Shown in pieces: positions 1-64,000 of a stretch of DNA of 64,000 bases. The position numbers were made by a program, and so were the translations under genes. Every line of letters starts with the position of its first letter. Position 1 is the stretch's first letter. A model generated the notes under the pieces. The model was not told where the DNA came from. It made no database searches and worked only from the letters and a program-made list of their open reading frames with translations. Source of the DNA: Anaerolineales bacterium (GTDB lineage Bacteria > Chloroflexota > Anaerolineae > Anaerolineales > UBA4823); assembly GCA_003105035.1 (NCBI GenBank), contig PQAL01000010.1:1-64000 (forward strand), written 5' to 3'.

Positions 1-18
1 GTTTTATTCATAGGACAC

Positions 19-47
19 TTGAAAAATCGGATTAACTAGAGTAAAAT
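19..47 (+). promoter_or_regulatory. Sigma70-type promoter of the corrinoid operon
   Basis: A -35 like element TTGAAA (19-24) and a -10 like element TAAAAT (42-47) lie 17 bases apart. The implied start of transcription is near 54. This places the in-frame ATG at 46 inside the promoter and supports the downstream ATG at 124 as the real start of the first gene. Inferred from motif match only. Confidence 0.55.
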
Positions 48-123
48 GTCTGATGGCTGCCATCTAACAATATCATACATTAAAACTAGAAGAATGTCAA
101 ACGTGAAAGGAGTATGTAACAAA

Positions 124-798
124 ATGATGGACTCTTCTCTTCCAAAAGAGATCGCAGGCAATTTGACGAATGCCCTGATACAGGGAGATAAAGAAGCAGC
201 AGTCAAAGCAACACAACAAGCACTGGATCAGGGAATACAACCCCTGATGCTGGTCCAGGAAGCGATTGTTCCTACTCTGACGGAAGTGGGGAGACGCTTT
301 GAAGAACTGGAAATCTTCCTACCCGAGCTAATGGCTTCAGGTGAGGCTGGCAATGCCTGTACGGCGATGATTGAGAACGCAATCATGCAAAGCGGTAACC
401 AGGTTCAATCAGAAGGTACTGTAGTGATCGGGACTGCGAAAGGCGATATCCATGACATCGGCAAGAACATTGTCATCAGTCTGCTCAAGGCTCACGGCTA
501 CAAGGTCATTGACCTTGGTAAAGATGTCCCTGCAGCGCGCTTTATCGATGAAGCAGAGACCAGTCATGCTGACGTAATTGCCACATCAGCCCTGATGAGC
601 ATCACGCGGGGTGGCTGTCGAGAGGTGGCAGATCTGCTGAGGGATCGGGGACTCAAGAATAAATACCGGTACATTGTCGGAGGTGGATCGATTACCCAAG
701 ACTATTCTGACGAGATCGGCGCCGATGGCTTCTCGGAGACGGGTAGCGGTGCTGTTGATTTGGTGAAAACCTTGATGCAAAACAAGAGAGGAGCCTAG
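124..798 (+). CDS. Corrinoid protein of a methyltransferase system (MttC/MtgC type)
   Basis: This 224-residue protein carries a cobamide cofactor and shuttles a methyl group between a substrate methyltransferase and a pterin methyltransferase in the cytoplasm. The N-terminal third is the helical cap domain of B12-binding proteins. The Rossmann-like half holds the base-off/His-on motif GDIHDIGKNIV (residues about 110-120), in which His ligates cobalt, followed by SALMSI and the GGGSIT loop near the C terminus. The ORF is open from 46, but the start at 124 is preferred: AAAGGAG lies at 106-112 and a promoter -10 covers position 46. The stop is followed one base later by the start of the MttB-family gene, so the two are translationally coupled. 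Family assignment is firm. The methyl donor cannot be read from this gene. Confidence 0.93.
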   Translation: MMDSSLPKEIAGNLTNALIQGDKEAAVKATQQALDQGIQPLMLVQEAIVPTLTEVGRRFEELEIFLPELMASGEAGNACTAMIENAIMQSGNQVQSEGTVVIGTAKGDIHDIGKNIVISLLKAHGYKVIDLGKDVPAARFIDEAETSHADVIATSALMSITRGGCREVADLLRDRGLKNKYRYIVGGGSITQDYSDEIGADGFSETGSGAVDLVKTLMQNKRGA

Positions 799-799
799 C

Positions 800-2194
800 A
801 TGTTCTACAACGACCGTCTGGTAGAAATATATCAACGCTCGCGTAGCGGGCAGTATATGAAAGAAGTGGAATTCGATCTATTATTGGCGCGGCGAACGCA
901 GGAATTGGTCAAGGAATATTCCATAACCTTCGATCCGAACATTGTTTGCCCATCTGACGATGGAATGGCAGACCGCGTGTTCCAGGCAGGGTTGCAATTA
1001 TTCATAGATATTGGTGCTTATCACCTGGACACCCAGAGGGTGATCAAGTTCAGCCGCGAAGAGATTCTGGAAGCTCTCCGCAAAGCACCCGACACCTTAT
1101 ATCTTGGTGAGGGGCGCGATATGGTCATTGCCCGCCATCGCAACATAGAAGATACAAATCCGCCTCTCAACCTGACCGGCCCTGCTGGGCAGCCGTGCAG
1201 TGAAGAGCACTACCTTGAGTTGATGATCAGCTACGCTCAGGAACCCTTTGTGCACGCCATTGAATCTGGGGCGACATTGACCTATAACGGTGTGGACATC
1301 ATGGCGAATACCCTGTTGGAAGTCAAGGCTGTACAGCGGGATGCCGCCACAGCACGTGAAGCAATCCGCCGGGTCGGAAAGCCTGGAATGCATATTGGTG
1401 ATGCAGCCACGGGTATGACTGCCATTGGGAAAATGGCAGCCTCCGAGCCAGTCAACCTGCTCCGGCCCTGCGATGGCCGCCTGGTAGCGCAGATGTGCGA
1501 GCTTAAGACGAACGATGACCAGCTGATCCGCGTCCCGCACCTGCTCAATTATGGTTCACACATCATCAACCTTATGACTCCTCTGACGGGAGGAATTGGT
1601 GGAGGACCCGCCGGAGTGGCTGTGGTCTCTGTCGCAGAGACACTGCTTGGGGTGGTGTGCTATTTCGCCACCTATCACTACCTGAGCATAACCCATATCA
1701 AGTGGACCAACAATTCTGACCCGTGGGGCATGTATGTGCTTTCCATGACCGGGCAAGCGATGGCAAGAAATTCACATATTGTTTGGACCAATGATCCCTT
1801 CTGTGTCAATGGGGCAGGGACGGTTGAAAACCTCTACGAAGTGGCTGGGCATGCGATCATCGGCTCGGTGTGCGGCTTCCAACAGCATGGTGTGGGAAGC
1901 ACAGGTGGCAACATTGTCGATCACCATACCGGGCTAGAAGCAGGCTGGCAGGGTGAAGTGGCCATCGCAGCCACTCGTAGCGGGATCACGCGCGAAAAAG
2001 CCAATGAGATTGCCCTCCAGCTATTACCGCTCTACAAGGACACCTTCAAGAATCCAAAACTCGGACAACCCTTCCATGAGTTGTATAATACCCAGACCAT
2101 CACTCCCAACCAGGCATGGCAGGACTGCTACCGGCGGGCCAAGGAGACCCTGACCAGGTTCGGATTGAACTTTATCCAGGGACCTTACGACTAG
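800..2194 (+). CDS. MttB-family corrinoid methyltransferase without pyrrolysine
   Basis: This 464-residue member of the trimethylamine methyltransferase (MttB) superfamily should move a methyl group from a methylated amine, most likely a quaternary amine, to the corrinoid protein encoded just upstream. Archaeal MttB reads an in-frame amber codon as pyrrolysine. Here the frame has no internal TAG, so it belongs to the non-Pyl branch that includes the glycine betaine methyltransferase MtgB. The family's conserved C-terminal half is present, with stretches such as NDPFCVNGAGTVENLYE and the Gly-rich GVGSTGGNIVDHHTG. The gene is preceded by GAGAGGAG and starts one base after the corrinoid gene stop. 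It ends at a TAG; reading through would add only about 13 residues before TGA. Substrate is unknown: betaines, carnitine or N-methylated heterocycles are all possible. Confidence 0.9.
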   Translation: MFYNDRLVEIYQRSRSGQYMKEVEFDLLLARRTQELVKEYSITFDPNIVCPSDDGMADRVFQAGLQLFIDIGAYHLDTQRVIKFSREEILEALRKAPDTLYLGEGRDMVIARHRNIEDTNPPLNLTGPAGQPCSEEHYLELMISYAQEPFVHAIESGATLTYNGVDIMANTLLEVKAVQRDAATAREAIRRVGKPGMHIGDAATGMTAIGKMAASEPVNLLRPCDGRLVAQMCELKTNDDQLIRVPHLLNYGSHIINLMTPLTGGIGGGPAGVAVVSVAETLLGVVCYFATYHYLSITHIKWTNNSDPWGMYVLSMTGQAMARNSHIVWTNDPFCVNGAGTVENLYEVAGHAIIGSVCGFQQHGVGSTGGNIVDHHTGLEAGWQGEVAIAATRSGITREKANEIALQLLPLYKDTFKNPKLGQPFHELYNTQTITPNQAWQDCYRRAKETLTRFGLNFIQGPYD

Positions 2195-2268
2195 TCAGAT
2201 ATGCAACGCCCCTGTAGATGCGCGGTTAATTGACTTTGGCAGTTAACATCTTCAAGAAAACGCAATAA

Positions 2269-3159
2269 ATGGTGAACAATATGCAAACACTCTTAAAAAG
2301 CAAGACCAGGCAGGTCAAAATATCCACCGATGGACCAGTGACCATCATTGGTGAAAGCATTAATCCCACTCGCCGCAAGAAACTGACTGCTGCATTGCTC
2401 TCAGGGGAAATGGATTATATTTATGAGCTGGCAAAAACCCAGCTCGATACAGGTGCAGACGTGCTGGATATCAATGTTGGTGCGCCGGGTGTGGATGAGA
2501 TTGATGTGCTGCCCCGGGTAGCTGTGGCGGTTGCTGAGCAGTTTGATGTTCCCTTGTGCCTCGATTCTTCTAATCGAGAAGCGCTGGCGGCTGCCCTCAA
2601 GGTGGTGCCAGGGAAGCCTCTGGTCAATTCAGTAAATGGCGAGGAAGCCAACCTGAATACCTTGCTGCCGATCATCAAGGAATACGGTGCAGCAGTAATT
2701 GGCTTGACAATGGACGAAGATGGCATCCCAACCGACCCCGACGTGCGGAGAAGGATCGCTGGCAAGATCCTGGAACGGGCTGCCAGGCTGGGCATCCCGG
2801 TAGAGGACGTGCTAATTGACCCGCTGGTACTGACCGTGGGTGCTGACCAGAATGCAGGCAAGGTAACGCTTAAGACTATCGAGGTAATTCGCAGAGATTT
2901 TGGCGTCAACATCAACCTGGGTGCCAGTAATGTGTCTTTTGGCCTTCCCGACCGGCACACGGTCAATCAGGCTTTCCTGGCATTGGGCGCGGGGATGGGC
3001 GCCAGTTGTGTTATCACCAACCCCGAGAAATTAACCCCCATCATCCGCGCTTCCGACCTGCTTCTGGGGCGAGATCCATTCGCCGGGCGGTTCATTAAAG
3101 ACTTTCGCAAGCGGCAGGCATTGGGCTTGGTAGCCGATGGAGCTCCACCTAAATCTTGA
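2269..3159 (+). CDS. Methyltetrahydrofolate:corrinoid methyltransferase (pterin-binding, MtgA/AcsE-like)
   Basis: This 296-residue pterin-binding TIM-barrel protein is expected to transfer the methyl group from the methylated corrinoid protein to tetrahydrofolate, or the reverse. Visible signatures are GESINPTRRKKL near residue 28, TGADVLDINVGAP (about 62-74), the CLDSSN strand end, and NLGASNVSFGLPDR in the C-terminal half, all typical of MetH pterin-domain, AcsE and MtgA proteins. Its position after the corrinoid and MttB-type genes completes the three-part methyl-transfer set and argues for an MtgA-like role over acetyl-CoA synthesis, since no acs genes are seen. An alternative ATG lies at 2281; neither start has a strong ribosome-binding site. 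The 3' end overlaps the next gene by 23 bases. Confidence 0.9.
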   Translation: MVNNMQTLLKSKTRQVKISTDGPVTIIGESINPTRRKKLTAALLSGEMDYIYELAKTQLDTGADVLDINVGAPGVDEIDVLPRVAVAVAEQFDVPLCLDSSNREALAAALKVVPGKPLVNSVNGEEANLNTLLPIIKEYGAAVIGLTMDEDGIPTDPDVRRRIAGKILERAARLGIPVEDVLIDPLVLTVGADQNAGKVTLKTIEVIRRDFGVNINLGASNVSFGLPDRHTVNQAFLALGAGMGASCVITNPEKLTPIIRASDLLLGRDPFAGRFIKDFRKRQALGLVADGAPPKS

Positions 3160-3832
3160 CCTGGCTTACGACGTGGATGCTGTGCTGCGTGGTCAGGGGG
3201 CAGACCCTGCGGTTTTACGCGCCCGTAGACCTGCTTTGGTGGAAATTGCCGAGAGAGCACGGCAGGAAAGCCTTTCTCTGCTGGCTCCAAGGGTAGTCTA
3301 CCGAGAATATACAGTCGCTGGCGTTCAGCACGAACGGTTGCTGCTGGGAGAAAGCAAGAGATTGGAGAGTAGCCTACTCGCCAGACAGCTGGCACCCGCC
3401 ACGAAAGTAATCATCCTGTTGGCTACCATTGGTGATGAGCTGGAAGAGTGTGTATCTAAAATCTGGGAAGCCGACATGGTGTACGCTTTAGCGCTGGACG
3501 GGGCTGGATCTGGTGCGGTGGAAGCACTGGCGAACGCAGCCTGCCGATATTTTGAAAAGAAAGCCCTCGAAGAAGGACTTCAGGCTTCCATCCCATTCAG
3601 CCCGGGGATGGTGAACTGGTCGGTAGCTGAAGGGCAGCCACAGATCTTCGAGCTGTTGGGTGAAGATGGATCGATTGTCAGCCTCACCCCGAGCTTTGTC
3701 ATGATCCCGCGTAAATCACTAACCATGGTGATGGGGTTGGGTACCAACCTGGATTCATCAGGTCGTACTTGTGATTTCTGTACCATGCGAGCCACCTGCC
3801 GTTACCAGGATCACTATCTGTATCAAACCTGA
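3137..3832 (+). CDS. MetH activation-domain-like protein with C-terminal Cys motif
   Basis: The 231-residue product resembles the SAM-binding activation domain of cobalamin-dependent methionine synthase, as a stand-alone protein. Family features are ATIGDELEE near residue 95, FSPGMVNWSVAEGQPQIFELL (about 154-174) and the following LTPS...MIPRKSL. The extreme C terminus adds CDFCTMRATC, a cysteine cluster that could hold metal or an Fe-S centre (inference). In MetH this domain supports reductive methylation that rescues inactive cob(II)alamin, so the protein may reactivate the neighbouring corrinoid protein. No RamA-type activase is visible in the window. The start overlaps the pterin methyltransferase gene by 23 bases, so the genes are probably coupled. 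Function within this operon is inference. Confidence 0.78.
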   Translation: MELHLNLDLAYDVDAVLRGQGADPAVLRARRPALVEIAERARQESLSLLAPRVVYREYTVAGVQHERLLLGESKRLESSLLARQLAPATKVIILLATIGDELEECVSKIWEADMVYALALDGAGSGAVEALANAACRYFEKKALEEGLQASIPFSPGMVNWSVAEGQPQIFELLGEDGSIVSLTPSFVMIPRKSLTMVMGLGTNLDSSGRTCDFCTMRATCRYQDHYLYQT

Positions 3833-3886
3833 TATAGGTGCGTTTTTGTGAGCATCCTGACAAAAGATAACCGCTAATTGAGCCGA

Positions 3887-4768
3887 ATGATGAAGATTCC
3901 TTGCGATGAGTACATGCTTGTGAATACGGTCGAGGAAGCGTTGGCACTCCTGGGTGAGAGACGGGGAAATGCGCGCATCATCAGCGGCGGCTCGGACCTG
4001 CTGTTGGAGTTGCAGCAGGGAGATTGCTCTCCCATTGGCAGGTTGGTCGACGTTACCGAGATCGATGAGTTGTGTGCGCTGGAGATCAGGAATAGAACCC
4101 TGTTTATCGGTGCTGCAGTGACACTGGCACGGCTGGCAAATTCTGAGCTGGTTAAAGCTCACGCCCAGGCATTAAGCGATGCAACGTCATTAATGGCAAA
4201 TCCGCAAGTGTGCAATGTGGCGACGATCGGGGGAAACGTGGCTCATGCCCTGCCGGCTGCCGATGGGACGATTGCAATGCTGGTCCTGGATGCCCAGGCG
4301 AACATTGCGGGCAGGACTGGCCGACGCTTAGTCCCCTTGAGCAGCATGTTCAAAGGGCCGGGTGAATCGACTCTGGATCCATGCGATGATTTGCTGGTTG
4401 GATTTCACCTGCCTATACGAGAAAAGATGCAATCTTCGGCATTTGCCAGGCGGGTAAATCCGCAGGGAATTGCTTTGGCAATGCTTAACCTGGCGATCTG
4501 GCTTGACCGGGATGGTGAGCGCATACATGCTGTGCGGGTCGCTGTCGGTCCATCGGGTCCTGTCCCGCGGCGCATGCGGTATGTTGAACGCGCCCTTTCT
4601 GACCAGGTGTATAAGCCAGGGTTACTGGATAGGGTGGTTGAGGTATTGCTCCAGGAAACCCATTTTCGCAGCAGTCCTCACCGGGCAACAGCCGAGTATC
4701 GCAGGCATCTGGCTGGTGTGCTCTTGAAAGAAGCTTTTGTAGAAGCCTGGGAGAGGGCAGGTGAATAA
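3887..4768 (+). CDS. Molybdenum hydroxylase FAD-binding subunit (CoxM/XdhB type)
   Basis: This approximately 293-residue protein is the flavin subunit of a xanthine dehydrogenase/CO dehydrogenase-family enzyme. It would pass electrons from the Fe-S centres of the next gene product to FAD and on to an acceptor. Two FAD-binding motifs are visible: ISGGSDLLLE near residue 33 and VATIGGNVAHALPAADG near residue 112. Length is normal for the family (280-300). The frame is open from a TTG at 3878, but ATG codons at 3887 and 3890 give a better N terminus; no clear ribosome-binding site decides between them. The gene ends three bases before the Fe-S/molybdopterin gene. It follows the methyl-transfer genes on the same strand after a 54-base gap, so it is probably in the same operon. 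Confidence 0.9.
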   Translation: MMKIPCDEYMLVNTVEEALALLGERRGNARIISGGSDLLLELQQGDCSPIGRLVDVTEIDELCALEIRNRTLFIGAAVTLARLANSELVKAHAQALSDATSLMANPQVCNVATIGGNVAHALPAADGTIAMLVLDAQANIAGRTGRRLVPLSSMFKGPGESTLDPCDDLLVGFHLPIREKMQSSAFARRVNPQGIALAMLNLAIWLDRDGERIHAVRVAVGPSGPVPRRMRYVERALSDQVYKPGLLDRVVEVLLQETHFRSSPHRATAEYRRHLAGVLLKEAFVEAWERAGE

Positions 4769-4771
4769 CAC

Positions 4772-7579
4772 ATGACTGTTTCGCAGTTAAAAACCCTCTC
4801 TCTGGTTGTGAATAACAAGCCTTATTCACTGCCGCGTATCCCCGGGGAGACCCTGGCAGAGCTGCTACGCGAGCGCCTTAATTTAACCGGCACCAAAATT
4901 GGTTGTAATGAAGCCGAGTGTGGAGCATGTACTGTCCTGGTCAATGGCGAGCCGGTATTATCCTGCGCTTACCCTGCAGCACGGTCCGAAGGGAAAGAGA
5001 TCCTGACCATCGAAGGTTTGGCAATGCTTGAGGCGGATAAAAGCCGTGAACCCTTGTTGCACCCTTTGCAGCAAGCGTTTGTCAGCTTCGGTGCTGTGCA
5101 ATGTGGTTTTTGCACTCCTGGTCAGATTATGACTGCCTATGCACTGCTTCTGCGCAATCCGCATCCGACACTCGAAGAGATACGTTCGGCAATGAGTGGT
5201 ACTTTATGCCGGTGTGGGGGATACCCGGCTATTGAACGGGCAGTGATGGCAGCGGCTGAAGCAGTTAGGATCGGTAGCCGTGTTATTTCTCTACCACCGG
5301 ATTTATTTGCCGGGGAAAATCGTCAGGTGGGTAGCGTCATTACCCGGCCTGATGCTACCCAAAAGGTGACCGGTGAAGCGATCTATACCGACGACCTATC
5401 ATTCGACAATATGCTTATTGCGCGGGTCAAGCGGGCGGGGATCCCGCATGCCATCTTGCGCGGTCTGGAGGTACACCAGGCTCGAGCATTGCCAGGCGTG
5501 CACAAAGTGCTGACCGCTGAAGACCTGCCGGCTGCCAGGCATCATGGATTGGTGAGTCATGATTGGCCTATCCTGGTAGGGAAGGGTGAGCGCGTCAGGT
5601 ATGTAGGCGATGCCCTGGCGATCATTGCGGCAGAATCATACGAGATCGCCACCCAGGCGCTCGAGCTGATCAAGATCGATCTCGAGCCTCAACCAGTTGT
5701 GGCTGGTGCGCAGGACGCACTCCAACCTTCGTCACCCCGTTTACATGCTTGTGGGAATCTGCTTAAACATATCCAGGTGCATAAGGGGGATGTGCGTAAA
5801 GGATTTGACGAGGCTGACAAAGTCTGTGAGCATGTTTTCAGGTTGCCAGCTGCTGAGCACCTGTTCCTGGAGCCAGAATGCAGCCTCGCCCGTCTGAACC
5901 CTGAAGGCCAGATGGAGATTTACGTCGGCTCACAGATTCCATATTCTGACCGGGAGCAGGTTGCCAGGGCTTTAGGCTGGCCAGAGGAAAGGGTGCGTGT
6001 CATCGGTCAATTTGTTGGAGGAGGTTTTGGCGGTAAAGAAGATATTGCCGGGCAAATCCATGCCGCGCTTTTAGCTCAAGCCACCGGTCACCCCGTCAAG
6101 CTGTTATTTGACCGGCATGAGAGTATGCTGGTTCACCCAAAGCGTCATGCTACCCAGATACGCGTGAAAGCGGGGGTAAAAAGTGACGGCTATTTGACTG
6201 CAATAGAGACCGAACTATTTGGTGATACGGGTGCATATGCCTCGCTGGGCGAGAAGGTGATGGAACGTGCTACCACACATTCAACCGGACCGTACGAGAT
6301 CCCGCACATTGGCTCTGACTGCTATGCCATGTATACCAACAACCCACCCGCTGGTGCATTCCGAGGGTTTGGAGTGACCCAATCAACTTTCGCCATTGAG
6401 AGCATGATGGATATGCTGGCGAAAGAATTGGATCTGGATCCAATTGCTCTGCGTAAGAAGAACGCGCTGCGCCTGGGAGGCACTACCAGCACTGGTCAGG
6501 TATTGCGTGAGAGTGTTGGACTACTGGAGTGCATTGAGCGAGTTGAAAGTCAGATGAAGATACTCGCCGGGGATCAGCCATTTGCTTCCAGACTCGAAGG
6601 AGACATGCGGAAAGCATGGGGTTTCGCTGTAGCTTATAAAAATACGGGTTTTGGTGGTGGGGCAGTAGACGCTGCTACTGCAGAAGTGGAGCTGTGCTCT
6701 GATGGATTAGTGGAAGCGCGCACCTCTTCTGCTGAGCTGGGCCAGGGGTTATCCACCGTGCTGCAGATCATCACCGCTCAAGAGATGGGTTTGCCTGCCT
6801 CGCAAGTCCAGGTGCACTTGATGGATACCGACCTGACTCCAGACGGCGGTGCTACCACCGCTTCCCGCCAGACCTACGTGAGTGGAAATGCTGTACGCTT
6901 TGCCGCGAAGCTGCTCAAGCAATCCATCGTGAGTGTGCTTGCTGAGAAGATCGATATTGCCCCGGAAAAGATCCGCTTCACTAAAGGAATGGTTTGGGCT
7001 GGAAGCCAGAGTTACTCCTTGGCAGACATCGCAGAAATGATGAAGCTTGAGGGGCGAGGTACCTGCATAAGACATGAATACCAGGCTCCACCGACAATGA
7101 CTTTGGGTGAAGGTGGGGACACGCACATCGCATACTCCTTTGCCGCACAGGCCGCGGAAGTAGCCGTGGATGTACGCACAGGTGAGGTGGAAGTACTCCA
7201 GGTGATCACCGCGAATGATGTGGGCAAGTGTCTCAACCCATTAGGGCTGCAGGGGCAGGCAGAAGGGGGCATCGTCATGGGGCTCGGGGGTGCATTGACG
7301 GAGAATTTCATCGTCGAGAATGGCCAGGTCTATACTGACAGACTTGCACGTTATCGCATTCCTACAATGCTGCAAAGCCCAAGAATTATTAGCTTTGTCG
7401 TTGAACACCCCACCCAAGAGGGACCTTATGGTGCAAAAGGAGTGGGCGAGATTGCAGGTATACCCACTGCACCAGCGATTACCAATGCGATTTTCAACGC
7501 TGTGGGTGTCCGAATAGATCGATTACCAGTCGATCAGGAATACATCTGTAACGAATTAATGAATAGGAACATGAGATAA
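4772..7579 (+). CDS. Molybdenum hydroxylase, fused [2Fe-2S] and molybdopterin subunits
   Basis: The 935-residue product fuses two subunits that are often separate. Residues about 1-165 are the two-cluster [2Fe-2S] subunit, with GCNEAECGACTVLVNG for the plant-type ferredoxin cluster and CGFCTPGQIM...CRCGG for the helical cluster. From about 188 onward is the large molybdopterin-cytosine-dinucleotide domain, with GQFVGGGFGGKED, GAFRGFGVTQ and the terminal GAKGVGEIAG, whose Glu is the conserved base. The AYRCSFR active-site loop of CO dehydrogenase is absent, so this is not CoxL; the loop looks more like xanthine, nicotinate or aldehyde-type hydroxylases. No XdhC or MocA maturation factor is seen nearby. 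The product should hydroxylate a heterocycle or aldehyde using water as oxygen source; the substrate is unknown. Confidence 0.9.
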   Translation: MTVSQLKTLSLVVNNKPYSLPRIPGETLAELLRERLNLTGTKIGCNEAECGACTVLVNGEPVLSCAYPAARSEGKEILTIEGLAMLEADKSREPLLHPLQQAFVSFGAVQCGFCTPGQIMTAYALLLRNPHPTLEEIRSAMSGTLCRCGGYPAIERAVMAAAEAVRIGSRVISLPPDLFAGENRQVGSVITRPDATQKVTGEAIYTDDLSFDNMLIARVKRAGIPHAILRGLEVHQARALPGVHKVLTAEDLPAARHHGLVSHDWPILVGKGERVRYVGDALAIIAAESYEIATQALELIKIDLEPQPVVAGAQDALQPSSPRLHACGNLLKHIQVHKGDVRKGFDEADKVCEHVFRLPAAEHLFLEPECSLARLNPEGQMEIYVGSQIPYSDREQVARALGWPEERVRVIGQFVGGGFGGKEDIAGQIHAALLAQATGHPVKLLFDRHESMLVHPKRHATQIRVKAGVKSDGYLTAIETELFGDTGAYASLGEKVMERATTHSTGPYEIPHIGSDCYAMYTNNPPAGAFRGFGVTQSTFAIESMMDMLAKELDLDPIALRKKNALRLGGTTSTGQVLRESVGLLECIERVESQMKILAGDQPFASRLEGDMRKAWGFAVAYKNTGFGGGAVDAATAEVELCSDGLVEARTSSAELGQGLSTVLQIITAQEMGLPASQVQVHLMDTDLTPDGGATTASRQTYVSGNAVRFAAKLLKQSIVSVLAEKIDIAPEKIRFTKGMVWAGSQSYSLADIAEMMKLEGRGTCIRHEYQAPPTMTLGEGGDTHIAYSFAAQAAEVAVDVRTGEVEVLQVITANDVGKCLNPLGLQGQAEGGIVMGLGGALTENFIVENGQVYTDRLARYRIPTMLQSPRIISFVVEHPTQEGPYGAKGVGEIAGIPTAPAITNAIFNAVGVRIDRLPVDQEYICNELMNRNMR

Positions 7580-7704
7580 CACCTCGATAATGATTACATA
7601 CGGTGATCAGGATGTGGGTCACCACACATGTTTTTTACTTGGGTACCCCTTTAAGAACAATTTTACTGAAATAGTATGGATATTTAGGGCGATCATCCAC
7701 ACAA

Positions 7705-7835
7705 TAACCAACCATTATCGGTGTTTCACATGCATTCTTGTGCATCGCGCTGAGGAAGCCATGGGTGCGAATCCCGCCAGATCCCCACAAACCGAGGTAA
7801 TTTTCTCATAATGTCTGCTAATCACCTGGGCTTAC
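7705..7835 (+). ncRNA. Cobalamin-riboswitch-like element, short form
   Basis: The core TGAGGAAG...GGGTGCGAATCCC (the hairpin is 7763-7775) followed by CCCCACAAACCG and GGTAA matches the conserved L5/J6 region of B12 riboswitches; E. coli btuB also has GTGCGAAT in this loop. A hairpin ATGCA/TGCAT lies before it (7730-7745). A B12-box-like GTCTG...CACCTG lies at 7813-7828, and its CACC (7823-7826) can pair with GGTG at 7720-7723. The P7-P11 arm of long forms is missing and the B12 box is degenerate. No gene starts within 300 bases, so the target is unclear. It may be a relic or may act on the MFS gene at 8166. Confidence 0.45.
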
Positions 7836-8089
7836 GGTCATATTCCCGCAATTACTCTGCAACTTCTATCTCTATCCCTCTAAACTAATTTTCCTCTTCA
7901 TGTCGAATATCTGTACCGATGAACCTCCTTGTCATTCATCCCTATAAAATGAGCTCTTCTGGGCATCAGCACATTGCACAAAGTGCCTGTCTGCCTCCGA
8001 TTATTTTGCCCCATTAAGGTAGCACAGGTCGATCTGAGTGCTGACTTCCCGAGTTATATCCACGATGGTGATTATTGTATATTGATGCA

Positions 8090-8118
8090 TTGTGTGACAA
8101 GCGACTTCCCTTTATAAT
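8090..8118 (+). promoter_or_regulatory. Putative promoter of the MFS gene
   Basis: A perfect -10 TATAAT at 8113-8118 is preceded, 17 bases upstream, by TTGTGT (8090-8095), a partial -35. Transcription would start near 8125, leaving a 5' leader of about 40 bases before the ATG at 8166. Confidence 0.45.
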
Positions 8119-8165
8119 CGCATGGCAACCTATTTTCGAAACTAACCGATTATTTTGGTAATCAG

Positions 8166-9389
8166 ATGACCTTGAAGACACGCATCACGGGTATGTCCCG
8201 CGAGCTCAAGCTATTCGCAGCAATTTCCATCCTGATGGGGATTGCCTATAGCATATACGATTCCACATTCAACAATTTCATCAACGATAGTTTCGCACTG
8301 ACTGGTTTCCAGCGTGCGCTCCTGGAACTACCTCGTGAGCTGCCGGGATTTTTAGTCGTCTTTGTCAGTGCGATGTTATGGTTCCTATGTAGCCGCAGGT
8401 TGGGGGCGTTTGCCCTTGTGCTGGGGGTGGTCGGGGCAGTGTTGATTGGTTTCACTTCATCGACATATGCTGCTATGATGCTGTGCTTGTTTATCTATAG
8501 CATGGGACAGCACTTGTTCATGCCACTAACCGCTTCCATCGGGATGGAATTAGCCCATGAAGGCCAAACCGGGCGGCGCCTTGGGCAGCTGAATGCCTTG
8601 CGTAATTTTGCTACCGTCTTGGGCAGTTTCGTAGTTTTGATGGGATTTCGTTTCCTGGGTTTCCGCTTCGAGCACTCATTTCTCCTGACTGCCGTGGGAT
8701 TGGGCCTGGCGGCATTGCTCATGTTCTCGATGAAACCAGACACCCCCAAAAAGCCTAAGACCTTTCTCAAGCTCCACAAGGAGTACCGCCTGTATTATTA
8801 CTTAAACATCATCTCGGGCTCAAGAAAACAGATATTTCTCACCTTTGGCCCGTGGGTGATTGTCAATGTCTTTAAGCAACCCACCCAGACAATTGCCACA
8901 CTGCTGACCATCGGAGGTGTGATCGGAATCCTGTTTCAGCCTGTGCTGGGTAGGGCCATTGACCGCTTTGGAGAACGGCTTATCTTGCAAATCGAAGCGG
9001 TAGTGCTTGTTGTGGTTTGCCTGGGGTATGGATTCTCCTGGTTCTTGTTCCCACAAGGTACAGCTTTTCTGTTCATCTGCGGTTTTTATCTGCTCGATCA
9101 GATGTTGATGTCAGTCAACATGGCACGCTCAATGTATATGAAGAAAATCGCTATAAAGGAAGATGATATCCAGCCAGCCTTGACCGCTGGGCTGACCATT
9201 GATCATGTCTTCTCGCTAGGGATCGCATTGCTAGGTGGGGTCATCTGGAATATTTTCGGTTTCCAATATGTATTCTTGATCGGTGTAGTGATTGCTGCCC
9301 TGGGATACCTGGCAGCCAGCCGTATCCAGACGCGCAGGTTACCTGTTGTGGAAGAGGTTCCTACAGCCCTAACTGACCAGGGGTTGTAA
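8166..9389 (+). CDS. MFS transporter
   Basis: A 407-residue polytopic membrane protein of the major facilitator superfamily with about 12 hydrophobic segments, split by a basic cytoplasmic loop near residues 190-205 (KPDTPKKPKTFLK). The second half contains the GRAIDRFGERL loop, a variant of the MFS loop signature. The substrate cannot be read from sequence. The ATG at 8166 has no evident ribosome-binding site; a second ATG at 8193 is no better. It stands alone on the plus strand, 586 bases behind the molybdenum hydroxylase. If the cobalamin-riboswitch-like element upstream is functional, a role in corrinoid or methylamine uptake would be worth testing, but this is inference. Confidence 0.82.
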   Translation: MTLKTRITGMSRELKLFAAISILMGIAYSIYDSTFNNFINDSFALTGFQRALLELPRELPGFLVVFVSAMLWFLCSRRLGAFALVLGVVGAVLIGFTSSTYAAMMLCLFIYSMGQHLFMPLTASIGMELAHEGQTGRRLGQLNALRNFATVLGSFVVLMGFRFLGFRFEHSFLLTAVGLGLAALLMFSMKPDTPKKPKTFLKLHKEYRLYYYLNIISGSRKQIFLTFGPWVIVNVFKQPTQTIATLLTIGGVIGILFQPVLGRAIDRFGERLILQIEAVVLVVVCLGYGFSWFLFPQGTAFLFICGFYLLDQMLMSVNMARSMYMKKIAIKEDDIQPALTAGLTIDHVFSLGIALLGGVIWNIFGFQYVFLIGVVIAALGYLAASRIQTRRLPVVEEVPTALTDQGL

Positions 9390-9469
9390 CATCTCAACGG
9401 CAATTGATCAAGGTTTATTTATTAAATATTGTTTGGGTTTTGGCAACTTCCAACTAGTTCACGAATAAG

Positions 9470-9483
9470 TAAACCATGGTTTA
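9470..9483. repeat. 14-bp perfect palindrome
   Basis: TAAACCATGGTTTA is its own reverse complement and lies between the convergent MFS and phosphoesterase genes. No T-tract follows, so it is not an obvious terminator. A protein binding site is possible. Confidence 0.35.
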
Positions 9484-9595
9484 ATTTCGAGCATGGGTTA
9501 TAAATTTTATCTGGTTATATGTAAATCTACACGCAACCTGACACAGCGGAGATGCAATTCCAAAACAACCATTTGCACCTCAGCAAGGCATAGTT

Positions 9596-10717
9596 TCACG
9601 GAAAGACCTTAAACAAATCACGTAGATCAGTGGCATTAGCAGCATCTCCGAGTAGGGGGGTGACTCCGAAAATTTCTTCAACTGACCGCAGTGTCGAGCT
9701 ATGCGTATAGTGGATGGAATTCGTGTAGCCGCCACCCTTGGCAAAGGGCGACAGCACGATCATGCCAATGGGGTGCTTCCCGTTTTCTGATTCATCCCAG
9801 GTGATAAAGATCACCCCTCCGTCATTGTAGGCTTTTGAGCTCATGATCAGCGGTACCTGCACGGAAAGCCACGCATCACCATTTTTTACTGAATCTCGTG
9901 TCTGGCAACCATCCGAATTATGCATGTCATCACACAGATTGGGGGTAATGAAGTTGTATTGCGCGACTGTATTATTCGTCATGTCAGTCTGTAATTCTGA
10001 AAATGGCCTAACATGGGCAATGCAGTATTTTGAGTTCGGGTCATTATTTCCGGTCACATCAGTAAAGAAGACCATGGGGTTATGCTTGGGGGCGTACAAA
10101 CCACTACCCTTCAATGGGCATGTTGATCCGGTAATTCCTTCCTGATAGGATTTCCAGCTGACACCTGCCTTATCAAGATAGGTCACAAGGTGATCCGTGG
10201 TTTTCTGCGAGTCTTTGGCAGGTGTGCCGTCCTTTGTGATGCCAAAGGATGTTCCTGCTTCAAGCCATAAGTAATTTGGCTCGCTTGGATGGTTTCCATT
10301 TGGATTAAAGTATTGCTGAGCATAGGAAGCTTGTGGCAGGAGTGTACCATTGATGTACGGTGCAGACTGATTATTCAGAATATCCGACCAATTATGGTTT
10401 TCCATAACAATAAGAAATACTGTCTTGATCTTTCCATTACCCGCAGCTTGTGTTGAATTTACCGCTTTCGTTGCTGAACTGCCTGCCTGAGCCGAAGGCA
10501 TCGGGGTTTTTGTTGCTGTCGCTTGTGACGGCGAGGATGGTGTAGCATTGTTTATTGATTGTGTGATTGGTGCCGGTGTGCTTGGATTTACGAGAGCGAC
10601 TTTTACTGAAGCGGATGGTATATTGCTGGTGACAGTCGCACAGCTGCAGAGTAACAAAATAATAATCCCTGATGTTAACTGTTGATATAATTTTCGATTT
10701 AAATTGTGTGTAAACAT
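9596..10717 (-). CDS. Secreted lipoprotein phosphoesterase (PF04185 family)
   Basis: The 373-residue product belongs to the phosphoesterase family that includes acid phosphatase AcpA and phospholipase C-like enzymes. The N terminus has a hydrophobic segment ending in LLLCSC, a plausible lipobox with the modified Cys near residue 27. A Ser/Thr/Ala/Pro-rich linker runs to about residue 95. The catalytic domain starts at VFLIVMENHNWSDIL, whose ENH motif marks the metal site, and includes NGNHPSEPNY, a TPNLCDDMH stretch and ITWDESENGKHP near the C terminus. A gene product with the same domain lies at 21725-23089, so the region encodes two. The start has AAGGTAG a few bases upstream. It probably cleaves phosphoesters at the cell surface; the substrate is unknown. 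Confidence 0.85.
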   Translation of the reverse strand: MFTHNLNRKLYQQLTSGIIILLLCSCATVTSNIPSASVKVALVNPSTPAPITQSINNATPSSPSQATATKTPMPSAQAGSSATKAVNSTQAAGNGKIKTVFLIVMENHNWSDILNNQSAPYINGTLLPQASYAQQYFNPNGNHPSEPNYLWLEAGTSFGITKDGTPAKDSQKTTDHLVTYLDKAGVSWKSYQEGITGSTCPLKGSGLYAPKHNPMVFFTDVTGNNDPNSKYCIAHVRPFSELQTDMTNNTVAQYNFITPNLCDDMHNSDGCQTRDSVKNGDAWLSVQVPLIMSSKAYNDGGVIFITWDESENGKHPIGMIVLSPFAKGGGYTNSIHYTHSSTLRSVEEIFGVTPLLGDAANATDLRDLFKVFP

Positions 10718-10921
10718 TTTCTACCTTTTTTTTCTCCCCCAATGCAACAAACGCTCGAATTATATGCTAAATCCGCTGAAAGTTAAAACCAAAAAGGATT
10801 AGTGATTACTTAATCTCAGCTCGTCGTCTTAATTGGCAATTATTATTTTCGTGCCGGATTTATTGATAAATAGAGAGCAAGCAATTTACGATAGATGCTT
10901 ATTAAATATGCGCATTGAATA

Positions 10922-10950
10922 TTGACATATAAGATACAAATAGTTATAAT
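10922..10950 (+). promoter_or_regulatory. Perfect-consensus sigma70 promoter
   Basis: TTGACA at 10922-10927 and TATAAT at 10945-10950 are separated by exactly 17 bases. The likely transcription start near 10957 leaves an AT-rich leader of about 250 bases before the exoprotein gene at 11206. No known riboswitch was recognised in that leader, and nothing else was seen in the 488-bp gap. Confidence 0.7.
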
Positions 10951-11205
10951 TTTATAATAGTGTTCAAAGGTAAATTACTAAACTACCTGAGAATATTCGT
11001 GGTTTTGATAATCTCCCGAGAACACGGTGCAGTGCGGGGAAAGTTTATGCTTCATGAACGAATGATGCATACATAAAAAAGCCGCATATGATTTATAAAA
11101 ATATTGATAAAAGACCTTTAAATTATTCTCGTGGTTATTCGATGAAGTTGGCCAGGAATTCATTAATATCCGTGGGGCTAATGATCAAAGATGAGGGAAA
11201 TACAT

Positions 11206-14064
11206 ATGTTCACCAAGCGCATACTTCCAATAGTAACGATATTCTTAGTTATAGTATTATTATTTTCTGCCACCCCAGTTTATTCCAAAGGAAAACCAAC
11301 CCCAAAGCCCACTACCATAGCCACACCTACTCCTACTCCAACTCCAACTCCAACGCCAACTCCAACATCAAATCCTGGTGGATCATGCGCAACAAGCACA
11401 CCTTCCAGTGGAGCCTACACTGTCACCATCTGTTTCACCGCGCCAAGTTCGGGGAGCGTAGTCACTGGGGCAGTCGGAGTGTCTATCTCTATCAGTGTGA
11501 CTGGCACGAATCCGGGGATAGCTCGTGTTGCATTCTCGCTAAATAGTGGTAAATTGCTGACAGATTTTCTAAGTCCCTACTCATTCAGCCTGCCGACCAT
11601 GAAGTGGCAGGATGGTTCGTACACGATTACTGCTGTAGCATTCATGCGCGATGGTTATTCAACAGCAAATCCAGCCTCGATCACGCTCACCTTCAGCAAT
11701 GGAAATTCTCAGCCCCCAGTTAATCTGGGGACATTTACCCCATCCACAGGCACCACGCCACCCAACGGCTCACCATTTATCGTGGCTGCGGTTGGCGATG
11801 GCGCTGACGGGGCGACTGCGAATACGAATGTAACCAATCTCATCGCTTCAATTAATCCCAATCTATTCCTTTACCTTGGGGATGTTTACGAGGATGGCAC
11901 TCCGGCAGAGTACTACAATTGGTATGGAACTGGAAGCACCAGTTATTCGCGCTTTTTCTCCATCACCAATCCAACGATTGGTAACCACGAATATGTTGGC
12001 AGCTCAGCTGCAGGTTATTTCGATTACTGGAACAACGTCCCCAATTATTATAGTTTCGACGCTGGTGGATGGCATTTCATCAGTCTCAACTCGAATTCTT
12101 CGCATATCGGAGTGGACAAGACCTCAGTACAATACGCATGGCTGTCTCAAGATCTGGCAGCCAACAGCAACCTGTGTACGATCGTTTACTACCACCATCC
12201 TCTATATAATATTGGTCCAGAAGGTTCCACCACAGCCGTCTCGGATATTTGGACATTATTGGCACAGAATGGCGTCTCCATCGTGCTCAATGGGCATGAC
12301 CATGATTACCAACGCTGGGTGGCATTGGATGGGAACGGGAATCCCAGCACCGCGGGTGTCACAGAGTTCGTGGCTGGGATGGGAGGGCATGGCCTCCAGA
12401 CCATCACCGGTTCGGATTCCAGGGTTGCATTTTGGGATGACACCAATCCCCAGGGCTTTGGTGTCCTCGAATTGGCACTAAATTCATCAGGAGCGAATTT
12501 TGAGTATATCAACACCAGTGGCACGATCCTTGACTCTGGTGTGATCCCATGTAACAAGGCAGGAGAAGATACTCAAGCTCCCAGTGTACCCTCAGGATTA
12601 AGCGCAACCGTGGCTAGCGCTACACAGGTCAACCTTTCATGGCAGGCTGCGACTGACAACGTAGGGGTAGCAGGTTATACAATCTACCGTGATAACGCTG
12701 TGCTGACAACAGTAACCGGCTCTTCCCTGAGCTATAGCGATTTCACTGCGATGCCATCATCTTCGTATAGCTATTCTATTGATGCTTTCGATGTGGCCGG
12801 TAACCGCTCTGCACAATCCTCTCCCGTCAGTGTCACCACGCCAAGCATGCCGTCCAGCCTGACTTTTTCCGTTGGAGCAGACACGTACGTCAACTCGGGT
12901 TCACCAACGATGAATTATGGTTCTGCAACAGTATGGCGGGTGGATGGCTCGCCGGACCTGCATGCGTACCTGCGATTTTCTGTCCAGGGTCTGGCAGGTT
13001 ATGCGATACAGAGTGCCTTCCTCCAGGTTTATTCCAATTCCAGCTCAAGCCTGGGAATCAGTGCATTGTCGGTTGCCGATAGCAGCTGGGTTGAAAATTC
13101 GGTGACGTATAATACTGCACCGGCTTTGGGTGCGGTTATCGGTTCATCGAGTACCTTTTCCTCGGGCTCCTGGGTCACAATTGATGTTTCATCTTACGTC
13201 ACTGGTGAAGGTATTTATAGCTTTGGTATCACCACACCTGGGTCGTCCACGCTTAGCTTTTCAGCCAAAGAATCGGGGGTTAACCCAGCCCAGCTGATTG
13301 TTAATCTCGCGGTCCCTGATACGACTCCCCCCAGTGTTCCGACCGGATTGACAGCCAACGCCGCCAGTGCTACGCAAGTTGACCTGGACTGGCAAGCTTC
13401 CAGTGATAATATAGGTGTAGCTGGTTATACGATCTACCGTGACAGCACTCCCCTGGCAACGGTTTCGGATTCCAGCTTGAGCTTCCCTGACACTACTGTT
13501 GCCGCGTCAACTACCTATAGCTACACGATTGATGCATATGATGCGGCTGGCAACCATTCCGCACAATCGTCTCCAGTTAATGTGACTACGCCTGCCATGC
13601 CCACCAGCCTGACCATTAACGTGGGATCTGATACCTATGTCAATTCAAGCTACCCAACTACCAATTATGGTACTGCGACCACCTGGCGCTTGGATGGCTC
13701 ACCAGATGTACATGCGTATCTACGCTTTACCGTCCAGGGCACCGGAGGGCTTTCGGTTCAGCACGCTTATCTTAACGTGTATGCCAATACCAGCTCCACT
13801 GCCGGCATCAGCGCTTTGGCTGTATCAGATAATACCTGGGCTGAAAATACAGTCACCTATAATACCGCGCCTGCCCTGGGTGCAGCGATTGGGACCGCAG
13901 GAGCATTTGCTTCGGGTAGTTGGATCACGATCGATGTCACGTCATACATTACCGGCGATGGTACCTATAGTTTTGGGATCACAACACCCGGCTCAACTGC
14001 CGTCAGCTTCGCATCTAAAGAATCAGGTGTTAATGCCGCTCAATTAATTATTGAGCTGAAATGA
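11206..14064 (+). CDS. Modular secreted metallophosphoesterase with FN3 and CBM96/DNRLRE repeats
   Basis: This 952-residue exported protein has a signal peptide (1-27), a Thr/Pro linker (about 30-57) and an Ig-like domain (77-162). A calcineurin-type phosphoesterase follows (191-450), with GDGADG at about 197, the LGD strand, GNHE near 260, YHHP, and GHDHDYQR near 365. Then come two copies of an FN3 plus DNRLRE (CBM96-like) unit, each 250 residues. The catalytic core resembles purple acid phosphatase-like enzymes. CBM96 domains are known glycan binders, so the enzyme is likely tethered to extracellular polysaccharide. Start 11206 is chosen over 11191 because GAGGG lies a few bases upstream. 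It converges with a gene built of the same modules at 14232-16916. Confidence 0.85.
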   Translation: MFTKRILPIVTIFLVIVLLFSATPVYSKGKPTPKPTTIATPTPTPTPTPTPTPTSNPGGSCATSTPSSGAYTVTICFTAPSSGSVVTGAVGVSISISVTGTNPGIARVAFSLNSGKLLTDFLSPYSFSLPTMKWQDGSYTITAVAFMRDGYSTANPASITLTFSNGNSQPPVNLGTFTPSTGTTPPNGSPFIVAAVGDGADGATANTNVTNLIASINPNLFLYLGDVYEDGTPAEYYNWYGTGSTSYSRFFSITNPTIGNHEYVGSSAAGYFDYWNNVPNYYSFDAGGWHFISLNSNSSHIGVDKTSVQYAWLSQDLAANSNLCTIVYYHHPLYNIGPEGSTTAVSDIWTLLAQNGVSIVLNGHDHDYQRWVALDGNGNPSTAGVTEFVAGMGGHGLQTITGSDSRVAFWDDTNPQGFGVLELALNSSGANFEYINTSGTILDSGVIPCNKAGEDTQAPSVPSGLSATVASATQVNLSWQAATDNVGVAGYTIYRDNAVLTTVTGSSLSYSDFTAMPSSSYSYSIDAFDVAGNRSAQSSPVSVTTPSMPSSLTFSVGADTYVNSGSPTMNYGSATVWRVDGSPDLHAYLRFSVQGLAGYAIQSAFLQVYSNSSSSLGISALSVADSSWVENSVTYNTAPALGAVIGSSSTFSSGSWVTIDVSSYVTGEGIYSFGITTPGSSTLSFSAKESGVNPAQLIVNLAVPDTTPPSVPTGLTANAASATQVDLDWQASSDNIGVAGYTIYRDSTPLATVSDSSLSFPDTTVAASTTYSYTIDAYDAAGNHSAQSSPVNVTTPAMPTSLTINVGSDTYVNSSYPTTNYGTATTWRLDGSPDVHAYLRFTVQGTGGLSVQHAYLNVYANTSSTAGISALAVSDNTWAENTVTYNTAPALGAAIGTAGAFASGSWITIDVTSYITGDGTYSFGITTPGSTAVSFASKESGVNAAQLIIELK
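12568..14061 (+). repeat. Tandem 750-bp coding duplication (FN3 + CBM96)
   Basis: The segments 12568-13317 and 13318-14061 encode the same domain pair, both starting with Asp-Thr-x-x-Pro-Ser-Val-Pro. The period is 750 bases and most positions align without gaps. This is an internal duplication within one gene, already diverged at many codons. Confidence 0.85.
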
Positions 14065-14134
14065 ATCTTTCCATGGTTTTTTCCAGATAGATCAATTTGA
14101 CACAAAAAATTGAAAGTAATTAAATATATAAACA

Positions 14135-14166
14135 CGTGCATCTTGATTTCCATATCAAGATGCACG
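14135..14166. terminator. Bidirectional terminator-like hairpin
   Basis: A perfect 13-bp stem (14135-14147 with 14154-14166) closes a 6-base loop between two convergent genes. The flanks are only weakly T-rich on either strand, so termination may be partial. Confidence 0.6.
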
Positions 14167-14231
14167 CGGATTTCTTTGCTAGGATATCACTAGGTCACTG
14201 TCGAGGTCACCTCAAAGGTCACCATGCTTTC

Positions 14232-16916
14232 TCAATGGCATACGACAGTCCCTTGATCGATAACAGAACCGTTGTTGGCATCATACAACTTATAATCTGC
14301 TGAATTGGCATGCAAGGTGAACATGATCACTCCAATCGCGTGGCTGGTTCCAGGCGGGAAGGTATCCATATACACAGCTGAGGCTGCTTGAGCGATCGAG
14401 GTTTGTGAACCTGTGCGATTATCCTCTGCACCGATCCCAGCAACAAATGTTGTGATTCCTCGAGCGTCATCGCGTGTGCCACTCGGATTGATCGGGTAGA
14501 AGCGCTGGTAGTCATGGTCATGACCATTAAGCTGGATATCCACACCTGCAATGTATTCGGCCTGGTTGAGCGGTTTCAAGTTTGGCGAATCGCCGTGCGA
14601 AGCTCCGGACGAGTAGGTGGGAACGTGCCAGTAAACCAGCTGGCAGGTAGTGCTGGAATGCGCAGCCAGGTCTGAGGTCAGGAAATCCAGGGTGGGCTGG
14701 TTGACACTTCCATTCAGCTGATCAAGTCCAATGATGTGCCAGGTACCCAGGTCATAACTGTAATCGGTAAGCTTCTTCCCTTCGATGTTGTGCATACGGG
14801 CATTCGCCCCGAAATAATTCCAATATGCTGCTCCGGTATTGTGTACAGTTCCATCATAGTCTGTATATGAACCAGCAGATTGGATATCGTGGTTGCCGCG
14901 TACCTGCATGTAGATACCCTGTGTGACAAATGTTCCAAACGTGGTACCAAAGTAATTTTGATAGTTGGAAACTGTGGGTGAGCTTTCTTGTTCATTATCC
15001 CCGCCGGATGCCACCAACATTTGGGTGTTCGGGTGTTGACTCATCAGATTATTGATCAGGTTGACCACGGCCTGCGCACGACTAAGTGAGCCTCCAGAGA
15101 CAAGATCGCTCACGAAAAACAAGATCGGATCGTTTCCCGGAGGGGGTGTTGAAGTTCGTGTAGGTGTGGGGCCAGGTCCTGGTAGTGTGGCAGTTTGGGT
15201 AGGTGTAGGGCTTGGTCCAGGCGGTGTGGATGTTCTGATAGGCGTAGAAGTTGGGCTCGATGGTGTGCCTGTACGGGATGGCGTTGGTGAAAAAATGGGT
15301 GTGTTGGTAGGTTGTACTGTAGGTATTGGAGGTGGAGGAACAGTGTTTCCATTATCATGCAGCACATCCAGGTATTGGCCATTGCCTGAAGCAGAGACCC
15401 ATTCCGACGCAGATTCTACAGAAGTTCCTTCACCCCATTCGTTAAATGTAGTTACCAGCTGCCACGGATCGCCAGATGCGACCATAGATCGAACATTCGC
15501 CGTCCATTTGGTCAGATCACGTGCCAGGCGGGCTGCTTCACCCTTCTTCCAGAAACCTGGGCTGATGGCGTAGCTGTATCCCTTTTGTTCGTCAGTTGCC
15601 ACCGCTGGGCTGTATTGGTGCCAGCTATCTGGCTGGTTGGCGCAGTATCGGTAGCCCGAGAACACCTTTAGAACGATGTAAGCAGGATGTCCGAGCTCGT
15701 TATTTGCCTGGACCCATCGGTCAGCCATACCGCAACCATCCGTTGCATCGGCATAAACAAATACGACGAATTTTCCATTCACCCTTAGAAAGCTGGGATT
15801 CGATCCATAATGACTCTGGATATACTGCAAATCATTCTGAATCTCAGCCAAGGTCGGATTTCTCAAAGATTCGTTCTCGTAATATATCGACCAGCGGAAA
15901 TTCGGGTTTGATGAGCCTGGTGTCGCCCCCAGGATGGTTCCCACGCGCTGGTCAGTTCTGGAACCCTGCCCCCACCACGATAAGATAGCAGCGGAGATAT
16001 TCCCGTAAGTCATGTTGCTGATGTGTTTCTGGATAGTTGAAACCGAGCTGGAATCATAGAAGCCAAGGCTTGGAGTGTAGTTTGTGAATGGATTATAGCC
16101 TTGCTGGTTCCATGCTTCAGGGAACCATGGATAATAAAATACCGCCCGGATGGGGAAACCTGGCTGGATATCACCTGATTGGGTGGGCGCCGGGTTTGGT
16201 TGGGTTGAGGTCGGATTGGGGGGATTGATGGATGTGGCTGTTGGGACATTCGTCCTGGCTGCCGTTGGAGCTGGGGTTGCGGGTGATGTAGAAGTGGCTC
16301 CAGGTGGTGATGTTCGGGTGGCTGTTGATGTGGCGGAGGAAGCAACCTCTACCAGCAATTGAGCAGCATGGGAGTTGTCTTCGCGAGCTGCCAGGTTGAT
16401 AGCAGTTGAGTCAATCCCTGTAAGGGCTATGCTGATCGCACCATCTGCATTCAATAACGGAGTGACATCTGTGGAGACCCAATTATTGGATGAAAACTTC
16501 TTAGAGGTGCCAACCTTATCACCCAGTGCAGGCGCGTTATTATATGTGATCGATTTCTCCTGCCAGGTGGTATTTGAGATCTTATTGACATCAAATCCAC
16601 TGGAAGAAGAGCTGTTGGCAAATATCTGCAGGGTGACCTTGCTGATAGTGCCACTGATCCCACTAATATTAAAACTCAGGAAGGAACGGACCACTGGAGA
16701 TCCGTCCACCCGGATGGATGGATTCGTCCCAAAATTTTTGGATGGATCAGATTGATTTACGTAGGAATCGGCGACAGTGGTAAATGTCAGTGTGCTATTG
16801 GCCCGGGCTGGGTTTGCGCGAGTGAAAGCAGTCACTCCTGTGCCAGCCAATACCGACACAATAATTAGGCTGATAAAAATCCTTGACACTTTTTGGCGGG
16901 TGTGCACATTTTTCAT
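14232..16916 (-). CDS. Modular secreted protein: CBM96, GH99-like domain, metallophosphoesterase
   Basis: The 894-residue exported protein has a signal peptide (1-40) and a DNRLRE/CBM96-like domain (about 41-190). A Thr/Pro linker and a GH99/GH71-like barrel (about 251-519) follow, the latter with RAVFYYPWFPEAWN at its start and TTFNEWGEGTSVE near its end. A second Thr/Pro linker leads to a C-terminal calcineurin-like phosphoesterase (about 596-894) with GNHD near 672 and GHDHDYQRF near 795. GH99 enzymes act on mannans or related glycans; whether this copy is catalytic is not shown. AAAGGAG lies ten bases before the start. Having glycosidase-like and phosphoesterase domains on one chain suggests attack on a phosphorylated glycan (inference). 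Confidence 0.83.
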   Translation of the reverse strand: MKNVHTRQKVSRIFISLIIVSVLAGTGVTAFTRANPARANSTLTFTTVADSYVNQSDPSKNFGTNPSIRVDGSPVVRSFLSFNISGISGTISKVTLQIFANSSSSSGFDVNKISNTTWQEKSITYNNAPALGDKVGTSKKFSSNNWVSTDVTPLLNADGAISIALTGIDSTAINLAAREDNSHAAQLLVEVASSATSTATRTSPPGATSTSPATPAPTAARTNVPTATSINPPNPTSTQPNPAPTQSGDIQPGFPIRAVFYYPWFPEAWNQQGYNPFTNYTPSLGFYDSSSVSTIQKHISNMTYGNISAAILSWWGQGSRTDQRVGTILGATPGSSNPNFRWSIYYENESLRNPTLAEIQNDLQYIQSHYGSNPSFLRVNGKFVVFVYADATDGCGMADRWVQANNELGHPAYIVLKVFSGYRYCANQPDSWHQYSPAVATDEQKGYSYAISPGFWKKGEAARLARDLTKWTANVRSMVASGDPWQLVTTFNEWGEGTSVESASEWVSASGNGQYLDVLHDNGNTVPPPPIPTVQPTNTPIFSPTPSRTGTPSSPTSTPIRTSTPPGPSPTPTQTATLPGPGPTPTRTSTPPPGNDPILFFVSDLVSGGSLSRAQAVVNLINNLMSQHPNTQMLVASGGDNEQESSPTVSNYQNYFGTTFGTFVTQGIYMQVRGNHDIQSAGSYTDYDGTVHNTGAAYWNYFGANARMHNIEGKKLTDYSYDLGTWHIIGLDQLNGSVNQPTLDFLTSDLAAHSSTTCQLVYWHVPTYSSGASHGDSPNLKPLNQAEYIAGVDIQLNGHDHDYQRFYPINPSGTRDDARGITTFVAGIGAEDNRTGSQTSIAQAASAVYMDTFPPGTSHAIGVIMFTLHANSADYKLYDANNGSVIDQGTVVCH

Positions 16917-17462
16917 GTGATTTATTCTCCTTTTTCGGGGTGCTGGAATAATTCCTGGGGATTCCGCGACAACGAGAGCGGATTATTTAGCGGTAATGGA
17001 ATTAGTCCATCTGGAATTGCCACCGTATTCTGGTGCCCCTATTCCCCCCTACCGATTGGTGGTCCATGGTATCCACCGGAGTGGGAACGTTGAATCCTTG
17101 TTTCCTTTTTCCAGATCAGGATTCGGTTTGCTGAGAACCCGTCGCCTATTCAGTTATTAAAAGATGCTACCTGTAATGCATTACTCCTTTCTGATTATCC
17201 AATAAATATGCTTCTGTTATTCCTGGCCTTTAAATAAAAAACATTTCGTTCATGCCAGGGTGGAGTAAATCTCAATTGATCAAGTTTCTGCTGGATACCG
17301 GTAAATAGAAGTTACCTGGATTTTAGTGATGTCGGTGGCTCGCTTAAAGTGATGAATGTCATATATTTTCAAAAAAGTGTAATAATCCCAGCCAGATTCC
17401 ATCTTTCCATCCTAGAAGATAAGTCTTGGATTAATAAATCGCGAATCTTGGTAAATTGGGGC

Positions 17463-17490
17463 TTGCATTTAATTCAAATCGTACTATAAT
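17463..17490 (+). promoter_or_regulatory. Putative promoter of the GT2-GtrA operon
   Basis: TTGCAT (17463-17468) and a perfect TATAAT (17485-17490) are 16 bases apart. The start of transcription would be near 17497, leaving a leader of about 190 bases before 17685. Confidence 0.55.
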
Positions 17491-17507
17491 CACCCGAATT
17501 ATCAGAA

Positions 17508-17534
17508 TATCAGATTTGATGAACATATCTGATA
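17508..17534 (+). promoter_or_regulatory. 8-bp inverted repeat at the expected 5' end of the mRNA
   Basis: TATCAGAT (17508-17515) and its exact reverse complement ATCTGATA (17527-17534) flank an 11-base spacer, just after the predicted transcription start. It could be an operator or an RNA hairpin. Confidence 0.35.
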
Positions 17535-17684
17535 ACGACTTGTTTAGCTGGTCAGGGGATTTTTAACGAGCCGATAAGCCTCTCGGCAAATATATATATA
17601 ACTTAATCACGTTTCTTGTTGGGTTAGTTTAGTTTTATATATTCAATCTACTACTAATATCGTTAGCGAAATAGGAGAATTATT

Positions 17685-19994
17685 ATGGAACCCAGAGAGT
17701 ATTTAAATGGAGCGATTCTTGACACGATGAGTGGCTCACAGAGTAATTTATTATTAGATCTATCGATCATTATTCCAACCCGCAATGAAGCAGGGAACAT
17801 AGACACGTTATTAAGCAGGCTTAGCAAGTCACTTAATGGTTATGGCGTGGAGGTCATCTTTGTCGATGATTCGTCCGATGACACACCTCAGGTTGTGGAG
17901 GCTGCCAGGCAGCAGTATCCTGATCTGAAGGTACGCATGATCCATAGGGAAGAGGAGCAACGAACTGGAGGTTTGGGTGGTGCAGTCGTTCTAGGGATGA
18001 AAAATGCACAATCAGAATATGCTTGTGTTATGGATGGGGATCTTCAACATCCACCCGAGATGATCCCGTCCTTATTTTATGCACTTAAAGAAAAACAGGT
18101 CGATCTGGTGGTGGCCACTCGTCGTAATCAGCAAAGCCAGGTAAGGGGATTAAATTTTACACGAAACATAATCAGCCGTGGCCTTGACCTGACGGCGCGG
18201 GTATTTTTCCCACGCCGGCTACAGGGCGTGAGTGATCCTCTTTCCGGCTTTTTCATGGTGCGTAAGGATTCGCTAAAAATGACCGATCTCCGCCCCAACG
18301 GATTCAAGATCCTGCTTGAGATTTTGGTTCGCAATCCAAAACTCAAGAAAGCAGAGGTACCCTTCAGCTTTGGGGAGAGACTTGCCGGTGAAAGCAAGGC
18401 CTCGACCAAAGAAGCTATCAATTACTTCAAGCAATTGTGGACGTTGAAATTTGGAACATCTACATTACGCTTTGCTGGGTTTGCCCTGGTGGGCGCCAGT
18501 GGTATTTTGGTCAATTCTCTTGTGCTGTATTTGGCAACCTCCAGGTTAAATATTTATTACCTGCTATCGGTAGCAATCGCCACAGTAGCCTCCACACTAT
18601 GGAATTTTGGGCTGACAGAGACCCTCGTTTATCGAGCTTCTGACCAATCCAAGGGTCGTATACAACGCCTGGCATTGTTCTCGGTGATGAACATCGCGGC
18701 TCTGGCATTACGCGGTCCGATCATCTATCTATTGACTTCGATTTTCAGTGTCAACTACCTGGTCTCGAACCTGATTTCACTGGTCCTTCTGACCGTATTA
18801 AGATTTTTAACGGCCGACTCGATGATCTGGGGAAATACGAGGCGGGAGACTTTGGGCGAGTTGAAGGCACTCTATTCTTACGATATTCATAATATTATCA
18901 GCGTAGTGTCTGAAGGCGAGCTGCCTGAGATGGAACCTTTCCGGGTTTTCCAGACCATTGAAAACCCTACCATCAATGTCCGCATTGGGATTCCACCTGC
19001 ACCCAGGCATGAAAAGCTTGCTCACAGTAATTACCTGCGCTTCCGTGAGATATTCGGGCACCTGGGTTTCGAGGTTGGTATATGGATGGGAGACCAGGTA
19101 AATGTTGTTGCATCTCCGCTGCTGCGCTACTCACCTCATGTACTGTATACCAACGTCGTTGAACCGATCCTACGCTGGACTTTTGTAAAGAAAGGCTTTG
19201 CATTGGTTCACGGGGCGACGATTGCTTTTGGTGAACAAGCATTTATGATTACTGCCCGGACAGACACTGGTAAGACGACCACACTGTTGAAAATATTGAG
19301 CCATCAACGGCGCAACAGCGATCGGGCAGCATTTTTGTCTGATGACATGATCATTGTCTCTCCGGATGGATCTGCCCTCACATATCCTAAACCCCTGACG
19401 ATCAGTGCCCATACCCTGGGAGCAATCAATGCTGAAACGTTGAACTTCAGGGAAAAAATGTCCCTCCCACTTCAGAGCCGCATCCATTCACGAAGTGGTC
19501 GAAAAGCTGCTTCCTTTATCAGCAAAACGAATCTACCTGCTGCAACAATCAACATGCTGATGCAAATCGTTGTTCCCCCACCGAAGTATTTCGTAGAAAA
19601 ATTACTTCCAGCGGTGAAGCTCCAGAAAGAGGCCAATTTTGCGGGAATGTTCATCATTGAGCGTAATGGTGAAGGGACTAAAACGATTAATAATAAGGAA
19701 GCCCTTGAGATCCTGCTAAGCAATTGCGAGGATGCTTATGGTTTTCCTCCTTACAATGATTTGAAAGAATTCTTATATCACCGCAATGGAGTTGATCTTC
19801 GGAAAATAGAGCAGAATATCATCCGCCAATCCTTTGCAGGCCTCGCTGCAACTGTGGTTCAATCAAAGAAACTGGACTGGTGGTGTTTAATCCCATCGTT
19901 TATTGATGAAAAGGTGGCAAGCGATTGTGTGTGTGATGGTAACCAGCTTGCTGTACAGCCGATGCAATCGGTAGGCGGACTGGTGGGTCGCTAG
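17685..19994 (+). CDS. GT2-GtrA-HprK-like fusion protein
   Basis: The 769-residue product joins three parts. Residues about 24-240 are a family 2 glycosyltransferase of the dolichol-phosphate mannose synthase type, with IIPTRNEAGNI, VDDSSDDT and the DGDLQHPPE metal site. Residues about 255-385 are a GtrA-like four-helix membrane domain, a common partner of such transferases. The C-terminal half (about 430-750) has a Walker A motif ARTDTGKTTT near 523 and a following FLSDDMIIVSPDG. These resemble HPr kinase/PEP carboxykinase-like P-loop domains. The first two domains suggest synthesis or flipping of a polyprenyl-phosphate sugar for the GT39-like enzyme downstream. The kinase-like part has no known role here. 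GGAG precedes the ATG. Confidence 0.82.
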   Translation: MEPREYLNGAILDTMSGSQSNLLLDLSIIIPTRNEAGNIDTLLSRLSKSLNGYGVEVIFVDDSSDDTPQVVEAARQQYPDLKVRMIHREEEQRTGGLGGAVVLGMKNAQSEYACVMDGDLQHPPEMIPSLFYALKEKQVDLVVATRRNQQSQVRGLNFTRNIISRGLDLTARVFFPRRLQGVSDPLSGFFMVRKDSLKMTDLRPNGFKILLEILVRNPKLKKAEVPFSFGERLAGESKASTKEAINYFKQLWTLKFGTSTLRFAGFALVGASGILVNSLVLYLATSRLNIYYLLSVAIATVASTLWNFGLTETLVYRASDQSKGRIQRLALFSVMNIAALALRGPIIYLLTSIFSVNYLVSNLISLVLLTVLRFLTADSMIWGNTRRETLGELKALYSYDIHNIISVVSEGELPEMEPFRVFQTIENPTINVRIGIPPAPRHEKLAHSNYLRFREIFGHLGFEVGIWMGDQVNVVASPLLRYSPHVLYTNVVEPILRWTFVKKGFALVHGATIAFGEQAFMITARTDTGKTTTLLKILSHQRRNSDRAAFLSDDMIIVSPDGSALTYPKPLTISAHTLGAINAETLNFREKMSLPLQSRIHSRSGRKAASFISKTNLPAATINMLMQIVVPPPKYFVEKLLPAVKLQKEANFAGMFIIERNGEGTKTINNKEALEILLSNCEDAYGFPPYNDLKEFLYHRNGVDLRKIEQNIIRQSFAGLAATVVQSKKLDWWCLIPSFIDEKVASDCVCDGNQLAVQPMQSVGGLVGR

Positions 19995-20022
19995 TCTCTC
20001 AATACAGAATAATGCATGGATT

Positions 20023-20073
20023 TTCTCATCCCCATCCTGGAAGGTGAATTGACCTGAAAGATGGGGATGAGAA
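20023..20073 (+). repeat. Long hairpin between operon genes
   Basis: A perfect 14-bp stem (20023-20036 with 20060-20073) encloses a 23-base loop that has its own AGGT/ACCT pairing. No T-tract follows, so it is unlikely to be a simple terminator. It may act as an RNA processing or stability element between the first and second genes. Confidence 0.55.
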
Positions 20074-20129
20074 GCTATAAATCACGCTTGAGATCTAACC
20101 CAATATAGTATTTGTCCAGTAGGAGCGAC

Positions 20130-21728
20130 ATGAGGATATCGAATTCGTTAAACATAAGCGAAACAGTGTATGAGCCGGAAGTAGCTCAGATAAAAACTGG
20201 AACGTTGGTAAATGAAGCAGTTGTCAGCCACCTGATACTAGCAATCGCCATGAGTGTGGGATTGTTTTTCCGTATCTGGCAGGTTGATGCGATGGGATTT
20301 AACACCGATGAGGCAGTATATGCTGGTCAAGCTGCTGCTATCGCCCGTGTGCCCGGTCTGATGGATATATTTCCAATCTTTCGTGCCCATCCGCTCTTAT
20401 TCCAATTTTTACTCTCATTGGTTTACCGTATCCACTTTAGCGATGTATTAGGTAGAATTTTGGCGGTCGCCATTGGGCTTGGGACTGTCCTGATCACTTA
20501 CAAGCTTGGAAAGTTATTGTATGGTCGCTTGCCGGGTGCCCTGGCGGCCTTGTTCATTGCCCTCATGCCTTATCATGTGATTGTTTCCCGCCAGGTACTC
20601 CTGGATGGTCCGATGACCTTCTTTGCTACCCTGACCCTATATATGTTGGCTCGCTTCGCTAAGACACAGCGACCTGCCTGGCTGTATGCGGTTGGGGTCT
20701 GCATGGGATTAACTGTCCTGACCAAGGAGACAAGTATCGTGCTGATCGGTGGTATTTTCGTGTTCCTTGCGCTGGCACCTGAAATTCATACACGCTTGAG
20801 AGATTTGATCATCTCATTTGCGGTCATGGTCTTGGTGATCGCTCCATTCCCATTGTCTATGGTCCTGGCAGGGAATTCGTCGACAGGACGAAATTACCTT
20901 GTCTGGCAGTTGTTCCGGCGACCAAATCATCCCTGGGATTTTTATATCACGGTTGTGCCACCCGCGGTGGGCATCCTGGTCATTATCACCGCCATCGCCG
21001 GATTGTACTTTCTCAGGCGCGAGCATTCGTGGCGAGAGAAACTCCTCCTGGCCTGGCTCATCGTGCCGATCATATTCTTTGAAATCTGGCCGGTAAAGGG
21101 ATATCAATACTTACTCCCCATTGCTCCGGCTTTGGCCTTGCTTGCGGGGCGTGCTGCAGGAAGGTTGATTTTAAAAGCTAATGGAAAATCTTACTTCTCT
21201 CCCATTAAAACATTCTTCAACCAACCAGCGGTGTACTGGATGATGACCAGCTTAGTGGTCTTTTCTTTAGGCTTTTCTTCATGGGAGAGGATACAGCCTG
21301 AAATCTCCACGTCATTTTTAGCGGGTACTGGTGGAGTGCCGGGTGGCAGGGAAGCGGGTTTATGGATTGAAGATCATGTACCGGTGAAGGCAAAATTCAT
21401 GACGATTGGTCCTTCCATGGCAAATATCATCGAATTCTATGGCGAGAGACCTGCAAATGGACTCGCTGTTAGCCCGAACCCACTGCATCGTAATCCGTCA
21501 TATGACCCAATCGCTAATCCAGACGCCCAAATTCGCAATTCCGAGTTGCAATATTTGGTATGGGATTCTTTCTCTGCCAGTCGTTCTTCGTTTTTTGCAG
21601 ATAAGCTAATGGGTTATGTATATAAGTACAACGGGCATGCTGTTCATACCGAAACCATCACTGTCAAAGATCAAACCGGGCGTTATGTGGTCAAACCAGT
21701 CATCATTATTTATGAGGTGTATCCATGA
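20130..21728 (+). CDS. GT39/ArnT-like membrane glycosyltransferase
   Basis: This 532-residue polytopic protein resembles the dolichyl-phosphate-mannose-protein mannosyltransferase (PMT_2/ArnT) superfamily, which uses polyprenyl-phosphate sugars as donors on the outer face of the membrane. The first external loop holds FNTDEAVYAGQ (about residue 60), containing the Asp-Glu pair typical of this fold, followed by RAHPLLFQ. Many hydrophobic segments follow, then a soluble C-terminal region from about residue 410. The frame is open from a TTG at 20112, but the ATG at 20130 follows AGGAG at 20121-20125. The upstream GT2-GtrA protein could make its lipid-linked donor. The stop overlaps the next start by four bases. 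Confidence 0.85.
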   Translation: MRISNSLNISETVYEPEVAQIKTGTLVNEAVVSHLILAIAMSVGLFFRIWQVDAMGFNTDEAVYAGQAAAIARVPGLMDIFPIFRAHPLLFQFLLSLVYRIHFSDVLGRILAVAIGLGTVLITYKLGKLLYGRLPGALAALFIALMPYHVIVSRQVLLDGPMTFFATLTLYMLARFAKTQRPAWLYAVGVCMGLTVLTKETSIVLIGGIFVFLALAPEIHTRLRDLIISFAVMVLVIAPFPLSMVLAGNSSTGRNYLVWQLFRRPNHPWDFYITVVPPAVGILVIITAIAGLYFLRREHSWREKLLLAWLIVPIIFFEIWPVKGYQYLLPIAPALALLAGRAAGRLILKANGKSYFSPIKTFFNQPAVYWMMTSLVVFSLGFSSWERIQPEISTSFLAGTGGVPGGREAGLWIEDHVPVKAKFMTIGPSMANIIEFYGERPANGLAVSPNPLHRNPSYDPIANPDAQIRNSELQYLVWDSFSASRSSFFADKLMGYVYKYNGHAVHTETITVKDQTGRYVVKPVIIIYEVYP

Positions 21729-23089
21729 TCAAGCACAAATCAATTGCCTTGCTTAGTGCCATATTTCTGGTCATCATTCAGGTGCTCCCAGTAAAGGCTG
21801 CTGCGGATACCTCTGCTCACCTGCCAACCACACCCATACAACACCTGGTCGTAGTGATGCAAGAGAATCACACCTTTGATAATTACTTTGGGACATACCC
21901 CGGAGCGAATGGTATACCAACTGATGTAAAAATGCCAGTCGATCCGAGCAATCCCTCTGCAGGTTATGTTTCACCCTGGCATATTGGCAATTCAACCATC
22001 ACCGACCTCAGTCATAGCTCGTCTACTTTTGCTGATCAATTCAACAATGGCAAAATGGATGGATTCGTCTCAGCGCTGAACGCTCGCAATCAAGATGGAA
22101 AGCTTGCCATGGGATACTACAATGGCAGTGATATCCCCTACTATTGGAACCTGGCAGACAACTATGTGCTATTTGACCAATTCTTCAGCTCAGCCAAAGA
22201 TGGAAGTTCTGCCAATCATATGTATTGGGTGATGGGTAGTTCCCCGGTCGTTCCGAAAGGGGTGAACCTCTCCGATGTCCTTGCCAATACGCCAACGATA
22301 TTTGATAGCCTACAGGCAGCTGGTGTGTCCTGGAAATTTTATGTCCAAAACTATGACCCGACCATAACTTATCGCGATGTGTATAACAAGGGGAATCGCG
22401 AGTCTCAGGTAATTTGGGTCCCACTGCTGAACTTTGACCGCTTTATTGATGATCCCACCCTCTCCAGCCATATTGTGGACCTTAGCCAATATTTTAGCGA
22501 CCTGGATAATGGCACACTTCCTGCGGTTTCCTATATCGTCCCATCCGGTGCGAGTGAACACCCACCCAGCAGCTTAATGAGCGGTCAACGGTTTGTCAAG
22601 TCCATCTTGCAAGAGCTGGAACGTTCCAGCGCCTGGGATAGTTCAGCGTTCCTGCTACTGTATGATGATTGGGGTGGTTGGTACGACCATGTCACACCTC
22701 CCCAGGTTGATGAGTTTGGCTATGGTCCACGGGTACCTGGAATATTGGTCAGCCCATACGCCAAAGCAAGCTATATTGACAACACTGTGCTTGATTTTAC
22801 TTCCGTGCTTAAATTCATCGAACAAAATTGGAACATCGCGCCCTTATCGCAACGAGACGCCAATGCCAACAATTTTCTGTCCGCCTTCGATTTTAACCAG
22901 GCCCCACGCCTGCCTATTTTCCTCCCCCTGACACGCATCGCTGCTCCTCCGGTAAAAAAGGACCCCTCCACGGTGATATATCTTGGTTATGGGGGAGCAT
23001 TATGCCTATCATTATCAATCATTGCCATTGCCAATCATCGTTCAAAGCGCAATAATGTGGATAAACCCAATGAGAGGGGTGAAGCGTGA
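21725..23089 (+). CDS. Membrane-anchored phosphoesterase (PF04185 family)
   Basis: A 454-residue phosphoesterase-family protein with a signal peptide (1-26). Its catalytic domain begins at HLVVVMQENHTFDNYFGTYP, containing the ENHTFDNYFG signature of phospholipase C/acid phosphatase homologues. DDWGGWYDHVTPP near residue 318 is the second metal-site region. A C-terminal hydrophobic helix (about 418-438) followed by basic residues should anchor it in the membrane, facing out. It overlaps both neighbours by four bases (ATGA at 21725-21728, GTGA at 23086-23089), so it is a tightly coupled member of the operon. It is a second, more complete member of the family found in the lipoprotein at 9596-10717. 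Substrate unknown; a phosphodiester in a surface polymer is plausible. Confidence 0.87.
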   Translation: MIKHKSIALLSAIFLVIIQVLPVKAAADTSAHLPTTPIQHLVVVMQENHTFDNYFGTYPGANGIPTDVKMPVDPSNPSAGYVSPWHIGNSTITDLSHSSSTFADQFNNGKMDGFVSALNARNQDGKLAMGYYNGSDIPYYWNLADNYVLFDQFFSSAKDGSSANHMYWVMGSSPVVPKGVNLSDVLANTPTIFDSLQAAGVSWKFYVQNYDPTITYRDVYNKGNRESQVIWVPLLNFDRFIDDPTLSSHIVDLSQYFSDLDNGTLPAVSYIVPSGASEHPPSSLMSGQRFVKSILQELERSSAWDSSAFLLLYDDWGGWYDHVTPPQVDEFGYGPRVPGILVSPYAKASYIDNTVLDFTSVLKFIEQNWNIAPLSQRDANANNFLSAFDFNQAPRLPIFLPLTRIAAPPVKKDPSTVIYLGYGGALCLSLSIIAIANHRSKRNNVDKPNERGEA

Positions 23090-24660
23090 AACGCTGGTTA
23101 GCGATCTCCTTGGTCATCCTTGGATTACTGCTTGGCTTGCAGCATGTAAAAATACCCCGCGCATCCGCAGCCAGCCTGAATATTGCCGATATTTATCGAT
23201 CGCAACATACGAATGCCACGGAAACGAGCCCCCTGAATGTAATCTATGGTATTGCTGTGCCTGTCACACCCAACGCGGCTTCCACGAGTTTCTCCGATGG
23301 CAACCAGCTATTTGAGGTGACGAATCGGCCCATAATTTCGCAAGCTAGTTATTCTCCAGTTTACTCCAGCGGTGTTTCAAAAATCACCAGCAGTTTTTTG
23401 CACACACCGACATTCCTGATGGATAGTAAAATCCCTCACCAGGTGGGTATTTCCCTGGCGGGTAACAGCCAGTTCAATCTTTCTGAACCAATCATCCTTA
23501 CTGGTCTATTGAAAGATTTAACGACAGGTGCCCCAATACCCAATAAGACCGTGTCATTTACAACCAACGGCATCATCCTGGGTCAGACTCACACGGATGA
23601 CCAGGGTGGCTTTCAGATTGAGCTCCGGAAAGACCTTCCAGCAGGATCTTATGTGGTGACAGGGATTTTCAAGGGAGCCCATCTCTTAAATCCTGCTTCG
23701 AATATCATCACATTTAAAATCCTTCCAGCATTTGTACGCATCCAGACAGTTCCAGCCATCCCAGGAATCACCTTTCAGATGGATGGACAGGCATTTGTTT
23801 CCGGTGCGGATGGGATCGCATCGGTCGCTATCAACCAGGCTGGTGTTTATCGCCTTGATGTCTTGCTGGATAAGTACAAAAATCCTTCGCAGCGGGTGGA
23901 ATTTGGTCGCTGGTCGGTCGAATCTTATCAGCCATTTCGGGATGTTCAGGTTCCCAGCGATAATGTCATCCAGGTGGGTATAAATATCTATCATAAAGTA
24001 AATTTTAAGTTTTTGGATCTCGATAACTATCCGGTCGACCTATCCCGCATAAGCTCAATATCCATCCGCAGCGTCCAAGGGGATGTATTCGCCCTTAAAC
24101 CAGGTGATACCCCGTGGCTCCCTGCCAGCCGGACTGCGCGGCGCCAGAATGGACTTCAGGAAACCGATTTACTTTACTCCGTTAACTCTGTTGTCATTGA
24201 TGGCTCGAATGTGGTGAATTCATCTCAGCAACGTTTTTTCGCCAAGTTGGACGATACCTGGAACATTTCCCTCCTGCTGTTTACCCTTAATATTTCGGTT
24301 AAGGATGGATTATTTGCATCTCCGATCGGAAAGACGGTCAGCCTGACTTACCCTAACGGGCAAAGCGAAAATTTTGAGCTCGACAATGCTGGGAACCTGA
24401 CAATTCATACCCTCGCCCGTGGGATATACCATGTCTCACTTAAAGGGATAAAAGGTCTTGGCACGAGCACCCCGGTGGCATTATCCCGGAACCAGTCTGT
24501 CAATATGAGGATCATCACTCCCCTGGATGCGGCAGTAACTGGCCTGACTGGAATGGGAATCGCGTTGGGATTGATTTTTTATGGAAGGCCATGGCTCTTA
24601 GGAAATATTGTCAGGAAGAAGCGCTTTTCTTTTCGCAAATCGATGGATGTACGCTCATGA
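23086..24660 (+). CDS. Membrane-anchored Ig-like surface protein
   Basis: This 524-residue exported protein has an N-terminal signal peptide (1-28), beta-rich domains and a C-terminal membrane helix (about 484-505) followed by the basic tail RKKRFSFRKS. Residues about 135-210 look like a bacterial Ig or CarboxypepD-regulatory-like fold, with LKDLTTGAPIPNKTVSF and TDDQGGFQIEL. A related pattern recurs near 395-470. No catalytic motif was recognised. It may be a scaffold or adhesin presenting or binding the product of the operon. The GTG start overlaps the previous stop by four bases and its own stop overlaps the next ATG by four bases. Confidence 0.72.
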   Translation: MKRWLAISLVILGLLLGLQHVKIPRASAASLNIADIYRSQHTNATETSPLNVIYGIAVPVTPNAASTSFSDGNQLFEVTNRPIISQASYSPVYSSGVSKITSSFLHTPTFLMDSKIPHQVGISLAGNSQFNLSEPIILTGLLKDLTTGAPIPNKTVSFTTNGIILGQTHTDDQGGFQIELRKDLPAGSYVVTGIFKGAHLLNPASNIITFKILPAFVRIQTVPAIPGITFQMDGQAFVSGADGIASVAINQAGVYRLDVLLDKYKNPSQRVEFGRWSVESYQPFRDVQVPSDNVIQVGINIYHKVNFKFLDLDNYPVDLSRISSISIRSVQGDVFALKPGDTPWLPASRTARRQNGLQETDLLYSVNSVVIDGSNVVNSSQQRFFAKLDDTWNISLLLFTLNISVKDGLFASPIGKTVSLTYPNGQSENFELDNAGNLTIHTLARGIYHVSLKGIKGLGTSTPVALSRNQSVNMRIITPLDAAVTGLTGMGIALGLIFYGRPWLLGNIVRKKRFSFRKSMDVRS

Positions 24661-25799
24661 AAAAGAATCGATTGGTTAATATCATATTATTAAGCCTGCT
24701 GGTTTTGGCGTTATTGCTCACTACCGCCTCGGCCCTCAAAACGCCGTATATCAAGGTATCGCAAGCCTCCACGAATGCTGTAGCACCATCCAGTAACACT
24801 CCAATACCTGTCTTGGCTTATTACTACATCTGGTACGACTCCAACTCATGGGATCGGGCAAAATCGGATTTACCCCTATTGGGGAGTTACACCAGCGATG
24901 ATATCACCGTGATGCGCCAGCATATACAGGATGCGAAAGCAGCCGGGATCACTGGATTTATCGTCAGTTGGAAGGGCACAGATGTGCTTAACCGCCGGTT
25001 GAAATTGCTAGTACAGGTTGCTGAGCAGGAAAACTTCAAGCTGGCGGTGATCTACCAGGGCTTGGATTTCAATCGGAACCCTCTCCCGGTGGATCAAGTG
25101 GCCAACGATTTGGATTATTTCATCCAGAATTTTGCCAGCATGCCAGCATTTCAATTATTCTCGAAACCCATGGTCATCTGGTCTGGAACCTGGAAGTTCA
25201 GTACGCAGGATATTGAGCAGGTGACTAAAACGCGGCGGAGTTCCTTATTAATACTGGCCTCCGAGCGAGATCTAGCTGGTTTTTCCCGTCTGGTGAGCTT
25301 TGTGGACGGGGAGGCGTATTACTGGTCATCGGTCAACCCTGCAACCTACTCAGGTTATCAGAACAAGCTCGATCAGCTCAGCCAGGCGGTCCACCAAAAT
25401 AATGGATTGTGGATTGCTCCTGCTGCTCCGGGGTTCGATGCGCGTATGATTGGGGGCACGAGTGTCGTCGATCGCAAGGATGGAAACACTTTCAGGATTG
25501 AGATCAATACCGCGATGGCTTCAACACCGGATGCACTCGGCATCATCAGCTGGAATGAGTTCAGCGAAAATAGCCACATAGAACCGTCTCAGAAATATGG
25601 ATCTCAATATCTAGATATGTTAAGCCAGATTCTCAAAACACCGGCAACAAATGTCACTGAATTCGATTCGAGTATTCCCGACAAGACTTATACCGACATT
25701 TTTCCTCAATCACGTGTTATCGCATTGGGCGGGCTGGGAATACTTGTCATCATCTCCATGGTGATGATCTTTCAGCACCAGATACATTTAGGTCGATGA
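24657..25799 (+). CDS. GH99-like membrane-anchored protein
   Basis: The 380-residue product is a stand-alone GH99/GH71-like barrel, related to endo-alpha-mannosidase-type proteins. It opens with a signal or anchor helix, followed by PVLAYYYIWYDSNSWDRAK (about 48-66). AAGITGFIVSWKG lies near 100 and SWNEFSENSHIEP near 300, where the acidic residues resemble the GH99 catalytic region. A second hydrophobic helix close to the C terminus (about 354-374) suggests anchoring to the membrane. The ATG at 24657 overlaps the previous stop (ATGA); the frame extends back to 24591, but that would overlap more without benefit. The same barrel occurs in the exoprotein at 14232-16916. Activity is not proven. 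Confidence 0.78.
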   Translation: MKKNRLVNIILLSLLVLALLLTTASALKTPYIKVSQASTNAVAPSSNTPIPVLAYYYIWYDSNSWDRAKSDLPLLGSYTSDDITVMRQHIQDAKAAGITGFIVSWKGTDVLNRRLKLLVQVAEQENFKLAVIYQGLDFNRNPLPVDQVANDLDYFIQNFASMPAFQLFSKPMVIWSGTWKFSTQDIEQVTKTRRSSLLILASERDLAGFSRLVSFVDGEAYYWSSVNPATYSGYQNKLDQLSQAVHQNNGLWIAPAAPGFDARMIGGTSVVDRKDGNTFRIEINTAMASTPDALGIISWNEFSENSHIEPSQKYGSQYLDMLSQILKTPATNVTEFDSSIPDKTYTDIFPQSRVIALGGLGILVIISMVMIFQHQIHLGR

Positions 25800-25980
25800 A
25801 CAATATAGTCTCTGCTTTACCGGATTAAAAACGACCCTATTTTGTTGTTCATCTAAAATCCTGAGTTATTTAATATCGGAACTTCTGTACTGCGCACACA
25901 AGAGGCGGATGCAGCAATATTTTGCCTCCGCTATCTGGCTCACTGCGCTATGATATTACTCAGTCAGGGTATGCTTCTGT

Positions 25981-27792
25981 TTACGGCACAATCGTTGCTG
26001 TGGGGGGCAGCTCAATGCCGACGTCCATGGTCAGCACCCAGCCATCGATGGCACCACCCTGGGCAGTTAGATATTCCACCAGCACGCACTCCCGGTTGAA
26101 TTCATCAAAGCGTCGCTCAGTGGGCAGGAAGCGTACACTCACCCCAGCAGGGATGCGGCCTACGGCGGTAAATTTTTCGTAACATCCATTGCGGGCGAAC
26201 ACCTCCCGCTGCGTATAGGCGTTTATCGGTGTTGGCGTCAGCGTAGGGGTGGGGGTGTAAGTCGCCGTGGGGGTCAAGGTAGAAGTTTGGGTGGGTGAGG
26301 GGGTGTGGGTAGCGGTAGAGGTGGCGGTCGGTGTCAGTGTGGGTGTTTGCGCTAGCGCATATGCCTGATATCTGCCTTTCCCCCATGATACTAAGCCAAT
26401 TAGGACGATCATGCCCACCAAAATCAATCCCGCTCGGATCCCCAGGACCTTCAAACGATAGCTACTTAATTTCCGTTTCAGCTCCTTAACTCCTGGGTCG
26501 ACGGGGAAACGCTTCATCACATCCGTGCTCTGGCGAGCGGCTTCAGCCGGCCAGGCAGGGTTTTTCTCATATGCCTGGTTGGCTGCGTGCAGTTCGTTAT
26601 CGAACTTCTGGTACTCGCGTTGCTGGCGGTCAAGTTCGTTTTGCAGGCGATCCAGGCTCTCGTCTACACCTTCCAGATTGCGTATCTGCGCCAGGTTCTG
26701 CCGGGCTTGCTTGTTCAGGTATAAACCTTCTTCCAGGGTGGTGGCATGGTCAGCCTGGTTCTTGAGTGCCCGTGTTTGCTCTTTAAGCGGCTCAACCACG
26801 CGGGGAGTGATAGTTTTAAAGCGCTCGATCAGCCGTTCGAAGGCAGGATTATCGCCATACTCGATCACGAGCGCATCCAGGCTGGCTTTTGCCTGGGAAG
26901 CGGTCTTAGGGTCAAGCTCAGCCTGGTTTAAATAGTCATAAATTGATCGCAGAGTGTCTTTTACCTTTTGCAAGCTTTGCACCCGATCGGCATATTTCGG
27001 CATGCCTGTTGCCCCGGTTGCCGCTTGAATCCGCTCGATGGCATCATCAATATTCCCAAGTTTGAATAAATTCAATCCCTCTTCATAGGCTTTTTCTGCA
27101 TCAATGTTCTCTTGCAGCTTTTGGGCGAAGTCCTGGCCTTCCTGCCAGCGTTGAATCCCCAGCTCGTGCAGTGAATTCTGGGCACTCTCCAGTAAGGCCA
27201 GTGCATCCGCAAACCGCCCGACACGCGCCGCAGATTGTGCTTTTCCATAAGCGGATGCCGCATCGGCTGGAAGTGCGACGACCGGAATATACCCCGTACG
27301 CAGGTAGTTCTCAGCTTCCGTGCGATGTTGCCGGGCGCGTTCCCAGTTCGGCTCCAGCTGCAAGACACGGTCAAAAACCTGCACAGCTTCAGCATATCTT
27401 CCACTGTAGAAGAGCTTCTCAGCCATATCCATCTGCGATTCAGCAGCCGGGTTGTGTTCTCGCTCAGGCTCTGAGAAGGGCCCTTCCTGACTAGAACCGC
27501 CTTCGGATGGAGAGGTAGCTGCATCTACTTTACCACTCGCCTGTCCAAGCAAGGCTTTATCGCCATCTTCCTGGTCTTGGATGCGTGCCATCAGATCCTT
27601 CCGCCAGGCTTGCAAAGCAGTCTTCTCATCTGGGGTCAGGCTTTGGTATGCCTCGGAATTGACCAGCTCTTCGATATCCAACAGGATATGCCGCATATCG
27701 ACAATGCTGCTCGTTGCGTTCGTTGTAAGCTCTTGGTATTGCTTTTCGATCTGGGAAAGTGGATTTAGATTATTTTGATCACTCATACGCAT
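25981..27792 (-). CDS. TPR protein with one transmembrane helix and SH3-like C-terminal region
   Basis: The 603-residue product has an N-terminal helical region and TPR-type repeats (about 125-335), for example AEKLFYSGRYAEAVQVFDRV. A long coiled region (about 340-425) with Gln/Asp/Arg-rich heptads follows. One transmembrane helix (about 452-470), a Thr/Pro-rich linker (about 480-520) and a small beta-rich C-terminal domain resembling an SH3-like fold complete it. The layout implies a cytoplasmic interaction platform linked to an extracellular sensor or wall-binding domain. It lies 18 bases behind the double-kinase gene on the same strand, so the two are probably co-transcribed. Start ATG 27792 is followed by another ATG at 27786, and neither has a strong ribosome-binding site. 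Function unknown. Confidence 0.72.
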   Translation of the reverse strand: MRMSDQNNLNPLSQIEKQYQELTTNATSSIVDMRHILLDIEELVNSEAYQSLTPDEKTALQAWRKDLMARIQDQEDGDKALLGQASGKVDAATSPSEGGSSQEGPFSEPEREHNPAAESQMDMAEKLFYSGRYAEAVQVFDRVLQLEPNWERARQHRTEAENYLRTGYIPVVALPADAASAYGKAQSAARVGRFADALALLESAQNSLHELGIQRWQEGQDFAQKLQENIDAEKAYEEGLNLFKLGNIDDAIERIQAATGATGMPKYADRVQSLQKVKDTLRSIYDYLNQAELDPKTASQAKASLDALVIEYGDNPAFERLIERFKTITPRVVEPLKEQTRALKNQADHATTLEEGLYLNKQARQNLAQIRNLEGVDESLDRLQNELDRQQREYQKFDNELHAANQAYEKNPAWPAEAARQSTDVMKRFPVDPGVKELKRKLSSYRLKVLGIRAGLILVGMIVLIGLVSWGKGRYQAYALAQTPTLTPTATSTATHTPSPTQTSTLTPTATYTPTPTLTPTPINAYTQREVFARNGCYEKFTAVGRIPAGVSVRFLPTERRFDEFNRECVLVEYLTAQGGAIDGWVLTMDVGIELPPTATIVP

Positions 27793-27810
27793 GGGTACTG
27801 AATTTATTAT

Positions 27811-30800
27811 TTAGGCACCGGGCAGTTGTTGGTAAATAGCCAGCAGGTCTTTCCTGACCTCGCCGATCTGAGTATACCCTTGATTAAGCATCTGCTCCAG
27901 GATCGATCGCAGCTGGTTGGGCAAGCGTTCATCATCATAAGTCCAATTTACCAGGTAATGAGTAGAGGCTTTTTCAATATCCTCCGGCCGGTTGGGTCCC
28001 AGTGGCAGGCTGCCCTGGGCAGGGCGTCCGGTAAAAAGGTGATGCATCCCGCGCGCCCCCAGCTGGACCAGGTCAAACTGGATTTCTGCATCCGGTAAAC
28101 CCTGAGAGTGACGTTTGGCAATGTTCCAGTCAATCATTACCACCCCATGTGTTTCGACATCCCAATAGTAATGGAGCAGTTTATGGTCCCGATAGACAAT
28201 ATTTCGATCGTGGGCAAATTGTAAAATGTCGCAGATCTGTAGCGCCAGCACCAGGCTGTCGCGCAGCGAGAGAAACCAGCCGTGGGTATAGCTAGCATCA
28301 CAGTAGTGCAGCAAGTTGTGCTCCGGATTGCGTTTCACCAGGGCGAGATACGGCAACCATCCCAGGGCTAATTGTCTGTCCATCGCAGCCAGGAAGTTTT
28401 GGGCTTGCTCGGTTCTAAAATGGATCACCTGCCCCGTAAGCTCTTCTACAGACGAATGGCTTTCATCGCTGGGTAGTGACTGGTCGTCGTCCAGCTTGAG
28501 ATATCCAAGTTCCACGAGCGGAGTGATGCCCGGCACGTCATACAGCATGGTCAGGATCTGGGTCTCTTCGATAAATAACGGCACAGCGTATTCCAGCTGG
28601 TCGGAGCGCATGACCTTGAAAGCCTGCGAAACTGGGTGTTTGGAGAGATTGTTCAGGCGTCCACTGAATACCCTGGCTGAAGAGCCGCGGGCTTCTGGCC
28701 TCCAGGTGTCCAGCGGTTCACCCAGAACCATCTTCTGGTCAGGACCAAACCTACCCTCCAGGACGCCTTCGGTAGTTTTTATAGGGGTATGCCTGGGCGT
28801 GGCTCTTTCCACCTTCAGCGGGTGGGTATGGGGTAACGACACAATTTCCCGTGATTGATATTCCTTCAGCCACGGTAATTCCTTCATGATCTCAGGGAAC
28901 TCAATCAACAAATCGACCGATCGGGTCCCTTTACGCAGTCGCTTGAAGGCTTCCAGGGTGTCATCCAACCAGCTTGCTGGTCCCACCCGATTACGCAAGG
29001 TACGTCCTGCCAGTTCAACGGATGTCAGGTAATCGTAGAATGGCTCATCCTTGCTGGCGCCTTTTTGTATACGCGCCAGCCATCCTGGTGCTGCCGCAAT
29101 CGCCTTTTCTGCGGTGATCAGGCGGTTCCGGTCGGGGTCCCACATCAGGATTGAGCGTAACCCACGCCGGGCAAGCTCAAAATCCTTTGCCTCCCAGGCT
29201 TTTAAAACCAGGTCAACCTGGGCGCTTGGCTGCATCAGGCAGTTTTCTAATATTTCACGCCAGCCGGGCAGCTGCTCCTCTATGAAAGGCAGCAGGCTAT
29301 CCACTACAGCATAACTGATGCTTGAGTGGGGAGGCGAAGGCTCAGTCTCTTTCCACTTCTTGATGATTTCTTCATTAACCAAGGCAATCAGGTCGGTATT
29401 GGCTTGCCAGTGAAAACCATTCAGGTCGTGGTTCTGGCTGTTGCTGCCTTCGAAAGACTCCCGTAGGTGTTGATTGCCTTTTCTGGTTAACTCAGCCTGC
29501 ATGGTGTAGTACAGGCGAGCGAACGTCGTATAAGGAGTGATGGCTTCGGGCTCGAGGTCAAGGCACACGCTTCGCGCTTTCTGGCTGATTTTATTCCACC
29601 AGTCAGGGCGGGCCTGGTCACCGAGGTAAGTAAAAATTTCCCATAATAACGTGGTCCAATCACCAGATACACCTGCGGTGAGGGAGTTAATGAATGCTGT
29701 GCGGGTTGATTCATCGCTGCTTGCCTTGTGCAACGCAACACTAGCAACCTCCGCTAAAAGGTTCCATTTCTCTGGATAAGCGAAAGGTAATTTGCTGGCC
29801 GTCTCACAGACCTGTAAAAATTCAGAGATTTTATTCTCCGCAGCCATCTGGTAGGCTGCTTTGGCAATGAAATTACTGGCTCCCGATTGATCGGGTTGTT
29901 CTCCATAAACCGATAGTTTTTCCTGGAGTACCTGGTAGTATCGGATTTGTTCCAAATCTGGCCTGGATAGGCTTTGGAATTCTCCTTCCTGGCGACGGAG
30001 TGCCTGAAGCTGTTCCTCGTCTGCCTTGTACTGGTCTTCAAGAATGCCTTTGAGCACCTGGAACGCATTCGTATAGGCATCAACATCGGGCATATCTTTG
30101 GGCCATTTGAGGTCACGATACAGAGCAGGATTCACTTCCAGCAGAAAATTACCCATTTCGTCGATGAATTGGCGCTTATCATCCACCATGCTATTCCGCC
30201 GGTTTTTTGTGATGCCTCCGCCCTCCAGAAATTGGCTGTTGCCCCAATCGATGACCGTTATGCTCCTGGTTACGGCATCCCAATACAGGTGGTTCGGCTT
30301 GACATCGTTCCAAAGGATGCCGTTGTGATTGCCTGCTTCGTCACGGAATTCAGTTGTATGGATGTTTTCCAAAAAACTGAGCATGGTTAATAAGATGCGT
30401 ACCAGCAAAGGCGCTGGAAATTCTTTATACCGTGACCACTGGTTGACGATGGGGGTATATTCGGGATTTTCTCGTAATTGCTCAACGCTGGCACCACCAA
30501 ACTGGATAAACTGGCTCAATTGTTTTAAATCAAACCCACAAGCTTGTTCAATGACAATGAAAGCTTGCTCACCCAGGTCGAATTCCGGCCTGTTTTGATC
30601 GATTAATGCCGGTGTTTTTAGCTTTAGGAGTGAGTTAGGGCTTGTAATTCTTTGCAGAGAGCGCAAAATACTTGCTTCTGTTCTGATTTGGCTTGCCTGA
30701 CGCAGGCTATCGCTAAAAAATGCCCCTCTGCGCGGCCGTTTAACAATTGCAGGTTGTTTATCCAATACCGATTCTGCCAGGTAGACTTCCCCGGCATCAC

Positions 30801-30873
30801 CTTCCCCTAGTTTTTGGATCAGGTTCCAGCTTTGCCGCTGTCCCTGGATGGTTTCACTTGTAACAGTAATCAT
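27811..30873 (-). CDS. Protein with two kinase-like domains (DWG and DWN variants)
   Basis: This 1020-residue protein has an N-terminal kinase-like domain (about 10-240) with glycine loop LGEGDAGEVYLAE, Lys in AIVKRP, catalytic WNDVKPNHLYWD near 190 and DWG in place of DFG near 207. A central helical region of about 450 residues follows. The second kinase-like domain (about 735-1000) has AFKVMRSD, VYRDHKLLHYYWD near 894, where the usual Asn is His, and DWN in place of DFG near 914. Both retain the catalytic Asp. They may be active serine/threonine kinases or partial pseudokinases; the second is less canonical. The TPR/TM gene follows 18 bases downstream. The region just before the start has GGAG only one base from ATG. 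Partner and substrate are unknown. Confidence 0.78.
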   Translation of the reverse strand: MITVTSETIQGQRQSWNLIQKLGEGDAGEVYLAESVLDKQPAIVKRPRRGAFFSDSLRQASQIRTEASILRSLQRITSPNSLLKLKTPALIDQNRPEFDLGEQAFIVIEQACGFDLKQLSQFIQFGGASVEQLRENPEYTPIVNQWSRYKEFPAPLLVRILLTMLSFLENIHTTEFRDEAGNHNGILWNDVKPNHLYWDAVTRSITVIDWGNSQFLEGGGITKNRRNSMVDDKRQFIDEMGNFLLEVNPALYRDLKWPKDMPDVDAYTNAFQVLKGILEDQYKADEEQLQALRRQEGEFQSLSRPDLEQIRYYQVLQEKLSVYGEQPDQSGASNFIAKAAYQMAAENKISEFLQVCETASKLPFAYPEKWNLLAEVASVALHKASSDESTRTAFINSLTAGVSGDWTTLLWEIFTYLGDQARPDWWNKISQKARSVCLDLEPEAITPYTTFARLYYTMQAELTRKGNQHLRESFEGSNSQNHDLNGFHWQANTDLIALVNEEIIKKWKETEPSPPHSSISYAVVDSLLPFIEEQLPGWREILENCLMQPSAQVDLVLKAWEAKDFELARRGLRSILMWDPDRNRLITAEKAIAAAPGWLARIQKGASKDEPFYDYLTSVELAGRTLRNRVGPASWLDDTLEAFKRLRKGTRSVDLLIEFPEIMKELPWLKEYQSREIVSLPHTHPLKVERATPRHTPIKTTEGVLEGRFGPDQKMVLGEPLDTWRPEARGSSARVFSGRLNNLSKHPVSQAFKVMRSDQLEYAVPLFIEETQILTMLYDVPGITPLVELGYLKLDDDQSLPSDESHSSVEELTGQVIHFRTEQAQNFLAAMDRQLALGWLPYLALVKRNPEHNLLHYCDASYTHGWFLSLRDSLVLALQICDILQFAHDRNIVYRDHKLLHYYWDVETHGVVMIDWNIAKRHSQGLPDAEIQFDLVQLGARGMHHLFTGRPAQGSLPLGPNRPEDIEKASTHYLVNWTYDDERLPNQLRSILEQMLNQGYTQIGEVRKDLLAIYQQLPGA

Positions 30874-31162
30874 TCTCCAACATTGTAACCCAGATTAGGC
30901 ATGGTCCGTGAGCGTGTCGTAGCCTTCTTCTGTGGTCTGTGACGAAGTATACAAGATAGTTGTTCCCTCCGCATTAGCAGATAATTAGGGTATCCTTTTT
31001 ATATTGGCGATAGATTTCAAGACAGGTTTTGTGCTCTCCTGCCATCATATGATCGATTGGTTTTACACCTAATTGCTGCATTGCAGGCAGGCTTAGCGGA
31101 AGGTAAAATTGTCCTGCACTTGAGGCTGTGGTAAATTTATAGTTTTTGGATAAAGGGAAAAT

Positions 31163-32434
31163 ATGACTGAATCAGCTGACCAGGTAACCGAAAAAGCTTC
31201 CATTCGGCAATTGCCTCGCAACGTTTGGGCTGTTGGCTTAACGAGCTTCTTCATGGATGTGTCCAGCGAGATGGTGCTTAATATCCTGCCTCTATTTCTG
31301 GCGAACGTGCTGGGGGTGAAGACCAACGTGATTGGCTTGATTGAAGGGCTAGCCGAAGCAACTGCCAGCATTTTGAAACTATTTTCAGGCTGGTTGTCCG
31401 ACAAGCTGGGTGGGCGTAAGTGGTTGGCGGTCGTAGGCTATGGGTTGTCAGCGCTTTCAAAACCTTTCTTTTACTTTGCCACCACGTGGGAGATGATCGC
31501 CGTTGTCCGCTGGGTTGATAGGGTAGGCAAGGGCATCCGAACCGCCCCGCGTGATGCCCTGGTAGCCGATTCTGTCACCAAGGAAACACGTGGCCTGGCA
31601 TTCGGTTTTCATCGCGCCCTCGACACAGCCGGTGCGATGACCGGCATCATCATCGCCGTGGTGATCGTATGGCTCACCCAAAAGAACTCCGCAGATTTGA
31701 TGAAGCCAACGTTTGAGACCGTGGTGTTGATTAGTTTGCTTCCGGCCTTCCTGGCCGTCTTGTCGCTGATCATTGGAGCCAGGGATGTCCCGGTTAAAGA
31801 GCGGCGTGCCGCTCCCAGGTTTTCCTTACGTGGCATGGGTCGACCATTCATTATCTTCCTGGTCATCGTTTGTATCTTTACCTTGGGGAACTCTGCAGAT
31901 GCCTTCCTTGTGCTGCGTGCTCAAAATCTTGGCGTGTCCGTGACGGGCATCCTGTTGATGCTGGTCATGTTCAACCTGATCTATTCCCTGGTATCCACAC
32001 CGGCAGGTGCCCTCTCCGACCGCGTCGGCCGTAAGCGGTTGATCATCGGCGGATGGCTGGTATATGCGGCGATTTATCTGGGATTCGCTTTCGCGAGCAT
32101 CTCCTGGCAGGTGTGGTTGCTTTATGTGGTGTACGGCCTGTATTACGGCATGGCATTCGGGACAGCCAATGCCCTGGTTGCCGACCTGGTCCCTGAGAAT
32201 CTGAGGGGCACTGCCTATGGCACCTATAATGCCACCGTCGGGATCCTGGCATTCCCGGCTTCTTTTATTGCCGGGCTGCTTTGGCAGGGGATTGGTTCAT
32301 GGCCAGGGTTTGGGCCATCCGCCCCCTTCATGTTTGGTGGAACGCTTGCCTTAATCGCCGCCTTGCTGATGGCCTTCTGGATGCCGAAAATAAATCCAGG
32401 AGGAGAGGCTTCCTACAAGGCAGGAGGGCAGTAA
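31163..32434 (+). CDS. MFS transporter
   Basis: A 423-residue major facilitator protein with about 12 hydrophobic segments. The cytoplasmic loop between helices 2 and 3 carries GWLSDKLGGRKWLA, a good match to the MFS signature, and its repeat in the second half is GALSDRVGRKRLI. DRVGKGIRTAPRDALV near residue 120 is a conserved stretch of a bacterial MFS subgroup often annotated only as permease. GGGAAAAT precedes the ATG. It stands alone between the minus-strand kinase operon and a convergent glycosidase gene. Substrate unknown. Confidence 0.85.
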   Translation: MTESADQVTEKASIRQLPRNVWAVGLTSFFMDVSSEMVLNILPLFLANVLGVKTNVIGLIEGLAEATASILKLFSGWLSDKLGGRKWLAVVGYGLSALSKPFFYFATTWEMIAVVRWVDRVGKGIRTAPRDALVADSVTKETRGLAFGFHRALDTAGAMTGIIIAVVIVWLTQKNSADLMKPTFETVVLISLLPAFLAVLSLIIGARDVPVKERRAAPRFSLRGMGRPFIIFLVIVCIFTLGNSADAFLVLRAQNLGVSVTGILLMLVMFNLIYSLVSTPAGALSDRVGRKRLIIGGWLVYAAIYLGFAFASISWQVWLLYVVYGLYYGMAFGTANALVADLVPENLRGTAYGTYNATVGILAFPASFIAGLLWQGIGSWPGFGPSAPFMFGGTLALIAALLMAFWMPKINPGGEASYKAGGQ

Positions 32435-32514
32435 TACATCGGAATTGAATTGGTTTTTTGTCTAAAAAGTCGATCAGCCGGGAAGCTATGTTTACCTGGC
32501 TTATCCTGGAAATC

Positions 32515-34143
32515 TCATTTGTCTGGGTTATTCTCTGGTGCTAATACAGAACGGATGATTTGCCCCTGGGCGATCCAGCCTGAATACTCACCAAAATCCA
32601 CATACCACCAGTTATTCCCCTTGGCCAGCACGCCTTGCAAGCTGTTCATCTGTTGCAAGATGACGCCGTGGGTTCCTGCCGGTAGGGTGGCAAAGCTGTC
32701 GTAATTTGTCCCTGGACCTAATCGAAGCGTTGTCTCACCCGATGTTGTAACCTGGTCGCCAGGCATATAGGTTTTTGAATAGGCTTCAGGTTGGACAACC
32801 ACCATCAGCATCCCGTTTGCCACCGGTCGTTCGATGCCTGCCACTGACAGTATAGCTTGAGGTTCGCTTTGGTAAACTTGTTTACCGTTGAAACCTGCCT
32901 TCGTTGTGAAGGGAAGATAGATGTGGTAGGCTCCTTGGCAGGTGTAGATGTTACAAAAAGTGTTATTGACCACCTGCCCGTTGATTACCAGCGTCGATGA
33001 ACCGCCTCCATCTTGCGCCACTCCCCAGGTAGCCCCAAGCGTATCCAGAGCAAAGGCTGCCAGCTCATGAATCGTCATGCCGACGCTGTGCTCAGTATCT
33101 CGGCCATCGACTACGATAAAAAAAATATACTGAGCATTATATGCGATAGCAGTTCGTGGATTATGGCTGGTGGCACCAGAGTCGGTAAAATCCCTGATTT
33201 GGCTGTTCTTCAGAAAGAAGTAAGCCCCCTGGATGCTAGCATATGTCTTCGTCCAGCTGCTATTGTCGGTTGTCTTGCAATCATCCAGGTAAGGTGTGAT
33301 TTCTTGTGACACATAGATTTCGCTGCCGATTTCTGCATTTTGAACAAGCGTTTGGGCTGCGCTACCGCTGGCTGAAAGCACGATGGAGTTAAACGGGATC
33401 AAGCTGTTCCCTTCGTTCTCATGGATTTCACGGATAATTCCCACGGCTTTATTTGGTGTGGGAAGGATCAGGGAAGGGCGGGCCATTTCGACCACCACTT
33501 CAACTCCAGCGCTCGACGTACCGGTTCGGCTGTTGTATTGGGGAGTAAATAACACCAGCTCATCGACATCGCGATAGTCGTTAATCCTCGTAATCTCCTG
33601 GCTTTTACCGGTCGCTGGATAGGTGATCAGCTGCTTTTCTGGCCGGTGGTTGACACACTCTCCAATAAATGCACTTCGGTCGAGCTTCCAGGCAAATCCA
33701 CTCCAACCGCCTAAGTTATCGTAACGCTTGGCATACCACCCCGACTGGATCTGCCCACCCCATGGCATGCCGTTTCCATAATCGAAGTATGAGCCATTGA
33801 TTGCCACAACCGCCTGGTTCCTCATACCCCAGGTGGGTGGATTGGCACCACCTCCCCAGTAATTGATGGCTTGATCATAGCGGTTAAACATCCCACTGAC
33901 CGTCTCTCTGCCCTCGGCGAGTTTTCCGTTTGCGATCGTGCTTTCCAGGGTTAGGTTTGTATTGCTTCGGTCCATCCGGACGACAAAAACGTTGTTGGGA
34001 TCGGGCAGATGGATCTTTGTGTAATCGATTCCAGGCAGGACGACCGTCCATCCAAGACTGTCAGGTTGTTCTGCGGTTGAAACACTCACTGGGAAGAGCA
34101 GAACAAATATGAGAAGTAATGGCAGGGATTTTCGAAGCTTCAT
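32515..34143 (-). CDS. Secreted phosphodiester glycosidase-like protein (NAGPA domain) with SH3 domain
   Basis: The 542-residue product has a signal peptide (1-24) and a NAGPA-type domain (PF09992), the fold of the enzyme that uncovers mannose-6-phosphate by removing GlcNAc from a phosphodiester. Signatures are VVAINGSYFDYGNGMPWGG near residue 110, NPRTAIAY, and QDGGGSSTLVINGQVV near 380. A bacterial SH3-like domain closes the protein (about 465-535), with TTLRLGPGTNYDSFATLPAG and WWYVDFGEYSGWIA. Bacterial homologues occur in wall or exopolysaccharide settings. Its likely chemistry, glycan phosphodiester cleavage, fits the phosphoesterases encoded at 9.6-25.8 kb. AGGTGG precedes the start. 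It converges with the MFS gene. Confidence 0.85.
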   Translation of the reverse strand: MKLRKSLPLLLIFVLLFPVSVSTAEQPDSLGWTVVLPGIDYTKIHLPDPNNVFVVRMDRSNTNLTLESTIANGKLAEGRETVSGMFNRYDQAINYWGGGANPPTWGMRNQAVVAINGSYFDYGNGMPWGGQIQSGWYAKRYDNLGGWSGFAWKLDRSAFIGECVNHRPEKQLITYPATGKSQEITRINDYRDVDELVLFTPQYNSRTGTSSAGVEVVVEMARPSLILPTPNKAVGIIREIHENEGNSLIPFNSIVLSASGSAAQTLVQNAEIGSEIYVSQEITPYLDDCKTTDNSSWTKTYASIQGAYFFLKNSQIRDFTDSGATSHNPRTAIAYNAQYIFFIVVDGRDTEHSVGMTIHELAAFALDTLGATWGVAQDGGGSSTLVINGQVVNNTFCNIYTCQGAYHIYLPFTTKAGFNGKQVYQSEPQAILSVAGIERPVANGMLMVVVQPEAYSKTYMPGDQVTTSGETTLRLGPGTNYDSFATLPAGTHGVILQQMNSLQGVLAKGNNWWYVDFGEYSGWIAQGQIIRSVLAPENNPDK

Positions 34144-34440
34144 TGGACCACCTAAACACCAATTTTATCAATAATTGTTGAATATACCAATAATATTGCA
34201 AGATAATTTTAATCTGATAAACACCATGAATTTATGCGTTCCTAACCTTACAGGTTCTTCAACTGATTCCGTTATCCACAGATAATATTTTTCCCGAGGT
34301 CGTTTGTAATCTTCCAGATTAGATGCAAGAAATTTACCGCTTTCTTTTAAGGGTAGGACACGCTGCCCAGATATATCCGGGAAATGAAGTAGTGGCCCCT
34401 TGATGCTGGATTGTCGCCTTACCGGACAGATACCGCTCAA

Positions 34441-34469
34441 TTGACGAATCGGTGTTTTGCGGGTACAAT
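34441..34469 (+). promoter_or_regulatory. Promoter of tRNA-Ala and probably the T-box leader
   Basis: TTGACG (34441-34446) and TACAAT (34464-34469) lie 17 bases apart, a near-consensus sigma70 promoter. Transcription would begin near 34476, about nine bases before the tRNA. The preceding 34144-34440 shows nothing else recognisable. Confidence 0.7.
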
Positions 34470-34484
34470 CCGTGCTACATTTTT

Positions 34485-34557
34485 GGGCCCATAGCGCAGT
34501 TGGGAGCGCGTCTCAATGGCATTGAGAAGGCCGAGGGTTCGAATCCCTCTGGGTCCA
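34485..34557 (+). tRNA. tRNA-Ala (anticodon GGC)
   Basis: The 73-base sequence folds into a cloverleaf. The acceptor stem is GGGCCCA/TGGGTCC (one G-T pair), the anticodon stem TCTCA/TGAGA holds loop ATGGCAT with anticodon GGC, and the T arm is GAGGG-TTCGAAT-CCCTC. The discriminator base is A at 34557. CCA is not encoded; CTA follows. It reads alanine codons GCC and GCT. Confidence 0.95.
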
Positions 34558-34569
34558 CTAAAAGTCATG

Positions 34570-34849
34570 GCAGGAGTATTAAGCCATCCTTCAGCGAGCC
34601 GGGAGAGAGAGGTGTGAGCCCGGCATAGTGCCAAGGGAGCACGGAAAGCAAGGTTGAACTCGCCTGCCGCCCTTGATCACAAGGGCAGACTTCAGCAGTG
34701 AAGGCATCAATTGATTTAGCTGCTGGCAGGATTCGCCTGTTATCGCGATAACTGAGTGGCTGTGAAGGCCAGGTTTCGACCAGGTCTCTCAGCAATCAGG
34801 GTGGTACCACGGAGAAGACCTTCGTCCCTGTTAGTGGAGAAGGTTTTTT
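34570..34849 (+). promoter_or_regulatory. T-box leader, leucine specifier
   Basis: The base of stem I pairs GGCAGG (34570-34575) with CCTGCC (34663-34668). AGTA follows the 5' strand and GAA precedes the specifier on the 3' strand, as in typical T-boxes. The specifier is CTC (34659-34661), a leucine codon. The distal stem I region contains the AGCGAG and GGTG elements. The T-box AGGGTGGTACCACG is at 34798-34811; its TGGT (34802-34805) would pair with the acceptor end of a tRNA with discriminator A, which fits tRNA-Leu. A terminator follows. Uncharged tRNA-Leu should promote read-through. The likely target is leuS at 36422, although an antisense gene lies between. Confidence 0.88.
34818..34849 (+). 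terminator. T-box terminator hairpin
   Basis: ACCTTC (34818-34823) pairs with GAAGGT (34839-34844), with an inner TCC/GGA pairing, and is followed by a T-run. This is the intrinsic terminator competing with the antiterminator of the T-box. Confidence 0.85.
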
Positions 34850-34883
34850 GTTCTTTAAAAATACGACATAAGCAGAAATTGCA

Positions 34884-35471
34884 TCAGGCTACCGGCTCGG
34901 AGTCGATCACATTCAAGAAAACATCCAGCACTTCCGGATCAAATTGAGAGCCTTTTACTTTTTTCAATTCGGCCACCGCTTCTTCATGGGTGCGACCCTG
35001 ACGGTAGTAGCGATCCTCAACCATGGCCTGGTAGGCATCCGCAATGCCCAGGATACGCGCACCGAGTGGGATATTTTTCCCGCTCAGGCCCTTTGGGTAG
35101 CCGGTGCCATCATATTTTTCCTGATGCGCTGAGATGGTCGAAGCCAGGGATGGGTAGGCATCGATCGACGATACGATATTTGAGCCGATGGTTGGGTGCA
35201 TCTTGATCAGCATCCAGTCTTCTTCGGAAAGGATGGCTTTTTTCCTCAGTACCCGGTCTGAGATGCCGATTTTTCCGATATCGTGCAGGATCGACGCCCA
35301 GTAGACGATTTCTACTTCGTCATCGTTCATCTCAAGCTTTCGGGCGGTGGTGCTGGCCCATTTGGCCACCTTCGTGCTGTGCTCGCCGTTTTTCGATACC
35401 CGGCGATCAACGAACTTGGACATGCTGATCAGTAACTGGAGCCAGAGTGCTTGTTGTTGTGTGTTGGTCAT
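34884..35471 (-). CDS. HD-GYP-type phosphohydrolase
   Basis: A 195-residue HD-domain protein of the HD-GYP class, which typically hydrolyses cyclic di-GMP. Visible motifs are ILHDIGKIGISDRVL near residue 65, IKMHPTIGSNI near 92, and the GYP region AHQEKYDGTGYPKGL near 115-129, where the usual His-His-Glu appears as His-Gln-Glu. IADAYQAM follows. There is no receiver, PAS or membrane domain, so the protein is a minimal catalytic unit with a short N-terminal part. The gene lies on the minus strand between the T-box leader and the genes that leader probably controls. Its 3' end is only 34 bases from the T-box terminator, so T-box read-through RNA would be antisense to it. Confidence 0.87.
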   Translation of the reverse strand: MTNTQQQALWLQLLISMSKFVDRRVSKNGEHSTKVAKWASTTARKLEMNDDEVEIVYWASILHDIGKIGISDRVLRKKAILSEEDWMLIKMHPTIGSNIVSSIDAYPSLASTISAHQEKYDGTGYPKGLSGKNIPLGARILGIADAYQAMVEDRYYRQGRTHEEAVAELKKVKGSQFDPEVLDVFLNVIDSEPVA

Positions 35472-35591
35472 AGGATCTCTTCGCTGGTTGGAATGGTTTC
35501 TGGTTTCTCTGATGCAAAATCTATACCAGCTTGAAGGTAGCGTGGATCGCTCAATTGTAAGGACATTGTGTTTGTTGGATAGGTTGTAAGA

Positions 35592-36350
35592 ATGGAAGAA
35601 TTCGATTTTGATGCGGTATTCGATGTTGATGACTACCTGTATTTTTACAGTGAGGCCTTAACTGACGAGCGCACCGAGGCAGAGGTCAGTGCGCTGGTCA
35701 GCTTGCTTGGCTTGGATCAGCCAGCGAAAATCCTTGACCTGGCTTGCGGGTTCGGCCGTCATACCAACCGTTTGGCTACGCTCGGACACACCATGACCGG
35801 TGTCGACATCATGCCTGGCTTCCTTGAAATCGCTCGTCAGGAGGCTACCCGGATGGGCGTCCTGGTGGATTATCAGCAGGCGGATATGCGGCAAATAACC
35901 TTCGAGGATGAATTTGATTATGTCACGATCTTGTTTACCGCCTTTGGTTATTTTTCTGATGAACAGAACCTTCAGGTCTTGGTCAATGTTAGCCAGGCGT
36001 TGAAAGTAGGCGGCAGGTTCGTCTTCGATAGCATGAACCGGGATGCGATCGTAAAAAATTTCCTTCCCGCCACGGTTATAGAAAAGGAAGGTAACTTGCT
36101 TATTGACCGCATGTCCTTCGATAGCCTGCAAGGCAGGTTTTATAATAAACGGATCGTTATCAGGGATGGTGTTCGTAAGGATAAACCTTACTTTGTCCGT
36201 TTATATAATGCAAATGAGATCAAGGACTTGCTGGGAAAAGCTGGTTTGGAGCTTGAAAATGTTTACGGTGGTCTGGATCGAAAGGCGTTCACATCCGATT
36301 CTCGCCGAATGGTCGTGATCGCCCATAAACCAAGTGGCGTAACGGTTTGA
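35592..36350 (+). CDS. Class I SAM-dependent methyltransferase
   Basis: This 252-residue protein has the Rossmann methyltransferase fold. Motif I is ILDLACGFGRHTNRLA (about residues 40-55), the acidic end of strand 2 is GVDIMPG, motif II is QQADMRQITF and motif III is VTILFTAFGYF. The C-terminal half is beta-rich, as in small-molecule or tRNA-modifying methyltransferases. The substrate is not recognisable. It precedes leuS by about 70 bases on the same strand and may be co-transcribed with it from the T-box leader. No strong ribosome-binding site is seen before the ATG. Confidence 0.82.
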   Translation: MEEFDFDAVFDVDDYLYFYSEALTDERTEAEVSALVSLLGLDQPAKILDLACGFGRHTNRLATLGHTMTGVDIMPGFLEIARQEATRMGVLVDYQQADMRQITFEDEFDYVTILFTAFGYFSDEQNLQVLVNVSQALKVGGRFVFDSMNRDAIVKNFLPATVIEKEGNLLIDRMSFDSLQGRFYNKRIVIRDGVRKDKPYFVRLYNANEIKDLLGKAGLELENVYGGLDRKAFTSDSRRMVVIAHKPSGVTV

Positions 36351-36421
36351 TTACGACTCATTGAGATCAGGTGCTGGATGACTGAATAACCAGTTACTCT
36401 TCACATTTCATGGAGAATAAA

Positions 36422-38872
36422 ATGTCTGAATTAACGATTTATAACCCTACAGATATTGAACCCAAATGGCAGGCACGTTGGGAGAAGGAGGGTCTGTATC
36501 AGGCTGAGATTGATCCTTCGCGTACCAAGTTTTACGCCCTGACCATGCTGCCATATACTTCCGGAGATTTGCATATCGGTCACTGGTACGCCATGACCCC
36601 TCCCGATGCACGTGCCCGTTTTAAACGCATGCAAGGGTACAACGTTGTCTTCCCCATTGGTTTCGATGCCTTCGGATTACCGGCTGAAAATGCTGCCATC
36701 AAGAAGGGCATCCACCCCAAGACCTGGACCTATGCCAATATTGAGCACATGCGCAAACAGCTCAAAAGCATGGGAGCCATGTGGGATTGGCAGCGTGAGA
36801 TGATTTCCAGCGACCCGGAGTATTACCGTTGGACACAGTGGTTTTTTATCCAGCTGTACAAGCACGGCCTGGCATACCGCAAGTATTCACCGGTCGATTG
36901 GTGCCCTCACTGCCAGACCACTCTGGCGCGTGAACAGGTGCAGGGTGAAGACCGTCATTGTGAGCGGTGCGACACGCCGGTGATCAAGAAAGAGCTGGAA
37001 CAGTGGTTCTTCAAGATAACCAGTTATGCTGATGATTTGCTGGACTACTCCACGATTGACTGGCCCGAGCGTGTCAAGACCCTGCAAACCAATTGGATCG
37101 GACGTTCAGAGGGTGCTTCGGTAATCTTCCATAGTGAGCAGGAGGACCCGATTGAGATCTTCACTACTCGGCCCGATACGTTATGGGGTGCCACTTTTAT
37201 GGTACTGGCACCCGAGCATCCCCTGGTGCAAAAGATCACCGCTCCCACGAAAAGGGAAGCGGTTGATGCCTACATCCGCCAGGCTTCCCGGCAGTCGGAT
37301 ATTGATCGTGAAGCTTCCGATAAGGAGAAGACCGGTGTGTTTACCGGGGGCTATGCGATTAATCCGGTGAATGGCGAGCGGATTCCCATCTGGATCGCTG
37401 ATTATGTGCTGATGACCTACGGCACAGGTGCCATCATGGCAGTCCCGGCCCATGATCAGCGTGATTTTGACTTCGCCCGTAAATATGGACTGGAAGTGCG
37501 GGTGGTGATTCAACCCGCCGATATTGAGCCACAGGAGGGTGCCACCATGCAGGCTTCCGTTCCTGCTATTGGTGACATGGTCAACTCTGGACCGCTAACC
37601 GGCACTCCTGGTAAGCAAGCGTTCAGTTCAGCTATCGAATACATTGAATCACGGGGTATGGGAAAAGCTGCCGTCAATTATAAGCTGCGCGATTGGTTAA
37701 TCTCGCGGCAGCGCTATTGGGGTGCCCCCATACCGATGGTTTACTGCCAAACCTGCGGTTGGAACGCGGTCCCTGAAAACCAGCTGCCCGTATTATTGCC
37801 AGACGACGTTGAGTGGCAGCCCACCGGGGTCAATCCACTTACCATCCACCCGACCTGGAAGAATACCACCTGCCCGGTGTGTGGTCAGCCAGCTACGCGT
37901 GAGACCGATACGATGGATACCTTTATGTGCTCTTCCTGGTACCACTTACGTTACCTGAGCCCAAACTATGACCAAGGCCCCTTCCGCCAGCAGGATTACG
38001 GGTATTGGATGCCGGTGGATAACTATACGGGTGGCATCGAGCATGCCACCATGCACCTGATGTATACCCGCTTCTTCCACAAGGCACTGCGTGATATGGG
38101 CATTACAAAGGGTCCTGAACCGATGCTGCAGCTGCGTAACCAGGGGATTGTGCTGGGTGAAGATAGTGAGAAGATGTCGAAAAGCCGGGGTAATGTGATT
38201 TCACCCGATGAGCTGGTTGCCAGGTACGGCGCGGATTCAGTGCGCGCCTACCTGATGTTCTTTGCCCGCTGGGAGATGGGCGCGCCCTGGAGCAGCACCG
38301 GCATCGATGGTGCGTATCGCTGGTTACGCCGGGTCTGGATACTTTTCACGGACCCTGTTGAGAAAGGTAATCCTGATCCGGAGTTGCTTCGCGCATTACG
38401 CAGGAAGCTGCATCAGACATTGAAGCAAGTCACCCATGATTTCGAGGTGTTTGAGTTCAATACGATCGTCTCGGGTCTGATGGAGTTGCTCAATGAGATG
38501 TACCGGGCGCGTGAAAAAGGTGCTGCGGGTACGGTTGAATGGAACGAAGCTGTTGATGTTTATCTGCGGATGATGGCTCCCGTAACGCCACATATCGCTG
38601 AGGAATTGTGGGCTTTCTTGGGGAAACCCTACTCAATTCACCAGCAACCCTGGCCTGCCGTTGATTACGAAGCAGCAGCTGATGAGCTGATCACCTTAAT
38701 CGTGCAGGTGAATGGCAAGCTGCGCGACCGTATCCAGGTTCCAGTGGGCATCTCTGAACAAGAAGCTGAAGCTGCAGCTCTGCAGAGCGAAGCGATCAGG
38801 AAATTCCTGGAAGGAAAGCCTCCCCTCAAGGTGATCGTCGTTCCCGGACGTTTAGTCAACATCGTTGTCTGA
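36422..38872 (+). CDS. leuS: Leucyl-tRNA synthetase
   Basis: An 816-residue class Ia aminoacyl-tRNA synthetase that charges tRNA-Leu. The HIGH motif occurs as LHIGHW near residue 50 and KMSKS as SEKMSKSRGNV near 583. Between them lie the Zn-like Cys region (CPHCQTT...CERCDTP), the CP1 editing domain (about 220-415) with TTRPDTLWGATFMVLAPEH, and VYCQTCGW. An anticodon-binding and C-terminal domain follow. Length is usual for bacterial LeuRS. ATG 36422 is preferred over 36410 because GGAG at 36412-36415 lies seven bases upstream. A leucine T-box is encoded 1.6 kb upstream. A second promoter (TTGAGA at 36361, AATAAC at 36385) may also drive the gene. Confidence 0.97.
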   Translation: MSELTIYNPTDIEPKWQARWEKEGLYQAEIDPSRTKFYALTMLPYTSGDLHIGHWYAMTPPDARARFKRMQGYNVVFPIGFDAFGLPAENAAIKKGIHPKTWTYANIEHMRKQLKSMGAMWDWQREMISSDPEYYRWTQWFFIQLYKHGLAYRKYSPVDWCPHCQTTLAREQVQGEDRHCERCDTPVIKKELEQWFFKITSYADDLLDYSTIDWPERVKTLQTNWIGRSEGASVIFHSEQEDPIEIFTTRPDTLWGATFMVLAPEHPLVQKITAPTKREAVDAYIRQASRQSDIDREASDKEKTGVFTGGYAINPVNGERIPIWIADYVLMTYGTGAIMAVPAHDQRDFDFARKYGLEVRVVIQPADIEPQEGATMQASVPAIGDMVNSGPLTGTPGKQAFSSAIEYIESRGMGKAAVNYKLRDWLISRQRYWGAPIPMVYCQTCGWNAVPENQLPVLLPDDVEWQPTGVNPLTIHPTWKNTTCPVCGQPATRETDTMDTFMCSSWYHLRYLSPNYDQGPFRQQDYGYWMPVDNYTGGIEHATMHLMYTRFFHKALRDMGITKGPEPMLQLRNQGIVLGEDSEKMSKSRGNVISPDELVARYGADSVRAYLMFFARWEMGAPWSSTGIDGAYRWLRRVWILFTDPVEKGNPDPELLRALRRKLHQTLKQVTHDFEVFEFNTIVSGLMELLNEMYRAREKGAAGTVEWNEAVDVYLRMMAPVTPHIAEELWAFLGKPYSIHQQPWPAVDYEAAADELITLIVQVNGKLRDRIQVPVGISEQEAEAAALQSEAIRKFLEGKPPLKVIVVPGRLVNIVV

Positions 38873-38878
38873 TCCACG

Positions 38879-38907
38879 GGCTGCTCCTAACCAGGGCAGC
38901 CTTTTTT
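38879..38907 (+). terminator. Intrinsic terminator after leuS
   Basis: GGCTGC (38879-38884) pairs with GCAGCC (38896-38901), with inner CC/GG pairing, and six T residues follow. It lies just after the leuS stop. Confidence 0.88.
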
Positions 38908-39000
38908 ATTGCTGCACAGTCGTGATGTCATGTACTGGGGATTAGACGATTGTTCGCCCTTCAAGTATGAATGAACCATAATGTTTTTTTAAGGGTATTT

Positions 39001-39009
39001 TGTTAGAAT
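39001..39009 (+). promoter_or_regulatory. Extended -10 promoter of the transglutaminase-like gene
   Basis: TGTTAGAAT fits an extended -10 element (TGn followed by TAGAAT at 39004-39009). No clear -35 is present. Transcription would begin near 39016, some 25 bases before the ATG. Confidence 0.35.
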
Positions 39010-39040
39010 AAGCTATGAAAGTTATATCGGTGTAATCGAT

Positions 39041-41512
39041 ATGAGTCATCTGTTGTTTAATAAAACGGGTAAGCGTACATGGGATTGGCTGGCAGTCGTT
39101 TTGCTAATCGTGTTGATGCAAGTCGCTGCAGCCCGTCTGGTTGCCACCTTATGGACCTTGGACTTGAACCTGGTGCTGGTTGTGACCTTTTTTGCCACCA
39201 TCCTTGGTCTTGTCCTCGGGTTAAGCATGTATCGTGGTTTTTGGGTGGTGTTATTTACAATTACTTATGGTTGTATCGTTATTCCCTGGCAACTTGGCCT
39301 GACCCTCGACCCTGAATTAGGGTGGCCTTTTCGGCTAGTTAACCTGTGGGGTCGCCTCAATATCGTCTTCCAGGAACTGTTAGCCCGTAAACCGATTACC
39401 GATAACTTGCTTTTCCTGACTTTGATGGCTGTCTTATTCTGGTGTTTGGCCGCCTATGCCGGGATTATTTTAATACGTGAGGCAAACCCCTGGAAGGTCA
39501 TCATCCCGGCAGGTATCGTTGCGTTTGTTATAAACACCTTTGACCCCCTTCTGATCGTACGTTCCATCTACCTCGCCGTGTATCTGTTGGTTGCCTTGTT
39601 CCTGGTAGCTCGCCTGGAGTTCGTTAAAAATACTGGCAGGTGGAGCGCCAGACATGCACATACCCCCTCGGATATGAGTTTTGAATTGTCTCGTGCGGCG
39701 TTGATTTTGTCATTTGTCTTGGTTTTCTTCGCCTGGAACCTGCCAGTCCTCTCCGATACACTTAAGCCGGTCTCCGACCTCTGGCATGAGACTTCTAAAC
39801 CCTGGCTGTCCTTAAAAGACCGTTTTAGTTTCATGTTTGCCTCCCTCCAGGCTTCTGCCACCACGGTCGAGAACTTCTATTCTGCAACCTTGCCACTTGG
39901 TTTAGGCTCTCCACTCAGTGACCGGGTCGTGATGGAAGTGCAAGCCCCCAGGATTTCTCCCACAGGTACCCGATATTACTGGGAAGCCCGCACATATGAT
40001 ACATATAAAAATGACATGTGGTCTTCATCACAGCAGACCTCTCAAGACTTAAACGCTAAGAGCTCAAATCTTGCTCAGCCAGGTGTTGATGTCAGGAAAA
40101 CCGCCATTTTTACATTCTTTCCATATGAAACCATCACCAATATTTATGCCCCACCTGAAGTGCTGTGGACCAGCCTTCCAACCCTGGCATATATGGAAAC
40201 CAATCGGGATGGAACGGTTGATCTCAGCGCATTGATGAGCAAGAGTTACGTTCGCCCGGGTGAACAATACACCGTGCGCTCAGCCCTCGATTCTGTGACA
40301 GTCATCCAATTGAAAAATGCAGACACCGATTACCCCTCCTGGGTGACGGATGAATACTTACAGCTCCCCAGCGATATCACCCCCCGCACCAAGCAGCTGG
40401 CAAAGGATATCACAGCAGGCCTGACCAATCCGTACGATATGACCATCGCGGTTACTAATTATCTGCGCGCGAATATGAAGTACGACTTGAGTATCGATAA
40501 TCCGCCAGCCAACCAGGAACGCATCGATTGGTTCCTGTTCGAGTATAAAAAAGGCTTCTGTAATTACTACGCATCTGCAGAAGTGGTCCTGTTGCGCTCC
40601 CTCGGCATTCCCGCCCGCATGGCGGTGGGATTTGCCCAGGGCCAGTCGGAGCAGGCACCTAAACAGACTTCTTCATCAGGTCTTAGCTCTACCAATGGCC
40701 CTGCTGGAGATACTACCACTTATGTGGTGCGCCAGAACAGCGCTCATGCCTGGCCCGAAGTGTTTTTCCCAAAAATAGGCTGGGTGATCTTTGAGCCCAC
40801 GGTATCTCAAGCTGTCCTGTCCAGGCCATCTGGTGAAGACGTTGCCAGCTATGACATGATTGAGGCTGGCCGTGGGCGGGCGAACCAGGGATTACCCGAA
40901 GAGCTTGGCTCGGAACGCCAGCTGCCTGCGGATAGTTCAGCATCGGGGATAGCAAGCCCGCAAAGTTATTGGACTACGGGGAATATCATATTGTTTGTGG
41001 TTGCGCAAATTACCATTGGCTTAATCGTGATTTTAATATGGCAATTCATGCGTGGCTTCCGGCTGTACGCCTTCATGGAACGAGTTTCAATCGGTGTGCC
41101 TGAAACGATGGCGGAAGGATTGCGAATACTGGGGATTCCTCCACCGGATTTCCTGCTCAGCTGGATTTATTACTTGAAACTTCCCCCTGCATCCCGCTCA
41201 TACCTGGAAATAAATATTGCCCTTGAGCGCCTGGGGATGAAGCTTTCGCCTCAAACTACACCATCAGAACGTGTAGAAATGCTCATCGCTGCTATCCCTT
41301 CCACGGTCGCACCAGCGCGCCGGCTGCTCAGCGAATACCATAGTTTGGTATATAGTTCCCATCCTGCGGATGCCGACCTGGCGCGCCAATCTGCCCAGGA
41401 GATTCGACGGCTATCCTGGCAACAATCCATCAAGAATTTTGTTGGTCGCATCAAGGCAATATTTAAACGCGGCTCACAGCCTGTGAAGGATGAAACTGCC
41501 GAGTTGAAATAA
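39041..41512 (+). CDS. Transglutaminase-like membrane protein (TgpA-like)
   Basis: An 823-residue protein with about six N-terminal membrane helices (residues 10-245) and an external region. The transglutaminase/protease-like core is at about 460-590, with Cys in KKGFCNYYASAEVVLLRSLGIPARMAVGFA (Cys near 506, quoted as a region), His in NSAHAWPEVFFP near 568 and the acidic residue in VIFEPT. Another membrane helix lies near 650, and the cytoplasmic tail resembles DUF4129. This is the TgpA architecture. Such genes normally sit beside MoxR ATPase and DUF58 genes; neither is present here. The predicted role is cell-envelope peptide or protein processing. The ATG at 39041 has only a weak GGTG upstream. 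Confidence 0.85.
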   Translation: MSHLLFNKTGKRTWDWLAVVLLIVLMQVAAARLVATLWTLDLNLVLVVTFFATILGLVLGLSMYRGFWVVLFTITYGCIVIPWQLGLTLDPELGWPFRLVNLWGRLNIVFQELLARKPITDNLLFLTLMAVLFWCLAAYAGIILIREANPWKVIIPAGIVAFVINTFDPLLIVRSIYLAVYLLVALFLVARLEFVKNTGRWSARHAHTPSDMSFELSRAALILSFVLVFFAWNLPVLSDTLKPVSDLWHETSKPWLSLKDRFSFMFASLQASATTVENFYSATLPLGLGSPLSDRVVMEVQAPRISPTGTRYYWEARTYDTYKNDMWSSSQQTSQDLNAKSSNLAQPGVDVRKTAIFTFFPYETITNIYAPPEVLWTSLPTLAYMETNRDGTVDLSALMSKSYVRPGEQYTVRSALDSVTVIQLKNADTDYPSWVTDEYLQLPSDITPRTKQLAKDITAGLTNPYDMTIAVTNYLRANMKYDLSIDNPPANQERIDWFLFEYKKGFCNYYASAEVVLLRSLGIPARMAVGFAQGQSEQAPKQTSSSGLSSTNGPAGDTTTYVVRQNSAHAWPEVFFPKIGWVIFEPTVSQAVLSRPSGEDVASYDMIEAGRGRANQGLPEELGSERQLPADSSASGIASPQSYWTTGNIILFVVAQITIGLIVILIWQFMRGFRLYAFMERVSIGVPETMAEGLRILGIPPPDFLLSWIYYLKLPPASRSYLEINIALERLGMKLSPQTTPSERVEMLIAAIPSTVAPARRLLSEYHSLVYSSHPADADLARQSAQEIRRLSWQQSIKNFVGRIKAIFKRGSQPVKDETAELK

Positions 41513-41540
41513 CGCGGACAACAGCTGGTGGTCAGCACAC

Positions 41541-41562
41541 CGTTTCCCACGAAACGATTTTT
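41541..41562 (+). terminator. Weak intrinsic terminator
   Basis: CGTTT (41541-41545) pairs with AAACG (41552-41556) over a six-base loop, followed by ATTTTT. It lies after the transglutaminase-like gene, in the gap between convergent genes. Confidence 0.45.
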
Positions 41563-41601
41563 CTGCAGGCTTTGTCCAGAGGTATGATTGCTGGGACCCA
41601 C

Positions 41602-42573
41602 CTAGACCGGGTTAGCCAATCCGGCGAAATTTTCTGAGAACAGGGCCGGTGTGCCCCCAGTATGCCAGAATAGGACCTTCTCTTCTCGCTTGAAGTATCC
41701 CTTGTGGATCAGGTCGATCATTCCGGCGGCTGCGCGGGCAGTATATACCGGGTCGAGCAACAGGCCTTCTTCTCGGGCGAACATACGGATGGCTTCTTCT
41801 TCGGCTGCCCCCATGACGCCATAACCTCCACCCAGATATTCTGCTGATACCAGGATTTCCTGGGGGGCAAAGTCCGTTTTCTCACAGAGTAAATCAGAGG
41901 TGTCGTTCGCCAGCGGAGCTACCTTCGCCTGTAGATCTGCTTCTGTTTCATCAACACTGATCCCAAGTACTTTGCCTTTGAAGTTGACTAACCTCGCCCC
42001 GCAGACTAGCCCTGCTTGTGTGCCCCCCGAAGATGATGCAAAGACGATCCAATCAGGTTTAAAGCCTTGGTCTCCAAGCTCTTTCATTGCAAAAGCATAG
42101 GCGCAAGCACCAGTGCTGTTTGAACCTCCATACGGAACCAGGTACGGCCGCCTACCCGCTTCCCACGCATCGTTGAATGTCTGTTGTAAAGTACTGTTGC
42201 GTTCCTGGCGAGAAGTCCATACTAGCCTGGCGTTGAAAAGCTGATCCAGCATCAGATTCCCGGTTGCCTGTAGTGGCTTATCACCCGAAAGGACCAGGAT
42301 GCATTCAAAATTTAGCCGGGCACATGCAGCTGCGGTCTGCCGGCAATGATTGGACTGCACAGCACCCGCCGTGATGACCGTTCGTGCGCCATGCGCCTGT
42401 GCTTCCGCCAGCAGGTACTCCAGCTTGCGTGTCTTGTTTCCACCGAATGCCAGGCCGGTAAGATCATCCCGTTTGACGAACAGCTTCGGACCGTTCAGCT
42501 TGCTCGTCAGTTTTGGCAGACTTTCGATGGGTGTGGGTAGGTGTGCGAGCTGGATGTGTGGGATTGCTCTCAT
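41602..42573 (-). CDS. PLP-dependent D-cysteine desulfhydrase/ACC deaminase-family enzyme
   Basis: The 323-residue protein is a fold-type II PLP enzyme. The Schiff-base Lys lies in FGGNKTRKLEYLL (about residue 47-59), followed by AGAVQSNHCRQTAA, where Ser-Asn-His contacts the substrate carboxylate. ASSSGGTQAGL forms the phosphate-binding loop. The family includes D-cysteine desulfhydrase (DcyD), L-cysteate lyase and ACC deaminase; these cannot be separated safely by eye. It begins four bases after the second FemABX gene and is the last gene of the envelope operon, so a D-amino acid-related role at the cell wall is possible (inference). Confidence 0.85.
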   Translation of the reverse strand: MRAIPHIQLAHLPTPIESLPKLTSKLNGPKLFVKRDDLTGLAFGGNKTRKLEYLLAEAQAHGARTVITAGAVQSNHCRQTAAACARLNFECILVLSGDKPLQATGNLMLDQLFNARLVWTSRQERNSTLQQTFNDAWEAGRRPYLVPYGGSNSTGACAYAFAMKELGDQGFKPDWIVFASSSGGTQAGLVCGARLVNFKGKVLGISVDETEADLQAKVAPLANDTSDLLCEKTDFAPQEILVSAEYLGGGYGVMGAAEEEAIRMFAREEGLLLDPVYTARAAAGMIDLIHKGYFKREEKVLFWHTGGTPALFSENFAGLANPV

Positions 42574-42577
42574 GGTT

Positions 42578-43768
42578 TTATCCGATCACTTGCCGAGTAT
42601 TTGCCTTGCCGCGCTGGCGCATGATATCCAGTATTCCGGGCAAGGTTTTGGTGTACAGCTTGTATAGCATGCTATTTACAGGCAGGTCCCATGCCCCCAG
42701 GTAGCGGTGGACCGTACCTCCCAGCCCTTCCTTAAATCTGAATACACCCCATAATGGGTCTGACTCGACAAAGTCGTCGGGTGCGCCCCACAGGTCATAT
42801 ATCCTGCAACCAGCTGCCTTCGCTCGCTTAATGGCTTCCCACTGCAGCAGGTAATTAGGCATCATATCGCGATGCGAAGAGCGCGACATGCCATACAGGT
42901 ACCAGGCTTTGCCTGCAAAGCGAAAGATAAGCACACCTGCGATGGGTTCGCCCTCATATTCAGCAATCAATGCATCGGCTGCAGGCTGGTCAAGGCGCTT
43001 TTGGACTTTATTGAATAGAAAAGCGTTCCAGACCTCACGGTAATAGGATTCGTTTCGGATGACAAAGCCATCGCGGACGGAGGTCTCGGCGTACATGTGG
43101 ATCAGCATATCGATATCTTCAGGTGTGCCTGTCCTGACCGTCACCCCTTTACGTTTAGCCAGATTCACATTGTAGCGGGTCTTCTGCTTCATATTAGTCA
43201 GAAGCTCAGCTTCGCTCGGTTGCAGGTCGATCAAAACCGTGTTGCGAAATTGCACCTGTTCCTCAGAAAACTGCCATCCAATTTCCTTCAGATCGTTGAT
43301 CACACTTGTTGCCAATTGGTGTTCACAGGCTTCCGGGCTCCTGGGGATACCGTGACCAACTTCAAGATCAGGATCAATCTTGATGAAGATCGTACTCTGC
43401 TTTTGAGCATGTTCTTTTAGGTCTTTAAGGATTCGTTGGCGGAGAGGAAGATCATCCCAATCCAGAAGGGGCCCTTTCGGAACATAAATGATCCCCATCT
43501 TATGTCCGAATCCGCCGATTTTTATGTTTCTCTGCAGGATAAGTGCTGCTCCGACCAGTTCCTTGCCACTCAAGTGGTCGGGGAAGTGATTGACATTAAC
43601 TGTGATCCGGCTTCCTTCTTTGTACCAGAGCAGGTGACTGGGTTGCCAGCCAAATTGTGACTTAACCATGCCCCATTCCCACGATTGTAGTATGTGTGCG
43701 CCTGGCAGGTGGGTGATAGCGCTATTCCATTCCAACGGATTAATCGTGGTCGGGTTGCTAGGTAGCAT
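42578..43768 (-). CDS. FemABX peptidyltransferase (second copy)
   Basis: A 396-residue FemA/FemB/FemX-family protein, which uses aminoacyl-tRNA to add amino acids to the peptide side chain of peptidoglycan precursors. Two GNAT-like halves are visible: HILQSWEWGMVKSQFGWQP in the first and MSRSSHRDMMPNYLLQWEAI in the second. The family hallmark YDLWGAPDD follows, then PLWGVFRFKEGLGG. The frame is open from 43795, but ATG 43768 follows AGGTG at a good distance and is preferred. The preceding FemABX gene ends 16 bases before this start. Together with its paralogue it predicts an interpeptide bridge of more than one residue or position. Confidence 0.88.
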   Translation of the reverse strand: MLPSNPTTINPLEWNSAITHLPGAHILQSWEWGMVKSQFGWQPSHLLWYKEGSRITVNVNHFPDHLSGKELVGAALILQRNIKIGGFGHKMGIIYVPKGPLLDWDDLPLRQRILKDLKEHAQKQSTIFIKIDPDLEVGHGIPRSPEACEHQLATSVINDLKEIGWQFSEEQVQFRNTVLIDLQPSEAELLTNMKQKTRYNVNLAKRKGVTVRTGTPEDIDMLIHMYAETSVRDGFVIRNESYYREVWNAFLFNKVQKRLDQPAADALIAEYEGEPIAGVLIFRFAGKAWYLYGMSRSSHRDMMPNYLLQWEAIKRAKAAGCRIYDLWGAPDDFVESDPLWGVFRFKEGLGGTVHRYLGAWDLPVNSMLYKLYTKTLPGILDIMRQRGKANTRQVIG

Positions 43769-43784
43769 TATTACACCTGAAGGA

Positions 43785-44783
43785 TCAGCCCTCAACTTTC
43801 CGATATTTTAACCACAAGGTGTACAAACGGTAAAGTATTGGATTGTAAATCCGGTCCCATGGTCCAGCCGATCTACGCAGCTCGCCACCGAAACCGCGCT
43901 TGAACCGGTAAACCCCCCAAAGTCCATCGTTCCTGGATGAGAAATTTGCCTCCAATACGTCCAACTCCTCATCCGGAACCCCCCACAGGTCGTATTCCTG
44001 GCAACCTTGTGCCTTTGCCCAGCGCATCGCTTCCCATTGCAGCAAGTAGTTGGGCATTTTCTCACGATGATTATCCGAGGAAGCGCCATAAAAGTACCAG
44101 GCGCGGAGGCCAGTCCTGAAAATAATTATCGCTGCAATGACATCGTCCTCAAACTCAGCGGCGAGCAACTGGCACTGGTCATGGGCCTGGAATAGATCAT
44201 ATGCTTTTTGGTAATATGCCAGGCTGTGGATCCCGAATTGGTCCCTTTCGCCAGTCATCTGCATCAAGCTATAAAAAGCACTCAGGTCAGCATGCGGACG
44301 GACGACGACATTCTTTTTCGATGCCAGGTTGATGTTGTAGCGCGTCTTCTGTTTCATCCGTCCAAGGATTTGGGCTTCATCACCCGTCAGGTCAACTACG
44401 ATGGTCCGCTGCGGCTGAATACTGTGGTTACTTCGTATAAAGCCTGGCATGGGTAGTGAGCTGATCTGAGTACCCTGATTATCTTCCAAGAGGTCAGGTT
44501 CAACCTTGAGCAAGAAACAATGTTGGCTCTTACATAGCCTATCGATTTGCGGCCACAATTGCTCGCAGTCCATTCCAACAGGGCCCTTAGGAATGTAAGC
44601 CAGATTAATCCCGGGAAAGATTGGTTTGATCAGGATTTGGGCACCACAGGCACCAGAAACGATGCGTATCACCTGCCACCCAAACTCGGCCTTTAACTGC
44701 CCCCACGCTGAGGTTTGTAAAATATGTGGATTCGGTACTTGCGAGAGGAATTCGTCCCATTGAGCTGAACTGATCGCTTCCAT
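43785..44783 (-). CDS. FemABX peptidyltransferase (first copy)
   Basis: This 332-residue protein is a paralogue of its downstream neighbour. It has HILQTSAWGQLKAEFGWQV at the N terminus, the RMKQKTRYNINLASKK motif near residue 155, SSDNHREKMPNYLLQWEAM near 240, and YDLWGVPDEE near 265. An insert before DGLWGVYRFKRGFGGELRR makes this loop longer than in the paralogue. It should add an amino acid from aminoacyl-tRNA to a peptidoglycan precursor on the cytoplasmic side. It starts six bases after the CapD-like gene, within the same operon. Confidence 0.88.
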   Translation of the reverse strand: MEAISSAQWDEFLSQVPNPHILQTSAWGQLKAEFGWQVIRIVSGACGAQILIKPIFPGINLAYIPKGPVGMDCEQLWPQIDRLCKSQHCFLLKVEPDLLEDNQGTQISSLPMPGFIRSNHSIQPQRTIVVDLTGDEAQILGRMKQKTRYNINLASKKNVVVRPHADLSAFYSLMQMTGERDQFGIHSLAYYQKAYDLFQAHDQCQLLAAEFEDDVIAAIIIFRTGLRAWYFYGASSDNHREKMPNYLLQWEAMRWAKAQGCQEYDLWGVPDEELDVLEANFSSRNDGLWGVYRFKRGFGGELRRSAGPWDRIYNPILYRLYTLWLKYRKVEG

Positions 44784-44789
44784 GGTTCA

Positions 44790-46676
44790 CTAGATCATGG
44801 AAATGAGGTCTGGTGAGGGCGTGCTACTCACCGTTGCCCCTGGAACCGTCTTGTTCAGCATATTGACGATCTCATCCGGATTGCCATTTTTCGCCAGCTC
44901 TATCAGTGCGTTCGTAGCTGTCTCAAGATCGTTGCTGGTCAGCAATTCATTTTCATCCAGACGTAACACATCTGGATGTTGGGTTGTGATATAGTCTGCA
45001 CCTTCATCCCATAATGCTTCACTCAGTTTTTCACCAGGCCGGATCCCGGTGTACACGATCTCAATATCCTTCCCCGGCTCAAGGCCGGATAGGCGGATCA
45101 AATCCTGGGCAAGGTCCACGATGCGGATCTGCTCGCCCATGTTCAGCACGAACACTTCTCCGCCTTTCCCCATTGCAGAGGCTTGCAGCACCAGGTGCAC
45201 CGCCTCAGGGATCGTCATGAAGTATCTTTCCATGTCAGGGTGCGTGATCGTGACTGGGCCTCCATCATCAATCTGACGCTTGAAGAGAAGCAACACACTG
45301 CCACGGCTGCCCAGCACATTGCCGAACCGCACCACGGACAAGGATTTACCGGTCCGGCGAGCAGCATCCAAGACCAGCATTTCGCCGATCCGTTTGGTGG
45401 CTCCGTATACACTCGTAGGGCAGATTGCCTTGTCGGTGGAGATCATCACCAGCCGTTCGACATCACTCGCAATCGAAGCATCCACGATGGTACGAGTTCC
45501 CAAGACGTTGTTGCTGACCGCTTCTTCGATATTGGCCTGCATGAGCGGCACATGTTTATGGGCAGCCGCGTGAAAGACAACTTGTGGATTATGGACTGAG
45601 AATAGGTTCTGGATGTGTTCCTTACCCCGAATGTCAGCGATCAGAGGATGTAATTTCAGGGAGGGAAAATCCTGTTCAAGCTCAATCAGGGTCTCAAATA
45701 TGCTGTTTTCACCATGCCCCAACAAAAAGAGCTCGGCTGGTTCCCAACGCGCGATCTGCCGGCATAATTCACGGCCGATTGAGCCGCCTGCACCCGTGAC
45801 AAGTACTTTTCGCCCTCCCAGGCTTGATCCAATCAGCTCATTGTCAATATGCGCCGGAGAGCGGCGCAGTAAATCGGTGATGTCAACTTCCCGAAGCCGG
45901 TTTACGCTGACTTTTCCCCCGATGAGCTCATGCAAGCTTGGCATCGTCCGTGAAGGGATATTGTTCAACCTGCAGGTTTCCGTCACTTTGCGAACCACCT
46001 GGCCGGGTGCACTCGGGATGGCAATGATCACTTCCTCCACCTTCTTCGAATCGATCAAGCGGTCAAGGTCATCGATCGTTCCAATCACCGGCGTGCCGTG
46101 GATTTCCTGTTTTTGTTTGGCTGGATCATCATCCACAAATCCAATCGGTTTGAGGTTGGCTTGAGGATTACGCTGCATTTCCCGCACAACGAGCGCCCCT
46201 GCGTCACCAGCGCCAGCGATCAGGACTCGCCTTTGCCTGCTACCATCTGGCCTGTTGGACGACTGGCTTTCTGCGATTATGCGGTAGGAAAAGCGCAAAC
46301 CGCCCACAGCCAGGAGGGACAATAACCAGTCAATCATCAAAACCCCGCGCGAGAACTCAAATGCCCGTAACAGGAATGAGATTAGCAGGACGACAATTGA
46401 TACGATGATCGAAGCAGTCGTTACCGCAATGGCGATAAGTTTGAGCTCGCGAATGCTGGCATATGCCCATAATCGCCGGTATAAGCCAAATTGATAGTAA
46501 ACGATGGGTTTAGCGATCAAGGCGACTGCGAGCATCACCAGGATTTGGGCTCTGAAGTCATACAGCCTGGCACCGAGCGGCACGCGTAGTAAGAAGCTGC
46601 CCAATACACACACGACGATGAAAAATAGATCGCCTGCCAAAACTGTCCGGTTTCTGGATAAGAAGTGCGGTTTCAA
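44790..46676 (-). CDS. CapD/WbpM-like membrane NDP-sugar dehydratase/epimerase
   Basis: The 628-residue protein has four N-terminal membrane helices (about 12-125) and a CoA-binding/Rossmann domain with VLIAGAGDAGALVVRE near 150. The C-terminal SDR domain has VLVTGAGGSIGRELCRQI near 290, STDKAICP and VYGATKRIGEM near 420. The family makes 4-keto-6-deoxy sugars from UDP-GlcNAc-type substrates, or epimerises them, for surface polysaccharides. The catalytic triad has the classical Tyr of YxxxK, whereas WbpM/PglF dehydratases usually carry Met at this position. It starts one base after the sugar transferase stop. Confidence 0.9.
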   Translation of the reverse strand: MKPHFLSRNRTVLAGDLFFIVVCVLGSFLLRVPLGARLYDFRAQILVMLAVALIAKPIVYYQFGLYRRLWAYASIRELKLIAIAVTTASIIVSIVVLLISFLLRAFEFSRGVLMIDWLLSLLAVGGLRFSYRIIAESQSSNRPDGSRQRRVLIAGAGDAGALVVREMQRNPQANLKPIGFVDDDPAKQKQEIHGTPVIGTIDDLDRLIDSKKVEEVIIAIPSAPGQVVRKVTETCRLNNIPSRTMPSLHELIGGKVSVNRLREVDITDLLRRSPAHIDNELIGSSLGGRKVLVTGAGGSIGRELCRQIARWEPAELFLLGHGENSIFETLIELEQDFPSLKLHPLIADIRGKEHIQNLFSVHNPQVVFHAAAHKHVPLMQANIEEAVSNNVLGTRTIVDASIASDVERLVMISTDKAICPTSVYGATKRIGEMLVLDAARRTGKSLSVVRFGNVLGSRGSVLLLFKRQIDDGGPVTITHPDMERYFMTIPEAVHLVLQASAMGKGGEVFVLNMGEQIRIVDLAQDLIRLSGLEPGKDIEIVYTGIRPGEKLSEALWDEGADYITTQHPDVLRLDENELLTSNDLETATNALIELAKNGNPDEIVNMLNKTVPGATVSSTPSPDLISMI

Positions 46677-46677
46677 G

Positions 46678-48102
46678 CTACCTACCCCGCAAGCGAATCA
46701 CCAGTGTCGGCGTCAGAAATATGATCCGCAGGTCCATTGCAAAAGTTCGGTGCATGATGTAGAACAGGTCGTATTCAAGCTTTTCAATCGTCTCATCGAT
46801 TGTGGAAGCATACTGTTGGTTCACCTGCGCCCAACCGGTAATACCCGGTCGAACTAATAATCGTGCCCGATAAAAGGGTACATGCTTCTGGAACCATTCC
46901 ACTAATTCAGGGCGTTCAGCCCGAGGGCCAACCAGGCTCATTTCGCCCCTGACCACATTATAAAACTGGGGTATCTCGTCAATATGTGTTTTACGCAGCA
47001 ACAGTCCTACCTTGGTTGCACGGCGATCATTTTCTTCCGCCCACTGCGGTTGACCATCTGCTTCTGCATCCTGGCGCATGGTTCTAAATTTGTAGATGTT
47101 ATACAACTGCCCGCCGCGGCCCATCCTGATTTGTTTATATAAGATCGGCTTGCCTGATTCAGCGATTATGGCGATTGCCACAAACGGAAACAGCAAGATC
47201 AGCAGGCACATCCCGATGATCCCCCCCAGGATATCCACCCCGCGCTTGGCCATCTCAGAGAATGCCTCCGAGCGGGCTTTATCAACGAAAGAACGCAAGA
47301 TCCATTCTGCTTCAAGGTAACGGATGGGTACCCGGTGAAGGAGCTCTTCATAGGCTACCGGCATGCGAATGATCTCAGTGCCGACTTCCTGGGCGTCCAA
47401 AAGCGCCTGAAACATGCCTCCTTGCATCTGCCCGGAAATTGCGACGATCAGGTCGGTGACCTGGTGGTCGTTAATCGCCTGTAACAGCTTTTCATGCCCG
47501 CCGAACACCTCATATCCTTCGATCATTGTCCCAATTTTCTGAGGATCATCATCGATGACACCGACCAGGATGTACGGTCGCGGCCGGTGCTGGTTGATGA
47601 TCTGGAGCATAATCGTGCCTGTATCACCTGCGCCTACTAACAGCATGCGGCGCATAAATTGTGGCGCAGTGAATATTCTGATGTAAAGGAGTCGCCAAAA
47701 TAACGTAAGGATAAAGGCACTGATTATAAATGAAGCGACGCTGATTCTAGGCAGTGAGTTTGGCTCGGAAGTGAAGTAAAACACCATGTAAAATCCAAGC
47801 CCGACCAGGGCAGAAAATGCAATGCTCCGTAAGGTTTGTCCCGGATCACGGGCGCGATGTTCGTCATACAAGCGCGCCATCAGCACTGGCCAGAAGAATG
47901 GCAGGAAGAAGAACCAAACCGGCAGGCGGAGGATAAATAAAAGCGTAAGGGATTGATACCTATCCGCCACTGACCATACGTAGATAGATATGATCAGAGC
48001 GATTTCTGCCATCAGGAAATCGACAATAAGAAGAAGCGTCCGCCTCTCCCGCGGTCGTAGACGCCATTTGGTTGAAATGGGTGTAGTCTTTGTTGCAATC
48101 AT
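46678..48102 (-). CDS. Polyprenyl-phosphate sugar-1-phosphate transferase (WcaJ-like)
   Basis: A 474-residue initiating transferase of exopolysaccharide synthesis, which puts the first sugar phosphate on undecaprenyl phosphate. Five membrane helices are expected: four in the N-terminal part and one at about 278-300 (GGIIGMCLLILLFPFVAIAI). Between them is a CoA-binding-like domain with LLVGAGDTGTIML near 155. The C-terminal catalytic region has KQIRMGRGGQLYNIYKFRTM near 330, KTHIDEIPQFYNVVRGEMS, VGPRAERPE and RPGITGWAQVNQ. These are standard marks of the family. Its start overlaps the GT2 stop by four bases. Confidence 0.93.
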   Translation of the reverse strand: MIATKTTPISTKWRLRPRERRTLLLIVDFLMAEIALIISIYVWSVADRYQSLTLLFILRLPVWFFFLPFFWPVLMARLYDEHRARDPGQTLRSIAFSALVGLGFYMVFYFTSEPNSLPRISVASFIISAFILTLFWRLLYIRIFTAPQFMRRMLLVGAGDTGTIMLQIINQHRPRPYILVGVIDDDPQKIGTMIEGYEVFGGHEKLLQAINDHQVTDLIVAISGQMQGGMFQALLDAQEVGTEIIRMPVAYEELLHRVPIRYLEAEWILRSFVDKARSEAFSEMAKRGVDILGGIIGMCLLILLFPFVAIAIIAESGKPILYKQIRMGRGGQLYNIYKFRTMRQDAEADGQPQWAEENDRRATKVGLLLRKTHIDEIPQFYNVVRGEMSLVGPRAERPELVEWFQKHVPFYRARLLVRPGITGWAQVNQQYASTIDETIEKLEYDLFYIMHRTFAMDLRIIFLTPTLVIRLRGR

Positions 48103-49106
48103 AATGGTTTGGTGTTCAATGCCGGCTTACGAAACATTCCCCAAAGGAATGCAGCACCCCATGCAATCTGGATGGTGGCTAATGCCAAAGGCACACCGAT
48201 TATGTAGGACATTTTCTTATGTTGTAAACTCATCTGGATTCCAATACCTAGGAGGATAATAGTATATAGTATCACAATAATTGCTAGCAACCAACGGGCG
48301 AGGCTCATGCCAACGACCAAAAGCCCCAGGATAATCAGTACCGCAACAAAAACTGGGGGAATCGCCTGGCGCCATCGCAGAGTCTTTGGATATTTTCGCA
48401 ACATCTGAGCTTTCCAATATCCATAACGCCAGTATTGAGCTGCCAGTTCCCGGAGGGTTGGCCTCGCATAGTATATGGAAGTGATTGAGGGATCCAGCCA
48501 AACCTTGCCACCCGACTGCCTGATACGTGTATTGAATTCATAATCCTCATTGGTGAGCAAGGATTCATCAAACATCCCGATCTGCTCGAAAATATCCCGA
48601 TGAAATGTTCCAAATGGCACTGTTTCGACTTCCTGAGCCACACCGCCAATCCGATACCGGGCATCACCTGCCCCGAGGGGGTGGGCTGCTGCCAGTGCAA
48701 TGGATCTGGCAATCCATGAAGAGTTCCCGGGGTGGATCTTCCAAATTCCACCGACATTATCTCCCAGGCCTTTTTTCAATTCATCGACACATTTCCGGAT
48801 ATAGTCAGGGTCGGGGATGGAATGAGCATCCATGCGGACAATATAACTTCCCCGTGCTCCTTCGATGGCGCGGTTAAGGCCTGATGGGATTACCCGTTGC
48901 GTATTATCAACGATGTGGACCTCGAGCTCTGGATGTTCTCTACGATAATCATTGATCACTGCTCGCGTGCCGTCGGTTGAGAGACCATCCGCAATCACCA
49001 CTTCAATATCCACCATAGGCACTGTTTGCGCGCAGATGGCATCCAGGAGCTTGCGGATTGTCGCTTCTTCGTTATAACAGGGCACAATAATCGATATATC
49101 AACCAT
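48099..49106 (-). CDS. Family 2 glycosyltransferase
   Basis: A 335-residue GT-A fold enzyme with SIIVPCYNEEATIRKLLD at the N terminus, VVIADGLSTDGT near residue 40, and the metal motif VRMDAHSIPDPDYIRK near 92. TNEDYEFNTRIRQSG near 190 is the ED catalytic-base region. Three or four C-terminal hydrophobic segments (about 255-325) tether it to the membrane, as in ExoA/succinoglycan-type transferases. The frame begins at a TTG (49118), but ATG 49106 gives the normal N terminus. It is the first gene of the polysaccharide/peptidoglycan operon. The sugar specificity is unknown. Confidence 0.88.
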   Translation of the reverse strand: MVDISIIVPCYNEEATIRKLLDAICAQTVPMVDIEVVIADGLSTDGTRAVINDYRREHPELEVHIVDNTQRVIPSGLNRAIEGARGSYIVRMDAHSIPDPDYIRKCVDELKKGLGDNVGGIWKIHPGNSSWIARSIALAAAHPLGAGDARYRIGGVAQEVETVPFGTFHRDIFEQIGMFDESLLTNEDYEFNTRIRQSGGKVWLDPSITSIYYARPTLRELAAQYWRYGYWKAQMLRKYPKTLRWRQAIPPVFVAVLIILGLLVVGMSLARWLLAIIVILYTIILLGIGIQMSLQHKKMSYIIGVPLALATIQIAWGAAFLWGMFRKPALNTKPL

Positions 49107-49174
49107 GATGAGGAGCAATCGATAGGTAATCGATAAAATATGGGATCGACGTTATAGGGTACGCAAACCTTGCT

Positions 49175-49570
49175 CTATTCACTAACCATGGCAATCGCTT
49201 CGATCTCCACCGCACCACCCTTTGGGAGCGCTGCTACCTGGACTGTCGATCGAGCGGGAGGATTCTCTTTGAAGAATTCTCCGTAGATGGCATTCATTTG
49301 GGCGAACTCAGCCATGTCTCTCAGGAACACGGTAGTTTTTACTACGTTTTCTAAGCATGAGCCAGCTTCAATGAGGATATTCTGGATATTTTTAATCGCT
49401 TGCCTTGTTTCGTGTTCGATTCCACCCTCAATAATATTGCCGGTTTCGGGGATGATGCCAAGCTGCCCTGCGGTGAAGATAAAGCAATGGGTTTTCACAC
49501 CCGCTGAATAAGGTCCAATTGCTTTTGGGGCACGGTCGGTCTTAATGATTGTTTTCGTCTGATCAGACAT
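49175..49570 (-). CDS. ridA: RidA-family enamine/imine deaminase
   Basis: A 131-residue YjgF/YER057c/UK114-type protein that hydrolyses reactive enamines or imines released by PLP enzymes. It has APKAIGPYSAGV near residue 14, FTAGQLGIIPETG near 33, and the substrate-binding Arg in PPARSTVQVAALPKGG near 104-119, followed by Glu in VEIEAIAM. All key residues of the active RidA group are present. GGAG precedes the ATG. It lies between the creatininase-family gene and the envelope operon; the PLP enzyme at the end of that operon is a possible physiological partner (inference). Confidence 0.93.
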   Translation of the reverse strand: MSDQTKTIIKTDRAPKAIGPYSAGVKTHCFIFTAGQLGIIPETGNIIEGGIEHETRQAIKNIQNILIEAGSCLENVVKTTVFLRDMAEFAQMNAIYGEFFKENPPARSTVQVAALPKGGAVEIEAIAMVSE

Positions 49571-49615
49571 GATTCACTCCTATCGATGGTTATTTGCGTG
49601 TTCATTGAGGATGGA

Positions 49616-50299
49616 TTATTCAAATTTTAATAACTGCAATATATCGTCAAGCGCAGCAGCAAAGACCTCCGACATGATCTCGGAGTCGACTTGATAAGGC
49701 CCGCCGAATACACCATCTTGATATAACTCGCGCGCCACTTTTGCGTTCACCAAGCCTGGAATGCGTGGAGGAATTTTCTCGCCATCTGGCAGCTCACCAA
49801 CTCGAGTAAAGGGGAAAGCTTCGATCCAGGCGGCATGAAAAGAACGTAACCCATGGCTCACGGCGACGTTTTCCACGCTATGAGCTTGCCACCAGGAATA
49901 CCATGCCAAATGCAGCTCAGGTAATGTATTGGCAACTTCAAAGAGCCGTGACCGAACAGGATCATTGCCACCGTGACCATTAAGAAACAAGAGCCGGCGA
50001 AAGCCTTGATGATAAGCACAGCGAACGATATCTTCTACCAGATCGAGCATCGTGGATGACCGTATGCTGAGACTGCCAGGATAATCGATAAAATAAGGCG
50101 AGATCCCGTAGTTCACCACCGGCGCCACCAGGACGCCTGTTTTTTGGTTGGCTGCATCAGCCAATGCCAGGGGGATTTTCACATCGGTTAATAAGCTAAG
50201 GTATCCGTGCTGCTCGCACGCCCCCAAGACAAGCATCAGTCGATTGTCGTTAGCTAAATAATGCTCGACATCGAACCAGGAACAATCTTCAAATCTCAT
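49616..50299 (-). CDS. Creatininase-family amidohydrolase
   Basis: The 227-residue protein belongs to the creatininase family of metal-dependent amidohydrolases. Metal-binding residues are seen in GACEQHGYLSLLTDVKI (Glu, His, Asp, about residues 27-43) and LFLNGHGGND near 105-114. APVVNYGISPYFIDYPG and a late Glu in DSEIMSEV complete the pattern. Family members act on creatinine, on pterin or flavin precursors (MftE, ArfB) and on other cyclic amides, and the exact reaction cannot be assigned. The gene is divergent from nuoA, with a 224-bp shared promoter region, and precedes ridA on the same strand. Confidence 0.87.
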   Translation of the reverse strand: MRFEDCSWFDVEHYLANDNRLMLVLGACEQHGYLSLLTDVKIPLALADAANQKTGVLVAPVVNYGISPYFIDYPGSLSIRSSTMLDLVEDIVRCAYHQGFRRLLFLNGHGGNDPVRSRLFEVANTLPELHLAWYSWWQAHSVENVAVSHGLRSFHAAWIEAFPFTRVGELPDGEKIPPRIPGLVNAKVARELYQDGVFGGPYQVDSEIMSEVFAAALDDILQLLKFE

Positions 50300-50403
50300 G
50301 GGTTCTATCCTTTTGCAAAATTATACACGCAAAGAATAATAATCATATCAATCCTGCTCGATATCGTGGACAGAAGTATAAAAAAATTGTGATTTATGAT
50401 AAG

Positions 50404-50431
50404 TTGACACGAATTTTACTTATGGTAAAAT
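50404..50431 (+). promoter_or_regulatory. Sigma70 promoter of the nuo cluster
   Basis: A perfect -35 TTGACA (50404-50409) and a near-perfect -10 TAAAAT (50426-50431) lie 16 bases apart. The leader to nuoA at 50524 is about 85 bases. Confidence 0.75.
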
Positions 50432-50523
50432 TACCGCGTTAAATCCTCGGTGACTAATGAAGTATTAATCTAAGTCATTGTATTGGGAGGATGCGATAAT
50501 TTCCCACATACAGGAGAGACACC

Positions 50524-50880
50524 ATGCAGAGTGATTGGCTATTTATTGGTCTATTTCTGCTGATTGTTGCATTATTTCCTGGAGCCCCAATCATCCTGGC
50601 TGGTTTAATCAGCCCTCATAGACCGAGCACTCAAAAGGCACAAACATACGAGTGCGGTCTGGAAACAGTGGGGGAAACCTGGGTCCAATTCAGGGTTCAA
50701 TACTATATCTATGCCCTGACATTCCTCGTTTTTGATGTTGAGCTTGTCTTTCTATTTCCCTGGGCGGTTGCATTTGACCAACTTTCGTTGTTTGGCGTCC
50801 TTTCTGGGGTGGTTTTCATCCTTATCCTGTTTGTCGAGCTATTAGCAGCCTGGCGAAAAGGCGTTTTGGAGTGGGCGTAG
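50524..50880 (+). CDS. nuoA: NADH-quinone oxidoreductase subunit A
   Basis: NuoA is a 118-residue membrane subunit at the junction of the two arms of complex I. It has three helices and the conserved QTYECGLETVGETWVQFRVQYY loop (region about 41-62), whose Cys lies near the quinone site, followed by FLVFDVELVFLFPWAVAF. AGGAG precedes the ATG. In most bacteria nuoB, C and D follow. Here a terminator-like hairpin follows and the next gene is nuoH. Confidence 0.96.
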   Translation: MQSDWLFIGLFLLIVALFPGAPIILAGLISPHRPSTQKAQTYECGLETVGETWVQFRVQYYIYALTFLVFDVELVFLFPWAVAFDQLSLFGVLSGVVFILILFVELLAAWRKGVLEWA

Positions 50881-50901
50881 TCGTTATGACTGAGAAAATT
50901 A

Positions 50902-50933
50902 AAAAGGCTGAAGGAAGCGTTCCTCAGCCTTTT
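50902..50933 (+). terminator. Terminator-like hairpin between nuoA and nuoH
   Basis: AAAAGGCTGA (50902-50911) pairs with TCAGCCTTTT (50924-50933), and GGAA/TTCC extends the stem above one bulged A. The 3' arm itself supplies four T residues, followed by ATTT. It is a good intrinsic terminator shape inside a presumed operon and may attenuate transcription into nuoH. Confidence 0.75.
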
Positions 50934-50981
50934 ATTTGTCAATTTGCTCCTTACACTACCTGTCTTATCTAGGAGAGCAGG

Positions 50982-52223
50982 ATGAATTTCTTAAGCGATC
51001 CGGTTAATTTCATTGCGAATTGGTTGAATACTTTGTTAGTTAATATTGGATTGTCTCAGGCAGCTGCGACGACCATTCTAACTTTTATTGGGGCATTCCT
51101 GGTGGGTGTATTTGGATTTTCCCTGGTGATTTTCACCATCTGGCTTGAGCGCAAATTGTACGCTCGCATCCAGGACCGCCTCGGTCCCAATCGCGTTGGG
51201 CCATGGGGAGTGTTTCAGACCTTCCCCGATATGGTAAAAATTTTTACCAAAGAATACATAACCCCCATTGGGGCAGATAAAGTCACATATAACCTGGCAC
51301 CCATCCTGTCGGTTTCTGCAGTTCTATTGATCTGGGCGGTTTTGCCTTTCGCCAAGACGATCGTTGGCTCTGATGTAAATGTCGGTGTTTTGTATCTTGT
51401 CGCAGTGGGTGGCATTGGGGCGTTAGGGATTATCCTGGCCGGTTGGTCATCCAATAACAAGTACTCCTTGCTGGGTGCATTCCGGGCTGTTGCTCAAATT
51501 GTTTCCTACGAAGTACCGATGGTCCTGGCACTGCTGGTCCCAGTACTGCTGGGCCGCACCATGGGGGTGAATAGCCTGGTCAATTCCCAGGTGGTCTGGT
51601 TTGTGATCATGTCGCCGATTGCTGCTTTTATCTTTTTTACCAGCTCAATAGCTGAGACGGGTCGGGCACCTTTTGATTTGCTGGAGGCTGAATCGGAAAT
51701 TGTCGCTGGTTACCAGACAGAATATTCAGGCTTAAAATTTGGCATGTTCTACGTAGGTGAATTTTTGCATGCATTCACCATCTCAGCCCTGACGGCGACA
51801 TTATTTCTAGGTGGATGGCGAGGCCCCTGGGCAGAACAGGTACCGATCCTGGGCGTCGCATGGTTCTTCATCAAGGCATTTCTTGTCTACTTTGTGGTTG
51901 TGCTCATCCGCATCTCGATGCCTCGTTTACGCATTGACCAGATGTTAAATTTCAACTGGAAGTTTCTCACCCCACTGGCCCTGGTCCTTCTCGTCCTGAC
52001 TGCCATCGTGGATAAGGGGTTTTTTATGATCATCCCGGGGTTCAATATATCTAGCACTCTGATTCCCTGGATTCGGGCGGGCGTGCACCTGGTATTGAAC
52101 CTGGCGATTATTTTTATCACCATCTTGTTGTTGAAATCACATCCTACCAAAACAGTCCAGGTAGTGGCTCAGCCGCGTCCTGTGGCTGTTGCCCCGGAAC
52201 CTCCGGCCTCGGTAATCTCGTAA
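50982..52223 (+). CDS. nuoH: NADH-quinone oxidoreductase subunit H
   Basis: A 413-residue NuoH, the membrane subunit that forms the quinone chamber with NuoB/D and connects to the proton channels. Family marks are ERKLYARIQDRLGPNRVGPWG near residue 48 (region), EYITPIGADK, and ETGRAPFDLLEAESEIVAGY near 225-244, containing the conserved Glu cluster of the E-channel. About 70 residues longer than E. coli NuoH, partly from a Pro/Ala-rich C-terminal tail after residue 385. AGGAGAG precedes the ATG. First gene after the hairpin that follows nuoA. Confidence 0.96.
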   Translation: MNFLSDPVNFIANWLNTLLVNIGLSQAAATTILTFIGAFLVGVFGFSLVIFTIWLERKLYARIQDRLGPNRVGPWGVFQTFPDMVKIFTKEYITPIGADKVTYNLAPILSVSAVLLIWAVLPFAKTIVGSDVNVGVLYLVAVGGIGALGIILAGWSSNNKYSLLGAFRAVAQIVSYEVPMVLALLVPVLLGRTMGVNSLVNSQVVWFVIMSPIAAFIFFTSSIAETGRAPFDLLEAESEIVAGYQTEYSGLKFGMFYVGEFLHAFTISALTATLFLGGWRGPWAEQVPILGVAWFFIKAFLVYFVVVLIRISMPRLRIDQMLNFNWKFLTPLALVLLVLTAIVDKGFFMIIPGFNISSTLIPWIRAGVHLVLNLAIIFITILLLKSHPTKTVQVVAQPRPVAVAPEPPASVIS

Positions 52224-52238
52224 AGGAAAGAACTGTTT

Positions 52239-52751
52239 ATGACCCTCGAGCAAATTGGTTTCCTCATCATTGCTGCAGTTACCCTGATCGCTGGTATGCG
52301 TGTCGTTACCAGCCGGAATATGATCCATTCGGCATTGTGGTTGATCCTGGCCTTGTTTGGGGTAGCGATTTTCTACGTGATGCTAGATGCGGGTTTCTTT
52401 GCGGTTATCCAGGTCATCATTTATATCGGCGCGATCGCCATTCTCTTCATCTTCGCAGCCATGTTGACCAGGCGGGTAATGCAGGATAGCGGCCCGCAGA
52501 CAAATTCCAGGTGGTGGCTAGGAGTAATTATCGCTGTTCTGTTATTGGCAGGCATCGGGGTCGTGTATACGAGCTGGCCGGAGTTTACCTCCCAGGCATC
52601 CCAGCTGCTGGGAGATTCTGGTCAGATCAGCCAGCTGGGAGTGGCATTGGTATCACCCGACAAGTATTTACTGCCTTTTGAGTTTGCCTCAATCCTTTTG
52701 GTGGCAGCTATGATTGGTGCGATTTTCGTGGCCGGAGAAAAGAAGCAATGA
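52239..52751 (+). CDS. nuoJ: NADH-quinone oxidoreductase subunit J
   Basis: NuoJ (170 residues) is a five-helix subunit next to the E-channel of complex I. It has VVTSRNMIHSALWLILALFG near residue 23-42 and the VIQVIIYIGAIAILFIFAAML pi-bulge helix region (about 62-82) that moves during turnover. AAAGGAAAG precedes the ATG; the stop overlaps nuoK by four bases. Confidence 0.95.
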   Translation: MTLEQIGFLIIAAVTLIAGMRVVTSRNMIHSALWLILALFGVAIFYVMLDAGFFAVIQVIIYIGAIAILFIFAAMLTRRVMQDSGPQTNSRWWLGVIIAVLLLAGIGVVYTSWPEFTSQASQLLGDSGQISQLGVALVSPDKYLLPFEFASILLVAAMIGAIFVAGEKKQ

Positions 52752-53056
52752 TCCCACTATCCTGGTATCTGACATTTGCGGCTGTCCTGTTTTGCGTTGG
52801 TTTATACGGCGTTTTAGTTCGGAAAAATGCCATCGGTATCCTGATGGGCATCGAGTTAATGCTTAATTCTGTTAATGTAAATCTGATCGCCTTCTGGCGC
52901 TATCGGTCTCCCAATGATATCGCCGGACAGGCGTTTGCTATTATTGTTTTTGCCGTTGCTGCTGCTGAAGTTGCTGTTGGTCTTGCCCTGATCATCTCCA
53001 TTTATCGTCGCCGTAACTCCGTTGTGGCTGATGATATGAATTTGTTGAAGTGGTAA
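52748..53056 (+). CDS. nuoK: NADH-quinone oxidoreductase subunit K
   Basis: NuoK (102 residues, normal length) is a three-helix antiporter-like subunit. GILMGIELMLNSVNVNLIAF (about residues 29-48) holds the conserved membrane Glu, and AFAIIVFAVAAAEVAVGLAL near 59-78 holds the second. The ATG overlaps the nuoJ stop (ATGA), so the two are translationally coupled. Confidence 0.96.
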   Translation: MIPLSWYLTFAAVLFCVGLYGVLVRKNAIGILMGIELMLNSVNVNLIAFWRYRSPNDIAGQAFAIIVFAVAAAEVAVGLALIISIYRRRNSVVADDMNLLKW

Positions 53057-53071
53057 TCTGAAAGGATTTTT

Positions 53072-55252
53072 ATGTCGACAACCTCGATTGCTTGGCTTCT
53101 TCCACTTCCGCCATTCCTAGCGTTTGTTTTTATTGTCCTATTTACCAATCGTAAAAAAGCATTGAGTCATGGCCTGGCGATCGGTGCCGCAGGTCTATCC
53201 TGGCTTGGAAGTATGGTGGTGTTCTTCCGGGCCATAAACACAGAGCACCTTGGCCTTAACCCATACGAATCAACCATAAACTGGCTCCCCACAGGAAATA
53301 CCTGGTTTCAGATCGGTGTGCGGATCGATCCCCTCAGCGCTGCCACGCTTTTCTTCGTCGCCTGGACGGTCCTGATGATCTTCATTTACAGTGTCGGTTA
53401 CCATAATTTTGGGCAACCCAAGGGTGACCATGATAAACCCGGTTTGCAGCCACACGGTGCTTCCGTGGCAGATGAACATGGGCACAAGCACATCGTTCCC
53501 TCCATCGAGCCCATGTATTCGCGGTTTTTTGCATTCATTGGCCTGTTTGCCTTTGGTATGTACACCCTGGTTGTTTCGAACAACCTGTTAACCCTCTTCG
53601 TTGGCTGGGAAATCATGGGGTTGTGCTCCTATCTGTTGATTGGTTTCTGGTATCAAAAACCATCTGCCAGGGCGGCGATGATAAAGGCTTTCCTGACCAC
53701 CAGAGTGGGTGATGTCTTCATGCTGCTCGGTATCGCTTACATCTATACTTCGGTTGGATCCTTGAGCTATGCCGACATTTTCAATCCCGATACTTTAGAG
53801 AAATTAGCCTCCACCCCAGCAATCGGAGGTTTTCTCGGCCTGTCAGCAGCCGCATTAATGGGTATCCTGCTCTTCATCGGGACCATCGGTAAGTCGGCCC
53901 AATGGCCATTGCATGTGTGGTTGCCAGACGCCATGGAAGGGCCCACGCCAGTCTCAGCGATGATCCATGCCGCCACGATGGTCTCTGCCGGTGTGTACAT
54001 GGTTATCCGGATGTACCCCTTGCTCAGTGTGGGGTATGAGCATGGGCATCTGACTCCAGCCATGAGCGTGATGGCAGTCATCGGCACGTTTACCGCCATA
54101 TTTGCGGCCACGATCGCCATTGCTCAGAATGACATCAAACGGGTTCTGGCGTATTCGACGATTTCACAGCTGGGATATATGATTGCGGCCCTGGGGATCG
54201 GTGCCTATGTTGCTGTTGCGTTCCACCTGATCACCCATGCTTTCTTTAAGGCGCTCCTGTTCCTTGGTTCCGGCTCGGTCATCCATGGTGTTGAACATGG
54301 CGTGTTGCACACTGGGGAGCAGGTCGATCCTCAGAATATGTTCAACATGGGTGGATTACGCAAAAAGATGCCGGTGACTTTCTGGACTTTCCTGATCGGT
54401 GGTTTTGCCCTTTCCGGATTTCCCATCATCACTGCAGGGTTCTGGTCAAAAGATGAAATCTTAGCGGACGCGTTTGGCAATGGCCATTGGACGGTTTTCA
54501 TCGTCCTTTCACTTGCGGCTTTTATTACGGCGTTCTATACCATGCGCCAGATCACCCTGACATTCCTTGGAAAACCACGCACCGAATCAGCCCATCATGC
54601 GCAGGAAACACCCTGGACGATGACACTGCCGCTGGTGATCCTGACTGTATTTGCAGTTGGCATCGGCTGGGCTGGCATTTCAGAATCCTTCCCGCTAATT
54701 GGGGGTATCTTGCCCAACTTTGTCCACGAGTTTATTGGTGGCACACTTCTCGAACCACCGGAAACCCTTCCGTTCAGCCTTTGGCCGTTACTGGTGTCAA
54801 TTGTCGCTTCGCTGGGTGGCCTCACCCTGGGCTGGTTGGTATATCGTAATCAAAAGGTGGCTGCCGAAGATCCGTTAGCGAAAACTCTCGGGCCAGTTTA
54901 CAAAATACTCCAGAATAAATATTACTTTGATGAGCTATACGATCTGATCTTTGTTCGCCCGGCCTATTGGCTGGCTGATAATTTCACCAATCGCTTTCTA
55001 GACCGGGGCATCATCGATGGTATCTTGCATTTCATTGCTCGGGTTGCTTCCAATGTGGGCCACGTTTTCCGTAACTATTTCGATAAACCGGTGGTGAATG
55101 GCTTCGGCGATTTTATTGGCGAGGGGATGAAGAAATTCGGCCAGTCGATAAAAGTGATCCAAACTGGAAAAGTACAGCAATATTTGCTAATGGCGTTGAT
55201 ATTAGCATTTGGCGCCATGTTTTATTTTGTATTTGCCTTCTTACAACATTAG
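53072..55252 (+). CDS. nuoL: NADH-quinone oxidoreductase subunit L
   Basis: NuoL, 726 residues, is the distal proton-pumping subunit with the long lateral helix at its C terminus. Conserved channel residues are seen in WEIMGLCSYLLIGFWY (Glu near 180) and GKSAQWPLHVWLPDAMEGPTP (Lys near 273, region). It is about 110 residues longer than E. coli NuoL (613). One visible cause is a His/Asp/Lys-rich external insert at about 109-150 (53398-53520), with HGASVADEHGHKH. The C-terminal part includes YYFDELYDLIFVRPAYWLAD. AAGGA precedes the start. Confidence 0.95.
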   Translation: MSTTSIAWLLPLPPFLAFVFIVLFTNRKKALSHGLAIGAAGLSWLGSMVVFFRAINTEHLGLNPYESTINWLPTGNTWFQIGVRIDPLSAATLFFVAWTVLMIFIYSVGYHNFGQPKGDHDKPGLQPHGASVADEHGHKHIVPSIEPMYSRFFAFIGLFAFGMYTLVVSNNLLTLFVGWEIMGLCSYLLIGFWYQKPSARAAMIKAFLTTRVGDVFMLLGIAYIYTSVGSLSYADIFNPDTLEKLASTPAIGGFLGLSAAALMGILLFIGTIGKSAQWPLHVWLPDAMEGPTPVSAMIHAATMVSAGVYMVIRMYPLLSVGYEHGHLTPAMSVMAVIGTFTAIFAATIAIAQNDIKRVLAYSTISQLGYMIAALGIGAYVAVAFHLITHAFFKALLFLGSGSVIHGVEHGVLHTGEQVDPQNMFNMGGLRKKMPVTFWTFLIGGFALSGFPIITAGFWSKDEILADAFGNGHWTVFIVLSLAAFITAFYTMRQITLTFLGKPRTESAHHAQETPWTMTLPLVILTVFAVGIGWAGISESFPLIGGILPNFVHEFIGGTLLEPPETLPFSLWPLLVSIVASLGGLTLGWLVYRNQKVAAEDPLAKTLGPVYKILQNKYYFDELYDLIFVRPAYWLADNFTNRFLDRGIIDGILHFIARVASNVGHVFRNYFDKPVVNGFGDFIGEGMKKFGQSIKVIQTGKVQQYLLMALILAFGAMFYFVFAFLQH

Positions 55253-55298
55253 TGACCTTCGCCTACAGGTTTTGGATGCACCGATTCAGGAGTGAATG

Positions 55299-56861
55299 AT
55301 GGGTTTCGTCAACGATAACTTACTCGCATTGATTTTGTTTTTCCCGGTCCTGGTGGCTTTTGTCTTGTTATGCATACCAAAGGGTAAAACAAAGTTATTA
55401 AAATGGGTGGCCCTGATTGGAAGTTTGATCCCATTATTACTGTCAGTATATCTATGGCTCTCATTCCAATCTGGTACTCCTGGTTTCCAATATGAAACCC
55501 AAAGGCTATGGTATGGGGTCATCGGTTCCTCATTCCACCTGGGTGTGGATGGCTTGTCACTCACCATGGTGCTCCTGACCACGTTATTGACCCCCGTAGT
55601 GATCCTGGCATCTTTTAATATTAATGAGCGTTTGAAACCTTACCTGATTTTATTCATGTTCCTCGAGACCGGCATGCTGGGAGTTTTCCTGTCGCTTGAC
55701 CTCTTATTATTCTTCGTGTTCTGGGAAGTTGGCCTGGTCCCCATGTACTTCCTTATCAATCAGTGGGGAAGTGAAAAAGGTGAGCGTGAGCTGTGGGGCG
55801 GTCGAAAAGTTTCTGCCCGAACGTATGCTTCGTTCAAGTTCATGATCTATACGATGGCGGGTTCTTTGGGCTTGCTGCTTGCCATCCAGATGATCGGCGT
55901 ATCATTCGGCACGTATGACCTGACTCAATTATTTGCATCTTTCCCCGCTGCGACCCAGCTGGCTAATATTCCATTCAAGCTACCCATCGAAACGGTGAAG
56001 GCGATTGCCTTCTGGGCATTTGTTATCGCATTTGCAATTAAGGTTCCCGTTTGGCCTTTCCACACCTGGTTACCCGATGCGCATACAGAGGCTCCAACTG
56101 CGGGTTCAATGATCCTGGCGGGTGTGCTGTTGAAGCTTGGAGCATATGGGTTCCTGCGGCTGGTTCTTCCATTGTATCCCCAGGAAGCCCACCGTTACGC
56201 GGGTGCATTGGCATTTCTGGCAGTGATGGGGATCATCTTTGGTGCCCTGGCAGCCTATGGGCAGGATGATTTCAAGCGTCTTGTGGCGTACTCCTCAGTC
56301 AATCACATGGGCTTTGTGGTGCTGGGTATTGCTGCCGCAGCATTTGCTGCCGGAACTGACAATGCGGTCCTGGCTTTAAACGGGGCAGTTTTGCAAATGT
56401 TCAACCATGGTCTGTCTGCAGCGGGTATGTTCTTCTTAGTGGGCGTGATCTATGAGCGCGCTCATACACGCAATTTGAATGATTTTGGTGGGCTATTCCC
56501 ATTGATCCCGGTGTATGGTGGCATCCTGATCTTTACCTCCATGGCTTCGTTGGGTCTGCCAGGGTTGAATGGCTTTGTGTCTGAATTCCTGGTTGTACGA
56601 GGTTCCTGGCCGGTCTTCACATTATTTACGGCTTTGTCTATGATTGGCTTGTTCTTCACAGGTGCCTACATCCTGAAAGGAATTAAAAAAGTCTTGCATG
56701 GCCCCACCAATGAACACTGGGTAGGGCATATTACCGAAATCAACCTGCGCGAAATCGTGGTCATCACCCCGCTGATGCTATTAATGTTGGTGATCGGCAT
56801 ATGGCCAGCCTGGATTCTAGGTGTAATCAACTCTGCCATGCAAATGCTGTTCGGTGGATGA
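55299..56861 (+). CDS. nuoM: NADH-quinone oxidoreductase subunit M (canonical copy)
   Basis: A 520-residue proton-pumping antiporter-like subunit. It retains Glu in FFVFWEVGLVPMYFLI near residue 147, Lys248 in AIKVPVWPFHTWLPDAHTEAPT (region), Lys in GVLLKLGAYG and Glu in GFVSEFLVV, so the full proton path is present. ATG codons occur at 55296 and 55299; AGGAG at 55288-55292 is better spaced for 55299. It is followed by a second, divergent NuoM. Confidence 0.95.
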   Translation: MGFVNDNLLALILFFPVLVAFVLLCIPKGKTKLLKWVALIGSLIPLLLSVYLWLSFQSGTPGFQYETQRLWYGVIGSSFHLGVDGLSLTMVLLTTLLTPVVILASFNINERLKPYLILFMFLETGMLGVFLSLDLLLFFVFWEVGLVPMYFLINQWGSEKGERELWGGRKVSARTYASFKFMIYTMAGSLGLLLAIQMIGVSFGTYDLTQLFASFPAATQLANIPFKLPIETVKAIAFWAFVIAFAIKVPVWPFHTWLPDAHTEAPTAGSMILAGVLLKLGAYGFLRLVLPLYPQEAHRYAGALAFLAVMGIIFGALAAYGQDDFKRLVAYSSVNHMGFVVLGIAAAAFAAGTDNAVLALNGAVLQMFNHGLSAAGMFFLVGVIYERAHTRNLNDFGGLFPLIPVYGGILIFTSMASLGLPGLNGFVSEFLVVRGSWPVFTLFTALSMIGLFFTGAYILKGIKKVLHGPTNEHWVGHITEINLREIVVITPLMLLMLVIGIWPAWILGVINSAMQMLFGG

Positions 56862-56917
56862 TATTTTATTCATAATTTTTCTGAGAAGATATTAAGTAGC
56901 CTGTTTGAGGTGAAGTT

Positions 56918-58390
56918 ATGCAATTTCCAATCCTGAGCATCATCGTTCTCACGCCAATTATCACGGGAATGTTGATATTGCTGGTTCCCAAGGACCGCAA
57001 GAATTTGGTCCGCTATATTGCTTTAGCTGCTGCGACGCTGGATTTGACCCTCTCGATTTGGGTTTACTTTAATTATCAAATTTCAGCGGGTGGATATCAG
57101 TTTGTCGAGAAATATAATTGGCTGCCTCAGTTAGGGATTTCGTACTATGTTGGCGTGGACGGTATGAATGCTCCCCTGGTACTGCTCACAGGAATAGTGA
57201 TGTTTACCGGTGTTCTGATCTCCTGGGGAATTGATGACCGCCCAAGAGAATTCTTTGCTTTCTTGTTCATCCTGGCGAGCGGTGTATTTGGTGTATTCGT
57301 CGCCCAAGATTTGTTCATGTTGTTTTTCTTTTATGAAATCGCAGTCTTCCCCATGTACCTGCTCATTTCCATCTGGGGTTGGATTAAAACCCGCGAATAC
57401 GCGGCCATGAAGCTCACCCTTTACCTGTTTATTGGTTCAGTCATCTCCCTGGTCGGCGGATTGGCCCTCTATTTCCAGGCGGGGATGAACACCTTTGACA
57501 TGATCCAGCTGGCCAATGCGAATTTCCCGAAGGATTTCCAGATATTATGGTTTCCGTTTGTATTCTTTGGATTTGCCGTGTTGGGAGGCATCTTCCCGTT
57601 CCACAATTGGAGTCCGGATGGCCACGTGGCAGCCCCAACTGCAGTTTCCATGTTCCATGCTGGTGTGCTGATGAAGCTGGGCGCTTTCGCAGCCTTACGT
57701 GTAGGGATCATGTTGCTTCCTGAAGGAGCAAAATTCTGGAGCTGGCTCATCCTTATTCTGGCGCTGGTGAATGTCGTTTACGGCGCGTTTATCGCCATGG
57801 TGCAGACAGATTTCAAATATGTGATTGGTTTTTCTTCTGTATCCCATATGGGCCTGGTAATGTTAGGGTTTGCTACTCTCACGAAAGACGGATTAACCGG
57901 TTCAGGTATCCAGATGTTTTCTCACGGGGTGATGACGGCTCTCTTCTTTGCTGTGGTTGGGATGGTGTATGACCGGGCACATACCCGTGAAATCGGTGAG
58001 CTGGGGGGCTTCTCGAAGAAGATGCCATGGGTAGCAGTTGCCTTCATCATTGGCGGTCTCGTGTCGATGGGTATGCCAGGTTTTTCAGGTTTTGTTGCTG
58101 AATTCCCCATTTTTATGGGTGTCTGGCAGGTTCAGCCAGTCGTGGCTATCATTGCCTCGATTTCCATTGTCATTACTGCATCCTATATCATCCGCATTAT
58201 CGGCAGAGTGTTCTTCGGCCCGATGTCGGAGGAGTTCGACCATCACATTGGGGATGTGACTGTAAGGGACAAGGTTGCACTGACCCTGCTATGTGTCATC
58301 ATGGTCACGATCGGGGTTTTCCCATCGATCATGAGCGGCTTGGTTGCCTCGGGAGTAAATCATATCCTGAGTCTGTTCGGAGGTGCTTAA
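56918..58390 (+). CDS. nuoM: Second NuoM-like subunit, lacking one channel lysine
   Basis: A 490-residue NuoM paralogue directly after the canonical copy. Glu is retained in FFFYEIAVFPMYLLIS, Lys in GVLMKLGAFAALR and Glu in GFVAEFPIF. The Lys of the FAxKxP motif (E. coli NuoM Lys234) is replaced by Leu222 in FAVLGGIFPFHNWSPDGH, and the following HTEAPT is HVAAPT. It may form part of a complex with an extra antiporter-like subunit, or be a divergent NuoM with altered proton path. GAGGTGA precedes the ATG; its stop directly abuts the nuoN start. Confidence 0.92.
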   Translation: MQFPILSIIVLTPIITGMLILLVPKDRKNLVRYIALAAATLDLTLSIWVYFNYQISAGGYQFVEKYNWLPQLGISYYVGVDGMNAPLVLLTGIVMFTGVLISWGIDDRPREFFAFLFILASGVFGVFVAQDLFMLFFFYEIAVFPMYLLISIWGWIKTREYAAMKLTLYLFIGSVISLVGGLALYFQAGMNTFDMIQLANANFPKDFQILWFPFVFFGFAVLGGIFPFHNWSPDGHVAAPTAVSMFHAGVLMKLGAFAALRVGIMLLPEGAKFWSWLILILALVNVVYGAFIAMVQTDFKYVIGFSSVSHMGLVMLGFATLTKDGLTGSGIQMFSHGVMTALFFAVVGMVYDRAHTREIGELGGFSKKMPWVAVAFIIGGLVSMGMPGFSGFVAEFPIFMGVWQVQPVVAIIASISIVITASYIIRIIGRVFFGPMSEEFDHHIGDVTVRDKVALTLLCVIMVTIGVFPSIMSGLVASGVNHILSLFGGA

Positions 58391-59848
58391 ATGGCAATTG
58401 AGAGCTTCGAACCGACGATGGTCTTAGCAGTCCTTCCAGAAATATTCTTGGTGGTATTGGCTGGTGTCATACTTGCCTACGATGCAATTAAAAAACCGGA
58501 GAGTAAACGCATCTTAGGTTGGATCACGGCGGTGGGGTTGTTGGTTGTAATGATCCTAAGCCTGCTCTTATCAACCCCCTCCAACCAGGGCAGGCTAATA
58601 TTCGGCGGGATGTTGCGCCAGGATTGGCTTGGCTTCGCTTTCATGATCCTGTTCATGTTTGCTGCCGCCATCACCGCCTTATTCACCATTGATATGAAAG
58701 GGGTGGGGCAAAGAGGCGAGTTTTACGTGCTCTTACTGATATCGACACTTGGCATGTGCCTGATGGCTTCATCTGCCGATATCATCATGCTCTACCTGGC
58801 GATCGAGACCACATCCATCCCCATGTACATCCTGGCCGGCTTCCTCACCCGCGATGATAAGTCTACGGAATCAGGTTTCAAGTACCTCTTGTTTGGTGCA
58901 GCTGCTTCAACAGTCATGCTCTACGGTTTTAGCCTATTATATGGATTTACTGGCCAGACGAATATTTACCAGATCGCGTTGAGCTTTTTTGACACTGGGC
59001 TGGCAAAGATCACGATCATCGGCATCCTATTGCTCATCCTGGTGGGATTCAGCTTCAAGATCTCAGCCTTCCCCTTCCATTTTTGGGCTCCAGATGTCTA
59101 CGAAGGTGCTCCTACTCCGATCGCAGGCTTTCTTTCAACCGCATCCAAAGCTGCGGGTTTCGTGGTCGTTTTGCGAGTGTTAGTGTCTGTCTTTACGCCA
59201 GCAGCTGCCCCGGAATGGATGAACTACCTGGCGGTGATCTCATTGCTCACCATGACGATTGGTAATGTTCTGGCCCTGGCGCAGAAGAACATCAAACGCC
59301 TATTAGCCTATTCATCGATTGCCCATGCCGGTTATATTCTGATCGGTGTCGTGGCGATGTCGCAGCTGGGCATGACCAGCGTGGTCTTTTACCTTATCGC
59401 CTACCTGATCACCAACCTGGCAGCCTTTGGCGTGGTGTTGATCTTTTCCCATGTGGTCGGCTCGGATGATGTATTGGCTTATTCCGGATTAAGCAGGCGA
59501 AAACCATGGCTAGCCTTTGCCATGCTGATTGCATTTTTATCGCTAGCCGGGATGCCCCCACTGGCTGGTTTTATTGCGAAGGTATTCGTCTTTGCCGCTG
59601 CAGTAAAAGCAGAGTATATCTGGCTGGCATTTCTTGGGGTAATTAACTCCATCATCGGCCTGTACTACTACCTGACGGTTCTAAAGTATGTCTACCTGTA
59701 CCGCTCAGATGATGAGGAGAAGCCGTTAGTGATTGCCCGACCTTACGCAATTGCCTTATCCTTATTGGTTCTAGGCATTCTCCTGGTCGGGACACTTTTC
59801 GGTCCATGGTTCAACCTGTCTTCGCAGATTGCATCATCCTTGTTCTAG
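58391..59848 (+). CDS. nuoN: NADH-quinone oxidoreductase subunit N
   Basis: NuoN (485 residues) is the antiporter-like subunit nearest to NuoK. It has LAIETTSIPMYILAGF near residue 137, with the channel Glu, and FKISAFPFHFWAPDVYEGAPTP near 220-241 (region), with the channel Lys. LLAYSSIAHAGYILIG and GMPPLAGFIAKVFVF follow, the latter having Lys where NuoL/M have Glu, as usual for NuoN. GGAGGTG lies in the end of the preceding gene. It is the last gene of the cluster. Confidence 0.95.
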   Translation: MAIESFEPTMVLAVLPEIFLVVLAGVILAYDAIKKPESKRILGWITAVGLLVVMILSLLLSTPSNQGRLIFGGMLRQDWLGFAFMILFMFAAAITALFTIDMKGVGQRGEFYVLLLISTLGMCLMASSADIIMLYLAIETTSIPMYILAGFLTRDDKSTESGFKYLLFGAAASTVMLYGFSLLYGFTGQTNIYQIALSFFDTGLAKITIIGILLLILVGFSFKISAFPFHFWAPDVYEGAPTPIAGFLSTASKAAGFVVVLRVLVSVFTPAAAPEWMNYLAVISLLTMTIGNVLALAQKNIKRLLAYSSIAHAGYILIGVVAMSQLGMTSVVFYLIAYLITNLAAFGVVLIFSHVVGSDDVLAYSGLSRRKPWLAFAMLIAFLSLAGMPPLAGFIAKVFVFAAAVKAEYIWLAFLGVINSIIGLYYYLTVLKYVYLYRSDDEEKPLVIARPYAIALSLLVLGILLVGTLFGPWFNLSSQIASSLF

Positions 59849-59890
59849 TATCGAGACGTAGCCAGATATAAACAGATTTTTCGAATAATG

Positions 59891-59919
59891 TTGACTTCAT
59901 TTACAGCAGATGATAAAAT
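59891..59919 (+). promoter_or_regulatory. Promoter of the atp cluster
   Basis: TTGACT (59891-59896) and TAAAAT (59914-59919) are 17 bases apart. Transcription should start near 59926, only about three bases before the ATG at 59929, suggesting a nearly leaderless mRNA. Confidence 0.65.
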
Positions 59920-59928
59920 CTGCCCGCT

Positions 59929-60243
59929 ATGAGCCAAAGTTTTCAGCCTCCTGAGGCATCTAAAGGGAAGCAAACGGTTAATAATCTTGCTCTCTTTTCG
60001 GTTGGAGCTCAGGTTGGTTGTGCAACACTTTTGATCGTATTCGCTTCACTATTTATTGGTATCGGGTTAGATAAATTATTAGGAACCAAACCAATCTTTA
60101 TCATATTGTTTGTCTTGGGCTCTGCACCGCTTTCCATTTATCTGACATACAAGTTGGCAATGCGGGCAGTGAAAAATACAGTCCCCCAGGCTCCGGATGG
60201 TAAGCAAGGAGAACCGGTGAAGGAGGAAGAAAAAAGTGAGTGA
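59929..60243 (+). CDS. AtpZ/AtpI-like F0F1-ATPase accessory protein
   Basis: A 104-residue protein with two membrane helices (about 24-47 and 54-76) and a charged tail, matching the AtpZ/AtpI group found at the head of ATP synthase operons. Such proteins help assemble the c-ring or supply ions. No ribosome-binding site precedes the ATG and the promoter -10 ends nine bases upstream, so it is probably translated from a leaderless transcript. The end overlaps atpB by eight bases. Confidence 0.8.
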   Translation: MSQSFQPPEASKGKQTVNNLALFSVGAQVGCATLLIVFASLFIGIGLDKLLGTKPIFIILFVLGSAPLSIYLTYKLAMRAVKNTVPQAPDGKQGEPVKEEEKSE

Positions 60244-61288
60244 GGCAAAACCAAAGAAACGATTTGGAGTAAAACGTTGGATCATCCTGGCGCTGACTGC
60301 CGTGGGAGCGTATTGTGCGTTCTTTGGTCCATCGATATTAAAACCGATCAGTCCAGAAGTGACCCTGGCTGCCGAGAGCATCGGATTACATATTGGACCT
60401 TTAGCAGTCACGAATGCGATGCTTGCCACACTCCTGGCTGATGTCGTGTTGATTTTAGTTGGCTTGGGTGTCTATCGTTTCATAAAAAGCGGCAAGCTGG
60501 TTCCCAGTGGCTTTTACAACATGTTTGAAGCCATTTTTGAGTTCATGTGGAACAGCGTTGAAGGCAGTGCTGGCAAGTGGGCAAAACGCATTTTTCCAAT
60601 CCCAGCTACGATCTTCTTGTTGATTTTCACGGCCAACATGGTTAAGTTGGTACCAGGATTTGAAACTGTTGGCTTAATTGAGCACCCGGCATCATTGAGG
60701 GGGTTTGCGCCAGTCAAACTCTTCCAGGTAGGCAGCTTGGAGGTTTTTACCATTGATAAAGCCCAGCCTGTCCTTGCGACTCCCATTACGGCTGAAGAGC
60801 AAACCACTACTGCTGAAACTACCACCCATGAAGAAGAAACATTATGCACGAGCTGTACGGTGGTTGGTTTTCTGCGCGGTTCAGCAACCGATTTGAATTT
60901 CCCATTCGCCCTGGCGATCACTACGGTGGTCCTCACCCAGGTCTATGGGGCCTGGGCACTCGGTCCGGGTTTCTTTTCCAAATACCTGCCGATTAAGCAG
61001 TTAGTTTCAGGAGGGGTCTTCGGGATCATTAATTTTGCGGTAGGAATTCTCGAAATCATCCTGGAGTTTGCCAAAATCCTGTCGTTCGGCTTCCGACTTT
61101 TTGGAAATATCTTTGCGGGAGCCTTACTGCTTTCTATTATTGGTGTTCTGGTGGCGGTGGGCATCCCACCCTTCTTGTACTTGTTCGAGGTGTTCTTCGG
61201 AATTATTCAAGCATATGTGTTTTTCCTGTTGGCCACGGTATTTATTAGCGGTGCCACTGCTGGTCATCATGGTGAAGAGCAACATTAA
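60236..61288 (+). CDS. atpB: ATP synthase F0 subunit a
   Basis: Subunit a forms the two half-channels of the F0 motor. The essential Arg lies in SFGFRLFGNIFAGALLLSI near residues 283-301. PFLYLFEVFFGIIQAYVFFLLATVFI is the last helix (region). At 350 residues it is about 80 longer than E. coli subunit a. A hydrophilic insert of about 70 residues (roughly 145-220, DNA 60670-60890) is rich in Thr and Glu and ends with CTSC. The GTG start follows AGGAGG. It overlaps the AtpZ-like gene by eight bases. Confidence 0.95.
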   Translation: MSEAKPKKRFGVKRWIILALTAVGAYCAFFGPSILKPISPEVTLAAESIGLHIGPLAVTNAMLATLLADVVLILVGLGVYRFIKSGKLVPSGFYNMFEAIFEFMWNSVEGSAGKWAKRIFPIPATIFLLIFTANMVKLVPGFETVGLIEHPASLRGFAPVKLFQVGSLEVFTIDKAQPVLATPITAEEQTTTAETTTHEEETLCTSCTVVGFLRGSATDLNFPFALAITTVVLTQVYGAWALGPGFFSKYLPIKQLVSGGVFGIINFAVGILEIILEFAKILSFGFRLFGNIFAGALLLSIIGVLVAVGIPPFLYLFEVFFGIIQAYVFFLLATVFISGATAGHHGEEQH

Positions 61289-61323
61289 TCTAGAGATACT
61301 ATTGAGATAAGGAGTCATTGATA

Positions 61324-61566
61324 ATGAACGATCCCATAGCATTTGTAGCAGGTTTGAAATTGTTGGGTGCTGGTTTCGCCATGATGGGTGCAATCGGAGC
61401 TGGTGTCGGTGTGGGGTTGGCCGCCTCAGGTGGCGTGCAGGCCATGGGCCGCAATCCCGACGCAGCAGGTATTATCCAGACCAACATGATCCTGGGTATG
61501 GCATTTGCCGAAGCAGTAGCAATTTATGCCCTGGCTACCGCCCTGATCATCATCTTCGTTGGGTAA
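61324..61566 (+). CDS. atpE: ATP synthase F0 subunit c
   Basis: An 80-residue hairpin protein forming the c-ring. Helix 1 is Gly/Ala-rich (GAGVGVGLAASGG), the polar loop is GRNPDAAG, and the ion-binding Glu sits in GMAFAEAVAIYALA. The helix-1 Gln and the Ser/Thr after Glu typical of Na+-binding c subunits are absent, so proton coupling is likely. ATG 61324 is chosen because GGAG (61311-61314) lies nine bases upstream; the open frame reaches a TTG at 61318. Confidence 0.96.
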   Translation: MNDPIAFVAGLKLLGAGFAMMGAIGAGVGVGLAASGGVQAMGRNPDAAGIIQTNMILGMAFAEAVAIYALATALIIIFVG

Positions 61567-61587
61567 ACATTCGTGGAGAAGTGAGAT

Positions 61588-62325
61588 ATGGCAAAACTAG
61601 GGATTAATTTAGGCACGCTGATATTCCAGATACTAAACTTTACCATCGTATGTATTCTTCTATACGCCTGGGCATATAAACCGATCTTAAATATGATGAA
61701 TAATCGCAAGCAAAAGATTGCCCAGGGTTTAGAAGATGCCCGCGTGGCGAGTGAAGCTCGGGCGAATGCTGAACAGGATGCCGCCAAGATTCTTGCGGAA
61801 GCTCAAACCAAAGCCAGCCAGGTCGTCCGCGAATCGACTGACCGTGCGGAAGCTGCAGCTTTGGAAATCCGGGCTGCTGCAGAAGCTGAAATCACGAAGG
61901 AACGTGAAGCTGCCTTAGCGGAAGTCCAGGTTGAGCGGGATCGCATGCTGGGCGACCTGCGTAATCAGATTGCAGCTTTGGCTATTGCTGCTGCTCAAAA
62001 GCTGGTGGGTGAGGCGCTTGATGAGCAACGCCAGCATATTTTGATCAACGAATTCTTCTCTGGCGTGAAAGCTGGCAAAGTCGAGGTCCTGGAAGGAGCC
62101 ACCATCAGTGGAACCTCGGCTGAAGTCACCAGTGCGCTGCCCCTCTTGTCAGATGAAATGGAAGCGGTCAAGAGTGATGTGCTGTCGAAAGTTGGCAGTC
62201 AGGCGACCGTGTCCTTCAGGGTTGATCCAGATATCCTGGGTGGTCTGGTGATTCGTGTAGGAGGCAAGGTTTTGGATGCTTCTGTCGCCGGGCAACTGGA
62301 GTCATTAAGGCAATCTCTCGCCTGA
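61588..62325 (+). CDS. atpF: ATP synthase F0 subunit b with delta-like C-terminal tail
   Basis: This 245-residue protein starts like subunit b, with one membrane helix (about 9-28) and a long Ala/Glu/Arg coiled coil (about 35-160). It then ends with SFRVDPDILGGLVIRVGGKV followed by a short LESLRQSL helix. That C-terminal motif is the hallmark of the delta subunit (OSCP), which normally lies on a separate protein. The full helical N-terminal delta domain is not present, so it is a b protein with a partial delta end, different in layout from the mycobacterial b-delta fusion. It is the last atp gene here; alpha, gamma, beta and epsilon genes do not follow. Confidence 0.9.
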   Translation: MAKLGINLGTLIFQILNFTIVCILLYAWAYKPILNMMNNRKQKIAQGLEDARVASEARANAEQDAAKILAEAQTKASQVVRESTDRAEAAALEIRAAAEAEITKEREAALAEVQVERDRMLGDLRNQIAALAIAAAQKLVGEALDEQRQHILINEFFSGVKAGKVEVLEGATISGTSAEVTSALPLLSDEMEAVKSDVLSKVGSQATVSFRVDPDILGGLVIRVGGKVLDASVAGQLESLRQSLA

Positions 62326-62397
62326 GGTAGCTCTGTTGGAGGTAGATCAATAAACAGATTTACCCTGTTTTCTGCTAGGAAAAAATTCTAGATTCCA

Positions 62398-62429
62398 GAC
62401 GCCCTGGGTATTCTCCATGGGCGTCTTTT
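62398..62429 (+). terminator. Intrinsic terminator after the atp cluster
   Basis: GACGCCC (62398-62404) pairs with GGGCGTC (62419-62425), with an inner TGG/CCA pairing, and TTTT follows. The murE ATG lies four bases beyond the T-run. Confidence 0.85.
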
Positions 62430-62432
62430 ATT

Positions 62433-63992
62433 ATGAAACTATCTGACCTTATTCGAGATCTCTCTTTTCAATACAAGCTGACGGGTAATGATGACCCGGA
62501 GGTCCACGGTATCGCGTCCGATTCCAGGCAGGTCAGGCCTGGTTATGTTTTCGTCGCTTTGGTCGGGGGCAGTTCAGATGGACATCGCTATATCAAGAGT
62601 GCCAAAGAGAATGGTGCTGTGGCAGTGGTGGGGACCCAGGCTACAGAAGGTCTGGACATACCCTACCTGCAGGTTGAGGAAAGCAGGATGGTCTTACCAT
62701 ATCTTGCGGCTGCCTATTACGGGTATCCAGCTCGCAAATTAACCATGATCGGGGTGACCGGCACGGATGGGAAGACCACCACCACCAACATGATCTACCA
62801 GATCCTGCTGGCTGCCGGACTTAAAGCGGGAATGATTTCTACGATCAACGCGGTGATTGGTGAGCAGGTCCTTGATACTGGTTTCCATGTAACTACGCCC
62901 GATGCTCCCGATGTACAACGCTATCTTGCCCAGATGGTAGAGGCTAGGTTGACTCACGTCGTCTTGGAAGTGACATCCCATGGATTGGCGCAATATCGGG
63001 CAGATGCGTGTGAATTTGATATAGCAGTTGTCACCAACATCACCCACGAGCACCTGGATTACCACGGCTCGTATGAAGCTTACCGTTCGGCGAAGGCGCG
63101 CTTATTTACCAACTTGGGATCGACCCTACCAAAACCACAGGGCAATCCCCGGTTGGCAGTGCTAAATCGAGATGATGCTTCATTTGAGTACCTGGACAGG
63201 CTATACAATGGTCCCAAGGTAACTTACGGTACTCTAATTGAGGCTGATGTACGTCCCTTGCAGGTTGTTAGCCATATCAACGGAGTGGAATTTCAATTTG
63301 TTGGAAGGGGCTTAGATTTTCCACTCACATGCAACCTGACTGGTGTCTTCAATATCCATAACAGCCTGGCAGCCACCGCAGCAACTGTAATCGGTTTGGG
63401 ATTACCTATGCAGGCTGCCCAGGAGGGGATTGCTGCCTTGAAAAGCGTCCCCGGTCGGATGGAAAGTATCGACCTGGGTCAAAATTTTGCTGCAATCGTG
63501 GATTTTGCCCACACACCAAATGCCCTGGAGAATGCACTCCGGACTGCCCGCCAGCTTACCCGTGGACGAGTGATTGCTATATTTGGCGCTGCCGGATTGC
63601 GCGACCGCCAGAAGCGCAGGATGATGGCAGCCACCTCAGTAGAGCTGGCAGACATCTCCATCCTTACCGCAGAAGACCCTCGCACAGAGCTCCTGGATGA
63701 TATCCTAGAAGAAATGGCGGCTGGGGCTGCCTCTAGTGGCGGGATTGAGCAGAAGACTTTTTGGCGTATACCCGACCGCGGCCAGGCAATCCGTTTTGCA
63801 ATTTCGTTGGCAAGACCCGGCGATGTCGTGATTTCCTGCGGGAAGGGTCACGAGCAATCCATGTGCTTCGGGGAGATCGAGTACGACTGGGATGATCGGA
63901 CCGCCATGCGAGCTGCGCTCTCGGAGCACCTGGGGGTACCAGGTCCGAAAATGCCTTATTTACCAACGCAAGAAGAAAAACTGAGTAGTTAG
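62433..63992 (+). CDS. murE: UDP-MurNAc-tripeptide ligase (MurE)
   Basis: This 519-residue Mur ligase adds the third residue to the UDP-MurNAc-L-Ala-D-Glu peptide in the cytoplasm. The ATP-binding loop is GVTGTDGKTTTTN near residue 109-121. VTSHGLAQYR near 180, NITHEHLDYHG near 205 and DFAHTPNALENAL near 353 are family motifs. The specificity region reads EDPRTELLDD near 411, where DAP-adding enzymes usually have DNPR and Lys-adding enzymes differ. The Arg is kept, but the diamino acid cannot be decided; ornithine or DAP are both possible in this group. No ribosome-binding site fits before the ATG, because the terminator hairpin occupies that space. Confidence 0.92.
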   Translation: MKLSDLIRDLSFQYKLTGNDDPEVHGIASDSRQVRPGYVFVALVGGSSDGHRYIKSAKENGAVAVVGTQATEGLDIPYLQVEESRMVLPYLAAAYYGYPARKLTMIGVTGTDGKTTTTNMIYQILLAAGLKAGMISTINAVIGEQVLDTGFHVTTPDAPDVQRYLAQMVEARLTHVVLEVTSHGLAQYRADACEFDIAVVTNITHEHLDYHGSYEAYRSAKARLFTNLGSTLPKPQGNPRLAVLNRDDASFEYLDRLYNGPKVTYGTLIEADVRPLQVVSHINGVEFQFVGRGLDFPLTCNLTGVFNIHNSLAATAATVIGLGLPMQAAQEGIAALKSVPGRMESIDLGQNFAAIVDFAHTPNALENALRTARQLTRGRVIAIFGAAGLRDRQKRRMMAATSVELADISILTAEDPRTELLDDILEEMAAGAASSGGIEQKTFWRIPDRGQAIRFAISLARPGDVVISCGKGHEQSMCFGEIEYDWDDRTAMRAALSEHLGVPGPKMPYLPTQEEKLSS

Positions 63993-64000
63993 GCCAGCGC

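Follow-up and report, generated by a model that had tools for sequence, protein, structure and literature searches.

In the analysed window, a 64,000-nucleotide stretch of DNA from an Anaerolineales bacterium, a leucine T-box leader lying behind a tRNA-Ala gene is considered, with moderate confidence, to control leuS (36410-38872, + strand, alternative start 36422) across a gene transcribed in the opposite direction, as a T-box-gated noncontiguous operon. In the proposed mechanism, RNA polymerase would start at the tRNA-Ala promoter and produce the tRNA-Ala together with the T-box leader. With charged tRNA-Leu, the polymerase would stop at the T-box terminator, while uncharged tRNA-Leu, whose anticodon should be GAG, would allow the antiterminator to form, and the read-through would then cross the antisense strand of an HD-GYP gene, its sigma-54-type promoter and a methyltransferase gene before reaching leuS. 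As this read-through would span both HD-GYP and leuS, one RNA would be the leuS mRNA and a full-length HD-GYP antisense, so that, when leucine runs short, LeuRS is expected to increase and HD-GYP to decrease in cis.

The leucine T-box and the preceding tRNA-Ala gene

The leader occupies 34569-34851 (+) and matches RF00230 at 34645-34832 (+) with 52.3 bits (E-value of 4.6e-10 in a 2-kb scan and 2.3e-10 genome-wide), the true start of stem I, at about 34569, being located ahead of the match. The default scan missed it because 52.3 bits is below the Rfam gathering score of 93, as are the leuS T-boxes of all 26 relatives, which range from 37.4 to 88.5 bits. The specifier, as read from the sequence, is CTC at 34659-34661 in the context GAA-CTC-GCC, and AACTC was found in 26/26 leuS T-boxes of relatives. 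The T-box core is at 34798-34811, within an antiterminator hairpin that has the 7-nt T-box bulge (34797-34831, +, -11.6 kcal/mol), and an intrinsic terminator hairpin with its T run follows at 34817-34851 (+, -11.5 kcal/mol). According to the folds, the two structures share bases and are mutually exclusive. Both are preserved in the nine loci with HD-GYP, where the antiterminator adopts the same fold and the terminator hairpin varies from -11.5 to -21.8 kcal/mol, as compared by separate folds, since loop lengths differ among the nine sequences and the alignment is without gaps. Specifier codon, T-box core and mutually exclusive antiterminator and terminator, which characterize T-box riboswitches, are all present, and the sequence confirms a real T-box of the leucine type (CUC) with two competing hairpins, in agreement with the original prediction of an intact leader with CTC specifier and terminator. 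The fold of the whole leader has no unusual stability (z of -1.47), and stability was therefore left out of the evidence. In addition, the other clear T-boxes of the same genome are followed by a sense gene in 8/8 cases, and T-boxes thus seemingly work as usual there; L010, which matched in the core only (E-value of 0.3), is not among the T-boxes counted.

A tRNA-Ala(GGC) gene, overlooked by the original prediction, occupies 34485-34558 (+) and leaves 14 nt to the stem I motif. This spacing ranges from 14 to 119 nt in 56 of the 60 Anaerolineales loci examined, and because the T-box follows tRNA-Ala in those 56 loci, the leader transcript of the window probably starts at the tRNA promoter. The likely start is a sigma-70-like promoter, TTGACG-17-TACAAT, at 34441-34469 (+), with 10/12 matches; its assignment is backed by position and not by score, as two sigma-70-like sites were found in the region against 2.6 expected in shuffles. 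Among the 56 tRNA-to-T-box spacers, TATAAT occurs in six and hairpins are present in others, and the leader of some relatives may start only after the tRNA.

The opposing HD-GYP gene and its sigma-54-type element

Between the end of the T-box and leuS there are 1.58 kb, containing the antisense HD-GYP-like gene (34884-35471, -) and a sense gene for a SAM-dependent methyltransferase (35592-36350, +), with homologs ahead of leuS in another five genomes of the family. The HD-GYP gene had been said to fill most of the gap, which holds for the distance to the following + strand gene (about 80%) and not for the distance to leuS, of which its 588 nt cover about 37%. It encodes a stand-alone protein of 195 aa with a Pfam HD_5 domain (7.4e-38), a domain found in all three proteins scanned, and it is similar to the HD-GYP phosphodiesterases PmGH (4mcw, E-value of 3.3e-31) and V-cGAP3 (5z7c, 5.6e-37), sharing with them HD_5, the HD pair and the DGxGYP motif, which is present in 9/9 gap proteins. 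It differs from both in its stand-alone form of about 195 aa and in having HQE instead of HHE, and from PmGH in a Lys at the position of E185 in the pairwise alignment. Indeed, HHExxDGxGYP with all metal-binding His residues was not found in any of the nine gap proteins, which carry HQExxDGxGYP; the second His of HHE, H277 of PmGH, is Gln in these nine and in both orthologs not linked to leuS. In the mutant data described for PmGH (PMC4159591), the Ala variant of H277 is essentially inactive. Activity on c-di-GMP is thus doubtful, and the suggested coupling of aminoacylation to c-di-GMP signalling is weak, as Gln replaces a metal-binding His needed for PmGH activity.

As judged from sequence divergence, the HD-GYP gene is under purifying selection, with a dN/dS of 0.08-0.10 (about 0.09) in four close pairs (genera g7 and g19), with saturation in a fifth; a decaying gene was rejected on these values.

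Sigma-54 promoters have -24/-12 elements of the type TGGCAY-N5-TTGCA, with GG and GC ten bases apart. An element of this type, TGGTATAGATTTTGCA, lies upstream of the HD-GYP gene at 35513-35528 (-), another feature absent from the original prediction, and is its putative promoter. Elements matching the consensus precede HD-GYP in 9/9 loci and are the only extended part of the intergenic alignment that is invariant. In the window genome, the strict pattern gives 16 sites, compared to none for a reversed control, and rpoN is present in all nine genomes with HD-GYP in the gap and in 21 of the 22 chosen for the rpoN search. The HD-GYP gene thus appears to be driven by sigma-54. An assignment of the element to leuS itself was rejected, as it occurs in 0/51 tested leuS upstream regions lacking HD-GYP and also precedes the two unlinked HD-GYP orthologs, in genomes G013 and G051.

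The interval before leuS in related genomes

The upstream survey took 49 of 80 named leuS loci, 31 being left out, and the RNA-family scans did not include L059, L064, L073 and L075. Relatives carry the leucine T-box before leuS, supporting the predicted match between this leader and leuS. Regarding the proposed comparison of whether the T-box normally abuts its target, in some it does, while in others genes intervene, which are sense where recognizable, except for the HD-GYP that stands antisense in nine family genomes from five genera, the window genome and eight relatives. A one-genome accident was rejected as an explanation of the antisense placement, given that nine genomes share it. Antisense genes as a general feature of the gap were also rejected: the scan covered the HD-GYP copies and the antisense ORFs of L132, L144 and L047, and the latter had no Pfam match and are taken for shadow ORFs. 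In seven of the nine loci HD-GYP is the sole gene of the gap and the start codons of HD-GYP and leuS are 76-93 nt apart, so a T-box that controls leuS must do so by transcription through HD-GYP.

The content of the gap is nevertheless labile in the compared sequences, the stretch from T-box to leuS being readable in 21 family genomes, 12 of which lack HD-GYP. In four genomes without HD-GYP the gap has a sense gene of suitable function, for an ilvE-like aminotransferase class IV, identified by a domain scan in L143 and assigned by BLAST to L143 in the other three. Moreover, a single clade for the nine HD-GYP genomes is rejected by the leuS tree (p-AU of 0.007), built without matches below 60% identity and without G012, G022, G027 and G040 (short or no N-terminal match), and losses, repeated assembly or transfer must therefore be invoked. 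This variability, including several kinds of sense gene, agrees with a rather unlikely alternative, in which the T-box reads through to leuS and the HD-GYP antisense RNA has no regulatory effect, the HD-GYP gene simply occupying a permissive gap as an independent unit. The orthologs of G013 and G051 fit it as well, since away from leuS they keep the sigma-54-type element, so that gene and promoter are independent of the T-box. However, the antisense placement persists unchanged in five genera while identity to the window protein falls to 43-52%, and transcription through an active promoter facing the other way would presumably not be neutral.

An independent start for leuS was also considered. 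At least one sigma-70-like site lies between T-box and leuS in 7/9 loci, which in the window is a 10/12 site within the methyltransferase gene, 292 nt before leuS, and leuS may have a promoter of its own. If that promoter, downstream of HD-GYP, were what drives leuS, the T-box would be orphaned or would merely end the tRNA-Ala transcript. Behind the tRNA-Ala of G051, whose HD-GYP lies elsewhere, no T-box core was found although a terminator-like end is visible, and no T-box was found in the more than 4 kb readable before leuS in G008 and G046, as this alternative would allow. It is judged improbable, because the promoter-like sites are about as frequent as chance predicts (0.1-1.2 expected per locus in shuffles) and the nine HD-GYP loci keep specifier, T-box core and both hairpins, none of which an unused T-box needs. 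As for obstacles to read-through, a terminator-like hairpin lies at about 36124-36147 (+) in the window, where 3.7 overlapping calls are expected in shuffles, and a stronger + strand one within the gap of G011, with 0.24 expected.

Read-through RNA and comparison with known systems

The antisense RNA anticipated by the original prediction is the expected product of read-through, because the order T-box, HD-GYP, leuS recurs in nine genomes with hairpins and protein preserved; it would be made from the tRNA promoter, extend to leuS and repress HD-GYP. Transcription in the other direction could matter too. Tentatively, the locus might be a two-way switch, where the starvation RNA encodes LeuRS and silences HD-GYP, while sigma-54-activated HD-GYP transcription damps leuS via the T-box and tRNA-Ala leader. 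That the reverse control is the main one, with the sigma-54-driven transcript entering the antisense strand of T-box and tRNA-Ala and damping leuS, is very improbable. Only tens of bases lie between the HD-GYP stop and the T-box terminator, and 7/9 loci have no minus-strand terminator-like site in the strip from the leuS start back through the T-box; yet the window has a weak one at 34939-34923, and Rho or the T-box hairpin may end the transcript.

If the T-box-gated noncontiguous operon is true, a single RNA would let a T-box regulate two genes in opposite directions, and no dedicated regulatory protein would be needed to connect a sigma-54 signalling gene with tRNA charging, in a conserved and testable riboswitch-gated arrangement. 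It also draws attention to the T-box leaders of Anaerolineales directly after tRNA genes.

Compared to the usual leuS T-box (RF00230), the window shares the CUC specifier, stem I motif, T-box core and competing hairpins, but has an opposite-strand gene between leader and target, and its leader directly follows a tRNA-Ala gene. The menaquinone operon of Staphylococcus aureus, as outlined in the account of noncontiguous operons in PMC7154746, likewise has one gene that is embedded in the operon and transcribed in the opposite direction. Relative to that account, a T-box would gate the operon RNA here, and the putative promoter of the opposing gene is of the sigma-54 type. In the riboswitch-controlled antisense RNAs of Listeria (B12/aspocR) and Clostridium acetobutylicum (S-box/ubiG), as summarized in the relevant parts of PMC7154746 and PMC9943018, a conditional terminator similarly gates an RNA antisense to a convergent gene. 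Compared to those descriptions, the RNA proposed here would double as the mRNA for leuS, the target of the sensor itself.

Layout of the leuS locus

The contig that holds the window is 148 kb long and belongs to a 4.45-Mb genome, whose relatives are Anaerolineales (Chloroflexota). On the forward strand, a sigma-70-like promoter (34441-34469) is followed by tRNA-Ala(GGC) (34485-34558), the leucine T-box (34569-34851), a methyltransferase gene (35592-36350) and leuS (36410-38872). The antisense HD-GYP gene, which the original prediction had filling most of the gap between T-box and leuS, is present on the reverse strand between T-box and methyltransferase (34884-35471, 195 aa), but it shares the gap with the methyltransferase gene.

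With 52.3 bits (E 2.3e-10 genome-wide), the T-box falls under the Rfam gathering score of 93, as do all 26 leuS T-boxes found in relatives (37.4-88.5 bits). Its specifier is CTC, within GAACTCGCC, and AACTC recurs in 26/26 T-boxes detected upstream of leuS when 31 relative loci were scanned. The antiterminator (-11.6 kcal/mol) and the terminator (-11.5 kcal/mol) have bases in common. The predicted leucine T-box with a CTC specifier ahead of leuS is confirmed by the AACTC conservation and these hairpins. The genome has eight other clear T-boxes, each with a same-strand ORF next, making leuS the exception (1/9). Judged by eye from their first residues, those ORFs are pheS-, thrS-, ileS- (two), trpB-, valS-, serS- and trpS-like. 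The trpS-like ATG lies 508 nt beyond its T-box, with no antisense stop-free run above 56 codons within 600 nt after that T-box.

A same-strand tRNA-Ala lies upstream of the T-box in 24/26 relative loci, at about 680 nt in one. In a survey of 49 named loci out of 80 returned, it precedes 29 of the 31 Chloroflexota-titled T-boxes and is absent at two Firmicutes-titled ones. Normally a CGC copy comes first and a GGC copy second, and the window locus lacks the CGC copy; the series tRNA-Ala(CGC)-tRNA-Ala(GGC)-leucine T-box-leuS is recurrent across Anaerolineales (34485-34851; L041-L072; L126-L167). In 56/60 loci, 14-119 nt separate the tRNA end from the stem I motif; the spacer is 30 nt or shorter in 14 of these, the window locus and five further loci with HD-GYP included. 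As spacers this short leave scarcely any space for a separate promoter, the leader is probably cut from the tRNA transcript, and tRNA and riboswitch may form one primary transcript, at least in these loci. Longer spacers may hold a separate promoter; TATAAT occurs in 6/56 spacers and hairpins in several. The literature search found no description of tRNA-Ala directly preceding a leucine T-box in Anaerolineales, and PMC2494555 gives six Chloroflexi T-boxes, from two Dehalococcoides.

Conservation and history of the arrangement

A profile from six gap HD-GYP proteins recovered 11 clear orthologs in 38 genomes of the family (>240 bits; next best <200). Nine of them, from five genera (g1, g7, g24, g12, g19), lie antisense between leucine T-box and leuS (G000, the window genome, G006, G024, G023, G011, G018, G045, G042 and G041), and the other two (G013 and G051, genus g14) are located away from the leuS gap. 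A hand tally of the 21/38 genomes with a readable T-box-to-leuS stretch counts these nine with HD-GYP and 12 without it (G001, G004, G007, G010, G012, G015, G020, G022, G048, G049, G050, G053). In G051, tRNA-Ala and leuS are present and the T-box core was not found; a terminator-like end follows tRNA-Ala(GGC) there (L227, 570-690), with the HD-GYP ortholog elsewhere in the genome. No leuS T-box was found in the other 16 genomes, mostly as the sequence is too short there; more than 4 kb before leuS in G008 and G046 holds neither T-box nor HD-GYP. In an order-wide search (400 sampled genomes, at most eight candidates scored per genome), all matches listed at E <= 1e-62 beyond the 11 lie in frames of 384-1,647 aa.

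Gap length varies across the order, between some tens of bases and roughly 1.5 kb, and the recognisable gap genes elsewhere are sense. An ilvE-like aminotransferase class IV gene, fitting leucine control, occupies the scanned L143 gap, and BLAST finds related genes in L146, L148 and L043/L151 (one genome); an alpha/beta hydrolase lies in the L070 gap, with a relative in L072. Relatives of the window methyltransferase are found upstream of leuS in G010, G012, G016, G022 and G048, sitting between two leuS genes in G012, G022 and G048. A leuS paralog of about 48% identity lies between T-box and usual leuS in G001, G012, G015, G022, G048 and G050 (L043, L044, L052, L053, L228, L231). L141, on a contig labelled Deltaproteobacteria, carries a leuS 68% identical to that of the window, from a mislabelled bin or transfer; neither a T-box core nor a tRNA occurs in the 4 kb before it.

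In the HD-GYP tree, gap proteins and g14 orthologs form one group (100/100), including one long-branched G022 row, and the test allows a single clade for these nine gap proteins (p-AU 0.317). The leuS tree, of weak backbone, rejects a single clade of the nine genomes (p-AU 0.007). The arrangement may be old and since lost in some genomes, may have been assembled repeatedly, or may have been transferred.

A sigma-54-type element before HD-GYP

The element TGG(C/T)A(C/T)-N5-(T/A)TGCA, which we take to be sigma-54-type by its consensus, precedes HD-GYP in 9/9 gap loci, its first base 54-62 nt from the ATG, and in none of 51 tested leuS upstream regions lacking HD-GYP. The intergenic alignment has 12 invariant columns, eight within the element and a ninth two bases past it. 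Markov shuffles give a match at 9/11 positions or better a chance of 0.9-4.5% per locus, and these chances do not multiply freely, as the loci are related. The strict pattern TGGYAYNNNNNTTGCA has 16 sites in the window genome versus 0 for the reversed pattern, one at 35513-35528 and another 50 nt upstream of an rpoN reading frame; frames downstream of the 16 (L237-L252) include rpoN, an FtsZ-family protein, a hydrogenase delta subunit and a roadblock protein. In the unlinked orthologs, the element lies about 100 nt upstream. rpoN is present in 21/22 chosen genomes, among them all nine with a gap HD-GYP, and sigma-54 is present in some Chloroflexi (PMC3162934).

Predicted antisense read-through and known systems

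HD-GYP is the sole gap gene in 7/9 loci, and its start codon and the leuS start codon are 76-93 nt apart; in these loci the T-box can therefore control leuS only through transcription that crosses HD-GYP in antisense, the point on which the favoured explanation turns. Read-through toward leuS would thus yield one RNA serving as leuS mRNA and HD-GYP antisense. Against this count sigma-70-like promoter sites between T-box and leuS in 7/9 loci, in roughly chance number, and a forward-strand terminator-like hairpin at about 36124-36147, with a better one in G011.

The window protein matches V-cGAP3 (5z7c; 5.6e-37) and PmGH (4mcw; 3.3e-31), and four HD-GYP pairs give dN/dS of 0.092, 0.086, 0.102 and 0.079, with synonymous sites close to saturation. 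Unlike PmGH, which has HHE, all nine gap proteins and both unlinked orthologs carry HQE. Decay was rejected as its explanation, since HQE is found in 11 of 18 larger-frame order-level homologs with the motif read (HHE in seven), pointing to a subfamily trait. As PmGH H277A has c-di-GMP hydrolysis essentially abolished (PMC4159591), this activity is doubtful for gap HD-GYP.

The original observation stands with the corrected gap content, and its interpretation, a coupling of aminoacylation to c-di-GMP, is extended and partly supported: the order is conserved in nine genomes and antisense transcription would be unavoidable under T-box control, but the HQE motif makes the c-di-GMP step doubtful. 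The literature search did not find the arrangement described; the supplementary tables of PMC9943018, outside that search, may list the locus. In that survey of antisense-acting riboswitches, the T-box row gives 15,851 / 107 / 1.00, taken here to be the total, the number of antisense candidates and the P value. The read-through RNA may repress HD-GYP, and antisense repression has precedents in Listeria aspocR, Clostridium ubiG and the S. aureus noncontiguous operon (PMC7154746).
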